A model generated the notes under the pieces. The model did not search any database, had not been told where the DNA came from, and worked only from the letters and a program-made list of their open reading frames with translations. 37,015 bases of DNA, from positions 1-37,015 of IMG/VR virus record IMGVR_UViG_3300042465_002081; one strand, written 5' to 3'. The position numbers were made by a program, and so were the translations under genes. Positions 1-37,015 of the stretch are shown here, piece after piece. This stretch comes from a virus. Each line of letters opens with the position of its first letter. Positions within the stretch are counted from its first letter, which is position 1.

Positions 1-314
1 AGCAACTCAACGTACTTCTCGTTTGTATCAAGATCAAACGCTGACATCATGGCAAAGATAAAATAGCCTATTAGGATCGCTATAAGGGTCATAGGGCGAA
101 TGTTTTTGGAGAGCCATGAGTCAGACCTCATGTCGTTCTCTTGACGCTTGGTGAGTTCGCCCTGCTCTTGCATATCGGCTTGCATCTTGGCGAGTTCGCC
201 ATTCTGCTGCATTTGCATTAACTCAAGTTGCGCTTTGGCTTTTTGTTCAGGATCGGGAAAAAACTTATCCAAAATCTTCATGCCAACGCCAAGCACATCC
301 ATGAGTGGAAACAT
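1..314 (-). CDS. Holin, 3TM-type family (3' end cut by window edge)
   Basis: This is a probable holin, the inner-membrane protein that times lysis. Reading from the ATG at 314, the protein begins MFPLMDVLGVGMKILDKFF and has a charged Gln/Glu-rich amphipathic stretch (about residues 22-62). Next comes SKNIRPMTLIAILIGYFIF, a membrane segment introduced by the Arg-Pro pair typical of the phage/GTA 'holin of 3TMs' family. The gene is still open at base 1 after 104 codons, so its C-terminus lies outside the window or across a circular junction. The start overlaps the stop of the 84-residue gene upstream (TAATG). The lysozyme sits at the other window end in the right orientation to follow it. The family call rests on pattern recognition. 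Confidence 0.7.
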   Translation of the reverse strand, partial: MFPLMDVLGVGMKILDKFFPDPEQKAKAQLELMQMQQNGELAKMQADMQEQGELTKRQENDMRSDSWLSKNIRPMTLIAILIGYFIFAMMSAFDLDTNEKYVEL

Positions 315-568
315 TATTTGTCTGCCTTGGCTTCAAGTTTATCGAACAAGCGGTCGAGCAACATCTCAACGCGGTCAAAGCGTTTGTCCATCTCAGACTT
401 AATTGTGTCGATCTCGGATTTCTTGACATACGCGTCGCTGACGTGCAACTTGAGATCAGCAATGTCAGTCTTGAGTTCTTTGACTGAATCCCATAACTGA
501 CGACAAAACCAACCGCCTACCGCGAGTAGACCACCGGCACCTAAGTTGATGAAGTTTTGCCAATCCAT
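314..568 (-). CDS. Small membrane-anchored coiled-coil protein of the lysis cassette
   Basis: The product has 84 residues. An N-terminal hydrophobic segment (about residues 8-24, with LGAGGLLAVGGWF) is followed by WDSVKELKTDIADLK and a charged helix rich in Lys, Asp and Glu with heptad-like spacing to the C-terminus. This layout is common in a small phage protein found next to holin and endolysin, and it recalls haemolysin XhlA-type proteins. A role as holin accessory or antiholin is therefore plausible but not shown. Its stop overlaps the holin start by one base. The gene is only one base from the ejection-protein gene upstream, so it belongs to the late operon. Confidence 0.6.
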   Translation of the reverse strand: MDWQNFINLGAGGLLAVGGWFCRQLWDSVKELKTDIADLKLHVSDAYVKKSEIDTIKSEMDKRFDRVEMLLDRLFDKLEAKADK

Positions 569-569
569 G

Positions 570-3056
570 TTACGGCCTCAGGTTGTTGCGATTACGGTTA
601 GCAGTCAAATTGTTAGTGCGGTCTACTGATGATTGAACGCCTACGGTAGCTACACCAGGGTTCCATTCGCTGCTGTTTTTTAAAATCCTAAACACTTTGT
701 TGCGTTCGCTCGTTGGCAATTCGCCCAACATTTCTGCTGCGCTTTTGCCTGAAATCATACCCTTTTCAAACGCGGCAAAAGTTTTTTCATTTACTTGACC
801 GCGAAGTATTTTTAATGCTGTATTAAGTGTAGTAATACTTTTATCAAAAAATGCAGGGAAGCCTTGTATTTTAGATTCAGACATATTCATAATACGCGCT
901 AATGCTGCTCTAGCTTCACTAGCGGATTCTTTAACCGCAATGTCGCGCTCAAGTTGACTGGCAATACTTTCTAGTTGACCTGACTTGCGCCCCATTTCTT
1001 TAAAAATATTATCGCTGCCATACCCAAAAATATCTTCAATTGCTTTTTTGTCATCACCGCGTACAAGTTTAAGAAAACCGGCTTTGTCGCCTTTAAATTT
1101 GTCCAACGCTAATGCAGCTAAACGTTGTTGTCCAAGTTCGTGCATACCTGTTTCAAAAGTTTGCAAATAGCGATTCCAACCAGTACCGCCAGCATCAATA
1201 ATTGCGTCGTCAATAGGTTTTTTAATTGATGCCAACACGTCAGCGGTTAATTTTTGTTTAGCTGAAGGGTCAAGAGTGCCGTACATTTCATCAATTCTTT
1301 GGCTAATGCCCGCTTTACGCATACTGTAAAGCGCGCGCGCGTCAGCTACGCCGCCATTGGCGCTAACTGCGCCGGTAAAGTCATCCCTTAATCCACGCAA
1401 AACATTGAGTAATTGCGTTTGCCCGTATAAGTTAGGGTCTGCTAACTTAGAATCAATTGTGGCAAGAATTGGGTTAATGTTAAGCGGTTTGAGTCCATAA
1501 TCTGCAAGACTTCCCATTTGTCGTTGCAAAAAGTCGCGTTCGGCTTGGCGTTGCGCTTTAATGACACCCATCGTGTCGGCTACAACGCCTGATTCAACCG
1601 CGCGTTCAGCGTTTAACGTAGCGCTTGGTGAAATGCGCGGTAACCCTGCTTGTGTAGCTACAGCCATTGGCTGTGGGATGCCTGTGCCGCCTATTGGCGA
1701 CGGAAACGCATTAGGGTAAGTGGGCGTACCCATAGTTGCGGGCAATACACCGCCACGCGCAAGATTAGTTTGTTGCGCTACGTTTGTCGCCGCTTGCCCT
1801 TGGCTTTGCAACGCATCAACCATAGACGCTTCTTTTTGAGCAATGTACGGCTCAAGGCGTCGAGCAGTTTGAGTATATTGGTTAGATGCCTGTAAATTTA
1901 TATCCCGCATTGGCGTTGTTACATCATTTAAAGCATTTTTACCGGCTCTTAATGATTCAGCAACTTCAGTTTGAGTGCGACCGCCAGCCATAGCGATCAA
2001 CATATTTTTTTGTTCTTGCGTTTGCGCGCGGGCTAACCGCCGGTACGCTTCACTGATACTGCTTTGCTCCGCGAGTACACCAAGCGACATAAAAGGTGCT
2101 GCATCAATTCCCGCCTCTTGCAACGCTTGCACGGCGGTAATGCCTGGTCGGGCTTGTTGCAACGCAAGCGTTGCGGGAATCAGTTGGTCACCCAACGCAG
2201 TCTTGGCAATTCGCGCGGCTTTAATATCCCCCGCACGACCGGAAAGCAAGTCAATTACGCGGCCCGCACCGGTCACACCCGCTTTAACAAACGGCGCTGC
2301 CACAGTAGGGATCGCCGCACCAACAAGAACGCCCGTACCTGTATCTTCAGGGTTGGTAATGACGGTGCTTAAGCCACCAAGTGTGCCCCCACCAATGGCG
2401 CGCGCAGCCCCTTCGGCGACTACATCTTTAGCCGTGTAGCTTGGTAATCCGGTAATAGGTTTAATTGGGCCTGTGGGGCCAAGACCGGTTCTAAAACCGC
2501 CAGTAGATATAGACTCGGCAACCGGCGTAATAAACCGCGTAAATGAAGGTACATATGGTGCAATAGCTTTAAGACCCGCGCCTACTATGCCACCTATAGG
2601 CATTGTTATTGCCACATCACTAGCCAAACCACCCATGCTAGTTGCAGCGGGGTAGCGCGCGCGGTCTTCGCCAACAAGTATTTCGTCGGCTAATGCTGGT
2701 ACACGTTTGCCTGCATCTTGTATTCGTTGACCAGTTTGCTTGCCGCCAAGAGCTTCAACACCTTTGCCTACAAACTCAACTATGTTGCCGCCGGTGCCAA
2801 TTGTTTTTGATAGCGCCGCCCTGCTTGCCGCGTCAATATTCCCGCGAAAGTTTTTTTGCGAAATATCAAACGCTTCGCGCGCAGTTGTAGCGGTTTTCAT
2901 TTCCGCTGCCGTGTCTTGCGCGGCGGTACGCGTTTTAGGCATACCTTCGCCAGATTGCATTTTACGGATTGCATCGGCAAACAATTGAGCGTCTGCGGTA
3001 TTACCCGCCGCGTCTGCTTGCAAAAAAGCTGAACTGAGTTGTTCAAGAGTGACCAT
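570..3056 (-). CDS. Internal virion / DNA ejection protein (large, P22 gp16-position)
   Basis: This 828-residue protein is the last of three consecutive large genes downstream of the tail genes, the place where P22-like phages keep their ejection proteins (gp7, gp20, gp16). The N-terminus (LEQLSSAFLQADAAGNTADAQLFADAI) is a short Ala/Asp helix often seen in phage internal virion proteins. Ala/Gly-rich hydrophobic stretches follow at about residues 145-175 and 215-265, then long helical regions rich in Ala, Gln, Lys and Glu. I see no lysozyme or transglycosylase motif. Its ATG lies two bases after the preceding stop with no clear Shine-Dalgarno, which suggests translational coupling. The role comes from position, size and composition rather than a specific motif. 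Confidence 0.6.
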   Translation of the reverse strand: MVTLEQLSSAFLQADAAGNTADAQLFADAIRKMQSGEGMPKTRTAAQDTAAEMKTATTAREAFDISQKNFRGNIDAASRAALSKTIGTGGNIVEFVGKGVEALGGKQTGQRIQDAGKRVPALADEILVGEDRARYPAATSMGGLASDVAITMPIGGIVGAGLKAIAPYVPSFTRFITPVAESISTGGFRTGLGPTGPIKPITGLPSYTAKDVVAEGAARAIGGGTLGGLSTVITNPEDTGTGVLVGAAIPTVAAPFVKAGVTGAGRVIDLLSGRAGDIKAARIAKTALGDQLIPATLALQQARPGITAVQALQEAGIDAAPFMSLGVLAEQSSISEAYRRLARAQTQEQKNMLIAMAGGRTQTEVAESLRAGKNALNDVTTPMRDINLQASNQYTQTARRLEPYIAQKEASMVDALQSQGQAATNVAQQTNLARGGVLPATMGTPTYPNAFPSPIGGTGIPQPMAVATQAGLPRISPSATLNAERAVESGVVADTMGVIKAQRQAERDFLQRQMGSLADYGLKPLNINPILATIDSKLADPNLYGQTQLLNVLRGLRDDFTGAVSANGGVADARALYSMRKAGISQRIDEMYGTLDPSAKQKLTADVLASIKKPIDDAIIDAGGTGWNRYLQTFETGMHELGQQRLAALALDKFKGDKAGFLKLVRGDDKKAIEDIFGYGSDNIFKEMGRKSGQLESIASQLERDIAVKESASEARAALARIMNMSESKIQGFPAFFDKSITTLNTALKILRGQVNEKTFAAFEKGMISGKSAAEMLGELPTSERNKVFRILKNSSEWNPGVATVGVQSSVDRTNNLTANRNRNNLRP

Positions 3057-3058
3057 GA

Positions 3059-4495
3059 TTATTTTTTCGCTGGGTATCTTTTGAGGGCTTCAGCAATCGC
3101 AGGGTCAATAGTTATATCTCCGGTGCTTTTTGCTGATTTGGGGTATGGCACTCCCGCTGTACGCGCCGCGCGTTCCATAACATCTTCCCAAGCTGCTAAT
3201 CTTACACTTACTGGTTTATTAGGGTTAGCTACGTCGCCTAATTTAGACAACATAAATATCCGGTCGTCGTTAGAAAAGCCAGCACCTAAACTTCCGTTAG
3301 GTGCAAGATCAAGAGTAAGTTGGTTGGCGCGAGTTTCCAACTTAGCAATAGCTTGCGCGCCTTCCGTTCCCCAACCGACTGATGACGCTATTTTGGAAAG
3401 AGCATTTGCGCCTAACCCGCTAGTTGATTTTTCAATTAACTGTGATATTTCATTAGACCCAGTTTTAGGATCAAAGCCAGCAACTTTAAGGGCTTGATTA
3501 GCAGCACGTTTTTGAACAGCTTCTTGTAGCGCAGGGGTTTCAACAACTTTTCCTTGTGGGTTTTCCGCTGTTGGGGGGTACATAAATACACCGGCTTTTT
3601 CATTCCATACAGGTTTTTCTTCAACCATCAATGGATTGGTTACAGGTGGACGTGTTTTAGGAACAGGTGTAGTAGCCACAACAGGTGGATTACGTAACGC
3701 ATTTACAGATGGCGCAGCTAATGTGTTTGGCGCGGTGGGGCCGCCGCCACCGCCGGTAACCACCCCGCCGTTAGTAGATGTGTCAGGCAGGTTTGTAATA
3801 GGGCCAATGGTTACAGTTCCACTTTTATTGTCGTAAGGGTCTTGAGCTTCGCGGAATTCACCGGTGCGACTGTTTTGTTGCAGAACACGCCGCCCAACAA
3901 TAACATTTGACCAGGTACCTTCTTGATCCATTTTTAAACGTTGCCGTGCAGTTTCAGCTTGTTGATAACTTGCGCCCGAACTTACGTCCGTGTTACGGCG
4001 CGATGTTTGATCTTGCATCTTAGCTTGCGCGGTGATAGCTGCGTTAACGCCTAAAGTTGCGTATTCTTTAATGCGACCAGGCTCGGCTTCAAGTTTGGCA
4101 AGCATTGCTGCTGCTTTGTCAGGGGGTAAAACACCCGTTGATACAAGATGGCTAAACGTATTTCTAGCGTAATCAAGGGTAGGGTTTTGCACCAAACCAC
4201 CTAGCGCAGACCCTAACACTTCGTTAATTTTAATGCCCGTTTCAACACCTTTTTGCCGTTGCTCAAGGTCTTTACCGCGCAAGTCAAACGCAAGTTTAGG
4301 GTTAATTGCCGCAATACGTTTAAACGCGGCAGGGTCGTTAATGTCGGTACCTTGCGAGAACGCGTCGCGCAACGCATTTTGCGAATCATACTCTTGCTGC
4401 GCTTGCCGAATCTGCATCATTTGCCCCATTTGGGCAAGCATATTGGGCTGCTCTACAGGCTTAATGCCTAGCGCAATGTTGGTGTCGAGTGCCAT
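3059..4495 (-). CDS. Internal virion / DNA ejection protein (middle)
   Basis: The product has 478 residues. The N-terminus (ALDTNIALGIKPVEQPNML) leads into a Gln-rich helix with QMGQMMQIRQAQQEY, a typical opening for a phage internal virion protein that travels with P22 gp7/gp20-like partners. The middle (about residues 220-330) is a Pro/Gly/Thr-rich linker with GGVVTGGGGGPTAP, and a helical C-terminal domain follows. There are no catalytic motifs. It lies between two other candidate ejection proteins and its stop is two bases from the next start. The general role is well supported by context, but equivalence to any single P22 protein is not. Confidence 0.55.
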   Translation of the reverse strand: MALDTNIALGIKPVEQPNMLAQMGQMMQIRQAQQEYDSQNALRDAFSQGTDINDPAAFKRIAAINPKLAFDLRGKDLEQRQKGVETGIKINEVLGSALGGLVQNPTLDYARNTFSHLVSTGVLPPDKAAAMLAKLEAEPGRIKEYATLGVNAAITAQAKMQDQTSRRNTDVSSGASYQQAETARQRLKMDQEGTWSNVIVGRRVLQQNSRTGEFREAQDPYDNKSGTVTIGPITNLPDTSTNGGVVTGGGGGPTAPNTLAAPSVNALRNPPVVATTPVPKTRPPVTNPLMVEEKPVWNEKAGVFMYPPTAENPQGKVVETPALQEAVQKRAANQALKVAGFDPKTGSNEISQLIEKSTSGLGANALSKIASSVGWGTEGAQAIAKLETRANQLTLDLAPNGSLGAGFSNDDRIFMLSKLGDVANPNKPVSVRLAAWEDVMERAARTAGVPYPKSAKSTGDITIDPAIAEALKRYPAKK

Positions 4496-4513
4496 AATTT
4501 AATCCTTAACCAA

Positions 4514-5587
4514 TCACATGAAACGGGTGTCTTGTGGCAAATCACCATAACCGGTTAACGGTGTTGATGCGGGAGTTTTTCTATTCAGCAAACTATTAAC
4601 GTAGTAAGTGTTGGCAAGATTGCTGATGCCGCTCAACCCTTGGTTAAACGCGTTTGCTCCACCGACAATGCCCGACGCTTGAGCGTTAGCCGCACCGGTT
4701 AGCGCGTTGGTAGCGTTCGTACCGTAAGCGCCCAACACACCTGTTGTGCCCTGACCGTAAGCGCCGTAGGCTTGATTTGCTGCTTGGCCTTGATTGCCGT
4801 AAATTCCCGACGCGCCTTGACCAAATGCGCCGTAAGCTGCGTTGTTTGCACCAAACGCTTGACCGCCAGCGCTGCCATAGTTGGCAGTTGCTTGGCCTTG
4901 CATAGCCGCAGCACTTTGACCGGCAGCAGCGCCCGTTTGAAAGGGCGACAAGGTGTTGCCACGGATAGTTTGGTAACGGTTAAACGCGTTGCCGTACTCT
5001 TGCGAGGCTGCTTCTTGCCCGTACATTTGTGAGGCTTTGAGAGCATTACCTGAAATCAAACCACCTCGAGCAGCCGCTTGACGATCAACGGCTTTCAAAC
5101 CTTCGTTTAATCGAAAAGCGTAGCCAGGATCAATCCCTGCTTTAAACATTTCAGGCGTAAAGTCAGCCGTTCTAAAACGACCGTAGTCTGCTGCGCCTGT
5201 ATTGCCGCCAATGCCCAATAGTGTATTGAGTTGGTTAAGGTTGGCGGTGCCTGACTCGCGGTACGGCGCAAAGTCGGCGCGCTGTTGCTCATATATTTGC
5301 TTTTGAAAGGCTAACCCTTCGGCGGTCTGCGCTAATTGTTGCGTTAACGCATCGCGCTGGGCAACAAGTTGTTTATCGACCGTTGCGCCTTGAGCAGCAA
5401 TTTGTCGATCCAACGCTTCTTTTTGTGCGGCAAGCTGTTGTTGCGAAATCTGATATGACAGTTGCCCTGATTCTCTTGCGGCTTCGGCCTGCGTGTTTGC
5501 AGCGTCGCGAGAGGCGCGCGCGCTATTTGCGCTGCCTAATAACCCCGCGCCCGCGCTAATTACCGATCCAACAATAACTCCAGCCAT
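4514..5587 (-). CDS. DNA transfer / ejection protein (P22 gp7-like position)
   Basis: The product has 357 residues. It opens with a hydrophobic Gly/Ala segment (AGVIVGSVISAGAGLLGSA), then a long Gln/Ala coiled coil (about residues 25-105). The core carries DPGYAFRLNEGLKAVDR, AARGGLISGNALK and ASQEYGNAFNRYQ, motifs I recognise from the podophage DNA transfer protein family. The C-terminal third is low complexity, with repeated YGAYGQG/YGAFGQG-type units. Such proteins are packaged in the head and released into the envelope to conduct DNA. It is the first of three ejection genes and starts one base after the cupin-like gene ends. Confidence 0.65.
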   Translation of the reverse strand: MAGVIVGSVISAGAGLLGSANSARASRDAANTQAEAARESGQLSYQISQQQLAAQKEALDRQIAAQGATVDKQLVAQRDALTQQLAQTAEGLAFQKQIYEQQRADFAPYRESGTANLNQLNTLLGIGGNTGAADYGRFRTADFTPEMFKAGIDPGYAFRLNEGLKAVDRQAAARGGLISGNALKASQMYGQEAASQEYGNAFNRYQTIRGNTLSPFQTGAAAGQSAAAMQGQATANYGSAGGQAFGANNAAYGAFGQGASGIYGNQGQAANQAYGAYGQGTTGVLGAYGTNATNALTGAANAQASGIVGGANAFNQGLSGISNLANTYYVNSLLNRKTPASTPLTGYGDLPQDTRFM

Positions 5588-5588
5588 A

Positions 5589-6065
5589 TCAATTCTCCGT
5601 TAATAGCATTCTAACGCCGTTGTTGTGCGCTAGGGCTAGTCTTTTATCTAGCATCCCGCACTCGGGGATAACGTAAATTCTGTCTTCAATTTCATCAATA
5701 TCGGTGCAATTGTCGGGGTTGTTGTAAATATCTACCCATACAACTTCATCTTCAAATGCGTGTGCAACACGACGTTCGCCAATTGGCGCATCAAACTCTA
5801 CAGGAGCAGTCAAAGTGTGAACCACATCACCAATATTAAACGCAACCGTGCCTTTCTCAATTCTGACTTTGTACGGCGTTTTATGCTTTGCACCGATCAT
5901 TACTGTCCAAGCGGGAGCAATAATCTTGCGAATGTACTTGCCCTCCTCAAACGAATGAATTGTCTTAATGTCAGCTTGAGGCATTTTCAAAAGCTCGTCT
6001 TGCAGCACGTCGATCTTGCGCTGCAAAGTAGGCTTTAAAAAGTCAAGGTTAAAGGTTACTTTCAC
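5589..6065 (-). CDS. Conserved cupin-like phage protein, function unknown
   Basis: The product has 158 residues and a GTG start overlapping the upstream stop (GTGA). Residues 41-120 (HSFEEGKYIRKIIAPAW, GAKHKTPYKVRIEKG, LTAPVEFDAPIGERRVAHAF) have the alternating strands, the Gly-x-x-His pattern and the central Pro-Ala-Trp of a small cupin-type beta barrel. The C-terminal part has a Cys- and Asp-containing tail (DNCTDIDEIEDRIYVIPECG). I recognise it as a conserved family near podophage tail genes, but I know of no function. It might assist fibre assembly or be a minor virion protein; both are guesses. Confidence 0.5.
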   Translation of the reverse strand: MKVTFNLDFLKPTLQRKIDVLQDELLKMPQADIKTIHSFEEGKYIRKIIAPAWTVMIGAKHKTPYKVRIEKGTVAFNIGDVVHTLTAPVEFDAPIGERRVAHAFEDEVVWVDIYNNPDNCTDIDEIEDRIYVIPECGMLDKRLALAHNNGVRMLLTEN

Positions 6066-6859
6066 GTCACCAAACTCCCTGACGTTGTAAACACATGGAT
6101 CGAATAGCCCGCCACAAGCGAGTAGGTGCCGCCCGTCATGCGTCGAGGGCCAAGGTAGCGTACCGCAGCAATACCTGACCCGCCGTTTGTGTTGTTAGCT
6201 CCACCGCCGCCACCGGTATTGACTGCGCCATTTGTGGCGCCCGTGCCTCCACCGCCTTGACCGTCGCCACCCCCGCCCGTACCACCAGGGGTTATGCCCG
6301 CACCGCCCGAGCCCCAACCGCTACCACCGCCGCCATAAAAGGTTGCGCTGCCGGTTACCGAGCTAGATACGCCAGTACCGCCGTTTGGCCCCGACCCTGC
6401 TGCACCCGCACCGCCACCACCTCCACCAAACACGTTGCTTGGGGCTGAAGCCGCTGCACCGGAATTACCTTGCCCAGCCGTTCCCGCTGCTGCGGCACTT
6501 GTGTTGGCGCTTGTGTCAATACCACCGCCACCGCCCGAGCCGCCTACTGTGGCGTTTTGGGGCACACCTGCGTTAACCGCGCCGCCCGCGCCACCACCAA
6601 CTGCCACAAGCGTTTGAATGGATGAATTGCTACCGTTCGCGTTAGTGCCACCACCTGCGCCAATCGTTACGGTGTAAGTCGTATTGGTGTTGATGGCGAT
6701 TGTACTGGCTAACACACCGCCTGCGCCTCCACCACCACCGTTTATTGAACCGCTACCGCCGCCGCCCGCAACGACAAGATACTCGATGCTAATGCGGGAG
6801 TTGGTTTCAAAACCAAACGCCCCCGCTGCGGCAACGCCAATGGTAGCTATGCGTGGCAT
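6062..6859 (-). CDS. Glycine-rich tail-fibre-associated protein (copy 1)
   Basis: The product has 265 residues. It carries the phage glycine-rich domain signature IEYLVVAGGGGSG, then GGGGGAGGVL and TYTVTIGAGGG, followed by many GGGGG blocks separated by short Ser/Thr/Asn segments. The C-terminus returns to an ordered strand region (GIAAVRYLGPRR, YSIHVFTTSGSLVT). In other phages such domains sit at fibre tips or adhesins and form polyglycine-like sandwiches. It directly follows the tail-fibre gene. A paralogue of similar design lies at 13370-14224. The strong Gly bias produces several long antisense reading frames that are not genes. Confidence 0.6.
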   Translation of the reverse strand: MPRIATIGVAAAGAFGFETNSRISIEYLVVAGGGGSGSINGGGGGAGGVLASTIAINTNTTYTVTIGAGGGTNANGSNSSIQTLVAVGGGAGGAVNAGVPQNATVGGSGGGGGIDTSANTSAAAAGTAGQGNSGAAASAPSNVFGGGGGGAGAAGSGPNGGTGVSSSVTGSATFYGGGGSGWGSGGAGITPGGTGGGGDGQGGGGTGATNGAVNTGGGGGANNTNGGSGIAAVRYLGPRRMTGGTYSLVAGYSIHVFTTSGSLVT

Positions 6860-7825
6860 TTATGCGTACCTCGTTTGCGACGCAAGCACTGTGAAAGTAG
6901 CCGCCGCAGTTTTAACAATTGCGTAGGTGTAGGCATCAATCGAATTGACGCTACCGGCGTTAGGTGTAATGCCGCCTTGCCACTTAGGTGTAACAGATGT
7001 GCCGTCAATGGTGACCGCGCTGTTGTAGTAGGCGGTCGCACCTTGAGTGGCTAGGAAAGTCACCGTAATGGTTTGACCGATCGACATCAAGCTATTTAGC
7101 GTTGCCGAGGATGTTGACCTAAAGTTAAGCGTCCAGTTGGCAGTTGCGTTGGTCGTGTAGTACACAATGGATTGTGTGCTGACGTCGTAATTGATTGTGC
7201 CGGTGGCAGCAGTTGCCGAAACAGCAGTTGGCTCAGAGATGAACCTAAAGTTGTTGTTGGTGACGTTAAGCAATTGAAATTGCGTACCGTCGTACTCAAT
7301 GTAGGTAACCGCCCCTGCTTGAATGTCGCCCGCCGATAACGCCAATGTTCCAAACTTGGTAATTGACTTAACGCCTAGCGTGTCGATGTCAATCGTGACC
7401 GCGCCGGTGTTGGTGTTCTGCGCGATAAAGCTGTATTGTGCGCCCGCAGCATAACCAGTTAATGCAGGGGTAGCCAAACCGGTTAGCGCGTTTGTACCGG
7501 CAACAGTAATTAGGTTACTGAAAGTCGTAGTGTCGTTAATTGCGGGAATACTGTCGTACGACCCGATCTGAACAAAAGCCGAGGTTTTCAGCACAAACTT
7601 GTACAGCACCCCGCCGTCTAGCCAAATCTCGTCCGGTGTGCGCCCTGCCGCGTCCAACACAATTGGGTTGGTGTTGTTAGCGGTGCCCGCGCGCGACGTG
7701 TAAGTCGTAACTGGCGTGGTAGTGCCCGCATCGTAGCTGTACAGTAAGCCACCGGTAAGCGGGTCACCGTTTGAGTCAAAGAATTGCGCGCCCGCACCGG
7801 CAAAGGCTGAAAGATTGATCGACAT
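6860..7825 (-). CDS. Tail fibre / tailspike-type protein with head-binding N-terminus
   Basis: The product has 321 residues. The N-terminal about 100 residues (GAGAQFFDSNGDPLTGGLLY, DAGTTTPVTTYT, PIVLDAAGRTPDEIWL, LYKFVLKTS) are the attachment domain found at the start of many podophage tailspikes and fibres. The rest is beta-rich. Its C-terminal part (about residues 195-318, with TINYDVSTQSIVYYTTNATA and VTPKWQGGI) resembles a domain I associate with marine and freshwater myophages, which suggests modular origin. No depolymerase active site is visible, so it probably binds receptors or carries the neighbouring glycine-rich protein. Its stop is directly followed by the next gene. Confidence 0.7.
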   Translation of the reverse strand: MSINLSAFAGAGAQFFDSNGDPLTGGLLYSYDAGTTTPVTTYTSRAGTANNTNPIVLDAAGRTPDEIWLDGGVLYKFVLKTSAFVQIGSYDSIPAINDTTTFSNLITVAGTNALTGLATPALTGYAAGAQYSFIAQNTNTGAVTIDIDTLGVKSITKFGTLALSAGDIQAGAVTYIEYDGTQFQLLNVTNNNFRFISEPTAVSATAATGTINYDVSTQSIVYYTTNATANWTLNFRSTSSATLNSLMSIGQTITVTFLATQGATAYYNSAVTIDGTSVTPKWQGGITPNAGSVNSIDAYTYAIVKTAAATFTVLASQTRYA

Positions 7826-8025
7826 TAGACTATCCCTGTAATGATGCCGTTGACGACCGTCACGGTTTTAGAATCGGCTGTGGTAAACGTACCGGACGCA
7901 GCACCCGTGCCCGCGCCTAATTGTTCGTACATTGAATTGATAAACCTAAACCACTCTCGCGAGATTAGACCCGTTGCGGGGTCTACGATTGGCACACGCG
8001 GTGCGGTGATTTGTGTGGGGGTCAT
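7825..8025 (-). CDS. Small tail-associated protein
   Basis: The product has 66 residues. It contains a conserved-looking segment, PRVPIVDPATGLISREWFRF, then a short helix (INSMYEQLG) and a Thr/Val-rich end. Small proteins of this type are common between gp10-like and fibre genes of podophages and probably sit at the tail-fibre junction. Its start overlaps the stop of the gp10-like gene (ATGA) and its stop overlaps the fibre gene start (TAATG), so the three are likely translated together. A connector role is inference from position. Confidence 0.5.
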   Translation of the reverse strand: MTPTQITAPRVPIVDPATGLISREWFRFINSMYEQLGAGTGAASGTFTTADSKTVTVVNGIITGIV

Positions 8026-9551
8026 GCTTTGGTTGCCGTCACATCAAGTTCAACCGCCATGATGGCAATCTTGACCGGATCGGTGCCTGAAAGCTCATAT
8101 ACCCGATCACGCAGTTTTAAAGTCATCCCAAGGCGACGCCAAATGACGCGTTTGAAATACTCGCCCACGCCGCCAATTGATTTCCAATGCTCGTTTGACC
8201 AAGTGTGACCGCCATCATCTGACCAGCGCAACATGACTTGAGGCTGAACAAAGTTATCCACAGCGTTGATGATTTCAATCTGATCGACAATGCCAAGTGA
8301 GCCTGATATGGTCAAAGGGCTCAAGTAGATGCGCCCTGGCACTTCAACCACACCTGGGAGCCCCACACCGGTTTCGCAATCTAGTTGCAACGAATGTTGG
8401 GCGGTGCGCTTAAAGTTATTAGTGCCGGTGGGCAGCGCCCGCCAAGAGCGCAACCACTTCTGAGTGCGTGGGCCATCTGAGTAAACGTCTAAATCAAAGG
8501 CATACAAGTTGCCGTTTTGATAGTCGCCTACGATAATTTCTTGATTAAACGACACTTGGCAATTGCTGCGGTGACGGCTAAAGTCGCCGTTAGTAAAACT
8601 TGCCCGCTCATGCCATGCCTGTGACGCCACATCAAACACCCAAGTCGCTTGCGCGGTGGGAAAAGTCAAGACATAAAACGCATGACCGTCTTGTTGGTAT
8701 GTGTAGGCAATGGCGTCAGAGATGTCACCGTACTGCTGAATCTGCCACTCGACTGCGTGGGTGCTGATACGCACACCGGTGTAGCCTTGTGAGCGGTAAA
8801 CAATCCCACGACCACGGTCATCCGAGCCTAACCAAAACAGCCCATTATCCAATTTGGCAACGGAAAATGTTGCAGCGCATCCAATCTCATTAAACGCACC
8901 TTGGATTCGTTGTAAGGGAAAACCCGCACCGGCTGCTGCTGCGTTGTACCAAACCTCAACCGAATTTGTACCAAACAGCCAAATCTCAGAATGGTCTGTA
9001 ATGGAAGATACTAGATTGTCAGGATCGCCCTCTGCGCTTGCAAAATCAAGAGGGTCGATACTTAGTGGGTCAAGCAACGCGGTCGTCCATACGCGCTGGC
9101 TATCGGGCTCTATGAACACAAAATAGCCCGCAAGGTACGACACAGTCAATGCACCAGGGAAGTCAGGATCAGTAATCTCACCAAACGCGCTTGTCGTGGC
9201 GTTGTAAACAAAGCTCGGCCCATTGCAAGCAACAAACAAATGGTTACCGTCATCTGTCATCGACACCGGCCCATCATTGGCAACCGTGCCAAGTGTTGTG
9301 ATGTTGTATTGGTCGTCAACTCTATAAAGCGTATTGCCTGACACAACGTAGGCGTAACCACCATATTGCCAAAGCCCCCGTACGGGGCCAGTACCAACCG
9401 CTTTAATCAAACGCAAGCCTGGCGCCCTGTTCAAGAACGCGGGCTCTTGACCACCCTCGGCAATCACCTCGGGAAACAAGTTGATCATACGGTTGTCGGC
9501 AGCGTTGACGCTGCGAGCCGTATATGCGGAGCCGAGGATAGGCGACTTCAT
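8022..9551 (-). CDS. Packaged DNA stabilisation protein, P22 gp10-like tail hub
   Basis: The product has 509 residues. The N-terminus (KSPILGSAYTARSVNAADNR, MINLFPEVIAEGG, NRAPGLRLI) is the hallmark of the P22 gp10 'Phage_stabilise' family. In P22 this protein forms a hexameric hub closing the portal vertex after packaging. The rest is beta-strand rich with repeated aromatic motifs, as expected for a propeller-like fold. The size is close to that of P22 gp10 (about 470 residues). The order gp4-like then gp10-like matches P22. It overlaps the upstream stop by one base and the downstream start by four. Confidence 0.85.
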   Translation of the reverse strand: MKSPILGSAYTARSVNAADNRMINLFPEVIAEGGQEPAFLNRAPGLRLIKAVGTGPVRGLWQYGGYAYVVSGNTLYRVDDQYNITTLGTVANDGPVSMTDDGNHLFVACNGPSFVYNATTSAFGEITDPDFPGALTVSYLAGYFVFIEPDSQRVWTTALLDPLSIDPLDFASAEGDPDNLVSSITDHSEIWLFGTNSVEVWYNAAAAGAGFPLQRIQGAFNEIGCAATFSVAKLDNGLFWLGSDDRGRGIVYRSQGYTGVRISTHAVEWQIQQYGDISDAIAYTYQQDGHAFYVLTFPTAQATWVFDVASQAWHERASFTNGDFSRHRSNCQVSFNQEIIVGDYQNGNLYAFDLDVYSDGPRTQKWLRSWRALPTGTNNFKRTAQHSLQLDCETGVGLPGVVEVPGRIYLSPLTISGSLGIVDQIEIINAVDNFVQPQVMLRWSDDGGHTWSNEHWKSIGGVGEYFKRVIWRRLGMTLKLRDRVYELSGTDPVKIAIMAVELDVTATKA

Positions 9552-10267
9552 TAATAATTACCGGCAAAGATGTTAAAGCGTTGGCGCGTTGCAACAATCG
9601 AATAAGGCAACGACATAATATCGTCAGGGTTGTTGATGCGTTTCAAGTTACGCTTGGAGTACATGGCAATGCGCGACACTTGGGGGCTAGGCTCAACACC
9701 AAACTCAGGTGCAATCTCACACGCCAAGTTATAGCGGAATGCTCGCAGATAGCCTGGCGGGAACGCTAAAGGCGTGGACAACAACGCAGCGGTAGTCAGT
9801 TCTTCGACCGACACAATGTGCCATTCCAATACCTTAGTAGGCACCGGATAGACGGTCATCGTAATGTCGGGGTAAGTCATGTTGACAAACATAACTTGCG
9901 GGTAAGTAGACGTCACGGTCTTAACCGCAATGCCGTTGTATTGCTGCTGATTGATCAGCTTAATGCCAAACGAAATGTTAGATGACGGGTCACGAAAGTA
10001 AGTCGAGTCATCTATCAGAATAGGGCGGTTGCCAACAAAGTCGCCCGTGGGGCCGAGCGTACGGGTAGCGAAATTTGGCAACCAAGAAAAGACTTGATCT
10101 TGGGTCGAAAACACCGCCAAGCGCTCGGTGTTCCATGAGTCAATCATTTGATTGAGTGCTGCTAACGCGTCGGTAGCGGTCGCCGCCGACGGTTCTTCAC
10201 CTTCAGCCAGTTGACCGATTAGGCGTAGCGCCCCATTGATTTGATCACCGGCTGTGGTTGTAATCAT
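9551..10267 (-). CDS. Tail accessory factor, P22 gp4-like
   Basis: The product has 238 residues. The N-terminus (DQINGALRLIGQLAEGEEPS, LAALNQMIDSWNTERL) is characteristic of the P22 gp4 tail accessory family, which binds below the portal and extends the DNA channel. In P22 this protein also has peptidoglycan-hydrolase activity, but I cannot identify a catalytic residue here. At 238 residues it is longer than P22 gp4 (about 166), as in many environmental homologues. It overlaps the gp10-like start by one base and follows a 54-residue gene. Confidence 0.8.
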   Translation of the reverse strand: MITTTAGDQINGALRLIGQLAEGEEPSAATATDALAALNQMIDSWNTERLAVFSTQDQVFSWLPNFATRTLGPTGDFVGNRPILIDDSTYFRDPSSNISFGIKLINQQQYNGIAVKTVTSTYPQVMFVNMTYPDITMTVYPVPTKVLEWHIVSVEELTTAALLSTPLAFPPGYLRAFRYNLACEIAPEFGVEPSPQVSRIAMYSKRNLKRINNPDDIMSLPYSIVATRQRFNIFAGNY

Positions 10268-10269
10268 AC

Positions 10270-10434
10270 TTACTCCGTTTTACGACGTCGTTTTAGCTCA
10301 TTCACAGGCGCAGCCTCTACTTTAGGCGCGTCTAAATTGTACACTTCCCACCCGTTTTGAACATCAGCTTCGGCTTCCGCTTGCATCGTAGCAACTTTAG
10401 TGCCGTGGGTTGGGTGTTTAAGATAAATTTGCAT
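10270..10434 (-). CDS. Small hypothetical protein between gp4-like and decoration genes
   Basis: The product has 54 residues. It reads MQIYLKHPTHGTKVATMQAE, continues through an acidic helix and NGWEVYNLD, and ends in a basic tail (NELKRRRKTE). The ATG at 10434 is followed by an open frame to a TAA at 10270, two bases before the gp4-like start. A purine-rich AAGGA lies upstream of the start. Short proteins of this look occur between coat and gp4 genes of related podophages. I cannot give it a function. The frame is small but its fit between flanking genes is close. Confidence 0.6.
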   Translation of the reverse strand: MQIYLKHPTHGTKVATMQAEAEADVQNGWEVYNLDAPKVEAAPVNELKRRRKTE

Positions 10435-10449
10435 TCAAAATCCTTGTGC

Positions 10450-10474
10450 GAGGGGCGAGGATCACCCGCCCCTC
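10450..10474 (-). terminator. GC-rich intergenic hairpin downstream of the decoration gene
   Basis: GAGGGGCG and CGCCCCTC form a perfect 8-bp inverted repeat with a 9-base loop, seven bases after the stop of the 10481-10879 gene. On the minus strand the stem is followed only by GCACAAGGATTTTG, not a clean U-run. It is therefore more likely a leaky terminator, processing site or 3' stabiliser than a full stop. Confidence 0.45.
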
Positions 10475-10480
10475 TTTGCA

Positions 10481-10879
10481 TTAACCTGCGACGCGCAAAG
10501 CGACGTAGGTATTCTCAGCGGTCTTGCGAACGCGCCAATTGCAAGAAGTGTTTGCCGAAACAGCAGCGGTGCCCACCAAAGTCACGCCGGTGTTAGCCGT
10601 GACCGTAGCAGCGTTTGTGCCACCGATGTTGATGATGAAAAAGTCAAAACAGCTATTGACTTTCATGCTTGGGAAGGCAGCTTCTAGAGCTGTGCCCAAA
10701 GGCATTGTTAAGGCAGCAGCAGCACCGTTATAAGTGATGATGCCGGTTGCCAATTCAGCAGCAGTCAGAGTGGCTGCGGCTGTTTTAGCTGTAGGAGTCA
10801 CTTGCGTGACCATGTTAATTTCGGTTTCGTTGCCATCGCCTAATTGATAGCCACCTGCGCCGTTTGGAAGAACTGGCAT
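10481..10879 (-). CDS. Putative head decoration protein
   Basis: The product has 132 residues rich in Ala, Thr, Val and Gly with little charge. Strand-forming segments include AAATLTAAELATGIITYNG, FDFFIINIGGTNAATV and ANTSCNWRVRKTAENTYVAL. It lies immediately downstream of the coat gene, the usual place for a decoration or cement protein, and its composition suits an outer-capsid beta protein. It is set apart from both neighbours by hairpins (10450-10474 and 10909-10924), as if its dosage were tuned separately. The family is not identified with certainty; a minor head-fibre role is also possible. Confidence 0.5.
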   Translation of the reverse strand: MPVLPNGAGGYQLGDGNETEINMVTQVTPTAKTAAATLTAAELATGIITYNGAAAALTMPLGTALEAAFPSMKVNSCFDFFIINIGGTNAATVTANTGVTLVGTAAVSANTSCNWRVRKTAENTYVALRVAG

Positions 10880-10908
10880 GATGAATTTCCTTTAAAAAGT
10901 TGAGAAGA

Positions 10909-10924
10909 GGGGGCTTACGCCCCC
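10909..10924 (-). terminator. Hairpin between coat and decoration genes
   Basis: GGGGGC-TTAC-GCCCCC is a perfect 6-bp stem with a 4-base loop, seven bases past the coat stop codon. On the minus strand it is followed by TCTTCTCAACTTTTT, a pyrimidine-rich but imperfect U-tract. It is probably a partial terminator or mRNA-stabilising stem that separates the level of coat mRNA from downstream genes. Confidence 0.5.
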
Positions 10925-10931
10925 ACTCTGT

Positions 10932-12140
10932 TTAGCCCCACAAACGAACGGCGGTGACCGGACGAATTGCGTTAAAGCCGTACAAGACGTCCACACGGCA
11001 AGGCATACGGTCGTTGTTGATGTCGTACTGACGTACGATACGCAACGAAATACCGTTATGCACTTGGCGCGAAGCCATGTCCACACCTTGTGGCAACAGC
11101 AAGTCAGCAGTTGCCAACGTGATCGCATCTTTGTGATAGATCAAGTTTTGCGGGTAAGCTGTAGCTGAACCACCCAAGAACGTCAACGCGGCGCTAGCGG
11201 CTGGGAACGAATTCACAGTAGCCAAAGCGTTAGTTGAAGTAAAGATTGGTGGTTGAACCGACAACGTTGCTGTAGTTGTTGACGACACGTTAACGTCAGC
11301 AGTTACGACAAATTGCTGCAAAGCACCAGTTGTCTGACGGGTCTGTGGGTTGACTGCAAACACGTTGGCGATAGTGAACACGTCACCAATCTTGAACGTG
11401 GGTGAGCCGCTTGTGAAGCTGATGTCAATTGAAGTTGCACCTTGGGTAGTCACAGCAGTTGCCACGATTGGGGCAGTTGGTGTAACACCGGTTGTGTGCT
11501 GAACAATCGACTGCGACATATTGATCTCGTCTAAGCCCAATACGCCTTCGCCCATCATACCGTTTTTGAACTGACGGCTGATAGTACCGGTTGGGTTAAA
11601 CAGACCTTTCAAGCCCTCGACCAAACCGGCGTTGGCGGCTGGGTTAACAGTCGCGTAACGTGGGTTCATGGGTGTGGCAAATTCGTTCAACTTCTGTTGT
11701 GCTTGGAGCAGAACCAAAGAAGTCGAAGGAGTTGAGCCAGGTGTACCCACCGAGTTGTAAATGCCTTTGTAGGCGGTTGCCACGTCAGCGTCAACGCTTG
11801 ATGCCAACTGTGAAACGCGAGGCTTGAGAACGCGTTCTGCAAAGTCATCCAATTGCATGGTGAGTTCGGCAGAGGTGAAGTTCACGCCAATGTGCTTTTG
11901 ACTTGAAACAGTCAAAGTTGTGAACTGTTCGTTGTCGTCCTGAACTTGCAGGGCGGCGCCGTCAGTTACCAATGCGCGATCGGGTAAGCGAATACGCAGG
12001 GTTGAACCAATTTTTGCGCCTTCAACGGCGAATGAATCGTCGTACTGACGATTGACGTTGCGACTGATCACCAAGTTGTTCTCGAGGATTTCGAGGGATT
12101 TACGGGTGATCATGTCAATGGTTAGAATGCTATTTGCCAT
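10932..12140 (-). CDS. Major capsid protein, P22 coat-like
   Basis: The product has 402 residues. The N-terminal pattern (ITRKSLEILENNLVISRNVN, RQYDDSFAV, GAKIGSTLRIRLPDRALVTD) and QKHIGVNFTSAELTMQLDDF are typical of the P22 coat protein gp5 family, which has an HK97 fold with an inserted domain. The mid region (about residues 225-320) is beta-rich and could hold the insertion domain. The gene follows the scaffold, as expected, with a 18-base gap. P22 coat protein is a known GroEL/GroES substrate in temperature-sensitive mutants, which matters given the GroES-like gene at 18469-18714. Confidence 0.88.
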   Translation of the reverse strand: MANSILTIDMITRKSLEILENNLVISRNVNRQYDDSFAVEGAKIGSTLRIRLPDRALVTDGAALQVQDDNEQFTTLTVSSQKHIGVNFTSAELTMQLDDFAERVLKPRVSQLASSVDADVATAYKGIYNSVGTPGSTPSTSLVLLQAQQKLNEFATPMNPRYATVNPAANAGLVEGLKGLFNPTGTISRQFKNGMMGEGVLGLDEINMSQSIVQHTTGVTPTAPIVATAVTTQGATSIDISFTSGSPTFKIGDVFTIANVFAVNPQTRQTTGALQQFVVTADVNVSSTTTATLSVQPPIFTSTNALATVNSFPAASAALTFLGGSATAYPQNLIYHKDAITLATADLLLPQGVDMASRQVHNGISLRIVRQYDINNDRMPCRVDVLYGFNAIRPVTAVRLWG

Positions 12141-12158
12141 GATAATTCCTAAAATAAG

Positions 12159-12914
12159 TTAGCGGAGGGTACGCGCTTCGTGCTTCTTTATCTGTCGCAA
12201 TCTTTCTGCCTCAATCCACTCGGAAGTAGACATTGACTTGATAGAGCGTGGATCAGTCGTATCGTATGCCGGCGCGCCGGATGATCGTGCTGAAACAGGT
12301 GAAATAGGCGCTGGTGCGTTGGACGTCTTTTTGACCGGTGGGTTTGCGGCTAACTGAGCCTCAATCTTACCGATCTCTTTGGCTTGCATGATAGGCGAAA
12401 GACGTGAAATCCGTTCCGCTTCTCGGGGGTTTGCACCTAAGTGGTAAGCCACTTCGGGGCCGTTGTCCGAGGCCTGAATAGATTGGGCCATCACGGTAGT
12501 AATCGGCAAATTCGGGTTGTATGCGACTTGTTCAAAGTCCTCATACTTCGCACGAACTTCCTCTTCCTTGTCGTGATAGGTTTCGAGTATTTCAGCTTGT
12601 TGCTTGCGCTGCTCTCGCTCGGCTAGTTTTTGCTCCGCACGTTGTTCTGCCAATGCTTCGACATAATCTTCGTTTGAGGCAAACTGCTCGGGCGTGACCG
12701 GTGCTTGAGGCGCAACAGGTTGAACCGCTCTTTCCCTTTCCCACTTTCGCTGCTCGCGTGCGAGCCGCTTGCCGATGGCTGCGTCTAATTCCTCTTGTGA
12801 GAAAGTCTTAGGTGCTGCTTCGGGTACTTCCGGCGCAGATACTTCAACAACCGGTTCTGCCGTAACTTCCGGTGTCGGCGCGGGTACTTCCGCTGAACTT
12901 ACTTCTTCTGACAT
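12159..12914 (-). CDS. Capsid scaffolding protein
   Basis: The product has 251 residues. It is highly charged and mostly helical, with an acidic Pro/Val/Glu-rich N-terminus (SSAEVPAPTPEVTAEPVVEV), a long Lys/Arg/Glu/Gln coiled coil (about residues 45-125, including QRAEQKLAEREQRKQQAEIL) and a basic C-terminus (KKHEARTLR). This architecture and the position directly before the coat gene identify it as the internal scaffold. P22 gp8 likewise uses a basic C-terminus to bind coat protein. A Shine-Dalgarno GGAG lies within a small inverted repeat just before the ATG. Confidence 0.75.
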   Translation of the reverse strand: MSEEVSSAEVPAPTPEVTAEPVVEVSAPEVPEAAPKTFSQEELDAAIGKRLAREQRKWERERAVQPVAPQAPVTPEQFASNEDYVEALAEQRAEQKLAEREQRKQQAEILETYHDKEEEVRAKYEDFEQVAYNPNLPITTVMAQSIQASDNGPEVAYHLGANPREAERISRLSPIMQAKEIGKIEAQLAANPPVKKTSNAPAPISPVSARSSGAPAYDTTDPRSIKSMSTSEWIEAERLRQIKKHEARTLR

Positions 12915-12956
12915 TTGTAACTCCGAGGAGTCCTGGTGGATCGCACCAGTACGATT

Positions 12957-12985
12957 AGTATATTACTTAGACTATACGGGCGCAA
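12957..12985 (-). promoter_or_regulatory. Candidate promoter for the scaffold-coat genes
   Basis: On the minus strand TTGCGC (12985-12980) and TATACT (12962-12957) are separated by 17 bases. The -10 matches sigma70 well and the -35 weakly. The predicted start falls near 12950, giving a leader of about 35 bases. The leader contains the stem CTGGTG/CACCAG (12933-12949) and the palindrome ACTCC-GA-GGAGT (12920-12931), which covers the scaffold Shine-Dalgarno. Confidence 0.35.
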
Positions 12986-13373
12986 GCACCCATGATTGAG
13001 TGGCTTCATCCCAATAGTAAAGTTTTCCGTCGGTAGGGTAGGGAACAGGTGCTTGCCACAAATACGTTTGAGTGTTCAAAATCCATGACGGATATGGTTG
13101 AGGTGCGTAAAACACACCGATTACGCCGTCTTGAATAACGGTCGTATCCAATGTGTAACCAATACCGGCGTAGTTTGCGCGCAACGGCACACCGCCGTCC
13201 GGTTGACCGTCGGGGCCGTAATGCACGTTGCCTCGAGTGTTGTATGAGGTTTGCCACCACATACTTGGATCGCCTTCTAAACCTGAGTCAATAAAATCTT
13301 GTTCAGCAGAAATTACTTCCCCAACAATGCCTTTGCCGTTTGTAAGCGTTGGTACTTTTGCAAAGTAACTCAT
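12972..13373 (-). CDS. Conserved virion-associated protein
   Basis: The product has 133 residues with many aromatics. Motifs include SMWWQTSYNTRGNVHYG, LRANYAGIGYTLD, YPSWILNTQTYLWQAP and DGKLYYWDEATQSWV. The WxxPxPYP...GxxYxWDE pattern resembles a small protein family common in marine T4-like phages, where it is linked to the virion. Here it sits between a glycine-rich protein and the scaffold, so it may be part of a borrowed fibre cassette. Its start overlaps the upstream stop (ATGA). The function is unknown. Confidence 0.55.
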   Translation of the reverse strand: MSYFAKVPTLTNGKGIVGEVISAEQDFIDSGLEGDPSMWWQTSYNTRGNVHYGPDGQPDGGVPLRANYAGIGYTLDTTVIQDGVIGVFYAPQPYPSWILNTQTYLWQAPVPYPTDGKLYYWDEATQSWVLAPV

Positions 13374-14224
13374 GCTGTATAGCTCCCTGATGCGTTGTAC
13401 GTTAATATGGTGTTTGACCCACTAGTCGTAACTGTTGGAGAACCTGTAGTTGTGCCTGAATAACTTGCGGTTGGCACAGAGAGGATCACAACGCCTGAAC
13501 CGCCGTTACCCGCAGTGCCTGAAACACCTAAAGTTGAGTAACCACTACCGCCGCCACCACCGCCAAGATTTGCAGTTCCTGAAGTGCCATCACCTCCTTC
13601 CGACCCTGCTCCCCCACCACCTGTACCGCCAGTTCCAAAGCCGCCGCTTGAAGCAGTTTGACTTCCGCCACCGCCACCGCCAGCATAAGTTACGGAAGAA
13701 CCCGAAATGCTTGACGCAGTTCCATTACCGCCGTTACCACTTGCATTCCCAGTTGCACCAGCAGAAGTTGCTCCACCACCGCCACCACCCTTTGTTGGGG
13801 GAGCAGTAGTTGCACCATTCCCACCGTTTGTTCCTTGAGCGGGGGATGTTGAGGGGGTGTTTCCAGTGCCGCCAGTGCCTAGATACCCTGCACCGCCACC
13901 TGACCCACCACTTAAACCATTTATTGTGTTTGGCGCGCCACCGCCGCCGCCCGCGGCTGAATAAGCATCAAAAACAGAACCTGTACCTGATGCACCGAGA
14001 TTAGCAATGCCTAAACCACCCGCACCGCCCGCACCACCCGCACCAACAGTAATTGTGTATGTTGAAATAGGAGTGAGAGTTGCCGTACCAGTACGAAAGC
14101 CACCGGCGCCGCCGCCCCCGCCACGCAAAGAACCGCCACCGCCACCGCCCGCAACGACAAGATACGAAACGGAATACGGAGCTTTACCCCCTGCGGTTTG
14201 AAATATGCTGTGCGCGGCAAACAT
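13370..14224 (-). CDS. Glycine-rich tail-fibre-associated protein (copy 2)
   Basis: The product has 284 residues. It has the same layout as the protein at 6062-6859: an N-terminal VSYLVVAGGGGGGS, GGGGGAGGFRTG and a strand with STYTITVGAGG, then many GGGGG blocks and a Ser/Thr-rich end. The two proteins probably share ancestry and may form alternative or additional receptor-binding tips. The start overlaps the stop of the repeat-rich fibre gene upstream by one base. Codons are strongly biased to GGN, which makes the opposite strand Pro-rich and open. Confidence 0.6.
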   Translation of the reverse strand: MFAAHSIFQTAGGKAPYSVSYLVVAGGGGGGSLRGGGGGAGGFRTGTATLTPISTYTITVGAGGAGGAGGLGIANLGASGTGSVFDAYSAAGGGGGAPNTINGLSGGSGGGAGYLGTGGTGNTPSTSPAQGTNGGNGATTAPPTKGGGGGGATSAGATGNASGNGGNGTASSISGSSVTYAGGGGGGSQTASSGGFGTGGTGGGGAGSEGGDGTSGTANLGGGGGGSGYSTLGVSGTAGNGGSGVVILSVPTASYSGTTTGSPTVTTSGSNTILTYNASGSYTA

Positions 14225-15645
14225 TAGTATGTGTACCCTTGTGAGGCTGTACCGTACCAGTTTGTGCCGTCAGCAACAAAAGCAAGAATGTCTAGCTTAC
14301 CAACCGTTGCGGTAATAGTTGGCGCGCCAGCCGTACCCCATTTGACACCGGTAAAGGTTGCCGTTGTAGCTGTGCCTGATGCGGGTTGCTTGAGCAGCAA
14401 GGTAAACGACTTACCGGCGGTTGCTGTGGGCATTGTAAACGTACAAGCCGTGGCAGACGTCAATGTAGCCGTCAATATCGTACCGGCGGTAATTGCCAAG
14501 GTAGCAGATGCACCAACCGTGCCGCTTGCAACAATGGTTTCGGTGTATGCGGTAGGTACAAAACTAGTCGATGATGTCAGCGTAGTAAACGCGCCGGTGT
14601 TAGGTGTTGTAGACCCGATGGCTGGTGGTGATACAAGGCTTAACGTGCCGCCCAACGTCAAACTGCCCGACGATGTAACCGTACCTGTCAGGGTCAAACC
14701 GTTAACTGTACCTGTACCGGCAACAGATGTAACTGTGCCGGTTGTGGGTGTTGTCCATGTAGGCACAACACCTGCACCGGCTGAAGTTAACACTTGACCG
14801 GACGTGCCCGCCAAAGTTGCTAAAGTCAGACCCGATGCAACATCTAAAGTTGTAACTTTGGCTGACCCTGCGGTTGTAGCACCAAGGCTTGTACCGTTAA
14901 TTGACCCGCCGGTAATGGTTACAGAACTTGCTGCTTGGACTGCCATTGTACCAAGACCAAGTGCAGTCCTAGCCGCAGAATCGGTCGTAGCACCGGTACC
15001 GCCATTGGCAATTGCCAACGTACCGGCAAGAGTAATTGTGCCCGAGCCCGTAATCGGCCCACCGGACGTGGTCAATCCTGTCGTGCCACCTGACACATCA
15101 ACGCTTGTGACCGTGCCTGAACCGGCAATAGATTGCCAGGTTGGGGCAGACGCACCGTTAGAAGTTAACACTTGCCCTGCCGTACCCGTTGCACCGGCTA
15201 AAGACAGAGTTGAGTCAATGCGTAGCGTTGTAACCGTGGCAGCGGCGGGAGTAGACCCACCAAGAACCAAACTGTTGGCTGTACCGCCGGTGATAGTCAC
15301 GGCAGTAGCGTTTTGTACCGACATCGTACCCAAACCGGTGATGTCGGTGCTAGGGATGGTCGCCGAGGCAGTCATGGCACTTGTGCCATTGCCCTTGACG
15401 TAACCCGTCAAAGTTACCGCACCCGTGCCACCGTAAGGCACCGTAATGGTTGAGCCATTCCACGCACCGGCAAGCACCGCACCAGTAAGCGTAATGTTAC
15501 GAAAGGTTGCGTCGTTGGACGAATCTTTGATAGACAACGTGCCGTTAACAGCGGGCACGGTAATCGTAAAATTACCGACTGCATCAGCAGAAGATAAAGT
15601 GGTTGTGCCGCCTAATGTATCGGCATCAAAAATTAAGCGGCTCAT
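14224..15645 (-). CDS. Repetitive fibre protein
   Basis: The product has 473 residues, is very rich in Thr, Gly, Ala and Ser, and has almost no Cys, His or Trp. It contains repeating fibre units: VPYGGTGAVTLTGYVKGN and IANGGTGATTDSAARTALGL, GLGTMSVQNATAVTITGG and GLGTMAVQAASSVTITGG, and GQVLTSNGASAPTW and GQVLTSAGAGVVPTW. These are the hallmarks of trimeric phage tail-fibre shafts. The C-terminal about 120 residues are non-repetitive (FTLLLKQPASGTATTATFTG) and may be a tip or trimerisation domain. It lies between portal and scaffold, away from the main tail genes. Confidence 0.65.
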   Translation of the reverse strand: MSRLIFDADTLGGTTTLSSADAVGNFTITVPAVNGTLSIKDSSNDATFRNITLTGAVLAGAWNGSTITVPYGGTGAVTLTGYVKGNGTSAMTASATIPSTDITGLGTMSVQNATAVTITGGTANSLVLGGSTPAAATVTTLRIDSTLSLAGATGTAGQVLTSNGASAPTWQSIAGSGTVTSVDVSGGTTGLTTSGGPITGSGTITLAGTLAIANGGTGATTDSAARTALGLGTMAVQAASSVTITGGSINGTSLGATTAGSAKVTTLDVASGLTLATLAGTSGQVLTSAGAGVVPTWTTPTTGTVTSVAGTGTVNGLTLTGTVTSSGSLTLGGTLSLVSPPAIGSTTPNTGAFTTLTSSTSFVPTAYTETIVASGTVGASATLAITAGTILTATLTSATACTFTMPTATAGKSFTLLLKQPASGTATTATFTGVKWGTAGAPTITATVGKLDILAFVADGTNWYGTASQGYTY

Positions 15646-15654
15646 GGCAACCCT

Positions 15655-15921
15655 TTATTCGTAAATGACAGTTGCAGCAACCGTACCACTAATCACTACG
15701 TTTAGCCCTTGATTAAAAAATGCCCCATCTAAAGAGCCAAAAGGGTAAAAGGTAGCACCAACAGGCGTAAACACACCGACCATTGTGGTGGCTGTGCCTG
15801 ATTGCACGTCATAAATGGTGATCGTGGGCGTAGATGACGCTGAACTTACAAAGATGCCTCTGAGTTTGCCTTGACCAACTTTGATTTGTTTAGACGCCGT
15901 GATGTAGGTGTAATTTGCCAT
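15655..15921 (-). CDS. Small beta-rich virion-type protein
   Basis: The product has 88 residues. Alternating strands include YTYITASKQIKVGQGKLRGI, TITIYDVQSG and LNVVISGTVAATVIYE. The composition matches the neighbouring fibre protein, and it probably belongs to the same cassette as a small structural or adaptor protein. It is separated from the fibre gene by nine bases and from the DUF5856-like gene by eight. I do not recognise a family. Confidence 0.5.
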   Translation of the reverse strand: MANYTYITASKQIKVGQGKLRGIFVSSASSTPTITIYDVQSGTATTMVGVFTPVGATFYPFGSLDGAFFNQGLNVVISGTVAATVIYE

Positions 15922-15929
15922 GATATGCC

Positions 15930-16292
15930 TTACGAAAGGAATTTGAGTCGATAAAGCGTGGAAAGATAAAGGGTAATGATTTCGTCAATCAAATTCTGTA
16001 AAGCCGAATCTGTTTTGTCGCAAATGTCGTAGCGATATTTTTCAATATCCTCAAGCTGGTCTTCTAAAAACTCGGTGACATTAGCCGTTTTCTTAGAGGA
16101 TTGCAAAGTGATTGCACCAATCATGCCGTTGCGACCTTGGTAGGCCTCGGCAAAATTGTCAGTTAAGTCGATGATATTCTCATAGAACTTTTGCAACGCT
16201 TTGTGCTTGGAATAGCTGCGTGTGTTCAGATGTACAGAATGTGTAACATCGCGCGCTAAGAAAAACATTCCTACGAAATCTGCCACTTTCAT
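15930..16292 (-). CDS. DUF5856-like helical protein, possible Dps/ferritin-like fold
   Basis: The product has 120 residues and is all-helical in appearance. The N-terminus VADFVGMFFLARDVTHSVHL leads into NTRSYSKHKALQKFYENIID and LTDNFAEAYQGRNG. I recognise this as a phage family, DUF5856 if I recall correctly, often encoded near structural or portal genes. The spacing of His18, His21, His30, Glu38, Asp45 and Glu49, with D-x-x-A-E before a Gly, recalls the metal-binding helices of Dps and ferritin-like proteins. That fold is inference. The ATG overlaps the portal stop (ATGA). Confidence 0.55.
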   Translation of the reverse strand: MKVADFVGMFFLARDVTHSVHLNTRSYSKHKALQKFYENIIDLTDNFAEAYQGRNGMIGAITLQSSKKTANVTEFLEDQLEDIEKYRYDICDKTDSALQNLIDEIITLYLSTLYRLKFLS

Positions 16293-18472
16293 TGTGGTTG
16301 CTCCATCATTGGGGGCGGTTGCATCATGTCTTGTTCAGGTGGAGGCTGCTGCATACCTTGATCCATTGGAGGCTGCATCATGTCTTGTTCCATAGGCGGC
16401 ATCTCGAACTGCTGGCGCTGTGGTGCGCCGCCAATCAGATCACCCGTATCCATTGCAGCGGCTACCGTACCCATTACAATGTCTTGGATTTGCTCAAAAG
16501 TCATGCCCGCTTGAACGGCCGAGATACGCTTGGTTTCAGCATCAAAGGCTTTGATCTGCGCCTCATAGTTCTTGCGCTCAATGTCTTGGGCTTCCATAGA
16601 CTTAGACACGTTTTGCAGCATAGTGTGCATCTGTTCCATCTCTTGCGCCATCGCTTGCATCTGCTGCTCGGCGGCTTGGAGGGCTGGGTCTTTGTCGCCG
16701 TCATCCATGAGTTTTGGATCAATGGTCTTGGCAAAGCGTTTAGCCATCTCTTGTGCGCCAGGCCAATCCATGTTCTTGATGAACAGATCGCCCGCAACCG
16801 ACCACAGTTGTGGGTTGCCTTGCAACAATTGACCCATCGACTCGAGCGCCTCTTGGCGTTTGGTCATGTAGCTTGGGCCGGTGGTGACCATCACATCATA
16901 CGTTCCAACACCAGGGTTGTAAATCTTGTCGATTTCTAACCCGTTTTGGTCAACAATTTTTTTGACCGGTTCTTGCTGCATAGGGTCGATTTTGGCTGAG
17001 TCAGGCTCACCGTCTTCGCCCATAATGCGGGCAACACGCTGTGTGTCGTAAATCTTAGGCACTAAATTAATGATTTGGCGGGTAATGTGCCGAATGGCTC
17101 GAGCCAAGTTATCAACGTAGTGGTAAGTGCCTGTGTCGGTCTGACGCTCACGCGCCATGATGGCCTTGCCTGAACGCTCGTTAGAGGTCGCACCAAGGCT
17201 CGAGTCATATTGCCCTGTCGTTGACTTAATATCGTCGCTAGCGCCCGCTTTGGCTTGCAGCAAGCCACTTGACGCCATAGGGGGTTGTGCGCGTTGGGGT
17301 AGTGGTAATGTACCGCCCGCACCGTCGGTCACATCAGGGTTAACTTCAAGGTAAGGCCAGTTGGTTGTGTTGGCAGTTTTCCACTGCATTTCATAACCTT
17401 CAAACTGACCGCCGTACCCGATAAACGGTGCTTTGGGCGCCAGGGCAAGCATCTCAGCCTCTTGGCTCACCCAATAGTTGTACATCCGCTGCGCGTCCTT
17501 GGCATTACGAACAATGCCCGACACATGAATGCGCCCGTCAATCTCAAATTCGTTGCCAACCACTCGCACAACCGGAATCCAATCGCCCGCCCAATCGTTA
17601 GACTCTAGCACTTCAAAGCCATTGATCTTGCAATGTTTGACTTTTTTAATGTCAACCAAGCGACTTTTGATCGGTTTCATGCCCAACTGAACCATTTGCT
17701 GGTCTTCAGGTGAGCCTTTTAGGGCGCTTACGTTGCCGTAGTACAGGTTTAGCGTAGCTTTTTCATGCTCAACGTAGTAATAATCAGCGATCCGAATGGT
17801 GTCTACACTTAACCAAGGTGCGTAGGATTCATTACCCACGCTTTGCGCCTGTAAGGATGACACAGGTTGTGCATCCGGAAACATACGCTCAAAATCCTCG
17901 AGCATGAGGTCTTCAGTTACAAAACACCATTGGGCGTCTGAGCCGCACGGGTCTTGGATCGTTGGATCCATGTAGACTGAGAAAGAGTTGCGAATACGCC
18001 CGATCTTGATGTTCTGATCAAACGAATTGGCGCTCTCATACTCGGTGAGCAACCGGATATAGCCCTCACCATACGCTACTTGGTTTTCACAAGCGGTGTC
18101 GTATGCGACGTCCGCGTCAGACATATACTCAATGTGACGCACCATGCCGTTAAAAATCTCAGCAACTTCAACGTCAGCTTTGTCGTCAGCCGGAATTACT
18201 TTTCCGCTAGGACGATTTTGGCGTTGGTCGTTGGTGACTTGTCTGACGTGCTGGGGGAGTTTGTTGATGGTAAGGCAGGGGCGCGCGTTAATGGTTTGCC
18301 CTTGGACTGAGCCCCGAGTAGCCAACACGTCGGCTGGCCATTGGAATTGATTGTCTGGACTTGCTGCATAGAATCGAAGGTCATCAAGTTCATCCTCACG
18401 GCTATCAGAATAGGCGGCAATCGCCATTGTCATGCGATGCAGTGCGGTTTCTATGATGTCTTTGTCTTTCAT
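16289..18472 (-). CDS. Portal protein, P22 gp1-like
   Basis: The product has 727 residues, the size of P22 portal (725). Recognisable segments are LTINKLPQHVRQVTNDQRQN, the acidic DKADVEVAEIFNGMVRHIE, DTACENQVAYGEGYIRL and YMDPTIQDPCGSDAQWCF, all typical of the P22 portal family. The portal is the dodecameric ring through which DNA is packaged and ejected and to which gp4 and gp10 attach. The C-terminal about 40 residues are a Met/Gln/Pro-rich repeat (PPMEQDMMQPP, PPPEQDMMQPP) after a helical barrel-like region. The start overlaps the stop of the GroES-like gene. Confidence 0.9.
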   Translation of the reverse strand: MKDKDIIETALHRMTMAIAAYSDSREDELDDLRFYAASPDNQFQWPADVLATRGSVQGQTINARPCLTINKLPQHVRQVTNDQRQNRPSGKVIPADDKADVEVAEIFNGMVRHIEYMSDADVAYDTACENQVAYGEGYIRLLTEYESANSFDQNIKIGRIRNSFSVYMDPTIQDPCGSDAQWCFVTEDLMLEDFERMFPDAQPVSSLQAQSVGNESYAPWLSVDTIRIADYYYVEHEKATLNLYYGNVSALKGSPEDQQMVQLGMKPIKSRLVDIKKVKHCKINGFEVLESNDWAGDWIPVVRVVGNEFEIDGRIHVSGIVRNAKDAQRMYNYWVSQEAEMLALAPKAPFIGYGGQFEGYEMQWKTANTTNWPYLEVNPDVTDGAGGTLPLPQRAQPPMASSGLLQAKAGASDDIKSTTGQYDSSLGATSNERSGKAIMARERQTDTGTYHYVDNLARAIRHITRQIINLVPKIYDTQRVARIMGEDGEPDSAKIDPMQQEPVKKIVDQNGLEIDKIYNPGVGTYDVMVTTGPSYMTKRQEALESMGQLLQGNPQLWSVAGDLFIKNMDWPGAQEMAKRFAKTIDPKLMDDGDKDPALQAAEQQMQAMAQEMEQMHTMLQNVSKSMEAQDIERKNYEAQIKAFDAETKRISAVQAGMTFEQIQDIVMGTVAAAMDTGDLIGGAPQRQQFEMPPMEQDMMQPPMDQGMQQPPPEQDMMQPPPMMEQPQ

Positions 18473-18714
18473 ACCAATCCGATTACGTCCTTGTCTTTCA
18501 TCAGGATCAAATCTTCGTACTTGCGGTCAATTGTACCGCTGTACATGACGTGATCACCTACACTCACCATAAGTGGGCGTTTTGAATCTTTCTTGCCAGG
18601 CCCGACTGCCACGACCACGCCTGTGCGGGTGTCTTCCTCGGGCATGATAATCAGCCCGCTTTGCACAAACGGGTCAGGGCGTACTGCAATGTTGTCGTGC
18701 AATGGTTGGATCAT
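18469..18714 (-). CDS. GroES-like co-chaperonin (Cpn10)
   Basis: The product has 81 residues. MIQPLHDNIAVRPDP matches the first strand of GroES (IRPLHDRV). SGLIIMPEED occupies the place of the mobile loop that binds GroEL. TGVVVAVGPGKKD matches the G-E-V-x-A-V-G-x-G core, VSVGDHVMYSG matches V-K-V-G-D-x-V, and YEDLILMKDKDVIGLV matches the GroES C-terminus. It is about 15 residues shorter than typical GroES, mainly in the loop and roof regions. It would cap the host GroEL to help fold phage proteins, most likely the P22-type coat. Its start overlaps the upstream stop, and its stop overlaps the portal start. Confidence 0.8.
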   Translation of the reverse strand: MIQPLHDNIAVRPDPFVQSGLIIMPEEDTRTGVVVAVGPGKKDSKRPLMVSVGDHVMYSGTIDRKYEDLILMKDKDVIGLV

Positions 18715-18860
18715 TTCTTCTTTGCAGTTTTGGCTGATTGTTTAAAGTCTTTGGCGGTCGGGGCGTTTTTTGACCCGACTTTGTTCATTTTCTCGCCTGA
18801 GCCCTCTTTAATGCGCTCGCGTTTTGCGTGAATATTTGCGTACAAACCAGTTTTCAACAT
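18711..18860 (-). CDS. Small basic conserved protein
   Basis: The product has 49 residues. MLKTGLYANIHAKRERIKEG is followed by SGEKMNKVGSKNAPTAKDF and a Lys-rich end. I chose the ATG at 18860 because this is where the conserved family begins, a GGTGG Shine-Dalgarno precedes it, and it overlaps the end of the upstream gene by seven bases. The longer frame starting at 18935 lies wholly within that gene. This small basic protein recurs with its neighbour near portal and terminase genes in phages of Proteobacteria. Its function is unknown. Confidence 0.65.
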   Translation of the reverse strand: MLKTGLYANIHAKRERIKEGSGEKMNKVGSKNAPTAKDFKQSAKTAKKK

Positions 18861-19111
18861 TTCCACCGTTTTAAAGAAGCCTTTGCACGTTCGCCATCCT
18901 TGGCATGGGCTGCAACCGCGCCCATTCTTGCACAAAAGGACGCCTTGCGCCCTTTATCTGCTTCGGTCTTAGGATTGGGGGCGGGTGCCTTTAGGTTTGA
19001 GCCCGTTTCCGCATTGTACTTGGCTCGGCCCTTGGCGGTTAACCCCGCGCCTTGAGAGGCGGGTAGTTTCTCGCCTCGCCCTACCGATAACGACACGGAT
19101 TTCTTAGCCAT
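18854..19111 (-). CDS. Small basic conserved protein (DUF6321-like)
   Basis: The product has 85 residues. It has a Lys/Arg-rich sequence with SVGRGEKLPASQGAGLTAKG, GSNLKAPAPNPKTEADKGRK and SFCARMGAVAAHAK. The order matches a small conserved family (DUF6321, from memory) encoded near terminases and portals of Proteobacterial phages. It has no known enzymatic motif; the positive charge suggests nucleic-acid contact or a virion internal role. The ATG is at 19111, sharing its A with the preceding stop codon (TAATG). It overlaps the 49-residue gene by seven bases. Confidence 0.65.
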   Translation of the reverse strand: MAKKSVSLSVGRGEKLPASQGAGLTAKGRAKYNAETGSNLKAPAPNPKTEADKGRKASFCARMGAVAAHAKDGERAKASLKRWKC

Positions 19112-19569
19112 TATGCGCAGTGAATGATTGCAAAGTTAAGGACAACAGCTTCAGCGAGTGGGTTTGCGCTAATGTTACGCAGGGTGATGGTCGCCGAGCC
19201 CGCTGCCATGCTAGACACAAAAGCGTTGTAAGACGCTGACGTGCCGTTGGTCACGTTCAGAATCAGTACGTCTTTAGCCGACAATAAGCTGTTAGTCAGC
19301 GTAAAGGTCACGTTTGTGGTTGCAGCCAAGGAGGCTGCGTTCAAGGTAATCTGACCGGCAGAGGCGTTAAGCGTCACGCCAGTAGATTTTGAAGTTAACT
19401 GAGTGACCGCACCTTGTGCCGGAGTTCCATAACCAATCTCTACGTCTGCGTAAACAGTTGTACCTTCGATTGTGCTAGGTGTTGTTAAGCCAATAGGTGT
19501 GTTGTCAATTGTACCGCCGGAAATAACTTGATCGGCAAACGCTACGCCGATAGGTTGTGTATTAGGCAT
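19111..19569 (-). CDS. Beta-rich virion-type protein downstream of terminase
   Basis: The product has 152 residues. I use the ATG at 19569, preceded by GGGAG and one base beyond the terminase stop. The longer frame to 19662 runs entirely within the terminase gene. The N-terminal QVISGGTIDNTPIGLTTPST resembles the repeat found at fibre N-termini, and the remainder is Ala/Thr/Asn-rich strands (VTFTLTNSLLSAKDVLIL, ITLRNISANPLAEAVVLNF). It may be a small fibre, head appendage or decoration protein. Location between terminase and portal is unusual for such a protein. Confidence 0.55.
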   Translation of the reverse strand: MPNTQPIGVAFADQVISGGTIDNTPIGLTTPSTIEGTTVYADVEIGYGTPAQGAVTQLTSKSTGVTLNASAGQITLNAASLAATTNVTFTLTNSLLSAKDVLILNVTNGTSASYNAFVSSMAAGSATITLRNISANPLAEAVVLNFAIIHCA

Positions 19570-19570
19570 T

Positions 19571-21091
19571 TCAAGCTCCCATCCAAGAAGTTTGTAAACT
19601 ATTAGTTGATTGACTACGGCGCTTTGGTTCTGCGTACTCTCGGTGCGCGACGGGAAATGCAAACGTCACGCATATAGCATCTGCTGCATCAGGCGAGGCT
19701 AACCCCCGCGCTTTCATGTCCTTCTTAGACTCTAAAAAGATCGTACCTTTAGAGTCGGGCTTCATTACAGGTGATATTAAATCAGTTTTAAGTATCCTGT
19801 CACTAGGAATCGATGCAGTTTTAAGCCATTGACGCATATCACCCCACATCTGAGCCCTTAAATTACCATACATCAACGGGTTTTTTGATTTATTTCCGAA
19901 ATTCACGCCCCGAATCTTGTAGCGTTGCTCTTTTAGGCGATCCACCACGCCCCCGCCCACGCCACCTTCGTCAATGACCACCAACGCTGGCTTATATTCT
20001 TCAATACACTCAATGACGTGCCCCACGACCGTCATCGTATCGTCGCCTTTGAAGCGTTTGATGCCAATAATGTCGCGCCCTTGTCTGATGGCGATCACGG
20101 TCGAGTCCGAACCAAAGCGTGCAGGGTCAACACCCACGATAATGGGGGCGGATAGGTCTTTCAGGCGTGGGCGACGCATGGCTTCATCAACGATCGATGA
20201 TGATATGAACTGATCATCACCCGCAGAGGGAAAGTCACCATAGACCTCGACCGCAGCTTGTGATGAATCGGCGCCATATTCGTCGATGATCTGCTGATAC
20301 ACCGCCTTGTCCGTACCCTCAACCGTTCTTGCGTCCACAATCTTGGTGTTCCAAAAGTCACGCTTAGAGTTGTGGCATTCGTAGAAGTAACCGGTATTTC
20401 TGCGCGGGTTAGAAAACGCCAACCAAAAGCGGTTAGGTGTGTTCTCAGTAAAGAAGCCAGCCGTTACCGCCCAAATAGCGTCATCAATACCGCTTGCCTC
20501 GTCAAAGATCACCATCACACCGTCGTAATTGTGAACCCCCGCGTACGCATCAGGGTTTTCGCTTGACCACAGCCTGCCTTCTACCGACCAATAGCGTGTG
20601 CCTTTCTTTAGGTCACGCTCGACTAGTTCGGTAATCCACTTAGCGGGCATGAGGCGGGTGGCGCTGACTTCAAACCAATGTGAGTTTAAGGACATGGCGA
20701 GCCACTTGGTAATCTCGGCCCAGGTGACCGATCGTAACTGTGATTCGCTGTTGGCTGAAATAATGGTCGTTGAGCCAATCCGTGTGGAGAGCATCCACAG
20801 GGTGAGCCAACTGACCAACGCTGACTTGCCAATTCCGCGACCGGATGACGTTGCCATGCGGAAGGTGTCAAAGTCAATCTTGCCGCCGTTCTGCTTAATA
20901 TGGGCGGTTAAGTCTTGCAGCACTTCCCGTTGCCAACGGCGTGGGCCTGAGAAGTGTTCTAGCGGTGTGCCTTTTTGACCCCAAGGGAATGCGTAGAGTA
21001 CAAACGCTAGTGGGTCATCCTTGATCTTGGGCGACCAAAGCGCCGACATTAGACGCATCTCTTCGGCGGCGCTGTATTGTGTCGTCTGCAT
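19571..21091 (-). CDS. terL: Terminase large subunit
   Basis: The product has 506 residues and is the packaging motor. The N-terminal ATPase has Walker A SGRGIGKS (83-90) and Walker B VIFDEAS (194-200). The C-terminal RNase H-like nuclease has GVDPARFGSD (320-329), VVIDEGG (371-377) and SPDAADAIC (466-474), giving the three acidic metal ligands. It translocates DNA through the portal and cuts the concatemer. It overlaps the small subunit by 77 bases. Alternative starts at 21058 and 21049 would shorten the protein by 11 or 14 residues without touching a motif. The motifs are complete. Confidence 0.92.
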   Translation of the reverse strand: MQTTQYSAAEEMRLMSALWSPKIKDDPLAFVLYAFPWGQKGTPLEHFSGPRRWQREVLQDLTAHIKQNGGKIDFDTFRMATSSGRGIGKSALVSWLTLWMLSTRIGSTTIISANSESQLRSVTWAEITKWLAMSLNSHWFEVSATRLMPAKWITELVERDLKKGTRYWSVEGRLWSSENPDAYAGVHNYDGVMVIFDEASGIDDAIWAVTAGFFTENTPNRFWLAFSNPRRNTGYFYECHNSKRDFWNTKIVDARTVEGTDKAVYQQIIDEYGADSSQAAVEVYGDFPSAGDDQFISSSIVDEAMRRPRLKDLSAPIIVGVDPARFGSDSTVIAIRQGRDIIGIKRFKGDDTMTVVGHVIECIEEYKPALVVIDEGGVGGGVVDRLKEQRYKIRGVNFGNKSKNPLMYGNLRAQMWGDMRQWLKTASIPSDRILKTDLISPVMKPDSKGTIFLESKKDMKARGLASPDAADAICVTFAFPVAHREYAEPKRRSQSTNSLQTSWMGA

Positions 21092-21512
21092 CCGTGGGTT
21101 CCATATCTATAGTAAGACCGTGTTGAACGCGCGAGTCAGCTTGCTCAAGCGCGGTGATGATGCTGATCTGTTGCGTCACGTCCACCTGCACTTGCTGCTT
21201 GGCAACCCAATCGTGTTTGTGTTTCAGAAACTCCAACGCCATCTTAGCGTCGCCCGCTAACGCCGCATCACGCACAACCTGCGACATCTCGGACTCTGAA
21301 TCCGCACGGCCTTGCATGGCGGCTAATTCGACCACAGGGTCTAGCTGGCAGAGTTTACGAAACTCCTCGGGCATCATGCCAGCCTTCAACGCAAGCGCGT
21401 CATTAGACAGACCAAGACGCGCAGCCTCATAGACGCGCAACAAACGCGACTCGGTGGCGCGGACTTCGCGGGGTGTGAAGTGTAGAGATAACATTTTGCG
21501 ATTGTAGGTCAT
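21015..21512 (-). CDS. terS: Terminase small subunit
   Basis: The product has 165 residues. The N-terminal part (HFTPREVRATESRLLRVYEA, ARLGLSNDALALKAGMMPEEF) is a helix-turn-helix-type domain that would bind the packaging site. The middle (VVRDAALAGDAKMALEFLKH, KHDWVAKQQVQV) is the helical oligomerisation region seen in several phage small terminases. It is the first gene of the late minus-strand unit. Its start codon lies inside a copy of the ACATGACC[GT]ACA repeat. A TATAAT at 21529-21524 is only 11 bases before the ATG, so the mRNA leader would be very short if that element is used. Confidence 0.75.
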   Translation of the reverse strand: MTYNRKMLSLHFTPREVRATESRLLRVYEAARLGLSNDALALKAGMMPEEFRKLCQLDPVVELAAMQGRADSESEMSQVVRDAALAGDAKMALEFLKHKHDWVAKQQVQVDVTQQISIITALEQADSRVQHGLTIDMEPTDADDTIQRRRRDASNVGALVAQDQG

Positions 21513-21566
21513 GTGGGCAATTTATTATATAAAAAAAATTTTGTTGGCATAACCTCCGCTAGCTAC

Positions 21567-21582
21567 GGCCCTGTGCAGGGCC
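21567..21582. repeat. Perfect GC-rich inverted repeat
   Basis: GGCCCTG-TG-CAGGGCC gives two 7-base arms with a 2-base centre. It is followed by CTACCCCCCCCC. It lies 55 bases upstream of terS. It is too compact for a normal terminator loop and has no U-tract, so a protein-binding site or structured leader is more likely. Confidence 0.5.
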
Positions 21583-21617
21583 CTACCCCCCCCCTATCAA
21601 ATACTTAGGGCTCTTAT

Positions 21618-21656
21618 GCTGCACTGCGGTAGCTGCACTGCACAATGCTGCACTGC
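21618..21656. repeat. Three iteron-like direct repeats
   Basis: GCTGCACTGC occurs exactly three times, at 21618-21627, 21632-21641 and 21647-21656, with 14- and 15-base periods. Short, evenly spaced direct repeats in a gene-free region suggest a protein-binding array such as an origin or a packaging (pac) site. The period is longer than one helical turn, so copies would not lie on a single face. Confidence 0.6.
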
Positions 21657-21780
21657 AACATGCCGGTGGCCGAGAGGTTTTAACGACGGCGAGCGGTGCC
21701 TGGCTAACGCCTGGTAACCGGTAACGGCTAGCAGAATGCACAACACAACGCGGTCGAGCGGTGGCAGGCCGTTAGCAAAA

Positions 21781-21801
21781 TGTAGGTCATGTCGGTCATG
21801 T
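21781..21801. repeat. Tandem copies of TGTNGGTCATGT
   Basis: TGTAGGTCATGT (21781-21792) and TGTCGGTCATGT (21790-21801) overlap by three bases. Further copies are TGTAGGTCATGT at 21503-21514, over the terS start codon, and the reverse complement ACATGACCGACA at 22035-22046, just before the early promoter. Four copies of a 12-base motif with one variable position within about 550 bases point to a common binding factor. Confidence 0.55.
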
Positions 21802-21936
21802 AGCCATCGAAAAAAAGTCAACGCTAGCCTATGTGCAAAAAGTGAGCAACACGCCACGGCGTGCGCGTTTGCGCTCCGACATAAAATATAGCTGTACATA
21901 TATACAGTATATTTAAAAACTTACTATCTAATCTAA

Positions 21937-21967
21937 TAAATGACTACCTTATACATCAAGTCATTTA
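21937..21967. repeat. Nine-base inverted repeat, operator candidate
   Basis: TAAATGACT (21937-21945) and AGTCATTTA (21959-21967) are perfect inverted arms with a 13-base spacer. A third AGTCATT occurs at 21997-22003. The right arm abuts AAAGCC...GGCTTT (21967-21989) followed by T residues, which could form an alternative, terminator-like stem in plus-strand RNA. Confidence 0.5.
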
Positions 21968-22083
21968 AAGCCATAATTTATAAGGCTTTTTATGTTAGTC
22001 ATTCGCGCACAATTACATACCCACGAAATAACCCACATGACCGACAAAATTGTGAGCATTTGTGAGCTTTTTGCTATAAATAA

Positions 22084-22112
22084 TTGTACACTGCTATAAA
22101 ATCATGTACAAT
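22084..22112 (+). promoter_or_regulatory. Early promoter with overlapping palindrome
   Basis: TTGTAC (22084-22089) and TACAAT (22107-22112) are 17 bases apart, a good sigma70-type promoter for the plus-strand early genes, with a start near 22119. TTGTACA (22084-22090) and TGTACAA (22105-22111) are also perfect inverted repeats, so a dimeric repressor or activator could occupy both hexamers. A second TATAAA at 22075-22080 lies just upstream. Confidence 0.6.
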
Positions 22113-22144
22113 GTAGTTTCTGACAACAAACCTGGTAGACGAAA

Positions 22145-22333
22145 ATGTTAACAAAAGCCAACCAAAAGCAGCTAGTAATCCTTAAGCAAAGCCAAGCGCT
22201 AGGCAATTACGGCGCTATTGCGCGCGGCCTGTCTTTTATGATTCGCGCATCATTACGTAAAACAGAACAAGCCGAGTTACGCGCTTTGGCCGCGCAGTTT
22301 GGCGTGACTACTCACCCTGATTACATTTGTTAA
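22145..22333 (+). CDS. Small basic hypothetical protein (first early gene)
   Basis: The product has 62 residues. It begins MLTKANQKQLVILKQSQALG and continues with GAIARGLSFMIRASLRKTEQ and AELRALAAQFGV. It is Lys/Arg/Gln-rich and probably helical. It is the first gene after the early promoter, with only a weak GGTAGA before the ATG. I do not recognise a family. First early genes of phages often interfere with host transcription or defence, but nothing in the sequence shows that here. Confidence 0.55.
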   Translation: MLTKANQKQLVILKQSQALGNYGAIARGLSFMIRASLRKTEQAELRALAAQFGVTTHPDYIC

Positions 22334-22377
22334 ACCAAACCGGCCGCGCAAGCGGCCATTACTCTAAGGTGCATAAC

Positions 22378-22695
22378 ATGAATAAAGTTACTCGCGACAT
22401 AAACAAGTGGTTCCCTGAACTAAGCGCCGAGCAAGCGCTAGACGTTCACTTGACTTTAATGGCTACAGATATTGATTTCTCAAGCGCGACGAATTACGAG
22501 TTAAAACAGGCCGCGCTTGAGGTTATCCGCTCGACTGCGCCGGACGTCTACCGCGCTTACTTCACCAAAGCAAAAGAAAAAGAAAAGGGTTACTTACACG
22601 GCGCCGAGGGTTTGCCCGCGACGTCCGTGCATCCCTTGTACGTCAAAATGTACGCAATGGGCCAACGTCACGTTAAGGACTCAAAAAATGTCTAA
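22378..22695 (+). CDS. Hypothetical early protein
   Basis: The product has 105 residues. I chose the ATG at 22378 (MNKVTRDINKWFPELSAEQA) because TAAGGTG precedes it at the usual distance. The longer frame from 22327 adds unconserved-looking residues and overlaps the previous gene. The protein is mixed helical with FSSATNYELKQAALEVIRS and KAKEKEKGYLHGAEGL. The function is unknown. The motif CTCTAAGGT before the start recurs ahead of 23613, with a shorter version ahead of 22976, so these genes share a ribosome-binding leader. Confidence 0.6.
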   Translation: MNKVTRDINKWFPELSAEQALDVHLTLMATDIDFSSATNYELKQAALEVIRSTAPDVYRAYFTKAKEKEKGYLHGAEGLPATSVHPLYVKMYAMGQRHVKDSKNV

Positions 22696-22888
22696 AGAAA
22701 CTCTAATTTATGCGTTACCGAAAGGCGAAACGCGCCGCTATTGCGAAGAGTTAATTTCGGTTAAGTGCCAAGACGATGATGATATTGCCCGCGTTAAAGC
22801 GGCCGCAAGCGCGGCCGGTTACCACTCATTCCGCGTTGCGTACTACAACGGTGAAAAGCCCAACTTTTTAGGTGCCCTCAATGTCTGA
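22688..22888 (+). CDS. Small hypothetical early protein
   Basis: The product has 66 residues. The ATG at 22688 overlaps the previous gene's end by eight bases. The sequence MSKETLIYALPKGETRRYCE, then CQDDDDIARVKAAASAAGYH and SFRVAYYNGEKPNFLGAL, looks like a compact alpha/beta fold. The much longer frame from 22517 lies inside the upstream gene and is not used. I cannot assign a function. It overlaps the next, very small gene by eight bases. Confidence 0.6.
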   Translation: MSKETLIYALPKGETRRYCEELISVKCQDDDDIARVKAAASAAGYHSFRVAYYNGEKPNFLGALNV

Positions 22889-22955
22889 AAAAATTCACGC
22901 CATCATTGCCGCGCTGTTAATGTGCTTTGCTTTCTTATTGTCGCTGTACCTCTAA
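22881..22955 (+). CDS. Very small single-pass membrane protein
   Basis: The product has 24 residues: MSEKIHAIIAALLMCFAFLL followed by SLYL. After five polar residues it is one continuous hydrophobic helix. The ATG overlaps the upstream stop region (ATGTCTGA) and AGGTG precedes it at eight bases. Its packing in the overlap chain supports translation. Small phage membrane peptides can act on host membrane enzymes, but no target can be read from the sequence. Confidence 0.5.
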   Translation: MSEKIHAIIAALLMCFAFLLSLYL

Positions 22956-22975
22956 ACTTCACTCAAGGTTAAACC

Positions 22976-23557
22976 ATGAAACTTATATTTAAAACTTCCT
23001 CGTTATTCGCCGCGCTTGAATGCTCGGCCAAAAAAGATTTACGCTATTACTTGCAAGGTATCAATATTCAAATCACCAAGCCGTTTACCGGTATGGTGTA
23101 CGGCACCGACGGCCACATACTATTTGCCGGTCAATTGCCGTATGAGGGCGCGTGCGACGTGCCGTTAAACCTCATTATCCCGACCGACGCGGTCAAACGC
23201 TTAGACAAAAAAGCCGAGTTCACCGAGTTAGAATTTGACGGCCAAAACTATTTACTTGGCGGCGCGCGCTTTGTGCCCGTCGATGGCCGTTATCCTGACA
23301 TTGGCCGCAATATTCCGTCGATCGACTCGAGCACCGAACAAACGCCAAGCACCTATAACCCTGATTTATTGGTGCGCGGTCGCGCGGCTCTGTCGCTCTA
23401 TCTCGGCGTTAAGCCAAAAGATACATTTAACTTTATTCAGCGCGGTTCTGATAGCGCGGTAATGCACGCGGGCACCAATGAGTGCCTAGTCGTCGTTATG
23501 CCTATGCGCGCCACGCCCGACGCGCCGTATGCCGGTTTTAACCGCAATTTCATGTAG
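22976..23557 (+). CDS. DnaN-like sliding clamp protein, shortened
   Basis: The product has 193 residues. KKDLRYYLQGINIQI (19-33), VYGTDGHILFAGQLP (41-55), LIIPTDAVKRL (66-76) and ARFVPVDGRYPDI (97-109) match domain II of the bacterial beta clamp (DVRYYLNG, ATDGHRL, IVP, VDGRFPDYR). CLVVVMPMRA (170-179) matches the DnaN C-terminus (YVVMPMRL). Domain I and about half of domain III are absent; normal DnaN has about 366 residues. It may be a processivity factor for the phage polymerase or a decoy of the host clamp. It lies in the early unit, not with the polymerase. Confidence 0.7.
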   Translation: MKLIFKTSSLFAALECSAKKDLRYYLQGINIQITKPFTGMVYGTDGHILFAGQLPYEGACDVPLNLIIPTDAVKRLDKKAEFTELEFDGQNYLLGGARFVPVDGRYPDIGRNIPSIDSSTEQTPSTYNPDLLVRGRAALSLYLGVKPKDTFNFIQRGSDSAVMHAGTNECLVVVMPMRATPDAPYAGFNRNFM

Positions 23558-23612
23558 TAACACTCGGCCGTCAAGCGCGGCCGCTCACTTTCCTAAACTC
23601 TAAGGTTAAAAA

Positions 23613-23891
23613 ATGACTCAACGTATAACAGATAAGCAATTAGACTCACTTTGTGAGTATCTCAACAACATTACCAACAGCCCCCAAGCGCCTTGGGCCA
23701 ATGGCCGCGCCAATGTGGGCAATTATCATATTTCGCGCGCCTACGGCGGCGTTTGCTTGATGCGTCACGTCAACGAGTCCGGCGGCGCGACGTGCCCACT
23801 CGGACAGGGCCACGGCACTAAGCGCGAGTTGTACAACACTATGCACGCATACATCAAGGGCTTATTGGCCACGCAAGAGGTGACGGTATGA
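23613..23891 (+). CDS. Hypothetical early protein
   Basis: The product has 92 residues. Segments include DKQLDSLCEYLNNITNSPQA, VGNYHISRAYGGVCLMRHVN and GTKRELYNTMHAYIKGLLA. Patterns such as YHISRAYGG occur in small phage proteins of unknown function. A CTCTAAGGTTAAAAA leader precedes the ATG. Its stop overlaps the next start (ATGA). No enzyme motif is visible. Confidence 0.6.
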   Translation: MTQRITDKQLDSLCEYLNNITNSPQAPWANGRANVGNYHISRAYGGVCLMRHVNESGGATCPLGQGHGTKRELYNTMHAYIKGLLATQEVTV

Positions 23892-24133
23892 ACTTCAACC
23901 ATTACGAATATACGTTGGCCGACCATTGGGTGAGCGCCATTATTAACGCCGACTATTCGGGCCTAGATGATGCGGAAGAGAAACAGCTAACCGAGTGGCT
24001 AGCAGAGAACCATAAGCCCCAAGGCCATTGGGATATTGTCAGCGACGAAGAGGGCTTTTTTGCCCGCGACGAGATAAGCGACTTGCACGCCAACTGTTTT
24101 ACCGTACGTCAATATTTCCCTATGGGCGGCTAA
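23888..24133 (+). CDS. Small acidic conserved phage protein
   Basis: The product has 81 residues and is acidic. LADHWVSAIINADYSGLDDA, EEKQLTEWLAEN and EEGFFARDEISDLHANCF, then a Tyr-Phe-Pro end, form a pattern I recognise from a conserved small phage family (I believe DUF6926). The acidic charge would suit a DNA mimic or a binding partner, but no role is known. The start overlaps the upstream stop (ATGA), and the 57-residue gene starts two bases after its stop. Confidence 0.6.
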   Translation: MNFNHYEYTLADHWVSAIINADYSGLDDAEEKQLTEWLAENHKPQGHWDIVSDEEGFFARDEISDLHANCFTVRQYFPMGG

Positions 24134-24135
24134 TC

Positions 24136-24309
24136 ATGCACATTACCAAACAACAGTTAAAAGATATTAGCGCGGCAATGGCGTTTGCCCATTTTTATGT
24201 CATAGACCAACGCCCAGGAAACACCGAACAGGCCAAAAAAGACTACGACGCCGTATTTAGCGGCTTGCGCGCGCTTGCCGAGGTGTACACACAAGGAGAT
24301 GAAAAATGA
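24136..24309 (+). CDS. Small hypothetical early protein
   Basis: The product has 57 residues: MHITKQQLKDISAAMAFAHF, then a helical part with EQAKKDYDAVFSGLRALAEV. The ATG at 24136 is chosen because it begins two bases after the upstream stop; the frame extending back to 24028 lies inside that gene. It overlaps the next gene's start (ATGA). It looks like a two-helix protein of unknown function. Confidence 0.55.
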   Translation: MHITKQQLKDISAAMAFAHFYVIDQRPGNTEQAKKDYDAVFSGLRALAEVYTQGDEK

Positions 24310-24503
24310 AGACAGAATTTATTGTAAACGGCAAAAAATATAGCCCATTACCTGTAATTTACTATCATCCTTTTACGGGCCGAGGGGCAATGGTGCGCCC
24401 TTGGGTTAAGTACATTCGCTCAAAACGCACCGGCGCGTGGGATTACTCGGTAAAGTTTTTTGCATCCCCCCGAGCAACTAAAGCGGAAATTTCCTCAATA
24501 TGA
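24306..24503 (+). CDS. Small basic hypothetical early protein
   Basis: The product has 65 residues, strand-rich and basic: MKTEFIVNGKKYSPLPVIYY, GAMVRPWVKYIRSKRTGAWD and YSVKFFASPRATKAE. A GGAG lies ten bases before the ATG. It overlaps both neighbours by four bases. No family is recognised. The Lys/Arg and aromatic content would allow nucleic-acid binding, which is speculation. Confidence 0.55.
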   Translation: MKTEFIVNGKKYSPLPVIYYHPFTGRGAMVRPWVKYIRSKRTGAWDYSVKFFASPRATKAEISSI

Positions 24504-24703
24504 AATATAAAACAGGCCAAACCGTTGACGTCGGCGACGTTGTACACGTCAAAAACCGGCCGTATACCGTCTATTCAATAAGCGACACGGTAACCCTGCG
24601 TTCAATGTGCGAGCGCGGGTATATAAAGCGCGTATTTCCGGCCGATATCGGCGCTTACATACCGCGCCTAAACCCTTTATTTCAAGGGCTGATGCCAATA
24701 TGA
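24500..24703 (+). CDS. Small hypothetical early protein, SH3-like appearance
   Basis: The product has 67 residues. KYKTGQTVDVGDVVHVKNRP, YTVYSISDTVTLRSMC and ERGYIKRVFPADIGAYIPRL read like a small beta barrel (V-D-V-G-D-V-V followed by short strands), similar in layout to SH3/KOW-type modules. It is in the ATGA-overlap chain with both neighbours. The fold suggestion is inference and the function is unknown. Confidence 0.55.
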   Translation: MKYKTGQTVDVGDVVHVKNRPYTVYSISDTVTLRSMCERGYIKRVFPADIGAYIPRLNPLFQGLMPI

Positions 24704-24762
24704 CTATCTCACTCATTGCGGCCGCTACGGTCATTCTATTGATTCTAGTCTTTGACCTGTAG
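24700..24762 (+). CDS. Very small single-pass membrane protein (last early gene)
   Basis: The product has 20 residues, MTISLIAAATVILLILVFDL, almost entirely a transmembrane helix. Its ATG overlaps the preceding stop (ATGA), with AAGGG upstream, and it is the last frame before the terminator at 24781. It is too short to judge by composition. The overlap and a second membrane mini-gene (22881-22955) in the same unit raise the chance that it is real. Confidence 0.45.
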   Translation: MTISLIAAATVILLILVFDL

Positions 24763-24776
24763 CACCACGCAAACCC

Positions 24777-27092
24777 TCAGAACCCGCTTAGGCGGGTTTT
24801 TTTTATTGGTGTAACACTAGCCAACGGCGTACCGGCGCGCACTACCAAACCCTCGGCCATAGCGCGCAGTTCTGACTTTTTAAGGCTAACCATATCCGGC
24901 GCGCAATAAACTTGCTTTTTAGATGTATATTCGCGCGACGATAAGCGCCCGCAGTCGAACCAATTGCACTCAAGCAATGCGTGTAATAGGGCGCCCTGGC
25001 TGACCTTATAAGTGCCTGGGGCGTTGAGCGACAGGGTATCGCATATCGCGTGAAACGGCGACGCGATAACGCCACCGGCGAACACCCCTCGGCGCTCTCG
25101 AATCATATCGACCAAGTAACTTTCATTTGCCGACATACCCTGTTCGACTAGGGTAAGTTTAAATTCAGTCACGGGGGGCGCGGCTGACGGGTTAAACGCG
25201 CTCACGTCGCGCGCGTACAACCAAGCCGCGCACGCGGCAACACCGCCACGGGCGAACCACGCCCATATCTTGGCACTTACCTCGGGGGCCATGCGGGGGG
25301 CGTTTGATTTAAGGGCAAACCACCGGCGATCTTGACTATCTAGGGTAATGGGCACCGCGTCATTAGAAAAGGCCAACACTAGGCACCTATTCACCATATC
25401 GTAGGGTTTCAGGCCCTTACGGTTGATCGACAGGTACTCGGGGGGCGCGGCGATAATGGGCTTTAATTTGTTGGCAAGAGCTCTACGGTCTTTCGCGTCG
25501 GGTTCGCGCAATTCGTTCAGTATCAGTATTTCGCTTTCGAGCGCGTAATTAAACTGTGACGACATAGTGTCAGAATCAAGCAAGCCACGGTTCACGGCGT
25601 TATCACCGCACACGGCCCATATAAACGGGTGCCACATAGTGTCTTTGCCCGAGCCCTGTACGCCCGTATGTAGTACCGCGTGGTTGATCTTGATTTGGGG
25701 GTGTTGCAGTTTATACGCCATGACATTAAAACAATGCTCGAGCGTATCCGCGTCGGGCACTAGGTGCCTACAATGCTCAAGCCACGGGGTAATGTCGCCC
25801 GCTATGGCCACGGGCCGAGCATCGCGCCACCGGTTACCGTACACGTCGCCACCACGCGACACTAAAACAGTATCACCGGCCGCGTACGTTATCCCCACCA
25901 ATGCGGGGGCGCCGTTCTCTTGGCGTAGTTCATCAAAACAGACTGAGGCCTCAATATGACGGCCGGTGCGAATTGACTTGCAAATGACGTGCCGGTAAAG
26001 CGCGTTAAACGTGCCTCGGCTGATCTCGCGCCTATCTTGCAAATCAAAATAGCTATCGTCGGACTGAATGTAAGCAAACCGGCCGAACCACTCGCGCTTT
26101 TGTACGCGCCCAAGCTCTCGGTTTTCTATCTCGGTTTGACGTTTTTTAACGTCATCGGGGAAAGCGGCCGTGGGGGCGATAATTTCATAGGCCTTGGCCA
26201 TTGTTTTAGCTAGCAATTCATCGCGCAAACCTGGCGCGGCACTCGGGCCCCCTTGGCCCTCGACCCATTCAAGGAAGATATGGCTGTCGAGTTGCAAGCA
26301 ATGCGAGTGTAGGCAACAGTAGGCGCGCATAGACGGGTTGTAACGCCCCTGCGGGTTGCCGTCTGTGTGTTCGTGTGCATTGGGGCAAACCACGCCCGCC
26401 CAGCCTTCGCTGTTGGGGCGACTGATCACTAAGCTGTTCTCGGCCAACCACGCAAAGATGTTATCGGTGCCATCATCCTCTACTTTGATCGGCCGGTACG
26501 CGTTGGATTCGACGGGGCCCGACGTGACACCAAACGCGCCCATAATCTGCGGCAAACTAAACTCACGCTCGGGGTGAAATTCGGTTAACACCGACTTGAA
26601 CCCGTTACGCTCGGGCTTGAGGTTGACGCTGCCAGGTATCCTAAAGTTGCGTACGGCATTAGTCGCGCCTTTATCGGTGTAACCCGCCTCGGCAATTGCT
26701 TTGATAGCTGCGCTAAAGACTTGGTGCGTGGGTTGATCGTCTAAGGCAAACGTATAGCCCCATTGGAAGTTATCGGGGGAGGTTTCGATCTTCCAAGTGG
26801 GCTCAAGCGGCGGCGCTTTCGATTTGGTGCCCACGTCATCAAGCACAAGAAAGGCAACATGGTCGCAATTGTGAATCGACGCGCTCGGTTTACTCTTAAA
26901 GCGATCGACAATAAACGACGCGGTATTGGCGTACCACGCGCCGCCTTCTTTGTACTCATGTGGGTAAAAGGCTGGCCATGTGGCCTTGATCGTGCCGTCG
27001 GCGTGTTGTTCTTTTCCAACAGGCTTTTGCTTGACTAATAGACAGGTTTCACCCTCGGGGGCGACTTTTGAAATATAATCAACGAAGTCCAA
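24777..27092 (-). CDS. Primase-helicase (AEP/RepB-type primase plus SF3 helicase)
   Basis: The product has 771 residues from a TTG at 27092, preceded by AAGGAG at seven bases; a GTG at 27122 would add ten residues but lacks that signal. The N-terminal primase part has FLVLDDVGTK (81-90) and a PTWKIETSPDNFQWGY strand region. A Cys/His cluster (CPNAHEH, CCLHSHC, about 236-265) may bind zinc. The SF3 helicase has Walker A GVQGSGKDT (477-485), Walker B ILILNELRE (522-530), motif C CLVLAFSN (570-577) and Arg finger DSQDRRWF (585-592). It unwinds and primes at the phage origin. Its 3' end contains the terminator of the convergent early unit. Confidence 0.85.
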   Translation of the reverse strand: MDFVDYISKVAPEGETCLLVKQKPVGKEQHADGTIKATWPAFYPHEYKEGGAWYANTASFIVDRFKSKPSASIHNCDHVAFLVLDDVGTKSKAPPLEPTWKIETSPDNFQWGYTFALDDQPTHQVFSAAIKAIAEAGYTDKGATNAVRNFRIPGSVNLKPERNGFKSVLTEFHPEREFSLPQIMGAFGVTSGPVESNAYRPIKVEDDGTDNIFAWLAENSLVISRPNSEGWAGVVCPNAHEHTDGNPQGRYNPSMRAYCCLHSHCLQLDSHIFLEWVEGQGGPSAAPGLRDELLAKTMAKAYEIIAPTAAFPDDVKKRQTEIENRELGRVQKREWFGRFAYIQSDDSYFDLQDRREISRGTFNALYRHVICKSIRTGRHIEASVCFDELRQENGAPALVGITYAAGDTVLVSRGGDVYGNRWRDARPVAIAGDITPWLEHCRHLVPDADTLEHCFNVMAYKLQHPQIKINHAVLHTGVQGSGKDTMWHPFIWAVCGDNAVNRGLLDSDTMSSQFNYALESEILILNELREPDAKDRRALANKLKPIIAAPPEYLSINRKGLKPYDMVNRCLVLAFSNDAVPITLDSQDRRWFALKSNAPRMAPEVSAKIWAWFARGGVAACAAWLYARDVSAFNPSAAPPVTEFKLTLVEQGMSANESYLVDMIRERRGVFAGGVIASPFHAICDTLSLNAPGTYKVSQGALLHALLECNWFDCGRLSSREYTSKKQVYCAPDMVSLKKSELRAMAEGLVVRAGTPLASVTPIKKTRLSGF
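24781..24804 (+). terminator. Intrinsic terminator of the early unit
   Basis: AACCCGC-TTAG-GCGGGTT gives a perfect 7-bp stem and 4-base loop, followed by a run of eight T on the plus strand. It lies 18 bases after the last early stop and inside the last codons of the convergent primase-helicase gene. It lacks a U-tract in minus-strand RNA, so it acts mainly on plus-strand transcripts. Confidence 0.9.
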
Positions 27093-27115
27093 TGCAATAC
27101 TCCTTAGTTGTTTTG

Positions 27116-27143
27116 AAGCCACCCTAGCCGGTGGCTTTTTTTT
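27116..27143 (+). terminator. Plus-strand intrinsic terminator between HNH and primase genes
   Basis: AAGCCACC-CTAGCC-GGTGGCTT is a perfect 8-bp stem followed by T residues to 27143. It has the full form of a terminator for plus-strand RNA although genes on both sides are on the minus strand. In minus-strand RNA the stem is preceded by A residues and lacks a U-run, so it should not block primase expression. It may stop antisense read-through. Confidence 0.75.
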
Positions 27144-27525
27144 ATTTAACAGCGGCTAAACCGACTGCGTGCAATTTTCGGTCGTCATAGTTTTCTTTGA
27201 CTGTGCCGTACTTTAAATTACTAAGCACGTTATTAGTTTTGACGCCGTCTAAATGTCTGATCTCGCATCGGCCATTTAAATCAGGCCTTTGACCCTCAAA
27301 AGCAAGCAAAACTAACTCATGAATATAAGCGGTTTTTAAAACCCCCGCACGGGCTAGTTTTACACTCAAATAACTATTTGATATAAATTGTTTCAAATCT
27401 TTACCTGTGTAAGTCATACCTTTATGGCGGCCATAAGGTACAAATCGCGTTAACGATCGTACATTGCCATAATTGCTTACTTCGTAAAATCCGTCATAAC
27501 CTGGTATTGCAGTCCATAATTCCAT
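27142..27525 (-). CDS. HNH homing endonuclease with NUMOD4 domain
   Basis: The product has 127 residues. LWTAIPGYDGFYEVSNYGNV at the N-terminus is the NUMOD4 DNA-binding motif. The HNH part has HELVLLAF (H69), CEIRHLDGVKTNN (H91, N98/N99) and LSNLKYGTVKEN. It is a free-standing nicking or cutting endonuclease of the homing type. It lies between polymerase and primase-helicase with an AAGGA Shine-Dalgarno that spans the polymerase stop. The gene is visibly richer in A and T than its neighbours, consistent with recent acquisition as a mobile gene. No intron boundary is needed to keep the flanking genes open. Confidence 0.85.
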   Translation of the reverse strand: MELWTAIPGYDGFYEVSNYGNVRSLTRFVPYGRHKGMTYTGKDLKQFISNSYLSVKLARAGVLKTAYIHELVLLAFEGQRPDLNGRCEIRHLDGVKTNNVLSNLKYGTVKENYDDRKLHAVGLAAVK

Positions 27526-27527
27526 TT

Positions 27528-29450
27528 TTATCCTTTACCATACCGAGCCATTGTTTGAATCTCGGCGTCTAGTGGCAGACCTTGCGCCCACGGGGGCGGC
27601 GTACACATTACTTGCCTTAACCGCTCGGTGACGGTTTCGGGCTGATCGGTTTCAATAACAATTTCGTCGTGAACGTGGAGTACAACGTCGTCAAGGGCTC
27701 GGAGAGCGTAACGTAGTACGTCGTTCGCACAGGCTTGAGTGATGTTCTCGCAAGCAAGCCCACGCCATAGTCGGGCGCGTGGCCATTCATGGGCGTCGGC
27801 GGCGGGCTTCCATGCTGCTTTGGCGTATGAAATTCCATCTTCTTCAAGTTTGGCGTAAGGGTAGCAGAGGATGCGACCCGAGGGTAAAGCGTACCATAGA
27901 TGCTGCCCGTCATACAGGTAGGTTACCCTACCCGCCACGATTTCTTTACCCTTATTACGCATGGCGATCATGTAGCCAGTTTCCAACTCTTGCCAGTAGC
28001 GCACCGCCCATTGGTTTGCGCGGCGCCAGGCGTCCACGGTGCGCTGCGCATCCGACTCGGTCATGGTTAACCCGTACGCTCGACCCATTGCAGAAAACGC
28101 ACCTAAACCCCCGCCGAAACCACAGGCAAGGATTGCGACCTTACCGATCTGTCTTTGGTCGGGCGTGACTTGGTCTTCAGGTATCTTGTACATGGCGGCA
28201 GCTTCCCGTATGTAAATGTCGCGGCCTGACCTGAACACGTCTAGCACGTCATCGCCTCGACCCGACAACCACGGCGTCATCCTAGCTTCGATCTGCGCCC
28301 AATCGGCTACCACCAAGGACTTACCCTTAGCCGGTATGATCGCGGGTCTGAGCATCCCTTTTAGAACGTCTGTGACCCTCTTACCAAACTGGGGAACGAT
28401 GGGGTGTCCTTGAACCATGCTTGCTCTAACAGATTCAGGGTCGCGGGCACACTTTCTTGTGAAATTATGGACTTGAGCGCCGTAGCTAGACGCTCTACCC
28501 GTTGCGGATCCACCGGCGAACACGAACGCTCCACGAACGCGGCTATCTCCCACATCAGCCAACTCTTGTAAGCGTGAGAACTTCGCAACCGACGACGCCC
28601 AGAGATCATCGGCACATTGGATAACCTCGGCAACGTCGGGCGGTAGGTCTTCCACGGCCAAGAGGTTTGCGCGTACGCGCTTGTCAATCGAATACTTTCC
28701 ATCTTCCACTTCCATGAGTTTTAACTGCTCGGGGCTTAGTCTTTCTTGAACCCAAGCGCGCATCTTCGGCGAGCGGACTGACGTGATTTGGCCATTGGTG
28801 ACACTTCTGACAATGGACTGAATATCCTCGAGTTCCGTGGCCGCGTAAGAGATGGCTGCGCTGGCAAGAGGCACGTCCACCAAAACACCTCTGTCGTTAA
28901 TTTTTTCGTTGACATGGTAATCCTCCAACTCTTCATCTGATAGGGGGCGTAGGCTTTGACTGACGGCGCGCATGGCGCGCACGTCTTGCTCACAGTATTG
29001 CACCATTTCAAGCATTAGCGCAGGGTCGTCTTTAAACGGCGGTACGCACAACGCCCTAATCAACTGCGCGCCACGGTAATCTTTCTTCATGCTCGCACCG
29101 GCAAACCGGCCCACGTCTTCAAGGCTACCAGGCGCGCAATTGGCGCGCGCTTGAGTGGCTGTGCAATAGAACTGCTCTAGCTTGAAGTTGATCTGTAAGA
29201 CGTACCAAAAAATCAAGCGCTCAAAGGCTGCGTTGTGGGCGTAGATCAAGCCCTTGTGATCGCGTACACGCTTAGGAAACGGCTGCGTGGGTAACCACGT
29301 CACAACGTCTTCATCGTCAAAGGCGTAGGACATACACAACACATCGGTCGTTGCGTCTTGCGCGTAGTTGTAGACGCCATGCTTCTTTAGGTCGCAATGA
29401 CTACGCGTTTCAAAGTCAACCCATAGCATATTGCTTACGGATTTTGCCAC
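27528..29450 (-). CDS. DNA polymerase, family A, with 3'-5' exonuclease
   Basis: The product has 640 residues. Exonuclease motifs are VDFETRS (11-17), AHNAAFE (71-77) and YCEQD (152-156). Polymerase motif A is VADWAQIEARM (381-391), motif B is RQIGKVAILACGFGG (433-447) and motif C is LHVHDEIVIE (591-600), which together supply the catalytic aspartates. It is the phage replicative polymerase. The GTG at 29450 follows GGAG at a short distance; an ATG at 29429 would remove seven residues and still keep exonuclease motif I. It overlaps the upstream gene by 35 bases. Confidence 0.92.
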   Translation of the reverse strand: MAKSVSNMLWVDFETRSHCDLKKHGVYNYAQDATTDVLCMSYAFDDEDVVTWLPTQPFPKRVRDHKGLIYAHNAAFERLIFWYVLQINFKLEQFYCTATQARANCAPGSLEDVGRFAGASMKKDYRGAQLIRALCVPPFKDDPALMLEMVQYCEQDVRAMRAVSQSLRPLSDEELEDYHVNEKINDRGVLVDVPLASAAISYAATELEDIQSIVRSVTNGQITSVRSPKMRAWVQERLSPEQLKLMEVEDGKYSIDKRVRANLLAVEDLPPDVAEVIQCADDLWASSVAKFSRLQELADVGDSRVRGAFVFAGGSATGRASSYGAQVHNFTRKCARDPESVRASMVQGHPIVPQFGKRVTDVLKGMLRPAIIPAKGKSLVVADWAQIEARMTPWLSGRGDDVLDVFRSGRDIYIREAAAMYKIPEDQVTPDQRQIGKVAILACGFGGGLGAFSAMGRAYGLTMTESDAQRTVDAWRRANQWAVRYWQELETGYMIAMRNKGKEIVAGRVTYLYDGQHLWYALPSGRILCYPYAKLEEDGISYAKAAWKPAADAHEWPRARLWRGLACENITQACANDVLRYALRALDDVVLHVHDEIVIETDQPETVTERLRQVMCTPPPWAQGLPLDAEIQTMARYGKG

Positions 29451-30195
29451 CCGCTCCTGCGTTGATGACCGCTGCGTTAACCCATATTTTGCTGCCAGTT
29501 GGCAGACGTCTTATGTGACCCCGACGCAAGTGTTCGCGGGGGCTGCGGTGACTACCTCCCGCGTGGCCGTGGCCGGTGCCCGCTGGGCGATCTATCGTCA
29601 GCACATGGTATTCATCAAAGGGCAACGCACCAAGCGTTTTGCTAGGTTTGCGGGTAGGTAATTTTTCAGCTTTAACATTACTGCACGCCAAAGCGTTAAG
29701 AAAACCAAGCAAAGTATCAACGCCCAAATTTGTAAATAACTTCATGTCTTCTTTATATTTTTCTTCTACCAAACGCCTTTTAATAGCAAACTGTACATTA
29801 CCGTCTATGTCCTGCCGCATAAATTCTGTTTTAGGTGTGCTAGCAAATCCGAGTGGAAGCCACGCTTCCTCTGACCCAGCCCAAACGCACATCAATATTT
29901 GCGCTTCGTCTTCTATTGCATAAATAACTATTTTTCTTGAGTTTTTGCCAAGGATAGCAAATTCCAAAACAATAGACGCATAAGGTAAATGTAATTCGGT
30001 AATATCACTAAGACCTTTTAATTTTGGGTCTTCTATAATTTTACCGTCGCCAGGCAAAGTAAATTTAACCGCAAAATCTAACCCATCTAATAGCACATCT
30101 ACCGGCATTTTAGGTAGCTCTTTTTTAACATGATCGCGCAACGACGATTTAGCATATAGTTTTTTAATTTGACGACAAAAATTTAATGGTTCCAT
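29416..30195 (-). CDS. Conserved phage protein of unknown function
   Basis: The product has 259 residues. The N-terminal two thirds are a mixed fold with hydrophobic strands (ASIVLEFAILGKNSRKIVIY). The C-terminal part is distinctive: ALPFDEYHVLTIDRP, GGSHRSPREHLRRGHIRRL and GSKIWVNAAVINAGAGG. The SPREHxRRGHxRRL motif is familiar from many phage and prophage proteins of unknown role and could bind metal or nucleic acid. The first two thirds of the gene are richer in A and T than the end. Its stop lies within the polymerase start region, implying coupling. It could be a modular fusion. Confidence 0.6.
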   Translation of the reverse strand: MEPLNFCRQIKKLYAKSSLRDHVKKELPKMPVDVLLDGLDFAVKFTLPGDGKIIEDPKLKGLSDITELHLPYASIVLEFAILGKNSRKIVIYAIEDEAQILMCVWAGSEEAWLPLGFASTPKTEFMRQDIDGNVQFAIKRRLVEEKYKEDMKLFTNLGVDTLLGFLNALACSNVKAEKLPTRKPSKTLGALPFDEYHVLTIDRPAGTGHGHAGGSHRSPREHLRRGHIRRLPTGSKIWVNAAVINAGAGGKIRKQYAMG

Positions 30196-30323
30196 TTGAC
30201 TCTACCTTAGTTTAGTTTATAGGTGGGGGCGTCAATTTGGTCGTTGCAATCTGTGCGCTGGAAGGCAAGAAAAACACGCACTTACGACATCCTTGATGGG
30301 CTTGCCTAACCGCCCCCTGAACC

Positions 30324-30470
30324 TTACTCGGCTACTTCAGGCTTTGGCAACTGTGGAATAGCTTGCGCGCGAATCTTAGCGATCAGGCCTTCGACCTGTT
30401 CGTAAGGTTGACGTCCGAGCATACCCATAATTGCGTTGACTTCATCAACTGTAAAAGTCAAATCGATCAT
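30324..30470 (-). CDS. Small conserved phage protein
   Basis: The product has 48 residues: MIDLTFTVDEVNAIMGMLGR, then QPYEQVEGLIAKIRAQAIPQ and an acidic end. The LTFTVDEVN...LG..PY.QV..LI.KI..QA pattern is a common small phage protein, likely two helices after a short strand. Its ATG overlaps the upstream stop (ATGA). Downstream, 128 bases to the next gene (30196-30323) hold no reading frame or clear signal that I can see. The function is unknown. Confidence 0.65.
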   Translation of the reverse strand: MIDLTFTVDEVNAIMGMLGRQPYEQVEGLIAKIRAQAIPQLPKPEVAE

Positions 30471-31108
30471 GTTGCGCTCCTACGACGGCGGGCGGGTGCA
30501 GCATCAATAGCAGACGCTACGGGTGAGGTGTCGGGCTCGACTTCAGGCTCTTCGCCATCCATCGACACCCACGACTGAATGTCAAACAGAGGTGTGAAAA
30601 TACGGCCATACGACTTGTGCTGATAGTGTTCTTTTTTAAGTAACACAACAGGCACAGGCTTAGACTGATCCTTGTCCACTTGTTCGGCAATCGCAACCGC
30701 TAAAGTTTGTACGCCACGCTTGCCACCGGCCGAGGTGGTGGTGTAACGCGCTTCCAAACCTTTGTCTTCGCCAGTCAAACACTTGATCGACATACCGACC
30801 TGCACTTCCCAACCACGTTTGGCGCCCGAGGGGGCGTCATCCATTTCGGGCAATGGCTCAGACACAGACACCATCTTTTCAGCGAGAACGTCACCATCAC
30901 CCCACGCAATGTAGCCGTGGACGAATGAGAACGGGTTAACTGCCCAAGTCGAGTCAGCTTCGACTTCTTCTTGATCAGCACCAAAGACCCAGTGCCCAGT
31001 TTTGTCCATCTTGATGATGACCGTACCAGTTGGGCCAACGTCGGCTTGAATGGTACGCAGGGCTGTAGAGAGTGACTTTACTTCAGGGAGTTTTGCTAAA
31101 TTAAACAT
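30467..31108 (-). CDS. Conserved replication-module protein, possible ssDNA-binding protein
   Basis: The product has 213 residues. MFNLAKLPEVKSLSTALRTI, then VIIKMDKTGHWVFGADQEEV, FSFVHGYIAWGDG and KSYGRIFTPLFDIQSW suggest a compact beta-rich domain, followed by an acidic linker and a basic tail (ARRRRSAT). Position next to the RecB-like nuclease and polymerase suggests a ssDNA-binding or recombination-mediator role, but there is no diagnostic motif. AAAGGT precedes the ATG. Confidence in the gene is high and in the role low. Confidence 0.5.
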   Translation of the reverse strand: MFNLAKLPEVKSLSTALRTIQADVGPTGTVIIKMDKTGHWVFGADQEEVEADSTWAVNPFSFVHGYIAWGDGDVLAEKMVSVSEPLPEMDDAPSGAKRGWEVQVGMSIKCLTGEDKGLEARYTTTSAGGKRGVQTLAVAIAEQVDKDQSKPVPVVLLKKEHYQHKSYGRIFTPLFDIQSWVSMDGEEPEVEPDTSPVASAIDAAPARRRRSAT

Positions 31109-31119
31109 TTACTTTACCT

Positions 31120-32208
31120 TTAGAGTAGTTTTAGGTTTGCAAGTTGCGCGCCTAGGTTAATAACCGCTGGACGCGGATCAGATTCCGCAGCCAACGTACT
31201 GCCCGAACTAACGCTTACTGCTACGTCAGCCGGAAAGTTCTTTTTGCCGATCAACTTCTCGGCTTGAGCGACAGAGATTAGCTTACTCTCATACGCTTTG
31301 TCACCTAATAAATCTTTTGCTACTTGGTCATTCACCCATTGACGTGTGCCCCTTTTGGCGACCAACTTAAAACCTGGCACACGCACGTTGTTCTCAAGCA
31401 TATCGTACGCAAGTACGCGCACGGCGTCGATCCACGACTCAAGTTGTTCGGCTTGCGCGAGATACTCGCTCACCTTATCAGCGTCAAGGTTCACAAGCGC
31501 GGTCTTCAGCGCCCGATCAACAGCACCGGTTACCTTGGGGCAGGTGGGTTTGGCTGCACACCACCGGCAATGCTCACCGGACTCTAGCTTAGTGCGTGGG
31601 CCGTTGACCGCAGCGATCAAATCAAACTCAAACTCGGCGATACGTTTAGGCGTTGTCACCCAACGCTTCACCATCGGCGGCTGAACAATAATGATTTCAA
31701 TTTCATCAACATCTTCAAACACCCACGCAGTTTCCGGTGTACGCATGGCGGCAGCAGCGTAGAACATTCCTTGATAGTTCTCAGTTGCCTCGACAGCCAC
31801 GCCGTTGCCAAACTTCCAATCCAACACAATTGCCTTCTTGCCGATCCGACCAAGTAGATCAGCAGAGCCGAACACGCCTGGCAGAAGATCACCAAAGTTG
31901 ACGCTGCTTTCCACAGCAAACTCCATCTGCTTATCGGGATCAATTTCATCCAACGCCGCAAGCGCCACAGCAATCTTGTCATCGTACAACTCCTGTGTAA
32001 GCGTGATGCCTTCGTAGACCATACCGATTACGCTTTCAGGCGTAGCCTTGCAATCAAGGATTTGACTAATGGCGTCGTGTAAAAGTGTGCCTTCGTTAGC
32101 GTACTTGCTAGACGGCTTTGGTGGCATCTTAGCGACCAGTTCAATTGATGCGGGGCAAGCGATAACGCGCTTGGCGGTTGAGCCGCCGACGATAGTTGAG
32201 TGATTCAT
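31120..32208 (-). CDS. RecB/Cas4-like nuclease (DUF2800 family)
   Basis: The product has 362 residues. It shows the PD-(D/E)XK core: GTLLHDAI (40-47), GSADLLG with the first Asp (114-120), LDWKFG with Asp and Lys (129-134) and a Gln-Tyr motif NYQGMFY (144-150). Cys214, Cys217 and Cys223 with an N-terminal Cys18 fit the four-Cys iron-sulfur cluster of AddB/Cas4-type nucleases. It probably acts as a 5'-3' or end-resecting exonuclease in phage recombination. The ATG overlaps the upstream stop (TAATG). The C-terminal third is helical. Confidence 0.8.
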   Translation of the reverse strand: MNHSTIVGGSTAKRVIACPASIELVAKMPPKPSSKYANEGTLLHDAISQILDCKATPESVIGMVYEGITLTQELYDDKIAVALAALDEIDPDKQMEFAVESSVNFGDLLPGVFGSADLLGRIGKKAIVLDWKFGNGVAVEATENYQGMFYAAAAMRTPETAWVFEDVDEIEIIIVQPPMVKRWVTTPKRIAEFEFDLIAAVNGPRTKLESGEHCRWCAAKPTCPKVTGAVDRALKTALVNLDADKVSEYLAQAEQLESWIDAVRVLAYDMLENNVRVPGFKLVAKRGTRQWVNDQVAKDLLGDKAYESKLISVAQAEKLIGKKNFPADVAVSVSSGSTLAAESDPRPAVINLGAQLANLKLL

Positions 32209-32522
32209 TATTTAATCCCTTCAATAGCCAAGAGGTTTTGAATTTGTACGGCGATGTCTTGAATTTTCTTTTGTGACTCGGCTTTTACTTCTTGCATCTG
32301 CGCGCGCAACGATTCAATTTTATTAACAATCATGTCGCTTTGCGGAACCAATTGAATTTCAATCTTAGCGGTGCCGACTTTGGTATAACCAATCTCTACC
32401 CAAAAAGCAGATTCATCTCGAAACGTAAGATGTTTAACCAACTCTTCGGGGGTAGCGTTATGCAGTTCTTCAGGTGACATTAGGCTTGAACTGCCAAGGT
32501 AAGCGGTAGCGGTAACTTTCAT
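32208..32522 (-). CDS. Hypothetical protein with C-terminal coiled coil
   Basis: The product has 104 residues. The N-terminus (VTATAYLGSSSLMSPEEL) and ESAFWVEIGYTKVGTAKIEI form a small beta region. Residues 64-104 (VNKIESLRAQMQEVKAESQK, then KIQDIAVQIQNLL) are a clear coiled coil. It is the first gene of the replication unit, with a TACAAT (-10-like) about 35 bases upstream and no good -35. The function is unknown; it could regulate or bridge the nuclease encoded next. Confidence 0.6.
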   Translation of the reverse strand: MKVTATAYLGSSSLMSPEELHNATPEELVKHLTFRDESAFWVEIGYTKVGTAKIEIQLVPQSDMIVNKIESLRAQMQEVKAESQKKIQDIAVQIQNLLAIEGIK

Positions 32523-32553
32523 TTTGTGTAGTCCAATTTAGTTTAGAGAGATT

Positions 32554-32586
32554 TAATTGTACACGATTTTTTGCTTGTGTTATACT
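32554..32586 (+). promoter_or_regulatory. Plus-strand promoter giving a leaderless transcript
   Basis: TTGTAC (32557-32562) and TATACT (32581-32586) are 18 bases apart, with TGT before the -10. The predicted start is at about 32593-32594, directly at the ATG of the VRR-NUC gene, and there is no Shine-Dalgarno. The 11-base TAATTGTACAC (32554-32564) is identical to 22081-22091 at the early promoter. Confidence 0.6.
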
Positions 32587-32593
32587 TTTTTAC

Positions 32594-32866
32594 ATGAAAG
32601 AATCAGAAATCGAAAATTATTTTAAATGGGCAGTCGAACGCGCGGGCGGCAAGACGTATAAGTTTACGTCACCTAGCCACCGTGGCGTGGCGGATCGTAT
32701 AGCGTGTTTCCCTATGGGGGCGACATGGTTTGTAGAACTCAAGACTAAAGGAGGTCGATTGTCAGAATTACAAAAAATTTTTGCTGCCGACATGGCTAAA
32801 TTAAACCAAAACTACAGTTGTCTATGGACTAAGGAGCAGGTCGATGCGTTTATTAGTAGCTTGTGA
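32594..32866 (+). CDS. VRR-NUC domain nuclease
   Basis: The product has 90 residues, a stand-alone VRR-NUC domain. ESEIENYFKWAVERAGG carries the first acidic residue, then HRGVADRI (D34), WFVELKTKGG (E48, K50) and LSELQ (Q60) complete the PD-(D/E)XK site. Stand-alone phage VRR-NUC proteins act on branched DNA such as Holliday junctions, so it could resolve replication intermediates. The predicted mRNA starts at its ATG. The next gene begins inside its last codons. Confidence 0.85.
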   Translation: MKESEIENYFKWAVERAGGKTYKFTSPSHRGVADRIACFPMGATWFVELKTKGGRLSELQKIFAADMAKLNQNYSCLWTKEQVDAFISSL

Positions 32867-33425
32867 ATATAGTGGCACCGTACGCGACGCGTTTATACGG
32901 GCAGGGCATGACGCCATGTCGTGTGACTTGTTGCCAACGGACGCGCCAGGCCCGCACTACCAAGGTGATGTGTTTGACATCATTGGTGATGGGTGGGATA
33001 TGATGATCGCCCACCCGCCTTGCACTTACCTGTCGGTGTCAGGTATGCATTGGACGACGCGGGGGTTGCGTGACCCGCAACTGACCGAAGACGCGTTGAC
33101 TTTTGTGCAGCGTTTGATGGCCGCGCCCATAGAGCGTATCGCGTTAGAAAACCCGATCAGCATTATCAGTAGCCGAATCCGTAAGCCCGATCAGATCGTG
33201 CAGCCGTGGTGGTTTGGCCATGACGCCAGTAAGAAGACGTGCTTGTGGCTTAAAAACTTACCTTTGCTTGTGCCGACCGACAAGCTAGAGGGCGACAACA
33301 AAACACGCAGGGGCAATCAGACCGCGAGTGGGCAGAACAAATTGCCGCCAAGCGCTGACCGGTGGAAGATTCGCAGTAAAACCTATGAGGGCATTGCTAA
33401 CGCAATGGCAGCGCAATGGAACTAA
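32844..33425 (+). CDS. Minimal C5 cytosine methyltransferase-like protein
   Basis: The product has 193 residues. RLLVACEYSGTVRDAFIRAG and CDLLPTD resemble the SAM-binding start. AHPPCTYLSVSG contains the catalytic Pro-Cys (motif IV), ALENPIS is like motif VI (ENV in active enzymes), and YEGIANAMAAQW near the end resembles motif X. It lacks room for a target-recognition domain; typical C5 enzymes exceed 300 residues. It may methylate with low specificity, need a partner, or be a non-catalytic relative. AGGAG lies seven bases before the ATG. Confidence 0.6.
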   Translation: MRLLVACEYSGTVRDAFIRAGHDAMSCDLLPTDAPGPHYQGDVFDIIGDGWDMMIAHPPCTYLSVSGMHWTTRGLRDPQLTEDALTFVQRLMAAPIERIALENPISIISSRIRKPDQIVQPWWFGHDASKKTCLWLKNLPLLVPTDKLEGDNKTRRGNQTASGQNKLPPSADRWKIRSKTYEGIANAMAAQWN

Positions 33426-34729
33426 GACCTTATCAGAGTGAAGCCGCCGTCTTTCTAGTTCAGCATGACCGCGCTATGGTGTTAGCCCCTGTAGGGGCCG
33501 GTAAGACAGCGATTACATTGACCGCTATGCAAACCTCACCGGTAAAGCGTTGGCTTGTCTTAGCCCCTAAACGTGTGGCGACAAGCGTATGGGGCGCTGA
33601 AGCGCGTAAGTGGGCACCCGATTTGCGGTTAGCCGTGTGCGTTGGCACACCTTTGCAACGCTTGGCCGCGCTTCAGTCTAACGCGCCAATCGTTGTGACC
33701 AACTACGACAATTTGCAATGGTTGGCTGAACAGTATTTAAATTTCGACGGCGTTGTGTTTGATGAACTAACACGGCTGAAGAACCCTTCGGGGGCGCGCT
33801 TTAAGGCGTTACTCAAAGTCATTGAGCCTATGACCGTGCGCTGGGGCCTGACCGGATCGTTCACAAGTAACGGTTTAGAAGACGTGTTCGGCCAATGCAA
33901 GATCGTTGACCAATCCTTGCTTGGGCGCAGCAAGGGCGCGTTTATGCAAACGTACTTTGTGCTGATGAACAAAGAATACGGCGAGTGGGCGCCACGCCCC
34001 AAGGCGTTGCAGTCGGTCATGGAGCGTATCAAGCCCGCGACCTATCTGCTTGAGCCTGGTGAATACGCCGACAAGCTGCCGCCCTGCCACACCGTTGAGA
34101 TGCGCTGTGACATGGACATGACGCAATACAAGGAAATGAAAAAAGAGTTTGTGTTGCGCTTTGGCGATACGCAGATTGCAGCGGTTAACGCAGGGGTTGT
34201 GACCGGCAAATTGCAACAGATGGCGTCGGGGTTTATTTACCGCACCGATACCTGGGCGGGCGCGTTTGGTTTTGAAACTACGTCCACCGGCATTTGGTTA
34301 AGCCGACATAAGTTTGATTTGTTAGATGATTTACTAGAGGAGAATCAGCGTGCGAACACCATCATCGCCTACACCTACAAAGAAGAACTTGCCGAGCTTA
34401 AGCGCCAGTACCCCCACGCCGTCACTCTCGACGACAAAGACGCCATTGAGCGCTGGAATGCGGGAAAAGTGGAGTTGTTACTTGTCCACCCCAAGTCAGC
34501 CGGTCACGGGCTTAACCTGCAACACGGCGGTTGCAGGATGGTCTTTCTGTCATTGCCTTGGAGCCTTGAGCTCTACGAACAGACCGTAGGGCGTATCCAC
34601 CGTTCAGGTCAGCAGCATGATGTGTGGGTCTATGTGTTGCTCACCAACAATACCGTTGATGAAAAAATTTGGGCGGCGTTGCACGACAAGCGCGCCGTGT
34701 CTGATATTGCTTTGGAGGCTTTGAAATGA
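33416..34729 (+). CDS. SNF2-family helicase/translocase
   Basis: The product has 437 residues. It shows motif I APVGAGKT (24-31), motif II DELT (116-119), motif III GLTGSFTSN (144-152) and the C-terminal motifs HPKSAGHGLNLQHGG (358-372) and QTVGRIHRSGQ (389-399). It is an ATP-driven dsDNA translocase of the short phage type with no accessory domain. It may remodel proteins on DNA or assist recombination with the neighbouring nuclease. The start overlaps the methyltransferase-like gene by ten bases. Confidence 0.88.
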   Translation: MELRPYQSEAAVFLVQHDRAMVLAPVGAGKTAITLTAMQTSPVKRWLVLAPKRVATSVWGAEARKWAPDLRLAVCVGTPLQRLAALQSNAPIVVTNYDNLQWLAEQYLNFDGVVFDELTRLKNPSGARFKALLKVIEPMTVRWGLTGSFTSNGLEDVFGQCKIVDQSLLGRSKGAFMQTYFVLMNKEYGEWAPRPKALQSVMERIKPATYLLEPGEYADKLPPCHTVEMRCDMDMTQYKEMKKEFVLRFGDTQIAAVNAGVVTGKLQQMASGFIYRTDTWAGAFGFETTSTGIWLSRHKFDLLDDLLEENQRANTIIAYTYKEELAELKRQYPHAVTLDDKDAIERWNAGKVELLLVHPKSAGHGLNLQHGGCRMVFLSLPWSLELYEQTVGRIHRSGQQHDVWVYVLLTNNTVDEKIWAALHDKRAVSDIALEALK

Positions 34730-34971
34730 GAACACCTGACAAGATAATTGCGTTTTGTACTAAGCCGCATACGGCGCAAGAGATTTCCGATCATTGCAAG
34801 ATACAGCGCAGCAGCATCTACAGCGCGTTGGGGCGCTTACAGATGAAAGGGCTAGTCAAGCGTGTCGATACCGAGCCCGCCACTTACATAGTGTCTACAC
34901 CTACGGTCGTTGAACATTTTGAAAACCTAGTTATTAAACACGCCCATAACCCTTTTGGATTAAGAGCATGA
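34726..34971 (+). CDS. Winged helix-turn-helix DNA-binding protein
   Basis: The product has 81 residues. PDKIIAFCTKPHTAQEISDH is followed by the recognition-helix region CKIQRSSIYSALGRLQMKGL and the wing VKRVDTEPATYIVS, a standard MarR/ArsR-like winged helix. It is the only clear transcription-factor-like protein in the window, so it is a candidate regulator of the TTGTACA-containing control regions. That link is inference. GGAGG precedes the ATG, which overlaps the helicase stop (ATGA). Confidence 0.75.
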   Translation: MRTPDKIIAFCTKPHTAQEISDHCKIQRSSIYSALGRLQMKGLVKRVDTEPATYIVSTPTVVEHFENLVIKHAHNPFGLRA

Positions 34972-35168
34972 CACCTGACAAAATACTACGCAACCTTGAA
35001 AACGGATACTTTATGACCCACGTTGAACAAGAGGAGGCTGCTAACTATATACGCGCGCTGCAAGAGTCGAACAGGATATTGCAAGAAGGGATACTTAAAT
35101 ACCTTGAGGAATTGGCTGCGATGCGCCGTGAATTAACCCAACTACAAAAGGAATTTGATGAAAATTGA
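34968..35168 (+). CDS. Small coiled-coil hypothetical protein
   Basis: The product has 66 residues: TPDKILRNLENGYFMTHVEQ, then a long helix EEAANYIRALQESNRILQEG and LEELAAMRRELTQLQKEF with heptad spacing. It overlaps the upstream stop (ATGA) and the next start. The function is unknown. Confidence 0.6.
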   Translation: MTPDKILRNLENGYFMTHVEQEEAANYIRALQESNRILQEGILKYLEELAAMRRELTQLQKEFDEN

Positions 35169-35319
35169 TCTACTACGCGCGCAACTGGCGGCGGCCAAGG
35201 ACGTGCTGCGCCACCGTCAGAAGCTAATGAACGAAGCGACACGGGCCTACAACCGTGTTTTTGTAACTGTTAAAAAATTGGAGGACAAATATGCTAATCA
35301 CTTGGCGAAGACTAAATGA
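35158..35319 (+). CDS. Small basic helical hypothetical protein
   Basis: The product has 53 residues: MKIDLLRAQLAAAKDVLRHR, then QKLMNEATRAYNRVFVTVKK and LEDKYANHLAKTK. It appears to be a single charged helix. The ATG overlaps the end of the preceding gene by 11 bases with AAGGA upstream, and its end overlaps the next gene by 29 bases. Family and function are unknown. Confidence 0.5.
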   Translation: MKIDLLRAQLAAAKDVLRHRQKLMNEATRAYNRVFVTVKKLEDKYANHLAKTK

Positions 35320-35482
35320 GTACATGGCTACCTATACTGAAGAAGAGATCATGGCCATGCTTGAGTACGAACGCACCCATGAGCGTCGGGTGAAGATGCT
35401 GTTGCGCTTGCACCAGCGCGCAAACTCTCTGCGCGTTGCGCGTGAGCGTATTGAACTGTTGAAAGAAGCGGTGCGTCCGTGA
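35291..35482 (+). CDS. Small hypothetical protein
   Basis: The product has 63 residues. I chose the ATG at 35291 because GGAGG lies seven bases before it; an internal ATG at 35324 lacks such a signal. Sequence: MLITWRRLNEYMATYTEEEI, then MAMLEYERTHERRVKMLLRL and HQRANSLRVARERIELL, a basic helical protein. Its stop overlaps the GTG start of the next gene (GTGA). The function is unknown. Confidence 0.55.
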   Translation: MLITWRRLNEYMATYTEEEIMAMLEYERTHERRVKMLLRLHQRANSLRVARERIELLKEAVRP

Positions 35483-36111
35483 GCTACATCGTTGCATCCC
35501 TACCCCCGCTCAAGTGTTTCGTACGCCGTGAGTTCTTGTACAACTTCACCAAAGGGCACGGAGAATACGAACCGGCTATTTGGGTGAGCATCAAGGCACT
35601 CAGGGGCCAAGTGTTTCGCATTGAGAGCCTTCTGCTTGCCTATGGCGCGCTCTACGACAAGCTGCCAATACACGCCTATGTGTGGAATACCAATAGCCCT
35701 GCGTCGCTCCCCATTGACACGCTACAGCTTTGGGATTGTATGGGTTACAAGTTTACGGTGATTGAGAAGATTGGACTGCGTAACCTGGGCGTTAAGTTTA
35801 TGTCTAAAGACAAGACGTGGGTGTACGGTAAGTACCTGTTTACGGTGGACTTCTGCGCGGATGGTCAGGACGTGGATACTGGCTTTACCGAGCAGGCCGA
35901 GGAACATAAGAGTTTTAACTTTCTCAGGCTCGACAATGGTCAGTTTGCTTGTCAACCGAACAACCGGTGCCTGTGGTACGACCAAAGCCTGATCCCCGCT
36001 GACACCAAGCACCCTGACTTTCAAGCAGCGCAAACGTTTTGGACGGTGGACGGCACACGCAAGTGGACAACCGGCACCGATTGGTTTTATAACATTGAGG
36101 AGAGGACATGA
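35479..36111 (+). CDS. Conserved-looking phage protein of unknown function
   Basis: The product has 210 residues, starting at a GTG. It is rich in aromatics: PPLKCFVRREFLYNFTKGHG, YEPAIWVSIKALRGQVFRIE, LPIHAYVWN and CLWYDQSLIPADTKHP. The last of these, with FNFLRLDNGQFACQPNNR, looks like a compact folded domain. I cannot assign a family. It is the largest unknown gene of this unit, and its place after replication/repair genes suggests an early or middle function. Confidence 0.6.
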   Translation: MSYIVASLPPLKCFVRREFLYNFTKGHGEYEPAIWVSIKALRGQVFRIESLLLAYGALYDKLPIHAYVWNTNSPASLPIDTLQLWDCMGYKFTVIEKIGLRNLGVKFMSKDKTWVYGKYLFTVDFCADGQDVDTGFTEQAEEHKSFNFLRLDNGQFACQPNNRCLWYDQSLIPADTKHPDFQAAQTFWTVDGTRKWTTGTDWFYNIEERT

Positions 36112-36308
36112 CTGAGAGCCAGGTGTACAAACAAATCATCGAGAACCTCGCACAGATCGACGACGACATTGCTAGGCTGCGCCACCAGCACTTGATGCTA
36201 CGCGTAGACATTCAAATTCTATTGGAGAAACGAAATGGTATACGACATAATAATGTGGTTCTACGCGTCGATGGCCCTGATGGTAGCGGCGCTTCTGTGG
36301 CTGTTTAA
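36108..36308 (+). CDS. Small hypothetical protein with N-terminal coiled coil
   Basis: The product has 66 residues: MTESQVYKQIIENLAQIDDD, then IARLRHQHLMLRVDIQILLE. The helix is followed by a less ordered tail that overlaps the next gene in another frame for 74 bases. GAGGAGAGGAC before the ATG is a strong ribosome-binding site. Its start overlaps the upstream stop (ATGA). The function is unknown. Confidence 0.55.
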   Translation: MTESQVYKQIIENLAQIDDDIARLRHQHLMLRVDIQILLEKRNGIRHNNVVLRVDGPDGSGASVAV

Positions 36309-36423
36309 CACACGCGAGAAACCCCCGCCACCATTTCCCCGCGAGTTAATCTGCGACGGGTGTGGTCAAGTCTGTAGTGATCTTTTAGGAGGGTATTGTG
36401 AATACTGCATCAAGAAATACTGA
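36235..36423 (+). CDS. Small membrane-anchored zinc-ribbon-like protein
   Basis: The product has 62 residues. A membrane helix (IIMWFYASMALMVAALLWLF, about 5-24) is followed by a proline-rich linker (EKPPPPFPREL) and a Cys cluster: Cys40, Cys43, Cys47, Cys55 and Cys58 in ICDGCGQVC...YCEYC, like a rubredoxin/zinc-ribbon knuckle pair. TTGGAG precedes the ATG. The protein would place a small metal-binding head in the cytoplasm or periplasm. The function is unknown. Confidence 0.6.
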   Translation: MVYDIIMWFYASMALMVAALLWLFNTREKPPPPFPRELICDGCGQVCSDLLGGYCEYCIKKY

Positions 36424-36541
36424 CCGTACTGACGCTAACTGGACAGGGCGCATTGCGCGCTCAATCCACACGGGGCGCTACGTTCGACCGTACATCCCCT
36501 TGTGGCGCCGAGTGCTTATGCGAGCATTGAATTGGCTTTGA
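36398..36541 (+). CDS. Small basic protein at end of plus-strand unit
   Basis: The product has 47 residues from a GTG with a strong AGGAGG seven bases upstream. VNTASRNTDRTDANWTGRIA leads into RSIHTGRYVRPYIPLWRRVL, an Arg/Trp-rich, probably amphipathic C-terminus. It overlaps the zinc-ribbon gene by 26 bases and the 3' end of the convergent lysozyme gene by 26 bases. The Shine-Dalgarno is the main evidence. The function is unknown; the cationic end could contact membranes or nucleic acid. Confidence 0.5.
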   Translation: MNTASRNTDRTDANWTGRIARSIHTGRYVRPYIPLWRRVLMRALNWL

Positions 36542-37015
36542 CTTTAACGTCAGCCACGCGGTTTAGCCAGCCTTTGCCAAAAGTCGCAAAGGTGCCAAGG
36601 GAGCGATAGAAGTCTTCCTTGGCTTGGCTAAACTTTTCAATCAGTTCGACAGGATCAATGGCTTGCACAGCGGCGAGCGTCAGGGGGCCAAAGCCACCAT
36701 CAGGCGTTACACCCACGGCAGATTGCAATAGCTTGATTGCGCGGCCAGGCCCCGCGTTCACCCCAAAATCAAACATTAGGTAGTCTAGCCCGACAGGCAG
36801 ATCGTCGGCGCGCACGGCATCCCAATACTTCTTTTTGTACAGAGGCTCAACTTTTTCCGGTGTTAGCCCACGCATTTCAGCTCCATCGGACTCACGGCCT
36901 ACCCAGTTTTCCCAAGTTGCCTTGGTCACGCCGAGGTTAGTCATGCCGCCAGGGTCTGCGGGATTATTAACGTAACCACCTTCTGACTTGAGCATCAACT
37001 CAAACGACTTTTGCC
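36516..37015 (-). CDS. Endolysin, GH108 N-acetylmuramidase (5' end cut by window edge)
   Basis: The visible part has about 166 residues. ELMLKSEGGYVNNPADPGGM contains the catalytic Glu of the GH108 family (EGGYxxxPxDPGG), followed by TNLGVTKATW. The C-terminal peptidoglycan-binding domain (PG_binding_3) shows YLMFDFGVNAGPGRAIKLLQ and GVTPDGGFGPLTL. It cleaves the glycan of peptidoglycan during lysis. The frame stays open to the last base (codons Q-K-S-F-E precede the TTG at 36998), so the true start lies beyond the window or across a circular join to base 1. No signal peptide is visible, which fits a holin-dependent endolysin. Confidence 0.88.
   Translation of the reverse strand, partial: QKSFELMLKSEGGYVNNPADPGGMTNLGVTKATWENWVGRESDGAEMRGLTPEKVEPLYKKKYWDAVRADDLPVGLDYLMFDFGVNAGPGRAIKLLQSAVGVTPDGGFGPLTLAAVQAIDPVELIEKFSQAKEDFYRSLGTFATFGKGWLNRVADVKVKANSMLA

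Follow-up and report, generated by a model that had tools for sequence, protein, structure and literature searches.

The window analyzed here, a 37,015-nucleotide stretch of viral DNA (IMG/VR record IMGVR_UViG_3300042465_002081), carries a gene for a cut-down derivative of the sliding clamp DnaN that comprises domain II and the latter half of domain III, here called the half-clamp. Sliding clamps are taught as rings, and DnaN has three clamp domains in about 366 residues. The half-clamp has lost the surfaces that close the DnaN ring and keeps the pocket that docks partner proteins. The reading that we favor, with confidence a little short of even, is that it is a phage-adapted, non-ring docking module for proteins carrying a clamp-binding motif (CBM), mostly those of the host, and we infer that it probably acts while on DNA.

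The original prediction proposed a DnaN-type clamp of about one and a half domains from the motifs DLRYYLQG, GTDGHILF, VDGRYPDI and VVMPMR. All four are present in the 193-residue product, and the clamp signatures lie well beyond chance. The protein is a full-length member of the PHROGs family phrog_3007 (E=1.6e-25; residues 2-182 of 193, profile positions 2-189 of 190), with a weak second match to a DNA polymerase processivity factor family. Its scores are below the cut-offs of PF02767, the Pfam model of the DnaN central domain (17.4 bits versus 27), and of TIGR00663 (19.4 bits versus a curated 137.65); the relative in phage Bcep781 lies just above the PF02767 cut-off, at 28 bits. Sequence-only alignment to PDB DnaN chains covers domain II and, as a separate piece, the C-terminal half of domain III through VVMPMR. 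A family profile built from 51 representatives (<75% identity) aligns by hhalign with residues 127-366 of E. coli DnaN (probability 99.6, E=1.2e-24), leaving a large gap at about 250-311. The protein thus has half-units IIa, IIb and IIIb but neither domain I (about 1-126) nor IIIa, the first half of domain III (about 250-311), which bears out the earlier count of three remaining half-units. The gene and its parts are as follows.

22976..23557, + strand: half-clamp gene, 193 aa, ATG start, DnaN domain II plus second half of domain III (sequence, profile map, AlphaFold2, Foldseek, dN/dS)
22965..22968, + strand: AAGG, likely ribosome-binding site, 7 nt before the ATG (sequence)
22976..23152, + strand: half-unit IIa, residues 1-59 (E. 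coli DnaN about 127-190), DNA-facing helix and first part of the pocket, boundary approximate (hhalign map, predicted secondary structure)
23042..23053, + strand: RYYL, residues 23-26, pocket R152 and L155, 100% in the 51 family representatives (conservation)
23102..23122, + strand: GTDGHIL, residues 43-49, pocket T172, G174, H175, R176 (I here) and L177 (conservation)
23153..23320, + strand: half-unit IIb, residues 60-115 (DnaN about 191-250) (profile map, model)
23282..23311, + strand: DGRYPDIGRN, residues 103-112, pocket P242, R246 and V247 (N here) (conservation)
23321..23350, + strand: linker, residues 116-125, where DnaN IIIa (about 250-311, including I272, L273 and E298-E304) is missing (profile map; interface residues from PMC11139829)
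23351..23512, + strand: half-unit IIIb, residues 126-179 (DnaN about 317-366), helix and strands ending in VVVMPMR (profile map, model)
23357..23368, + strand: NPDL, residues 128-131, pocket positions N320 and Y323 (L here) (conservation)
23492..23509, + strand: VVMPMR, residues 173-178, pocket V360, M362, P363, M364 and R365 (conservation)

The predicted fold agrees with this map. The AlphaFold2 model of the window protein (mean pLDDT 89.9, pTM 0.85) finds only beta clamps among its top PDB matches in Foldseek (E from 7e-9), and a relative from the Dhillonvirus SO-1 clade (172 aa, ~28% identical; pLDDT 94.0, pTM 0.89) returns the same matches. Neither of the outcomes named as refuting the original prediction, an unrelated fold or homologues of normal length within the family, was encountered. 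In the window model, half-unit IIa is predicted to have strands at residues 2-6, 28-35, 38-44 and 48-59 and a helix at 7-14, and the IIb helix is only 5 residues long; the latter is absent from the SO-1 clade model. We regard the anatomy as solid: the half-clamp derives from DnaN and is built from its domain II and half-unit IIIb. Since the published pocket residues lie in IIa and IIIb and the dimer-interface residues in domain I and IIIa, the remaining piece should form a single continuous arc of ring, IIb-IIa-IIIb, around the II/III boundary.

One side of the DnaN dimer interface is made of K74, I78, R96, R103, R105 and F106, and the other of I272, L273, E298, E300, E301, E303 and E304 (PMC11139829). 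Every one of these residues maps to the deleted parts, so that both the contact between I78/F106 and I272/L273 and the ion pairs are gone. With both halves of the usual interface deleted, a ring of half-clamps could be built only with a new stoichiometry, as had been argued at the outset.

The CBM pocket of DnaN comprises R152, L155, T172, G174, H175, R176, L177, P242, R246 and V247, together with N320, Y323, V344, V360, M362, P363, M364 and R365 (PMC11139829). All of these positions are present in the half-clamp family, and they form its most conserved part (3.24 bits in pocket columns versus 1.53 elsewhere, p=3e-8, 51 representatives). In the same set, R152, L155 and P242 are conserved at 100%, followed by G174 (98%), T172 (96%), H175 and M362 (92% each), R365 (88%) and P363 (86%). 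Because pocket residues are also conserved in DnaN itself, a sharper control was restricted to positions at least 85% conserved in 76 DnaN proteins: the half-clamps retain 0.74 of those in the pocket versus 0.44 of those outside it (p=0.002), and the non-pocket positions that are retained lie mostly in the pocket loops (A147, D150, Y153, Y154, G157, D238, G239 and D243). The window protein differs at four pocket positions (R176I, V247N, Y323L and V344D). The suggestion that the protein poisons or borrows the host clamp itself finds no backing here, since what is conserved is the partner-binding pocket and not the clamp-clamp interface. In a separate observation, gp31 of phage BcepC6B (L016 4073-4588), whose N-terminus is annotated too short, has lost the MPM of the pocket motif (VIAGCRL), though its gene directly follows that of the polymerase.

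The side of the protein that would face DNA has also changed. Over three inner-wall segments (DnaN 133-152, 196-212 and 319-336), the mean net charge is +4.8 in the half-clamps versus -1.7 in 76 DnaN proteins (p=1.5e-21, for related and hence not independent sequences), and the charge of the remaining protein is nearly equal in the two groups (about -3.6 and -3.8, respectively). The gain is a redistribution, because the conserved basic DnaN residues R197, K198 and K235 are mostly gone from the half-clamps, the alignment near 196-200 being uncertain. Basic DNA-facing segments would fit direct binding to DNA without a loader, by analogy with UL42 and UL44, viral clamps that are loader-free, basic and not rings (PMC9690074).

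Relatives of the half-clamp occur in 230 phage records in GenBank (tblastn), and scans of viral contigs confirm at least 475 (IMG/VR) and 319 stretches holding one. The 135 distinct viral proteins read from 158 fetched loci all measure 167-213 aa; none comes near 366, and the family holds no homologue of normal length. Comparison of the window gene with six close relatives gives a dN/dS of 0.08-0.12. Because the same cut-down form recurs in hundreds of phages, the half-clamp is a working protein. The window protein belongs to a branch of phrog_3007 from freshwater phages, in which a short tail follows MPMR at the C-terminus. In a tree of 51 half-clamps and 23 DnaN proteins, computed from the domain II plus IIIb columns with full-length phage clamps left out, the two groups lie on opposite sides of one branch (SH-aLRT 99), which is consistent with a single origin. 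A bacterial origin of the short form was rejected: the best 80 bacterial loci are nearly all full-length chromosomal DnaN (76 complete at ≥355 aa). The only complete short copy among them, at about 4548-5105 of L216, lies on a contig binned to a Nitrosomonadales MAG and is likely phage DNA in the bin. A split clamp with its missing domain encoded elsewhere was likewise discarded, as profile searches found DnaN domain I (PF00712) in none of 39 related records and PF02768 nowhere else in the window record.

In the window, the half-clamp gene is one of a series of small + strand ORFs flanked by the terminase on one side and primase/polymerase on the other, all of these on the - strand; this placement is shared by close relatives and by ones only ~30% identical (L165, L167, L168, L169, L172 and L174). 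The earlier statement that the gene is expressed with early genes and not with the polymerase may hold as far as this conserved placement goes, but it fails as a general argument. The half-clamp belongs to a replication operon in BcepC6B, Acinetobacter phage 4316 and L113/L114, directly beside the polymerase gene in the first two and upstream of exonuclease, polymerase and helicase genes in L113/L114. In Bcep781, SO-1, SE1 and Shewanella 1/41 it stands alone and is oriented against the head genes, and in the Skatevirus group it lies near a ParB-like gene.

Several other features of this region were recorded. Upstream of the run of small ORFs, the intergenic region holds an inverted repeat at 22083-22112 (ATTGTACA / TGTACAAT); its arms are separated by 14 nt, TATAAA occurs in this spacer, and the element resembles an operator or a bidirectional promoter. 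The 66-aa protein encoded at 22688-22888 has no family matches, and its relatives lie just upstream of the half-clamp in distant phages (L065, L082, L091, L095, L165 and L174). A 259-aa ORF at 29416-30195, without a Pfam or PHROG match, overlaps the start of the polymerase gene and is kept beside it in close relatives. An HNH endonuclease ORF at 27142-27525 lies between primase and polymerase; in L031/L032 a relative of it is found near the terminase instead, and the L033 locus showed none, which suggests a mobile insertion. Membership of the half-clamp in a defence or counter-defence family was dismissed, as PADLOC gave no match.

Profile searches of the 39 related records bear on which partners the pocket may serve. 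PolA is encoded in 16 of them, including that of the window phage (17 with phrog_17, one marginal), Pol III alpha and PolB in none of the 39, and 22 have none of the three, although some records are fragments and a very divergent polymerase could escape a profile. A clamp loader of the gamma/delta' type (PF13177) was found in none of the 39. Across 17 phage PolA sequences, no canonical CBM was detected, where 2.6 would be expected. Among the window phage's own proteins there is one CBM, QLTLDL in a structural-region protein, which is below chance; matches in the ORFs of relatives are scattered and too poorly conserved for a claim. Two small hypothetical proteins encoded upstream of polymerase genes carry motifs resembling the CBM, both possibly by chance: BcepC6B gp34 (L016 360-719; QMELL at the extreme C-terminus) and one in Acinetobacter phage 4316 (L020 1607-1933; QLGLF).

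Because 22 of the 39 records show no polymerase by profile and the phage PolA proteins lack a canonical CBM, host partners are favored, in keeping with the host-directed role that had been suggested. The docking module would form no DnaN-type ring and would need no clamp loader. As a monomer or in a small oligomer, it would be kept on DNA by the basic face of its helices, and CBM-carrying proteins would dock in its pocket. In most phages these may be the host's Pol III, ligase, Hda or repair polymerases, which would be brought to phage DNA or redirected during infection. Monomeric beta, which still binds DNA, provides a precedent for a non-ring form (PMC11139829). Against this reading, a beta mutant that is monomeric fails to confer processivity on Pol III (PMC11139829), so that a non-ring form would need another way to stay on DNA. 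The frequent loss of R197, K198 and K235 and the BcepC6B pocket without MPM weigh on the same side. A bolder formulation, which we consider possible but less likely than not, is that of a working clamp outside the two known ring plans. It would be either a bacterial-type clamp that needs neither ring nor loader and keeps host replication proteins on phage DNA, or a closed tetramer whose subunits have three half-units each. To our knowledge, the stoichiometry of such a tetramer has not been seen in DnaN, PCNA or gp45.

The main rival reading sees the half-clamp as a decoy: in solution, its pocket would compete with the DnaN of the host for CBM proteins and thereby weaken or redirect host replication. 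We consider it unlikely, though worth serious attention, and would say the same of its proposed targets, namely the clamp-loader delta subunit, Pol III alpha, Hda, and defence or mobile-element proteins. A lost ring with an intact pocket is what a decoy would look like. Since delta binds monomeric beta ~50 times more tightly than dimeric beta (PMC11139829), the half-clamp is a plausible loader competitor. The gene is often solitary and away from replication genes (a "possible moron" in phage SO-1), and a host shut-off would spare the window phage's own polymerase, as its PolA lacks a canonical CBM. However, no polymerase was detected in the majority of the related phages searched. Such phages should depend on host Pol III, and since a broad decoy would put that enzyme out of action, only a selective one fits; nor would a decoy need a basic DNA-facing side.

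A role as processivity factor dedicated to the phage's own family A DNA polymerase appears improbable as an account of the family. The gene's neighborhood in BcepC6B, Acinetobacter phage 4316 and L113/L114 would suit that role, as would the presence of PolA in the window phage and 15 other records. This is outweighed by the 22 records in which no polymerase was found, by the lack of a canonical CBM in the 17 PolA sequences, by the placement of the gene on the strand opposite the polymerase in the window clade, and by the degraded pocket in BcepC6B, where the gene follows that of the polymerase. Some phages may use the half-clamp with their PolA, but that leaves the family as a whole unexplained.

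Within a clamp domain, pseudo-twofold symmetry relates the two half-units, which makes it conceivable that like half-units pair. A ring of new stoichiometry could then contain four subunits of three half-units each, twelve in all, for example as a D2 tetramer in which IIIb pairs with IIIb and IIb with IIb, and could be loaded by the host loader or self-assemble. All family members keep the same three half-units, and four such subunits give the twelve of a usual clamp ring. We nevertheless give both the ring and this example geometry a low probability: both known ring-closing surfaces are gone, and the IIb helix, short in the window protein and missing from the SO-1 clade model, spoils the canonical twelve-helix inner wall.

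A truncated pseudogene of a normal clamp, as the short length and an old note on Bcep781 might suggest, is refuted by the uniform length of the 135 relatives, purifying selection (dN/dS ~0.1) and a confident, complete predicted fold, and we give it practically no chance. The same near-zero standing applies to a RusA-like Holliday junction resolvase, as the family is named by PHROGs and RefSeq: the name alone speaks for it, and it is refuted by the predicted beta-clamp fold, the lack of a Pfam RusA match and the comparison of the family profile with Bcep781 RusA (probability 0.1). Bcep781 carries both genes, its real RusA being the separate gp22. RefSeq records such as NC_004333.2 and NC_054644.1 carry the name "RusA-like Holliday junction resolvase" for the half-clamp, and phrog_3007 is often annotated as DNA polymerase III beta subunit. 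The resolvase name is wrong, an annotation error that has spread.

Databases already contain the family, and its Bcep781 member carries the old note "DNA Pol III b subunit fragment". The literature searched contained annotations only; no paper in it was found to describe how the half-clamp is built or works, that the interface is lost on both sides or that the pocket is retained. In the half-clamp family, the docking of partners is separated from the encircling of DNA, two clamp functions that are inseparable in DnaN without mutations. The family offers a small natural tool to test which host functions depend on docking alone, and it possibly represents a natural competitor for the pocket at which clamp-directed antibiotics are aimed. 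It also corrects the misleading resolvase name in databases.

Among known systems, DnaN (TIGR00663; PF00712/PF02767/PF02768) shares with the half-clamp the fold of domain II and IIIb and all the main parts of the CBM pocket, whereas the half-clamp, at 167-213 aa, is without domain I, IIIa and both interface sides and has more basic DNA-facing segments. Full-length phage DnaN clamps, such as the 386-aa gp28 of Burkholderia phage KL1, encoded beside the polymerase (PMC3483164), are likewise phage-borne but differ in their three-domain length and their place beside the polymerase. Twort Gp168, which binds in the DNA channel of DnaN (PMC11139829), may overlap in function as a case of phage interference with the clamp, but the half-clamp is itself a clamp derivative. 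The herpesvirus proteins UL42 and UL44 offer an analogy only, with no sequence relation claimed: they are basic, loader-free processivity factors of clamp fold that form no closed ring (PMC9690074), but, unlike the half-clamp, they have two complete PCNA-type domains and a dedicated polymerase partner.
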